Positions 1 through 20,765 of a stretch of 20,765 nt of DNA are shown here, piece by piece. Source of the DNA: a virus; IMG/VR virus record IMGVR_UViG_3300033146_000621, positions 1 to 20,765 of that record. The stretch is one strand, 5' to 3'. The stretch's first letter is position 1. Every line of letters begins with the position of its first letter. A model generated the notes under the pieces. It made no database searches. It saw only the letters and a list, made by a program, of their open reading frames with translations, and had not been told where the DNA came from. Both the position numbers and the translations under genes were made by a program.

Positions 1-3000
1 TATCAAGTTAGTACAGCCATAGAAAGCCTCTTGCAAACGGTCCATCTGTAATGAACCAAAATTCTCAAAAGATTTAACATATTCTTTAGAAGTTGTATCA
101 GTACCGTAACTGAAGGACAAACCATAAAAACTAGTACCTGTTATTTGCATCATATATTCCCCTACTGTAGCGTAAGTATGTGATATATCATCTGTGGTAA
201 AGTCTTCAATAGTACCATCTCCCCAATCTACTGTACAATCATAAGTGCCTGATTTAGTAGGTAATACTACTTCAGTATTATCTGTAGGTATATCCCATAT
301 TACTACAAATGCATTAGGGTCATAAGCAGGGGCTTCTTCCACAGGCCCATAATAAGTAGTTTTAGTCTCTTCCCCTACTAGTGTACCATCAGAAGGTGTT
401 ACAGAAAACACTATATACCTATGTAGGCTTTCGTTTGTTAGAGTATATTCTAATGTATTAGCCCCTGCAATAGGTACTAATTCCCCACCACTACTGCCAG
501 ACCTATACCATTGATAAGTTGTACCACTCTCTGGGTTATTACCATTATAAGTATAACTACCAGTTAGTAAACTATTAACTTCAAAGGCACCTGCTATCCT
601 TACATCTGCAGCATAAGGGTGAGTACCAGGCCCACACCATGTGAGAGGTACAAAATCCCAATTCTCTATATTTGTACAATCACAGAATGCACTAGAATGG
701 TGTGTAATATTAGGATTAGCCCAGAATAAGGTGTTATTCATATGTGAAGTTAAAGAGCTACAACCCAATGCAAACTCATCTATGTGTGTGACTGTATCTG
801 GAAATACCCAATGATCCGTCTTCATAGTAGTTAACGCAGTACAGTACCTAACAAAGCCGCCCATATTAGTACCCATATTGGATATATCCCAATCATCTGT
901 TATTATCTCTGTTAATGAGGAGTCTAAGCCAAATATACCACCCAGATTAACAGGGTATTCTGCTACAGTAGTATCAAACCTATTAAAGTTAGCCTTCCTT
1001 AAACCTCTGTAATCACTGAAGTTAAATTCAATATACTGACCATAATAAGTGTGTTCATGTACTAATACCCTACTATCCCATATCAACACTTCTTTTAATT
1101 TCTCTCTATCTGATGCATCAGCAGCCCATAAATCAAAACCAATAAAAGTACCTGTTATTATAACAGTATGCTCGCCTGCTGTTTCATATATGTGGTTTAT
1201 TGGCGAGTCTGTAAAGTCTTCAGGTGGGGTATCATCTCCCCAATCGATAGTACAATTATTATACGTGCTTGTACCTGTTGTAAGCTTAATATCTTCTAAT
1301 TCTGTAGTAGTCTCCCATATAGTCACCAACATTGGGGTTAAGTCTATCATTTCCCTACCCCAAAACTCTAACTCACCTATTTCAGTAATAAGTTGTGTAC
1401 CATCATTAACTGCAGTAATATGCACCCTATGATATTTGTAGTATGTATCAGAGTAGATATTAAACCTTTTAGACTCGCCTTCATTGAATATAACTTCTTC
1501 AAAGTTACCTAATACTACCCAATCTATACCATCGACTGAACCTTCAATTGTGAAGTCTTTAGGTGACCTATTACCGTATGTAAACCTACCAGCTGTAAGT
1601 ATTATAAAAGCTAACTTATGACTTGTAACAGCCTCATAAGCTAACCAATGTGGTAGTGCTGTATCAGCTGAAGCCCAAGGGAAGTTTGTTGCAGTATATA
1701 CTTTATCAAATGCTTTGTAAGCTGCATGATCTGTATTATACTCACTATCTGCTGTAGCTATACCTTCAGGTGTAGTATTGTCAGTCATATCTGGTACCCA
1801 TTGTTTATAGTACTCTTCAAAACCATAGTATTCTACAGATGCTACTTTAGTATAAGTACCTGAGTTTACTACCCTAGTTATGTTAAGCCTATAGTAGGGG
1901 GCTGACAAGGCATTATTTAAACAGTCTAGTGTAGCTAAATCATTATCATATTGTATATCTATGTAAGATTGTACTGTATACCAATTAACCCCATCATAGC
2001 TAATGTGTATCTCTACGTCTAAAGGTGCTGAGTCAGGGTCTGTTGTATCCCTTAGTATGTTAACTTTCTTTAAAGTATGAAACCTAACTGACTTATACCC
2101 TATTATAGCTGGTATAGAACTTGCACCGCTATCCCATATAGTATTACTATCTTGGTCAAATACTAAATACTGGTCTGTACCTGAACCTATTACTTCCCCT
2201 TCAGGGGTTGTATTTGAAGTCATTAAAGGTACAAACGATTCTAATTGTTTCCATACCCTTACATCGCCCATATATACTTCCTGTACAGGTAAGTCCCCAT
2301 AAGTAACATTATTAGGGTATGAATCACCTATAAAAAGTAACCCCTTATTATCCCCTATAGCAGGTGTCCATACACCCCATTTCCTATTAATCTCATCTTT
2401 TATACTATTAATTACATCGGCAGTCAAGCACCTCTCAGCACCTCCTTCCATATGAATAAAAGCATTCAAGTTAGTAGTAGCATCTAAAGCCCCCATATTA
2501 TTTCTAGCACCTGTAGTATTGTACCTTAATAAATCAGCCCAACCACCTCCGCCTGCAAGGTTGTCTATACTAATATGTGCCGTATGAGAACCAGGTAGTC
2601 CATGTTGGAGATTAAAATGTATTAACATCTTATTATTTAGAAAACCAGCGCTGTGAGAGTCAATAATATCAGTATCGTTATTATCATCATCTTTTAGTAT
2701 AAGTCTAGCAAGTACCCTATTACCATTAATTATTAAGTACAGTCTAACTGATATATTATCATAATTCCAATTACCTTCCCTCTCCCATATTAACACTTCC
2801 CCATAAGAAGCGGAGTTTAACGTAATTAACATAAAATGGTGATAACACCCTATTACATTCATACCGCCTTGGTTATACATAAAACGATCGTTCGTAACGT
2901 GTATAGCCTTAGAATTAGCATTATAAACAGGTTGTTTAGAACTAGTGGGTTGTATATAGTCATGGTTATTACCAGTTAAATCAGCCCAAGTACTTACTGG

Positions 3001-3081
3001 AGAGCCGTCAGGGGGATTGGTAGAATCCCCATTAACGTTATCCCCTTCGACTAGCCAATCTAAATTATCTATCATTGCCAT
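1..3081 (-). CDS. Giant multidomain tail-tip adhesin / receptor-binding protein (partial, C-terminus beyond window)
   Basis: The frame is open from an ATG at 3081 to base 1, giving 1027 residues with no stop; the 3' end is outside the window. ATG at 3075 (residue 3) is an alternative start. No domain search was run; domains were recognised by eye. Residues 1-240 look like a concanavalin A/LamG-type lectin domain (VSTWADLTGNNHDY near the start, INRKWG near the end). Residues about 280-422 and 427-578 are two F5/8 type C (discoidin)-like domains, each opening with a TTPEG motif. About 578-650 is PKD-like (CTIDWGDDTPPEDF), followed at 650-820 by BspA-like leucine-rich repeats (DWDISNMGTNM, YCTALTTM). 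About 820-915 is an Ig-like domain with TTYQWYRSG. A second PKD-like copy (CTIDWGDGTIEDF) then leads into another BspA start (AFYGCTNL) at the window edge. These are carbohydrate- or protein-binding surface folds, so a host-recognition role at the tail tip is inferred. It lies 11 nt after the upstream fibre gene, with no Shine-Dalgarno. Confidence 0.85.
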   Translation of the reverse strand, partial: MAMIDNLDWLVEGDNVNGDSTNPPDGSPVSTWADLTGNNHDYIQPTSSKQPVYNANSKAIHVTNDRFMYNQGGMNVIGCYHHFMLITLNSASYGEVLIWEREGNWNYDNISVRLYLIINGNRVLARLILKDDDNNDTDIIDSHSAGFLNNKMLIHFNLQHGLPGSHTAHISIDNLAGGGGWADLLRYNTTGARNNMGALDATTNLNAFIHMEGGAERCLTADVINSIKDEINRKWGVWTPAIGDNKGLLFIGDSYPNNVTYGDLPVQEVYMGDVRVWKQLESFVPLMTSNTTPEGEVIGSGTDQYLVFDQDSNTIWDSGASSIPAIIGYKSVRFHTLKKVNILRDTTDPDSAPLDVEIHISYDGVNWYTVQSYIDIQYDNDLATLDCLNNALSAPYYRLNITRVVNSGTYTKVASVEYYGFEEYYKQWVPDMTDNTTPEGIATADSEYNTDHAAYKAFDKVYTATNFPWASADTALPHWLAYEAVTSHKLAFIILTAGRFTYGNRSPKDFTIEGSVDGIDWVVLGNFEEVIFNEGESKRFNIYSDTYYKYHRVHITAVNDGTQLITEIGELEFWGREMIDLTPMLVTIWETTTELEDIKLTTGTSTYNNCTIDWGDDTPPEDFTDSPINHIYETAGEHTVIITGTFIGFDLWAADASDREKLKEVLIWDSRVLVHEHTYYGQYIEFNFSDYRGLRKANFNRFDTTVAEYPVNLGGIFGLDSSLTEIITDDWDISNMGTNMGGFVRYCTALTTMKTDHWVFPDTVTHIDEFALGCSSLTSHMNNTLFWANPNITHHSSAFCDCTNIENWDFVPLTWCGPGTHPYAADVRIAGAFEVNSLLTGSYTYNGNNPESGTTYQWYRSGSSGGELVPIAGANTLEYTLTNESLHRYIVFSVTPSDGTLVGEETKTTYYGPVEEAPAYDPNAFVVIWDIPTDNTEVVLPTKSGTYDCTVDWGDGTIEDFTTDDISHTYATVGEYMMQITGTSFYGLSFSYGTDTTSKEYVKSFENFGSLQMDRLQEAFYGCTNLI

Positions 3082-3092
3082 AGTAGTAGTTA

Positions 3093-6000
3093 TTAAATTA
3101 AAAAGTAAATAGTGTTAGGGTCTGTAGTAGGTGGTAATGCATTAACTATAGCAGTCTTAATGTTAGTTGTAGTAGAGTCAGTGGTATTAACCATAGTAGC
3201 TGGTTCATATATTAACTCATCTTCAGTAGCATTAACTACTGGTACATTACCTGCATTCCCTACTTTATCTGTAGGTGTATCTGTTAACGAATCGAATGTA
3301 CTACCACCTGTAGGTGCATCAATAAACTCTAGACCATCTTCTGCAGTGTTAACTGAAAGTAGTTTACCTGATTGACCTAAGTAGTCTGTAGGGGTATCGT
3401 GTAAACCTGTAAAGGTCTTAGCCCCTAAGTATATCATACCTACATTACAGAATTCATTAGCAAAGAAACCCCCAATATTGTTACGATAAGTAACAGGTAT
3501 AGTCCACCAAGTACTTTCATCAGTACCTTTAGCATTAACAGTAAATGATACAAACTTATTAGTATTAATATCTTTGATAATAAATACATCATCCTTATCT
3601 AAGGCTAACAGTGCGCCTGCTACAGCGTTACTGGTTAAGTCAGTTTCATTGATATACACTTCAGTAACTAAGGTATAGTTAGCATTATTTACCCTTACCC
3701 TACCTGTTGCTGGGTTACCAGTAGTATTAGTATCAAACCTATACATAGTCTCTATACTACCTACTGTGTAATCAGGTACAAATTCTACACTATTACCATC
3801 CTCGTTTACTTTAAGGCTGTACCCTTCTGACCCACTGTAATTAGTAGGTGTATCACTTAAACTTAAGAAGTCTGTAGCACCAGTAGAAGGGGCCACATTT
3901 GTACTCCTAAAGTCTTTACTAGTTATATCAACGGTTAGTATTTCATCTGTTATTGAAGTTACTAAACCCCCATGTAATACTATACCTTCATTAGTAGGGT
4001 CTGTTACTGTGTAATTAGCAGATAGTCCTATGTTTGTTTCGATAACAGTATCTACATTAGCTATCCTAAGGTAAATATCGATAGGGGAACCGTTAGCAGT
4101 CTGTGTAAAGACTAACTGGTCAAATTGAGAAGCTGTTGCACTAGTGTAATGGGTAAGTCCAAATTCATATTTAATCCCATTATAGACATGAAATAAATCA
4201 AGTTTAAATGAGGGTGCATAGAAACTACTGTCTACTACACCTGCTACACCAGCATAGGCAATATTACTAACTGTACATACCCTAAGGTAATGCCCAACTA
4301 CAAAGTCTATACCTTCTACTAACTTATCCTTACCTACTCTCCTATTATCTAATTCATCTTGTAATTCATTTATATCTGCTATTTCAGGGTTAACCCAAGC
4401 AGCATCTTTCCTCCCATAGAAAGTACTATCTTCAGGAGCTTCTGGTATACCGCCTGAGCCACTAGTATCTTCAGTCCATGAAGTAAGGTCATCATTAAGT
4501 CTATACCTCTTATCATCAGATTGTACATAAACTAGCATACCTACTTTCCTACGATCTACTGTAATAGCATCCCTTGCAGCTATATCAGCTACAGTTCTGT
4601 AACCACCTTTATTGTAGTATTCATCAGTAACGGCATATGTATCTAATTCGTCTATAGGTGCTATAAAACCAGTTAAAGGTACAGAACCAGGTATCTTAGC
4701 CCTTGGTGTTACACCTACAGCTGCTCCTTTAACCTCCATATTCAACTCACCTGAAGTCATATTAGCAGTCCTATATACATTCATGTCAACACTAACGCCC
4801 TGACTATTAGTAATATTAACTACCCTAGGTGACCAAGTAGGGTCCATTGCAACCTCTAAACCAGTTGCTGAGTCAATGATCTGAGATGCATTACCATGTT
4901 CTACAGGGTATGCTATAAACCTATAACTAGATGTACCAGCTGGTGTATTGTAAATACCATTACCATCAGTATCTAACCTACTACTACCTGCTAATATATC
5001 AGCTTCTGTAATATCCCCGTCAGTATCATTACCCCAGAAATTCCTCCACAAGTACCTTATTGAGTAATCCCTACTAAATATATCATTGTTACTATTCTCG
5101 CCCTCAATCCTAAAGGTATGAGAACCAGGGATAGTTAAATGTACATTATTAAAGGTTAATACTTCACTACCATCGTTGGCTGTATCACTAATTAAAGATG
5201 TATTACCGTCACTAACATCTATAATAGATATACTATTAGGGTTGATATTAGAGTTATTAGTAGTACCCCATACAAACTCCTTATTAGTACCATTAACTGT
5301 AGTACCTACTTCAATTATACTTGTTTGACCAGTAATGTTGAATGAATTAAAAGTAGGGTATTGATATGGGTATAATAAACCATCCCACATATTGCTGTAC
5401 CCTGCATCATCGAATGTAGTACCTACTGGGTAACCACCTAATGCTTCAGGCATTGGGGTAGTGTTAGTATATAAAGGGTTACTACCACCGCTAACTGGCT
5501 TATATGTACCATCATCTGCTAAGTAGTTATTCCCTGTACCAGTATCAGTAATTATATTAAGTGTTGATAAATTACTATGAGTATGACTATTATCTACAAC
5601 AGCCTGTATACTAACCCAAGCACTACTCTGCCTAGCATAAGTATCCCCGTCTGTAGGTGCTTCAGGTATACCACCACCAGTGCCACTATCATCAATTACC
5701 CAAGTAGTTAAATCAGGCTCTAACCTATACCTACTACTATCATCATATACAAATACTAACATACCAGCTTTACGCCTATCTTCAGTAATATTATCCCTAT
5801 CTGTAGTATTCTGTACAGTCCTATAACCGCCCCTATGGTACATTTCATCAGTTACAGCATAACTGTCAGTACTATCTATTGGGGCTATGAAACCTGTTAA
5901 TGGTACACTACCTGGTATATCCAACCTAGGGTTAGCAGTTATTGAAGCCCCTATTACCTCCATATTCAACTCGCCAGCAGTTTGATTAGAGGTCCTATAA

Positions 6001-7409
6001 ACATACATATCTACTGGCACCCCTTGCTGATTAGTTATATTAACTGTAGCAGGATTCCATGCTGGGTCCATAGCTACTTCTAAACCAGTAGCAGTATCAG
6101 TTATTTGTGTAGCTTTACCAAAGGATGCTGGGTAAGAAATAAACCTATATGATTGAGCACCTGCAGGTGTACTGTATACACCGTTACCGTTATTGTCTAA
6201 CCTATTAGAACCGTTTAGTATATCTGCCCCAGTTATTACACCGTCTACATCACTACCCCAGAAAGTACGCCATAGGTAATTAATATCATAATCCCTACTA
6301 AATGTAGCATTATTAGTGTTAATAGCACTAACCCTAAACTTCTGTGAACCTGGGCTAGTTAATGTTACATCTGTAAAACTAAGTGTCTCTATACCATCAT
6401 TTATAGAGTCTTGTAGTAAAGTAGTACCACCACTTACATCAGCAATACTGATAGTATTAGGCTGTATATTACTATTATTAGTTGTAGCCCAGTTGAATGC
6501 CCTACTAGAACCGTTAATTGTTTCCCCTACTTCTATGATTGTTTGTTGACCAGCTATACTGAAAGAACTGAATATAGGTGTTTGATAAGGGTAAAGTAAC
6601 CCATCCCACATACTATCATATTGTATATCAGTAAAAGTAGTACCTGGTTCATAACCACCAACCTGTTCTGGCATAGGTGTTGGGTTAGTATATAATACTT
6701 CCCCTGGTGTTGAAGCTCCTTTCAGTATTACCCATTCTTCAGGGCTATCGTTAGTTAGGGTCATAAACCCCCCATTACGTACTGTTTTCCCAGCTAAGTC
6801 CCCAGCTGTAAAAGTATACCCATTAGTATCATCTACACCTATTACAACCCATGAAGCACCTTTATCTACCCCTGTTATGTCAGGGTATTCATCAGCTATA
6901 GTAGGGGTAAAAGAACCAACTAAGTATATTAAGTCTATTACAGATATTGGTACTGGCTCCCAATTACCATCTTGTCTACCATACAGTACACCATCAAAGG
7001 GTGCTTCAGGTACACCGCCAAATGGCAGGTTAATTAGTACATCTATCTCTTGGTTATCAGTCGGTACATTATCGTGTATCAACCTAAATATTGGTTTACT
7101 GTTAGAATCAACCCTTATAGCATTTTCAAAGCCATTATCAGTAAATGAAGCAAATAGTAGGAAATGATAATTACCATAACCCCAGTCTTCAGTCTCAGCC
7201 CTATGTATTCTAACCTCTATAGAGTTAGGCCCTAGCTGAGTCATATCTGTATCTATAAACCCTACTTCAGGTCTCATAGACATTTGCTTAACCCTATTAC
7301 TCAAAGGGTCTACAACAATGACATAGAAATTAATTACATCATCTAAGTTTATATTCAAATAAAGGACCTGTTTAATATCAGATCCTTTGTGATATCTGTC
7401 ATATCTCAT
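3093..7409 (-). CDS. Large tail fibre / receptor-binding protein with internal tandem duplication
   Basis: 1438 residues. The N-terminal 130 residues may be the virion-attachment part (inference). Three copies of a PEAPxDGxxYGRxxxxW-like motif start near residues 134, 581 and 988; such motifs are frequent in phage fibres. A module of about 355 residues occurs twice, at about 242-598 and 649-1006. Both copies open with TPMPE...GGY...GTTF, share WDGLLYPYQ, and contain IPGSVPLTGFIAPID and GLEVAMDP. The C-terminal third has three copies of a SLxDTPTxYxGxxG...VN...LEF motif (about 1181-1212, 1333-1362, 1372-1402), another fibre-type repeat. The protein ends DPNTIYFLI, an ending seen in fibre proteins. 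No enzyme motif was recognised. The gene follows a 217-nt non-coding gap, so it may begin its own expression unit, and the giant adhesin gene starts 11 nt beyond its stop. A structural fibre role is well supported by repeats and position; ligand unknown. Confidence 0.85.
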   Translation of the reverse strand: MRYDRYHKGSDIKQVLYLNINLDDVINFYVIVVDPLSNRVKQMSMRPEVGFIDTDMTQLGPNSIEVRIHRAETEDWGYGNYHFLLFASFTDNGFENAIRVDSNSKPIFRLIHDNVPTDNQEIDVLINLPFGGVPEAPFDGVLYGRQDGNWEPVPISVIDLIYLVGSFTPTIADEYPDITGVDKGASWVVIGVDDTNGYTFTAGDLAGKTVRNGGFMTLTNDSPEEWVILKGASTPGEVLYTNPTPMPEQVGGYEPGTTFTDIQYDSMWDGLLYPYQTPIFSSFSIAGQQTIIEVGETINGSSRAFNWATTNNSNIQPNTISIADVSGGTTLLQDSINDGIETLSFTDVTLTSPGSQKFRVSAINTNNATFSRDYDINYLWRTFWGSDVDGVITGADILNGSNRLDNNGNGVYSTPAGAQSYRFISYPASFGKATQITDTATGLEVAMDPAWNPATVNITNQQGVPVDMYVYRTSNQTAGELNMEVIGASITANPRLDIPGSVPLTGFIAPIDSTDSYAVTDEMYHRGGYRTVQNTTDRDNITEDRRKAGMLVFVYDDSSRYRLEPDLTTWVIDDSGTGGGIPEAPTDGDTYARQSSAWVSIQAVVDNSHTHSNLSTLNIITDTGTGNNYLADDGTYKPVSGGSNPLYTNTTPMPEALGGYPVGTTFDDAGYSNMWDGLLYPYQYPTFNSFNITGQTSIIEVGTTVNGTNKEFVWGTTNNSNINPNSISIIDVSDGNTSLISDTANDGSEVLTFNNVHLTIPGSHTFRIEGENSNNDIFSRDYSIRYLWRNFWGNDTDGDITEADILAGSSRLDTDGNGIYNTPAGTSSYRFIAYPVEHGNASQIIDSATGLEVAMDPTWSPRVVNITNSQGVSVDMNVYRTANMTSGELNMEVKGAAVGVTPRAKIPGSVPLTGFIAPIDELDTYAVTDEYYNKGGYRTVADIAARDAITVDRRKVGMLVYVQSDDKRYRLNDDLTSWTEDTSGSGGIPEAPEDSTFYGRKDAAWVNPEIADINELQDELDNRRVGKDKLVEGIDFVVGHYLRVCTVSNIAYAGVAGVVDSSFYAPSFKLDLFHVYNGIKYEFGLTHYTSATASQFDQLVFTQTANGSPIDIYLRIANVDTVIETNIGLSANYTVTDPTNEGIVLHGGLVTSITDEILTVDITSKDFRSTNVAPSTGATDFLSLSDTPTNYSGSEGYSLKVNEDGNSVEFVPDYTVGSIETMYRFDTNTTGNPATGRVRVNNANYTLVTEVYINETDLTSNAVAGALLALDKDDVFIIKDINTNKFVSFTVNAKGTDESTWWTIPVTYRNNIGGFFANEFCNVGMIYLGAKTFTGLHDTPTDYLGQSGKLLSVNTAEDGLEFIDAPTGGSTFDSLTDTPTDKVGNAGNVPVVNATEDELIYEPATMVNTTDSTTTNIKTAIVNALPPTTDPNTIYFLI
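4392..5465 (-). repeat. Second copy of the ~355-residue fibre module
   Basis: Encodes residues about 649-1006 of the large fibre. It matches residues 242-598 (bases about 5616-6686) along its whole length, including TTNNSNI, YLW-R-FWG, TPAG, YRF, GLEVAMDP, VNITN-QGV, GELNMEV and GGYRTV. The copies are offset by about 407 residues. Divergence at many positions indicates an old duplication or selection for difference rather than a recent or assembly duplication. Confidence 0.85.
5616..6686 (-). repeat. First copy of the ~355-residue fibre module
   Basis: Encodes residues about 242-598 of the large fibre; partner of the copy at 4392-5465. Each copy is followed by a PEAP...YxR...W motif, so the duplicated unit is module plus linker. 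About 50 residues containing NSHTHSNLSTLNIITDTG separate the two copies. Confidence 0.85.
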
Positions 7410-7507
7410 AATCTATTTTGTTTTAAGTTGTATTGACTTTAGTGTCGTTACATTTGATTATTTTAACTGGTATTACTACCATAGTATAAGTACCCTTGAT
7501 GCAGGTA

Positions 7508-7613
7508 CGTAGAAGGGGTCTAGGAGGCATTTTAAGGCCTATTTAAGCCACTCTAAGGTATTTTAGGTATATGTACCCCAGAAATATAAGTTATGCCCTT
7601 AAATCGCCTTATT
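7508..7613 (-). repeat. Duplicated non-coding intergenic element, copy 1
   Basis: Lies in the 217-nt gap 7410-7626 between the 360-residue protein gene and the large fibre gene. Read on the minus strand it starts AATAAGGCGATTTAAGGGCA 13 nt after the upstream stop and ends TTCTACG. Copy 2 is at 12677-12782, 6 nt after the tape-measure stop. Shared blocks in the same order are AATAAGGC, TTTAAGG-CA, ATATACC, TTAAA-AGGC, AAAA-GCCT-CT-GA and TTCTACG. The distance from the first to the last block is 99 nt in both copies. By eye, identity is around 60% with compensating 1-nt gaps. The TTTAAGG arm can pair with a downstream CCTTAAA, hinting at RNA structure. Function unknown: a regulatory RNA, terminator/promoter cassette or processing site are all possible. 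Confidence 0.6.
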
Positions 7614-7626
7614 CTGCTTCATAAGG

Positions 7627-8709
7627 TTAATTACAGCTATTAGTAGGTTTAACCTTAAACATATATACTGCACAGTCATTAGGGCCATGAGTAGGGAGAC
7701 CAGAACCATATACATCCACAGGGGAATTACTCAAATCTACTTGAGTTAATAATTGATATGCTGAGCCTTTATAAGACCAGTAAATATCAGCTGTAGAAGC
7801 AGACCAGTATACATTACTACCATCATCTAATACTACAACTAAATTCTCTATAGACCAATCCCCATTAGTATTAACACTAACACTTGGGGGATTTAAAGCG
7901 TCCCACTCAGGTATAAATGGTTGACAACCACTCCCCATATCTTCTAACCACTCATTTGGGTTATCAAATATCAATGCTACATTATCAGTTAAAGCATACA
8001 AATCTACTGTTACTGTTGTATCCATAAATGATGGGTAGTAATTAGTACTGTTTGAAACTAACATTGGCTTTAAGGTATAGGTCATACCTAAATAGTTACC
8101 ACTACCATCTGGTGTACCATATGCTTCAGCTTCAACCCCTATACTATAGTACACATCCCCATTATTGTAACTTGCATTAGTAGAAGGTATAGTATTATCG
8201 TATGTCATACCTAAACCTGATTCAGCTGATATACCAGCATCAGTTATAGTACCTAATAAACCTTCAAAGTTTACCTCCCCTAAATGTACCTCTGAGCCCA
8301 TGTAGACATAACTACAACCTGTTATAGACTTATTATAGTAAGCTTTTAAATGCCCATCTGAAGCTAAATCCATAGGGTGTATTATAGTCTGTGGTGCATT
8401 ATGATTGTAGCAAGCAAAATCCCCTAACCTACCTAAATCTATGCTCCTAATTATGCCAGTACCATTAGCTAGCTCTAAATACCAAGAGCTAAAAGCACTA
8501 TCATTATTAACATTCATAGAGTAAGCTAACCCATAAACTTTATTAATAGTTTCGTTTAAAGCTGTACGTACATCTGTTGTAGTAATATTACTAACTTCAA
8601 CAGTTGAACCAACTACATTTATGTCCCCGACATTACTAGACCTATTAGCTATCTCTGTAGCTGTGAATGTATGGTTTAGTAAATTATATTCATCTATTAT
8701 TTTAGCCAT
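7627..8709 (-). CDS. Unrecognised tail-tip protein, 360 residues
   Basis: Not recognised. It is translationally linked to the S74 fibre gene: its ATG lies 3 nt after that gene's stop. The sequence is soluble-looking, with no signal peptide or membrane segment. It is rich in Asn, Ser, Thr, Tyr and Gly, and beta-strand-like, typical of virion appendage proteins. The N-terminal 60 residues (MAKIIDEYNLLNHTF, then VNVVGSTVEVSN-like repeats) could be an adaptor, followed by 'DVRTALNETINKVYGLAYSMN', a short helix-like stretch. Several cysteines are present (near residues 99, 132, 258, 346 and 359). Position between a fibre with an S74 chaperone and a larger fibre suggests a minor tail or host-recognition protein (inference). 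It is followed by the 217-nt gap with the duplicated element, so it probably ends an expression block. Confidence 0.75.
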   Translation of the reverse strand: MAKIIDEYNLLNHTFTATEIANRSSNVGDINVVGSTVEVSNITTTDVRTALNETINKVYGLAYSMNVNNDSAFSSWYLELANGTGIIRSIDLGRLGDFACYNHNAPQTIIHPMDLASDGHLKAYYNKSITGCSYVYMGSEVHLGEVNFEGLLGTITDAGISAESGLGMTYDNTIPSTNASYNNGDVYYSIGVEAEAYGTPDGSGNYLGMTYTLKPMLVSNSTNYYPSFMDTTVTVDLYALTDNVALIFDNPNEWLEDMGSGCQPFIPEWDALNPPSVSVNTNGDWSIENLVVVLDDGSNVYWSASTADIYWSYKGSAYQLLTQVDLSNSPVDVYGSGLPTHGPNDCAVYMFKVKPTNSCN

Positions 8710-8712
8710 GAC

Positions 8713-9012
8713 TTAATCATTTTGAAGTAAACTTAACTCAGCTGATAATTCTTGAACAGCTTTAATTAAATAAGGTATTAGTTTAACATAGTCAACACCT
8801 TTATACTTATTATATATACTCCCTACTATTTCAGGTGTTACTCCCTCAACTTCTTGAGCTATTAAACCAGTATTAAAACTATCTATATCCTTCCTACTAT
8901 TAAGTTTTACAGCCTCTTTATTCCAATTAAAACTAACAGGTCTAAGTCTACTAATAACATCTAACCCATTAGGTAATTCTTTAATATTCTGTTTCAGCCT
9001 AGTATCTGAAGA
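8713..9012 (-). other. Region encoding the peptidase S74 auto-processing domain
   Basis: Encodes residues about 460-558 of the fibre. The Ser-Asp-x-Arg-Leu-Lys motif at its start marks the expected self-cleavage point, and the C-terminal helix with AVQELSAELSLL resembles the trimeric coiled coil of the family. If cleaved, the mature fibre would be about 460 residues. Confidence 0.85.
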
Positions 9013-10389
9013 GCTAAGGGCAGTAATCTCCCCTGTAGCATTTATATTACCATCTACATTTAAATCCCCACTAATATTATTAGGGTCTAAGTTACCTTCA
9101 TGCCATACTATGTTACCATTAAAGTCCAAATCTACATTAGGCGAAGAGCCAGCTGGAACTACAGTAATAGTACCTTCATAGCCACCCCCATTAGTAATCT
9201 TAATATTATTATCCTCTATCTGAACTAAGTTAGGGCCACTAGTATTACCAAATGTTTGTTCTTCAGTAAATAAATTAGTAGTAGTTGTTAAAGCTGCTTC
9301 ATCTATATTCTCCTTATCTGCAGCTGATAATACACCAGCTTGTGAAGTGGTAGCAGCAGCTAGGGTTGTATCTGCACCAGTAGAAGATGTAATAGTTACA
9401 TCAACTGCTGTAGTTGTATTGCCTAAATCAGTTATACCATCACTTAAGTATACTACATCGCCCCTATTATCAGTATCATTAACAAATATTTCACCCCTAT
9501 TTACACCTAATAAACTAGTATTACTATTTATTACAGTATACCTTACGTCATCGTCTACGACAGTAGTAGGGGAATGGTATTTAACTTCAATATGGTGAGT
9601 TTTACCTAAGGAACTATAGTACATATCAGCAAATATCTCAGGTACATCAGTTGTGCTTTTAATTGATTGAATAACTGTAACAGTTAAACCAGCATCTTTT
9701 AGAGATATATTTAATAGGAAAGAACCGTATGCAGAGTTAACTGCTATTACTTCTGTTAAATAATCAGCTGAACTAACCTGGTCATGATACATTATCCTTA
9801 CTTCATTATCACTACTATTGGCTTTAGATATTTTAGGAGAATTATATACAATAGTACTATTAGCTAGATTATCTAAATTGGTTTTATCTGTAGCAGTCAT
9901 TGCACCAGCCAAAGTAGTAGTTGCTGCATTAATAGTACCGTCAGTACCTGTATCAGATTCAACTATAACGTGGTCTGCTTGATGGTCTATACTAATATTA
10001 GTATTACCACCGCCACCACCAGTTGCATTAAGGGTATCCCCAACCATTTCTAAGCCTGTACCTACTTTAATACCTCCTTTAATTGTATCTGTAGCAGTAG
10101 GTAACCCATCCCAAAAACTAGGGGGTGGATTAGTACCTAAGAAGTCTGAATAAGCTATTATGTCCCCACCTTCATTAGCAAATGCTATATCTGAACCATC
10201 TGTTTGCCTAACTATTAAGGCTTTATTAGTAGAGTCATATTCAAAGAATGCTTCTAACCATGAGCCTGAGCCTCCTGTACTTATAAAACCCCCACCAGTA
10301 GATATAACATTGTTAATATTAAAATCCCTGAGTATCTTTGACCTAGGTAAAGCTGGTACTTTTATTGTTCTTCTGTTAATTTGTTTCAT
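8713..10389 (-). CDS. Tail fibre/spike with C-terminal peptidase S74 intramolecular chaperone
   Basis: 558 residues. The last 99 residues (460-558) are a peptidase S74 / intramolecular chaperone auto-processing domain. It shows SSDTRLKQNIKELPNGLDVI, then RPVSFNW, GLIAQEVEGVTPEIV and DYVKLIPYLIKAVQELSAEL. In this family the domain helps a trimeric fibre fold and then cuts itself off at the conserved Ser of the SDxRLK motif, here about Ser461 (family knowledge; cleavage here is inferred). The body contains two related segments ending AGAMTATDKTNLDNLA (about 160-176) and AGVLSAADKENIDEAA (about 349-364), a common phage-fibre motif. The N-terminus is Gly/Ser-rich (STGGGFISTGGSGSW). The start lies 5 nt after the hub gene's TAG, with no Shine-Dalgarno. 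Assignment as an S74-processed appendage is strong; its receptor is unknown. Confidence 0.9.
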   Translation of the reverse strand: MKQINRRTIKVPALPRSKILRDFNINNVISTGGGFISTGGSGSWLEAFFEYDSTNKALIVRQTDGSDIAFANEGGDIIAYSDFLGTNPPPSFWDGLPTATDTIKGGIKVGTGLEMVGDTLNATGGGGGNTNISIDHQADHVIVESDTGTDGTINAATTTLAGAMTATDKTNLDNLANSTIVYNSPKISKANSSDNEVRIMYHDQVSSADYLTEVIAVNSAYGSFLLNISLKDAGLTVTVIQSIKSTTDVPEIFADMYYSSLGKTHHIEVKYHSPTTVVDDDVRYTVINSNTSLLGVNRGEIFVNDTDNRGDVVYLSDGITDLGNTTTAVDVTITSSTGADTTLAAATTSQAGVLSAADKENIDEAALTTTTNLFTEEQTFGNTSGPNLVQIEDNNIKITNGGGYEGTITVVPAGSSPNVDLDFNGNIVWHEGNLDPNNISGDLNVDGNINATGEITALSSSDTRLKQNIKELPNGLDVISRLRPVSFNWNKEAVKLNSRKDIDSFNTGLIAQEVEGVTPEIVGSIYNKYKGVDYVKLIPYLIKAVQELSAELSLLQND

Positions 10390-10394
10390 AATTA

Positions 10395-12566
10395 CTAATT
10401 TGATTCGTCTTCAATTACATTAAACACATCCTTATTAACTTCCCTTAACTTAGTAGAGAATGTATTATTATAAGTACTCCATTCAGCACCATAACATTGC
10501 ATTAACCTGTCTGAAGTAAATTGTTCAGCATCTGTAAAAAGATTAAGTACAGGGTTAGCTATTGTTTTGTTATCAAATACTACATTATCTATTTCTATCC
10601 TAGGTTCATTATAATTAGATATAACTGTATTCAATACTGAATTCTCAAAGGTATAATAGACTGGGTCTAGCGAATCATCTAAAACTTTAGTATATATTCT
10701 ATCTGCATAGAAATACCCATCCCTTGGAGCTGGCCTCATAAAACTACCACGTTGTATATCATTGTTATCATAAGTGCCGTGTCTCAATTCTATTGTTTTA
10801 CCTTCTTCTTTAGCTAGCTTGTTAACGTCTGAAGTTATTACTACATCTTCTGAATCCTCTGGTTCCCCAGTTAGTAGGTTTATAATAAGGTTACATTTAA
10901 AATCTTTATACCTTATATCTAGCACTTGTGTGTCTACTGTCATTTCTTTCAATACCTCTACTGTAACCCTACCTTCTACAGTAGGTGCAGTATCGTCAGT
11001 AATATACCCTATAGGTATAAGTACACCCTTAACATACCCACCCCTAGTCCTACTAGATGGGGATAACCATGTATCAGACTTAACAGTTGTACCTGTACTA
11101 TCCCCCACTAAATCTACATTAGCTATGTATTCAAAGCTACCTATACTAACCTTCAGTTTAAGTTGGTGGTCTGCTATGTCTATGGGAGTATACCCCTCAT
11201 AACACTCTGAAATTCTAAAGTACACACTAAAGTCAACACTTAAGTAAGCATGATAGAAATCCCCATATGGTTTAGGGTCTAAAGGGTGTCCTGGTGTAGA
11301 GAGTAGGTTATTACCTAGTACATAGGGAGTATAAGCAGTTGTTTTGAAAAGAGAATCCCCTGACGTATCATTTACAAGGTTTGTAGATTTTATATACAAT
11401 TCTTCCCCTTCAGCTAGGATACCCCTAACAGAGTCTCCTTTATTCTTTTTAATAAAATAAGCACTAGTTGTATCAAGTATCTCATAGTCTATATCAAGGT
11501 CTTGGTAAAACCATTCTGACCAGAATACAGAGTCACAATCTGCAGTATTATCATATATTAGTTCAAACATATACTCAGGACAATCCTCATACCCACAGAA
11601 CTTATCCTGCTCTAATGGTATATCAAATATCTTCCCGATAGAGTACTTAGAGTAGTTTAGCTGTAAGTTATTAACAGGGTCTGTAAAAGTAAAAGATTGA
11701 CCTGTACCTGTATAGTCCATATCATACCTTATATCATATATATTTGCTATATGAGGAACTGTAGTAAAAGCAACGTAAGACCAGTCTGTGGTACTATACT
11801 CCTTTACAATCATGTCTGAGCTTTCAGCCAGTGTATTTACATCATATATGTACAAACTAGCGTCTTTAGGATTTAACCTCATCTGTAACCCTAAACTTTG
11901 TAGTATACTATTGACAGTTTCCTTAAGTGTCATTGGGTCCCCTAATTCGTCATAGTAGTTACCTTGGTGTACTAGTAGCTGGTGTAATACGGTTTCCTCC
12001 TCAATTATAGGGACTAGTGTATCATCTTTCTCTACTAACTGTTTATTAGTTACTATGTATAGAGCATTATACTCTAATTCAGTTAAAGCTAAGCACCTAG
12101 TTATTACATTATAAGCTGTATCTATACCTTCATATCTAGCAGTAGTAGTAGGGTTAATATACTTAATCCTATCTAACAAGGCTATACCGTCATTAGCTGT
12201 AAACTGTATAGGGTAATTCCTATATTCAGAATATGTTTCTTCATACATCTCTGGGTCTAACCAACCTACCCATATCAAATCATTATTAAGGTATAACTTA
12301 ATCTTATACTTCTTTAAATCAACTGTGTATAGGTCTAAGAACTGCATCTCAGTAGCACTATTCAAACTAATAGTCATACCTGAACCTATAGCCCCACTGT
12401 ACATATCTAAATCATTCAAGTTTATAATAACAGGGTCTTCAGTACCACATACCTCTGTAATACCACCTGACCAATTATCTTCAAGTAGGTCTAACCTAAA
12501 CTTCTGACCAGTTAATGGTAATCCATCTAACCCGTCATATTCTAACCTATATTTTACTTCAAACAT
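10395..12566 (-). CDS. Baseplate hub / distal tail-associated protein (putative)
   Basis: 723 residues, first gene after the tape measure, the position of the Dit/Tal (hub) proteins in siphophages. The N-terminal 150 residues are beta-rich with LIWVGWLDPEMYEE and YPIQFTANDGIALLDRIKY near 97-135, a pattern I associate with hub-like proteins of Bacteroidota phages (recalled, not searched). The middle (about 195-260) has a helical stretch, MTLKETVNSILQSLGLQMRL, then a strand pair SLYIYDV; the rest is beta-rich with no catalytic motif or coiled coil visible. No lysozyme or peptidase signature was found. The start ATG at 12566 follows a 223-nt non-coding gap that carries the duplicated element; an in-frame-independent 50-codon ORF ends 1 nt upstream. 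Role inferred mainly from position and size; it could be a Dit-Tal composite or simply a large minor tail protein. Confidence 0.75.
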   Translation of the reverse strand: MFEVKYRLEYDGLDGLPLTGQKFRLDLLEDNWSGGITEVCGTEDPVIINLNDLDMYSGAIGSGMTISLNSATEMQFLDLYTVDLKKYKIKLYLNNDLIWVGWLDPEMYEETYSEYRNYPIQFTANDGIALLDRIKYINPTTTARYEGIDTAYNVITRCLALTELEYNALYIVTNKQLVEKDDTLVPIIEEETVLHQLLVHQGNYYDELGDPMTLKETVNSILQSLGLQMRLNPKDASLYIYDVNTLAESSDMIVKEYSTTDWSYVAFTTVPHIANIYDIRYDMDYTGTGQSFTFTDPVNNLQLNYSKYSIGKIFDIPLEQDKFCGYEDCPEYMFELIYDNTADCDSVFWSEWFYQDLDIDYEILDTTSAYFIKKNKGDSVRGILAEGEELYIKSTNLVNDTSGDSLFKTTAYTPYVLGNNLLSTPGHPLDPKPYGDFYHAYLSVDFSVYFRISECYEGYTPIDIADHQLKLKVSIGSFEYIANVDLVGDSTGTTVKSDTWLSPSSRTRGGYVKGVLIPIGYITDDTAPTVEGRVTVEVLKEMTVDTQVLDIRYKDFKCNLIINLLTGEPEDSEDVVITSDVNKLAKEEGKTIELRHGTYDNNDIQRGSFMRPAPRDGYFYADRIYTKVLDDSLDPVYYTFENSVLNTVISNYNEPRIEIDNVVFDNKTIANPVLNLFTDAEQFTSDRLMQCYGAEWSTYNNTFSTKLREVNKDVFNVIEDESN

Positions 12567-12567
12567 C

Positions 12568-12720
12568 TTATATCGATTTATAAGTTAATAGCCTAAGTAT
12601 TATGGAGTATAGGCACTGTGTATCCCCTTTTCTAAGTATCATAATATTATGTTTTAATGTTAGCCTAGTGTATGCTCGTAGAATGCTCGAGAAGGCCCTT
12701 TTTAGCCTGTTTAAGGGCAT
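12568..12720 (-). CDS. Possible 50-residue ORF upstream of the hub gene (doubtful)
   Basis: An ATG at 12720 opens a 50-codon frame ending TAA at 12568-12570, leaving one base before the hub ATG. That tight stop/start spacing would suit a translated leader. The predicted peptide (starts MPLNRLKRAF) is basic and has no recognised family. It overlaps the duplicated non-coding element, and copy 1 of that element does not preserve this frame, which argues against coding. Most likely a chance ORF or short leader peptide. Confidence 0.2.
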   Translation of the reverse strand: MPLNRLKRAFSSILRAYTRLTLKHNIMILRKGDTQCLYSIILRLLTYKSI

Positions 12721-12782
12721 AACTCTATCTGAGTGGTATATACACATAGGAAATTGATTACATGGCCTTAAAAGGCCTTATT
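12677..12782 (-). repeat. Duplicated non-coding intergenic element, copy 2
   Basis: Lies in the 223-nt gap 12567-12789 between tape measure and hub. On the minus strand it starts AATAAGGCCTTTTAAGGCCA and ends TTCTACG, with the same block order and 99-nt block spacing as copy 1 (7508-7613). Here the left arm TTTAAGGCCAT can pair with ATGCCCTTAAA about 50 nt further on (one mismatch in 11). GGCCTTTTAAGGCC at its start is also self-complementary. No clear promoter of the Bacteroidota type (TTTG / TAnnTTTG) is visible on the minus strand in this gap. Terminator, processing site or regulatory RNA are possible roles. Confidence 0.6.
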
Positions 12783-12789
12783 CTAATCC

Positions 12790-15051
12790 TTATATTACTT
12801 TGTTTAGTTTACGGTCATAGTTATTAAGTACCCCAACTAAGTCTGTACCCTTTATCTTAAACTGTACTTGATCAGATGTACCTGCATTAATCATCTTAAA
12901 CAGGTTAGCTTGTTGTGCTTGATTAAGTATCATTTCCCCAGAGTTAACCCTAGCTAGTACCCTATCCCCAGTTAAGGAGCTACCACTTACTATACCACCT
13001 TCAGCATAAGTATCTGTCCTAGCCTTCTGTATCACACCTTTAAAGGTAGCTAAACCAACAGTAGCTGCAAACAATAAACCAACATAACCCTTTTTAATAG
13101 TCTCATGTGCTATCATAGCTTCGACAGCTAAGGCTAATAACTGCTGAGTTATCTGTTGCATTGTCCCTACTATCATGTCTGCAAAAGCTAGCATATCTGT
13201 ATCCCCAGTAGCAACTAGTTGAGTTATAGCTGAACTCACACCCTGTAAAGCTGTTTGAAGAGCATATGCAGCATTAGCTGAATCTGTTAGGAAAGTAACT
13301 AAATCTAACTTACTTAAGTCCTGTATCCAATTACCTGTATCTATCTTACCAGGGCCTGCTAAAGTAGTTGCAGAAGGTGTTTTGACATTAGTATACTTCT
13401 CACGTAGGTGCCCAGGAGTCATAAAGTCTAGATTCTTATACTGATTCTTTAACCAGTTTAAGTACTCTAGTTCAGCAGCTTTCCTATTCTCAATATACTT
13501 ATTATCTATCTTAAGCTTCTCTAAAGCTGTTAACTCGTTATTCCTTAACTCTACTATCCTAGCTAATTCGTAATACCTAAGTTTAAGTTTGTAAACCTTC
13601 TCAGCATTATCTTTATTCATTACTATAGAATGCCTAAGATTCTCTAACTCCTTATCTTGGGCTGCCCTATGAAATGCTATAATCTTCTCTTCCTCTATTC
13701 TATTGTACTCTAACTGGGCATTCCTTTCCCTTTCAGCATCTGCTAAAGGCTTATAAACAGCTAATAATTGTTTGTAAAGACCTATCCTAGTAATAATGTC
13801 CTTAGACTCTGGTAACATACCTAAGTAGTCTAACTGACCTTTAATAGCCTTTTCTTTTGAAATATTAGATTTAAGCCTATCCAACTCTTTAAGGAACTTA
13901 ACACTTCTCTCTAACCCTTTGACTTGACCTTCAACTTCTTTTAACTCCCTATGAAGTCTTATAGTACCTAATATTTGTTGTATCAGTATTAAGAATGCTG
14001 CTATAGGACCACCGTACCTTGCTATGACAGTTCCTAAAAATTGTAGACTTTTTCCTAATTTTAAGAATATTCCTGTAGACCCAAATATTTTATAGCTTGA
14101 TATTACCCCCTTTATAGACTTCCATAAATTTGAGAATGCAGCTATTAACCTACTACCTATAGTAGTACCTATAGCTTTAAATACAACACTTAAACCAGCT
14201 AAAGAACCTATTAATACTTTAATAGAGCCAGTACCAAATGTTAGTATCTTAAATAAACTATTGAAACTGTTAGCTAATTCCCCTATTGCTGCTACAGACT
14301 TATCAACCCCTTTATATATTACTTTATCAAATTCCCCTGATTGTAAACGTTTAGAGAATTCATCAACTTTATTCAATAAATCATCGAATATACCTGTAGC
14401 AGATATCTTCTTATATAGTAGGACTAAGAAGTCTTGCCAAGCTGTCTTTAGTCTCTGTACTTTAGTTTGAGTAGTTTCAGCTACACCACCTGCCTTCTCT
14501 AACTCCTGTGTGGCTATATTAGCTACAGCACTTGTAAAGCTATAACCGTCTGCCAACTCTTTATTTAACCTCTTTATGCTTATACCTAAGTTATCTATCC
14601 TAAGCTTAGATTGTTTAGACAAGCCTTCAACCATTGAATCAAACATATATTCAAATGATTCCCCTGTCTGTTGAGCCCTTAGTCTAACAAAATTAAGTAG
14701 TGTCCCTAACTGTTGTAGTGGTAAGTTAAAGTTATTAAACTTTACAGCAGCTTGCATTAGCTGTAATTTACTTATAGTACCATCTACTTGAGATTGTAAT
14801 GTCCTCAAATAATTGGCATCAGCAAACTGTTTAAATGCCCTCTCTACACCTTCAGTAGCAGACCCTAATTCATATACTTGTTTTACAAACTTAGTTAGCT
14901 CAGATATAGCAAAAGCTGCAGCAATATAACTGCCCAGCTTCCTAAACATGCTTTGTAACCCAGTTACATCATTCTTAACCTTTTTAATATTCTTGTTAAA
15001 CCCTGATGTATTTAAGCCCAAATGTGCCCTTATGTTGAACGATTTAGCCAT
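12790..15051 (-). CDS. Tape measure protein
   Basis: 753 residues. Tape measure proteins scaffold the tail tube and set its length. The N-terminus (FNIRAHLGLNTSGFNKNIKK, then VTGLQSMFRKLGSYIAAAFA) is typical of the family. Long helical and coiled-coil stretches follow, with Lys/Glu/Leu-rich helices at about 370-550. Hydrophobic segments appear near residues 270-300, 345-365 and 635-665, as expected for a protein later inserted in the host envelope. The C-terminus has the family motif AEGGIVSGSSLTGDRVLARV followed by NSGEMILNQAQQANLF. At about 0.15 nm per residue the tail would be roughly 110 nm (rule of thumb, inference). Its ATG overlaps the upstream chaperone stop by 8 nt, which suggests translational coupling. 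A 223-nt non-coding gap follows. Confidence 0.93.
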   Translation of the reverse strand: MAKSFNIRAHLGLNTSGFNKNIKKVKNDVTGLQSMFRKLGSYIAAAFAISELTKFVKQVYELGSATEGVERAFKQFADANYLRTLQSQVDGTISKLQLMQAAVKFNNFNLPLQQLGTLLNFVRLRAQQTGESFEYMFDSMVEGLSKQSKLRIDNLGISIKRLNKELADGYSFTSAVANIATQELEKAGGVAETTQTKVQRLKTAWQDFLVLLYKKISATGIFDDLLNKVDEFSKRLQSGEFDKVIYKGVDKSVAAIGELANSFNSLFKILTFGTGSIKVLIGSLAGLSVVFKAIGTTIGSRLIAAFSNLWKSIKGVISSYKIFGSTGIFLKLGKSLQFLGTVIARYGGPIAAFLILIQQILGTIRLHRELKEVEGQVKGLERSVKFLKELDRLKSNISKEKAIKGQLDYLGMLPESKDIITRIGLYKQLLAVYKPLADAERERNAQLEYNRIEEEKIIAFHRAAQDKELENLRHSIVMNKDNAEKVYKLKLRYYELARIVELRNNELTALEKLKIDNKYIENRKAAELEYLNWLKNQYKNLDFMTPGHLREKYTNVKTPSATTLAGPGKIDTGNWIQDLSKLDLVTFLTDSANAAYALQTALQGVSSAITQLVATGDTDMLAFADMIVGTMQQITQQLLALAVEAMIAHETIKKGYVGLLFAATVGLATFKGVIQKARTDTYAEGGIVSGSSLTGDRVLARVNSGEMILNQAQQANLFKMINAGTSDQVQFKIKGTDLVGVLNNYDRKLNKVI

Positions 15052-15460
15052 TTTTACTTACGTTAAATTTATCCATAATCCTTTTCCTTGCTTCTTTTAA
15101 TCTAGCCTCTTTAGCCTTATTACCACTACTTGTTTGAATACCAGAACTTGTCTCGTTATTTGAGTTTACCCCATGGTCCCCACTTGTCTCGTTATTTGAG
15201 CTTGTCTCATGGTCCCATTCAAACTTCATAATATCAACAGGTTTAATAGGCTTAGTGGATTGAGTAGCTACTACAGCATGATTCTGTAATCTCAACATTT
15301 CCCACTTTTCTTTATATGCTTTATAGTAGGCATCTGATAAATAACTTACCTCTTCTACAGACATTTCATCAAGGAAATAATTAGGATCTATCCCACAATT
15401 AAACACTACGAAACCGTAAATCTCCCTTATTCTAAGTTTAACTTTATCCTGCGAATCCAC
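15044..15460 (-). CDS. Tail assembly chaperone, downstream (T-like) part, probably made by -1 frameshift
   Basis: 138 residues counted from a GTG at 15460. The same frame is open upstream to the slippery site at 15478, adding VETDSE, so it is probably translated mainly as the C-terminal part of a G-GT-like fusion of about 234 residues rather than from GTG. Conserved-looking features are MSVEEVSYLSDAYYKAY, WEMLRLQNHA and KPVDIMKFEWD, the pattern seen in second tail-chaperone proteins that bind the tape measure. A low-complexity Asn/Ser/Thr-rich linker with an imperfect 12-residue tandem duplication (NNETS repeated) precedes a basic helical end KAKEARLKEARKRIMDKF. Lies between the first chaperone frame and the tape measure, which it overlaps by 8 nt. 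Confidence 0.85.
   Translation of the reverse strand: MDSQDKVKLRIREIYGFVVFNCGIDPNYFLDEMSVEEVSYLSDAYYKAYKEKWEMLRLQNHAVVATQSTKPIKPVDIMKFEWDHETSSNNETSGDHGVNSNNETSSGIQTSSGNKAKEARLKEARKRIMDKFNVSKNG
15146..15217 (-). repeat. Imperfect tandem repeat, 36-nt unit, in chaperone linker
   Basis: The 19-base string ACTTGTCTCGTTATTTGAG (plus strand) is at 15146-15164 and again, identically, at 15182-15200, and CATGGTCCC recurs with the same 36-nt offset (15172, 15208). The unit encodes 12 residues (WDHETSSNNETS versus GDHGVNSNNETS) in the chaperone's disordered linker. The near-perfect DNA match suggests a recent duplication. Confidence 0.85.
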
Positions 15461-15474
15461 TTCGCTATCTGTCT

Positions 15475-15750
15475 CTACTTTTTTTTTGAACCCTCATTTA
15501 GTTTAGCAAACTCTTCTAGTATACTTTCCTCCTCTTCTATTATATCTACAAACTCTTCAAAAGTAAATTCAAAGTCCTTATTAGAGGATTTTAATATACA
15601 CCATAAGAATAATACCTGATCTTTGATGGTTGCTATTTCAGTCACTTGTTTGCCAGTAATATCTTCAAATAAGAACATAGCCCTATAAGAATGTGACTTT
15701 AATTTATATTTACTGCCTTTTATTTTAATACTAACTACTTTATTCATCAT
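15475..15750 (-). CDS. Tail assembly chaperone, upstream (G-like) part
   Basis: About 91 residues from the MMNKVVSIKIKG start (ATGATG at 15750). An upstream ATG at 15813 would add 21 residues but that leader is mostly the GC-rich hairpin, so the shorter start is preferred. Features are SHSYRAMFLFEDITGKQ, then LFLWCILKSSN, an acidic FTFEEFVDIIEEEESILEEF, and the ending GSKKK. This matches the short alpha-helical chaperone that coats the tape measure in siphophages. Just before its TAG stop lies an A_AAA_AAG heptamer in frame, with a long frame open in -1. The position between tail tube and tape measure is diagnostic. Confidence 0.85.
   Translation of the reverse strand: MMNKVVSIKIKGSKYKLKSHSYRAMFLFEDITGKQVTEIATIKDQVLFLWCILKSSNKDFEFTFEEFVDIIEEEESILEEFAKLNEGSKKK
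15478..15487 (-). other. Programmed -1 ribosomal frameshift site (A_AAA_AAG)
   Basis: The minus strand reads TCA AAA AAA AAG TAG in the chaperone frame: nine A then G, directly before the stop. A_AAA_AAG is the classic -1 slippery heptamer. After a slip the reading continues GTA GAG ACA GAT AGC GAA GTG into the downstream chaperone frame with no stop. The downstream frame has no ATG at its head, only GTG. All this fits lambda G/GT-type tail chaperones. No stimulatory structure was checked. Confidence 0.85.
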
Positions 15751-15786
15751 TAATTCTTTTAACTTACATACTAACTTTAAAGCTAT

Positions 15787-15807
15787 AACCCCGCAGGAAG
15801 CGGGGCT
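15787..15807 (-). terminator. GC-rich hairpin just after the tail tube gene (attenuator or mRNA-stabilising stem)
   Basis: CCCCGC-TTCCT-GCGGGG on the minus strand gives a 6-bp all-GC stem, extended to 8 bp by an A-U and a G-U pair, in otherwise AT-rich DNA. It begins 12 nt after the tail-tube stop. There is no run of U after it, so it is not a strong intrinsic terminator; partial termination or 3'-end protection of the tail-tube message is more plausible (inference). Confidence 0.55.
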
Positions 15808-15818
15808 AAGCATTTAAT

Positions 15819-16460
15819 TTATGATAAATCCAATGTAACAGCTATTGGTGTATCAACCACCACAGCAGCTTGTCTATCTATTTGGTCACTATCATTGTAG
15901 CCAACAATGTGCCAAGTTCCTTCAGTGAGTTTAAATGTAACACCACCTGTTTCGTACATTATCCTACGACCTGTTTCTTCAACAAATACATAAGTAGGGT
16001 TAGGAGTACTAACTGCAGCTACTACATGTACATCTATAATGTTTGTACCAGTAATTGCAAGTTTACCTCTACCTGACATTTGTATCGAGTAGGAGGCATT
16101 CTCACTATCTGGTGCATTCTTAGACACTGATGTAATTATAGCTTGACCTGCGATAGTAAATGAATCTGTACCTTCTTTATAGGTTGATTCAATATCTACG
16201 ATAGTCTTGCTTAACATCAAGTCTAAAAGTTCTGCATAGTTCAAGTAATTTACATCATCATAGAGATTGAATAGGGCATCAACTGATACTGACCAGCTGA
16301 ACCTACCATACTCTGATGAAGCAAAATCCCCAGAACCTTTGCAACTTATTTCTCTAACGGTATTAGTAATTTCTATTGTATGCGAAGTAGCACAGCCAAT
16401 TACTTGACCGCCAACGCTTAACAGTATATCACCACCGTCTATTACCTTATCTGTGAACAT
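15819..16460 (-). CDS. Major tail tube protein
   Basis: 213 residues. The first 140 residues resemble the TP901-1-type major tail protein family: GGDILLSVGGQVIGCATSHT, EITNTVREISCKGSGDF, and YGRFSWSVSVDALF, followed by AELLDLMLSKTIVDI and ITSVSKNAPDSENASYS. Such proteins stack as hexamers to form the tail tube. From about residue 145 an extra domain of some 70 residues (VFVEETGRRIMYETGGVTF, EGTWHIVGYNDSDQIDRQAA) extends the core; it may decorate the tube exterior. ATG at 16460 is 13 nt after the preceding gene's stop, with no Shine-Dalgarno. A GC-rich hairpin follows the stop. Location between the tail completion gene and the chaperones is canonical. Confidence 0.9.
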   Translation of the reverse strand: MFTDKVIDGGDILLSVGGQVIGCATSHTIEITNTVREISCKGSGDFASSEYGRFSWSVSVDALFNLYDDVNYLNYAELLDLMLSKTIVDIESTYKEGTDSFTIAGQAIITSVSKNAPDSENASYSIQMSGRGKLAITGTNIIDVHVVAAVSTPNPTYVFVEETGRRIMYETGGVTFKLTEGTWHIVGYNDSDQIDRQAAVVVDTPIAVTLDLS

Positions 16461-16473
16461 AGTTCTATTTATT

Positions 16474-16872
16474 TTATTTTATATTAAACATAAGTTGTTG
16501 ATAGTAGACGCTTTCAGTATAACCTTCATCAGCACCTACTAGCATTACCTTACTAATATTTATACTCTCTACTTCCCCAGTAATGCAAATTAATGCATCC
16601 CTTACAGCTTGGGCTAAATCAACAGCTTGAAAATATTGTGTAGCATAGCAAGTTAATTCTATACTAACTATATCTTGTTTGCAGTTGTTACAACCTTTTG
16701 TCTCTAAAGGCTCTAAAGAAGATCTGTGCATAACTATCAGTGGGTAATCTATATTTTTACCACTGCTATCCTTATCAGGGACAACATCAGGGAATATCTT
16801 ATTCCCTACTATACTTAGTATTACAGGGTCACTATAAAGTACACTGAATACAGCTTTAAGTATTTTCAACAT
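16474..16872 (-). CDS. Tail completion / tail terminator protein (DUF3168-like)
   Basis: 132 residues from MLKILKAVFSVLYSD; the frame could extend to an ATG at 16914 inside the upstream gene, but the start at 16872, 10 nt after the gp10-like stop, fits the family better. Pattern: short N-terminal helix, SDPVILSIVGNKIFPDVVP, then DYPLIVMHR, QDIVSIELTCYAT with AVDLAQAVRDAL, and a final strand YYQQLMFNIK. DUF3168/gp17-like proteins of this pattern cap the tail tube and join it to the head. A C-N-N-C pair (CNNCKQ) lies in the middle. Family assignment by eye; position is strongly supportive. Confidence 0.75.
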   Translation of the reverse strand: MLKILKAVFSVLYSDPVILSIVGNKIFPDVVPDKDSSGKNIDYPLIVMHRSSLEPLETKGCNNCKQDIVSIELTCYATQYFQAVDLAQAVRDALICITGEVESINISKVMLVGADEGYTESVYYQQLMFNIK

Positions 16873-16882
16873 AATTGTTATT

Positions 16883-17386
16883 TTAAGTTGGGTTAACAAG
16901 CATAATATCATCATATACTTTAGATAAACCTGTAACGTAAGTATTTTCTATAGTAGGGATAACAGACTTAATAGCCCTATCTGCAAAGCCTATACTATAC
17001 CTGGTATTTCTACCACGGTAGTTAGTTCTAGCCCTGCCTACAGAACCTCGGTTATACCCAGATTTAGTTTTCCTCGGTATAGTACCAGTATTAATTAAAT
17101 GAAAATGAGGGGCACCTTTAGCTCCAAAAGCTACTTTATATTTACCAGTCCTCTTACTAAACCTAGTACTTACTGAGAGACTCCTATAGAGTTTACCAGT
17201 ACGTATTGAACCTTGTTGTCTAAGGTTAGATTTAGATTTCCGCTTCATGTCTAAAAATGGTCCCTTTAAAACTCTCTTTATAGCACTACTAGTACTATTA
17301 TCTGTAGTCTCAAGCTTTTCAAATAATCCTTGAAGCTGTCTCATATTAGTTATTTCGATACCTGTGTTACCCATTTCATTATTCAT
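16883..17386 (-). CDS. HK97 gp10-like head-tail / tail component protein
   Basis: About 167 residues from MNNEMGNTGIEITNMRQLQG. The frame extends upstream to 17428, but this ATG overlaps the previous stop by 8 nt (ATGAATAA), the same arrangement as the portal/protease junction, so it is preferred. Features of the gp10-like family are the helix MRQLQGLFEKLETTDNSTSS, SIRTGKLYRSLSV, then HFHLINTGTIPRKTKSG, a basic Gly/Arg-rich loop and a final helix FADRAIKSVIP. The protein is very basic. It is made between head closure and tail completion genes, and the family is thought to act at the head-tail joining step or tail terminator. Confidence 0.8.
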   Translation of the reverse strand: MNNEMGNTGIEITNMRQLQGLFEKLETTDNSTSSAIKRVLKGPFLDMKRKSKSNLRQQGSIRTGKLYRSLSVSTRFSKRTGKYKVAFGAKGAPHFHLINTGTIPRKTKSGYNRGSVGRARTNYRGRNTRYSIGFADRAIKSVIPTIENTYVTGLSKVYDDIMLVNPT

Positions 17387-17708
17387 TAATACGTGTGCAA
17401 TGGATATTAAGCCAACGTCTAGTATCATCTGGTTGTATGAAATCTACCTGATATAATCTATCATATACTTTCAATCTATCCATTTCTATAATATCACTTT
17501 GATTGCGTACTTGTAGTCTAAGCCTAATTATGTCGAATACCTCCTCGTTGTCAACTATTTGAGCACCTGTATTTCTAAATACATACGCCCTAATATACTT
17601 ATGAAACAACCAATCTTCTTGGTATTCCCCATACTCATTCTTTGTGACTACTTTGCGCCAAAGCTCTATCCGCCTATTTAACATACCTGACCTTGCCATA
17701 ATTACCAT
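17379..17708 (-). CDS. Head closure / head-tail joining protein
   Basis: 109 residues; start at 17708 overlaps the connector's stop by 7 nt, and an internal ATG at 17699 (MARSGMLNRRIELWRKV), 2 nt after that stop, is equally plausible. LNRRIELWRKV...NEYGEYQEDWL near the start is the hallmark of phage head-tail joining proteins of the SPP1 gp16 type. A short beta-barrel pattern with RLRLQVRNQSDIIEMDRL and YQVDFIQPDDTRRWLNIHC follows. These proteins seal the head after packaging and receive the tail. Length is normal for the family. Confidence 0.85.
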   Translation of the reverse strand: MVIMARSGMLNRRIELWRKVVTKNEYGEYQEDWLFHKYIRAYVFRNTGAQIVDNEEVFDIIRLRLQVRNQSDIIEMDRLKVYDRLYQVDFIQPDDTRRWLNIHCTRINE

Positions 17709-18265
17709 CTATTTATTACGAATGAACTTAACAATCTTTCAAAAGTTCTGTTATCTTTGAAATTAGACCCTACTATATAACTAGTCCTTTCTATATCATA
17801 AAGATCATTTACTTTAACTAATACAGCTGCCTGTATCTGATAAGGTACTTCTTCAATATCAAAACCAGTGTAGAACACAACAACTACTTTATCATAACTA
17901 ATTGTATTCTCAAATTCTATCATAAAATCTGTACGCCTAGTACGTATTGTGTATTCTTCTTCAGGTACTATTATTTCATTACCTTCATTATCTGTAACAG
18001 TAATTGATTCAACATGGACTAATGGAGCCTCCCTAAATATTATAGAGCCCCCTATAAAGTCTACAAACTCTTGTGTATTCTTTGTAAAAGCAACATCAAT
18101 ACCTGTAAAGTCCTCAGCCATACTTGTAGCCGTGTTAATTAGGAAAAGTATATGGGCATCGTCGTCCTTGAAGTCTTCCTCAATATTAAGCTGTTGTTTA
18201 GCTTGTTGAAGAGTCACAACGGAACTTTCTTTTTCTTTAATTATTTTATTAGTATAACCCATCAT
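17702..18265 (-). CDS. Head-tail connector (gp6-like adaptor)
   Basis: 187 residues, starting MM (ATG at 18265 or 18262). VTLQQAKQQLNIEEDFKDDD followed by AHILFLINTATSMAEDFTG is the gp6-like connector signature: a helical N-terminal region that binds the portal ring. A beta-rich middle (HVESITVTDNEGN, YTGFDIEEVPYQIQ) and the helical AAVLVKVNDLYDIER are also typical. It assembles as a ring below the portal. Upstream it is separated from the capsid frame by a small hairpin-containing gap; downstream it overlaps the head-closure gene by 7 nt. Confidence 0.87.
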   Translation of the reverse strand: MMGYTNKIIKEKESSVVTLQQAKQQLNIEEDFKDDDAHILFLINTATSMAEDFTGIDVAFTKNTQEFVDFIGGSIIFREAPLVHVESITVTDNEGNEIIVPEEEYTIRTRRTDFMIEFENTISYDKVVVVFYTGFDIEEVPYQIQAAVLVKVNDLYDIERTSYIVGSNFKDNRTFERLLSSFVINRW

Positions 18266-18292
18266 AGCAATAGTTATTAATTAGTTTAATAA

Positions 18293-18320
18293 CACCAGGC
18301 CCATTGATACAGACCCAGTG
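18293..18320 (-). terminator. Hairpin downstream of the capsid gene (possible attenuator)
   Basis: CACTGGGTC and GGCCTGGTG flank a 10-nt loop on the minus strand and can pair over 9 positions, three of them G-U. It lies about 18 nt after the TAA that ends the capsid's -1-frame tail. No U run follows, so it is at best a weak terminator; a stabilising 3' hairpin for the capsid message is as likely. Confidence 0.4.
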
Positions 18321-18337
18321 CTATAAACAAGTTAGTA

Positions 18338-18508
18338 TTAAGGTAAAAGATCAGGTGTCTTAACAAAAGCCTGTGGGTTAGTAACCTTAACGTCAGCAAT
18401 TTTATTTACTGTGATTACCACTTTACCATCAGCAGCCTGAGTATACTTATCTACTATAATCTCTACTTGACCGTAGTCAGCGATAAAGATTTTTGTAGGG
18501 TCTCCGTA
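18338..18508 (-). CDS. C-terminal end of the major capsid protein in the -1 frame
   Basis: 56 codons in the -1 frame relative to the capsid gene, beginning YGDPTKIFIADYGQVEIIVD and ending at TAA 18338-18340. A GD-x-xK-x-x-IAD segment near the C-terminus is typical of HK97-fold capsids, whereas the capsid frame itself ends in the unconvincing TETLQKSLSLTTVK. Deleting two bases of the TATATA run (18507-18512) would fuse the frames as SMLYGDPTK and give a 421-residue protein. So this is the missing end of the capsid protein, reached by a frameshift, or separated by an indel or sequencing error. Confidence 0.8.
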   Translation of the reverse strand, partial: YGDPTKIFIADYGQVEIIVDKYTQAADGKVVITVNKIADVKVTNPQAFVKTPDLLP

Positions 18509-19605
18509 TATAACATACTGTATAAGTTAGAATACCAGAAAGGTACACCATCATAAGTAAAGCCTGCTTCAGCTGAACTAGCCCCTAATCTTTCAACTAA
18601 GAAACGACCAGAACCAGAGTCAATAGCTACACCTTTAGCTTCAAAGAAAGTAGGTCTAGAAGCAAAGAAAGCTCCATCAACTTCTACCTCAGCTCCAGCC
18701 ATAAGGGCATCAAAACCAGCTTTAGAAATGTCAGTACCAGCTACAACGGAAGCATATCCTAGAGCTTTAGTATAAACCTCTTTAGTAATACCTCTATCAG
18801 CAGCTTTAACCATATCAGCCAATACTGATTGTAAAAACTCATCTGTAGCAGAATTTAAAGTTTCAAGTGTAAATGCTTTTTGAACACTAAATCTATGTGG
18901 CTGTACTAGGATTCCATCAGGAGTAGTAGTGTCGCCAGTTAAAGTAGCAAGCTCAGCGATGAGGTCAGCTACCATAGGTGATTCATAAGGCAGTGTAAAT
19001 GTACCTTTAGCACCACTAAGTACTTTTGCATTCATTTGAGTATATAAAGGCTCATATCCTAATATGTCTAAAGCCTCTACATAATTTGGGATTGCATTAG
19101 TCATTGCTCCTGTATCGCCATCGATTGGAGCTCTTTGTGCTAGAACAGCACTTCTATTATCTGTATCAATTCTCTCTCGAATTGCTTCAATTAATTTATT
19201 TTCCATTTTTACTTTTATATTAATATTAATATTATCGTCAAGCGAACGTTTATTATGCTCAACGTTAGTATCTTCAAGCTTATCTTCAAGCTCTTCTTTT
19301 TTAGTTTCTTCTTCTGTCTTGTCAGAGTTTTCCTCATTAGTAGGGATATTCTTAGGCTCTTCAGCTTCTGGTTTCTCCTCCTCTGTTGGGGTTTCCTCTT
19401 CCGCAGGAATATCTTTAGTCTCCTCTAATTCCTCAGTAAGCTTATCCTTCTCAACTTTAAGTTCTTCAACTTTCTTTGTCTCTTCTTCTGTAAGTTCTCT
19501 TTCAGCTTTGATGGCACCTTCAAGTATGGAATTAAATTCCTCCTCAATGGCTCGGATAGATTGTGAATTTACTTCACTTTCTTGTGTTTTGTTCTTCTTT
19601 TCCAT
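18463..19605 (-). CDS. Major capsid protein, HK97 fold, with N-terminal delta (scaffold) domain; 3' end frame-broken
   Basis: 380 residues as read; about 421 if joined to the -1-frame tail at 18338-18508. Residues 1-115 are an extreme Glu/Lys-rich helical domain (TEEETKKVEELKVEKDKL), interpreted as the delta scaffold removed by the prohead protease. The capsid core begins around MENKLIEAIRERIDTD (Met134) and contains VEALDILGYEPLY, FTLPYES, PHRFSVQKAFTLETL and FLVERLGASSAEAGFTYDG, all HK97-type capsid patterns. The likely processing point is between residues 115 and 135 (inference). The gene overlaps the protease gene by 32 nt. The reading frame leaves homology at about codon 366, at a TATATA run. 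Confidence 0.9.
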   Translation of the reverse strand: MEKKNKTQESEVNSQSIRAIEEEFNSILEGAIKAERELTEEETKKVEELKVEKDKLTEELEETKDIPAEEETPTEEEKPEAEEPKNIPTNEENSDKTEEETKKEELEDKLEDTNVEHNKRSLDDNININIKVKMENKLIEAIRERIDTDNRSAVLAQRAPIDGDTGAMTNAIPNYVEALDILGYEPLYTQMNAKVLSGAKGTFTLPYESPMVADLIAELATLTGDTTTPDGILVQPHRFSVQKAFTLETLNSATDEFLQSVLADMVKAADRGITKEVYTKALGYASVVAGTDISKAGFDALMAGAEVEVDGAFFASRPTFFEAKGVAIDSGSGRFLVERLGASSAEAGFTYDGVPFWYSNLYSMLYTETLQKSLSLTTVK

Positions 19606-20293
19606 AGAATTTAATTTTAATATTTTCGTAGTACTCTGGGGTTACCTCATTTACTGGGTCTGCCTCATCTCCCTCAGGTAATTTACTAGTTTCTACCTCT
19701 TCACGTTGTGAATTCATTTCACGCTGTGAATTCATTTCACGTTCTTTATCTTCAAGGTCCCTAGCAGTAATACCTACGTCTGTATTAGCAAAGACACCGT
19801 TGGCTACTATAGAAACATCGACAACCTTTTCGATAGTTGTTATTTCCCTAAGTAAGTTGCCATCTTCAGCCCTTGACCAAACGATAGTAGAAGGTACCAC
19901 ATAATATTTAAAGCTTGATTCAAATAAATCACCTCTGTTCAACATGACTATTAAATCCCTACCCAAACTAGTATCTGGTACAGTAAAACTATATTTCAAA
20001 CCGTAATCATCAACTGTTAAAGTCAATGTGCCTGATCTAGTCCTAGCCAGTAGCTGTGACTTATCATGGTTTAAGTTTGCTATAACATTTAAATCTTCCC
20101 TAATCAAAGCATTATTAAACGCCTCAGGTCTGATTATTTCATAGAATATTTTACCATTCTCTACTATAAGTCTACTACGCTGGTTGAATACAGCCCCATA
20201 GCCTTCTACAACTAAACTACCATCTTCTAGTTGTCTAGTAGAAAAGGATTCAGGACTCAACCTAATCTCTGTATTAGTACCTATATTATTCAT
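19574..20293 (-). CDS. Prohead (capsid maturation) protease, HK97/U35-type
   Basis: About 239 residues from MNNIGTNTEIRLSPESF at 20293; a longer start at 20335 would lie inside the portal gene. Motifs: LVVEGYGAVFNQRS, then IIRPEAFNNAL, NLNHDKSQLLART with the candidate catalytic His (residue 76), GLKYSFTVPDTSLGRDL, and GDLFESSFKYY with the candidate catalytic Ser (about 126-127). VVDVSIVANGVFANTDV has Asp where the family usually has Glu (EVS). It cleaves the capsid delta domain and itself during head maturation. The C-terminal 50 residues are charged and carry a direct repeat EMNSQREMNSQRE. The start overlaps the portal stop by 8 nt and the end overlaps the capsid start by 32 nt, which suggests coupled translation. 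Confidence 0.88.
   Translation of the reverse strand: MNNIGTNTEIRLSPESFSTRQLEDGSLVVEGYGAVFNQRSRLIVENGKIFYEIIRPEAFNNALIREDLNVIANLNHDKSQLLARTRSGTLTLTVDDYGLKYSFTVPDTSLGRDLIVMLNRGDLFESSFKYYVVPSTIVWSRAEDGNLLREITTIEKVVDVSIVANGVFANTDVGITARDLEDKEREMNSQREMNSQREEVETSKLPEGDEADPVNEVTPEYYENIKIKFYGKEEQNTRK
19702..19745 (-). repeat. Short tandem repeat in the protease tail
   Basis: Two near-identical copies of about 21 nt (GTGAATTCATTTCACG on the plus strand, repeated with one base different before it) encode EMNSQR twice, 21 nt apart. It sits in the non-conserved C-terminal extension of the protease. Confidence 0.75.
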
Positions 20294-20765
20294 TATCTTT
20301 ATTTTTAGGTTCAACCTCAGGCTCAACCTTATCATTAGTTACAGTTTTAAGTGTTGGATCATCCTTCTTTAAGCTGCTATACTCCTCATATTTCTCAAGG
20401 GGTATATACTGAGCCTGTGTAAAGTGGAAGTCCCCAAACTCACCTTCAATCGGGTTAGAGCCTATTTTCTTAGCAGCTTCATTAGGTGTAATAATACCTG
20501 CAGTAACCATATTCCTATAAGCATTAGCTTTAGTATTAAGGTCAGCTTCAAGTAAACTACTCATATCGAATCTTACTGTTACTTCATCTAGTCTTTCCTT
20601 CTTTGATAATAGTTTGTATGATAACTCTTCTTCATATATTTTTGTAATAGGGGCTAGTGTAAAAGCTTTAAAGCTTAATGTCTGTTGCTCTATATCAGAC
20701 TGAGGATTTTCTGTATCAGCATACATAAATTTGGGTATGCCATACATTGTAAATATTTCATCTTT
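20286..20765 (-). CDS. Portal protein, C-terminal part (5' end beyond window)
   Basis: The frame is open through the right edge: K D E I F T precedes the first Met at 20747, so the gene begins outside the window and the ATG at 20747 should not be taken as its start. MYGIPKFMYADTENPQSDIE, then FTLAPITKIYEEELSYKLL, VRFDMSSLLEADLNTKANAY and AGIITPNEAAKKIGSNPIEG match the end of HK97-type portals (phage portal family), including the NEAR-like NEAAK motif. The portal ring is the DNA entry/exit site of the head. About 35 disordered, acidic residues end the protein. Overlap of 8 nt with the protease gene. Confidence 0.92.
   Translation of the reverse strand, partial: KDEIFTMYGIPKFMYADTENPQSDIEQQTLSFKAFTLAPITKIYEEELSYKLLSKKERLDEVTVRFDMSSLLEADLNTKANAYRNMVTAGIITPNEAAKKIGSNPIEGEFGDFHFTQAQYIPLEKYEEYSSLKKDDPTLKTVTNDKVEPEVEPKNKDNE

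Follow-up and report, generated by a model that had tools for sequence, protein, structure and literature searches.

The same non-coding element of approximately 106 nt occupies both of the large gaps in the tail operon of a 20,765-base linear virus record, the whole of which we analyzed (hereafter, the window), and several phages carry members of this class, which is small and as yet has no name. The element is repeated, has a quasi-palindromic anatomy, is positioned just past stop codons, recurs in other phages, and is constrained in one orthologous pair. We tentatively favor, at slightly less than an even chance, the explanation that it is a dispersed, stoperator-like cis-regulatory site that is read by its sequence and placed at transcription-segment boundaries. 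To our knowledge, little is established on how Bacteroidota phages partition their long operons into segments with separate expression. With a recognizable boundary sequence, the regulons of uncultivated phages would be easier to map and the regulator easier to find, and, if our reading is true, the dispersed punctuation known from mycobacteriophages would also occur in a very different phage–host group.

The repeated element and its anatomy

The window is that of a siphophage, and the host is most probably a member of the Bacteroidota. Its late genes lie on the minus strand and comprise those for a head protease, the capsid, connector and tail completion proteins, the major tail protein, and the tape-measure protein, together with tail-tip genes. 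The tape-measure protein is similar to counterparts in Porphyromonas and Cellulophaga phages, the tail-tip protein is similar to counterparts in Bacteroides phages, and Shine–Dalgarno-like sequences were found for none of the 19 window ORFs of at least 100 amino acids. Close relatives of this phage were absent from the collections searched with tail-tip, capsid, or large-protein queries, and we identified no recombinase genes in the window and no regulator gene in this 20.8-kb fragment. The capsid ORF (18463–19605, minus strand) stops early, and the usual HK97-type C-terminus (YGDPTKIFIADYGQVEIIVDKYTQ...TPDLLP) resumes in another frame (window positions 18340–18540) near a TATATA run; the frame break reflects an assembly error or a mutation, a programmed frameshift being less likely. 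The large protein (3093–7409, minus strand) has an internal duplication (residues 1–500 against residues 579–908, 53% match) and a Fibritin_C-like match near residue 1000, and the last protein (1–3081, minus strand), which contains F5/8 type C (discoidin) and PKD domains, is a probable sugar-binding virion protein.

On the minus strand, copy 1 of the element (7508–7613) starts 13 nt past the stop codon of an unknown tail gene (7627–8709) and ends approximately 98 nt before the gene encoding the large protein, and copy 2 (12677–12782) starts 7 nt past the stop codon of the tape-measure gene (12790–15051) and ends approximately 110 nt before a tail-tip gene (10395–12566). The gaps that contain them measure 217 and 223 nt, respectively. 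A preliminary description of this DNA had reported one shared element in both gaps, composed of the ordered minus-strand blocks AATAAGGC, TTTAAGGnCA, ATATACC, TTAAAnAGGC, GCCT, and TTCTACG, and this account is borne out: the order is identical in both gaps, AATAAGGC starts at 7613 and 12782 and TTCTACG at 7514 and 12683 for a first-to-last spacing of 99 nt in both, and the real gaps align better than every shuffled sequence. Ungapped, the two copies are identical at 58 of 106 positions (mean of 29.5 and maximum of 46 in 5000 shuffles), an identity of only about 55–60%. The gapped local score of the two gaps is 69 (maximum of 53 among 2000 dinucleotide shuffles), and the element alone scores 60 against a shuffle maximum of 36. 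The parts of the gaps downstream of the element (7410–7500 and 12567–12667) align at chance level (score of 23 vs a mean of 23.9), and the minus-strand leaders that follow copy 1 (7410–7507) and copy 2 (12567–12676) are unlike each other. Because the similarity is limited to the element and the downstream parts are at chance level, we conclude that this is a discrete element and not a duplicated gap. A 21-base gapped pattern derived from the blocks matched only the two copies in the window, with zero matches expected.

The statement that these are the only two gaps longer than 200 nt also holds for non-coding gaps. A 197-nt interval (18266–18462) was considered as the location of a third copy and rejected because most of it encodes capsid sequence in another frame. 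Likewise, no ORF accounts for the element, in agreement with the earlier claim that coding features do not explain it; the sole minus-strand ORF of at least 50 amino acids within gap 2 (59 amino acids) has no counterpart in gap 1, and the coding reading was rejected.

The element is a quasi-palindrome in which inverted arms of tandem 10–11-nt units (AAGGCnnTTTAAGG in the left arm and TTAAAnAGGC in the right arm) flank an AT-rich near-palindromic center (GGTACATATACC and GTATATAC in the two copies). Copy 1 is composed of the left arm AATAAGGCGATTTAAGGGCAT (7593–7613), which contains two inverted tandem units, the near-palindromic center GGGGTACATATACC (7566–7579), the right arm GGCTTAAATAGGCCTTAAAATGCCT (7525–7549), which also contains tandem units, and the end block TTCTACG (7508–7514), all on the minus strand. 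The corresponding minus-strand parts of copy 2 are the left arm AATAAGGCCTTTTAAGGCCAT (12762–12782), the center GTGTATATACC (12735–12745), which includes the palindrome GTATATAC, the right arm ATGCCCTTAAACAGGCTAAAAAGGGCCTT (12692–12720), and the end block TTCTACG (12677–12683). Copy 1 scores 62 against the reverse complement of copy 2 and 60 against copy 2 directly, and a profile of the two copies matches both on the opposite strand as well (E-values of 2e-5 and 8e-5); this match of each copy to the reverse complement of the other identifies the element as quasi-palindromic. Self-complementarity inside one copy is modest (p of 0.14 and 0.02). Aligned to copy 1, the inner ~55 nt of copy 2 scores 41 when inverted and 19 in direct orientation (null of 8.9, SD of 5.1), and the outer blocks match without inversion. 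The inverted-fitting cores (12720–12774 and 7550–7603, minus strand) thus lie between direct flanks and are a possible trace of inversion or template switching; decay from a symmetric ancestor, template switching at the quasi-palindrome, or a true inversion could each produce the mismatch in core orientation.

Recurrence and constraint in other phages

A gapped pattern built from the two window copies, which imposes similarity on the contigs it fetches, matched six stretches in a viral collection, two of them coding and four intergenic. The reversed pattern gave zero matches in the same collection, although the presence of CG dinucleotides in the reversed pattern makes this control somewhat generous. 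To assess similarity outside the imposed pattern, we held the pattern fixed and shuffled the remaining bases. In this comparison, the sequences from contigs L120 and L115 are significantly similar to both window copies and to each other, and that from L116 is similar to L115 and weakly to copy 1; L119 was dropped, with nothing similar outside the imposed pattern. The matches in L117 and L118 fall within coding sequence, and first-pattern matches in L003 and L004, which by our estimate are about as many as chance would give, were left out. A second search with a profile of the two window copies, L120, and L115 found sites that had not been used for fetching (L141:947–1032, L135:4419–4504, and L135:7622–7733), the last of which has an ortholog at L134:3406–3512. 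The architecture of the element is present in L115, L120, and the group formed by L133, L134, L135, and L141, and weakly in L116, with two to three sites per contig in L134, L135, and L141.

The full-length sites all lie at most 25 nt past a stop codon, on the same strand as that gene and with a same-strand gene downstream. The gene ahead of the element encodes the terminase small subunit (terS) in L135 and L141, a TreK-like protein, also in L135, and unknown proteins in L115 and L120. The L133/L134/L135/L141 group additionally has partial sites in an operator-like place, the divergent region next to terS. That region (L133:4600–4950, L134:700–1100, L135:5330–5780, and L141:60–330) also contains the conserved sequence TTTTATATCAGAATATTGGGGGGCACAAGGGG, a possible cos or packaging site. 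The preliminary description proposed that the element might punctuate the expression of host-recognition genes. The positions are best read as pointing to a role at gene boundaries; however, the specific link to host recognition looks incidental because the element also follows terS, the TreK-like gene, and unknown early genes.

The terminase of L135 is nearest to those of phages of Bacteroides and Parabacteroides. L115 and L116 lack Shine–Dalgarno-like sequences, whereas the L120 phage has them in 14 of 18 ORFs, so the class may extend beyond one host group. Recurrence of the element is divided: it is absent from approximately 100 distant tape-measure relatives, the best of which share only 35–47% identity in the best-matching part of the protein, but it recurs in contigs that belong to other phages. 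The distance from the tape-measure gene to the next gene has a median of 1 nt in the 84 relatives with a readable junction and exceeds 100 nt in only 4 of them, with a maximum of 203 nt compared with 223 nt in the window. Given that this junction is normally tight, we regard the 223-nt gap as an addition. In two of the four long-gap relatives (L112 and L043), the junction contains a hairpin that resembles a terminator and is accompanied by a T run, indicating that some relatives divide transcription there. The repeated or palindromic gaps of relatives L019, L017, L006, and L043 were rejected as candidates, being other sequences that resemble promoters of inserted genes or ordinary terminators. 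One contig with a Bacteroidota-type tape-measure gene (L107) comes from a MAG labelled Candidatus Paceibacterota and is possibly a misbinned phage contig.

The element pattern is present in 0 of 296 Bacteroidota genomes, and a sequence-only model gave only chance-level matches (best of 22 bits); on these grounds a host chromosomal repeat was rejected. The L141 copy matched 0 of 395 genomes, a weak result in a search that had no positive control. We found nothing in the literature that describes the sequence of the element.

Comparison of orthologous sites provides some evidence for constraint. In the L135/L141 pair, identity is 94.4% in the element, 91.0% at the 3′ end of terS, and 78.3%, with an 11-nt indel, in the DNA from the element to the next gene, which supports purifying selection on the element. 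Between L134 and L135, identity is 83.9% in the element and 89.5% in the preceding gene, and this pair is neutral with respect to purifying selection. Across copies, the blocks are kept at fixed spacing while the spacers have diverged. We consider it possible, with low confidence, that the element represents an undescribed class of compound cis-regulatory sites, common to unrelated phages (mostly of Bacteroidota), that divides operons after stop codons and is read by a putative sequence-specific regulator.

Proposed sequence recognition and the alternatives

The preliminary description also suggested a structured RNA, and this part is unsupported: the fold energies in the window are ordinary, there is neither a consensus fold nor an Rfam match at gathering score, and the arms pair about as well across copies as within them. 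A related explanation is that the element forms a hairpin in the mRNA where the upstream gene ends and serves either as a factor-assisted terminator or as an RNase processing or stability signal that adjusts the relative amounts of the tail proteins. The sense-strand position directly after stop codons would suit an RNA signal equally well, both window copies can form one long imperfect hairpin, the L120 and L115 elements fold well (z-scores of about −3.7), terminator-like hairpins follow the tape-measure gene in L112 and L043, and the intergenic stem-loops of the cip-cel operon provide a precedent (PMC10311766). However, the z-scores are about −1.5 for both window copies and −0.3 to −1.7 for four other members, RNAalifold returned zero consensus pairs in eight sequences, and arm pairing within a copy is only marginally above that of swapped arms (p of 0.04 and 0.09), with cross-copy arm duplexes in the window slightly stronger than those within a copy. 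Rfam gave nothing at gathering score and a permissive search just one 12.5-bit chance match; on this result, the modest folds, and the lack of clear covariation, we rejected assignment to an RNA family. Terminator prediction gave no intrinsic terminator (GC-rich stem and U run) on the gene strand of the two gaps and a single weak one on the opposite strand of copy 2, and the conservation includes the non-pairing blocks AGAATA and TTCTACG. As judged by sequence comparison, the kept feature appears to be a set of sequence blocks at fixed spacing and not pairing. We view the mRNA hairpin as the main alternative, credible but less probable than the stoperator-like site.

It is unlikely that the element is a functionless fossil or byproduct, whether the remnant of an old insertion or duplication or the outcome of tandem repeats arising through slippage in AT-rich intergenic DNA. 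The low identity of the window copies, the lack of the element in tape-measure relatives, and the occurrence of ten-nt tandem GGCTTAAANA repeats in unrelated phages, including Campylobacter phage CPt10, are consistent with such an origin, but the fixed block spacing between diverged spacers, the constraint in the L135/L141 pair, the extension of L120 and L115 similarity past the tandem repeats, and the regular position after stop codons argue against it. A separate GGCTTAAANAGGCTTAAA pattern yielded 17 matches, mostly intergenic, which were not accepted as members; this pattern consists of a 10-nt repeat in tandem, and for the simple cases slippage may be explanation enough. CPt10 contains four 10-nt GGCTTAAACA repeats directly past a stop codon (L145:1495–1534; record positions 125861–125894), and 10–11-nt versions of these repeats are found in the L120 phage (L125:8340–8370). 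More improbable still is a recombination or mobile site, in which case the element would be a small mobile unit bounded by inverted ends, contain an invertible core, or mark an exchange boundary for the three tail-tip genes bracketed by the two copies. The inverted ends of the quasi-palindrome and the better inverted fit of the copy 2 core between direct flanks would agree with these possibilities; against them, near-identical copies are absent, the window encodes no recombinase, the GC content is even across the three-gene block, elsewhere the element brackets no module, and for inversion by site-specific recombination, a core of ~55 nt is short. A miniature mobile element was likewise rejected, since inspection found no target-site duplication and the copies are so divergent.

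We therefore return to the stoperator-like site as the best explanation, and note that its members are few and were initially fetched with the pattern of the window copies. Inverted arms with tandem units one helical turn apart would be typical of sites for multimeric DNA-binding proteins. Each copy is a compound site consisting of two inverted arms of tandem 10–11-bp units (approximately one helical turn) around a near-palindromic AT-rich center, and it lies just past the stop codon that ends one gene and 50–120 nt or so ahead of the next. In the mechanism we propose, a phage or host protein would recognize the sequence of this site, and binding would lower read-through from upstream and/or govern new initiation ahead of the downstream gene. 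Against this reading, the Bacteroidota −7 promoter element TAnnTTTG is absent from the minus strand of 7410–7626 and 12567–12789.

Comparison with known systems

No known family fits the element. Integron attC sites are similar in being imperfect palindromes of similar length located just past a stop codon. In attC, the palindrome is bounded by the core sites RYYYAAC and GTTRRRY; by inspection, the element instead ends in AGAATAAGGC and TTCTACG, and the window contains no integron integrase, so this assignment was rejected. The intergenic repeats of the tailed halovirus HF2 (PMC8707807) likewise lie ahead of genes, but they are 58 and 29 bp in length and are archaeal promoters with reporter evidence, whereas our element has a longer inverted anatomy and no recognized promoter motif. 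The cip-cel stem-loops are located between genes of one operon, as is the element, and could similarly set subunit ratios; they are, however, RNA cleavage or stability signals with tested stems (PMC10311766), and pairing does not appear to be the conserved feature of the element. These two systems can serve as models for the promoter and RNA-processing alternatives, respectively.

The stoperators/operators of Cluster A mycobacteriophages (L5, TipsytheTRex) are non-coding sites dispersed among promoter regions and short intergenic spaces, where they are oriented with transcription (PMC9283540). Like those of L5, the element is present in several copies per genome (two in the window, and more than one in L134, L135, and L141), in short intergenic spaces and in the operator-like divergent region beside terS, and every full-length site follows a stop codon in sense orientation, although the independent cases are few and the core of copy 2 is inverted relative to copy 1. 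Unlike the element, a compound quasi-palindrome of ~100 bp with few copies, L5 stoperators are single asymmetric 13-mers that number more than 20 per genome; the host group also differs, and the reader protein of the element is putative. By analogy, we posit that the sites may divide transcription as the mycobacteriophage stoperators/operators do. Among known systems, L5 stoperators appear to be the best match in layout, in the sense that the element may work like them and not that it is a member of their family.
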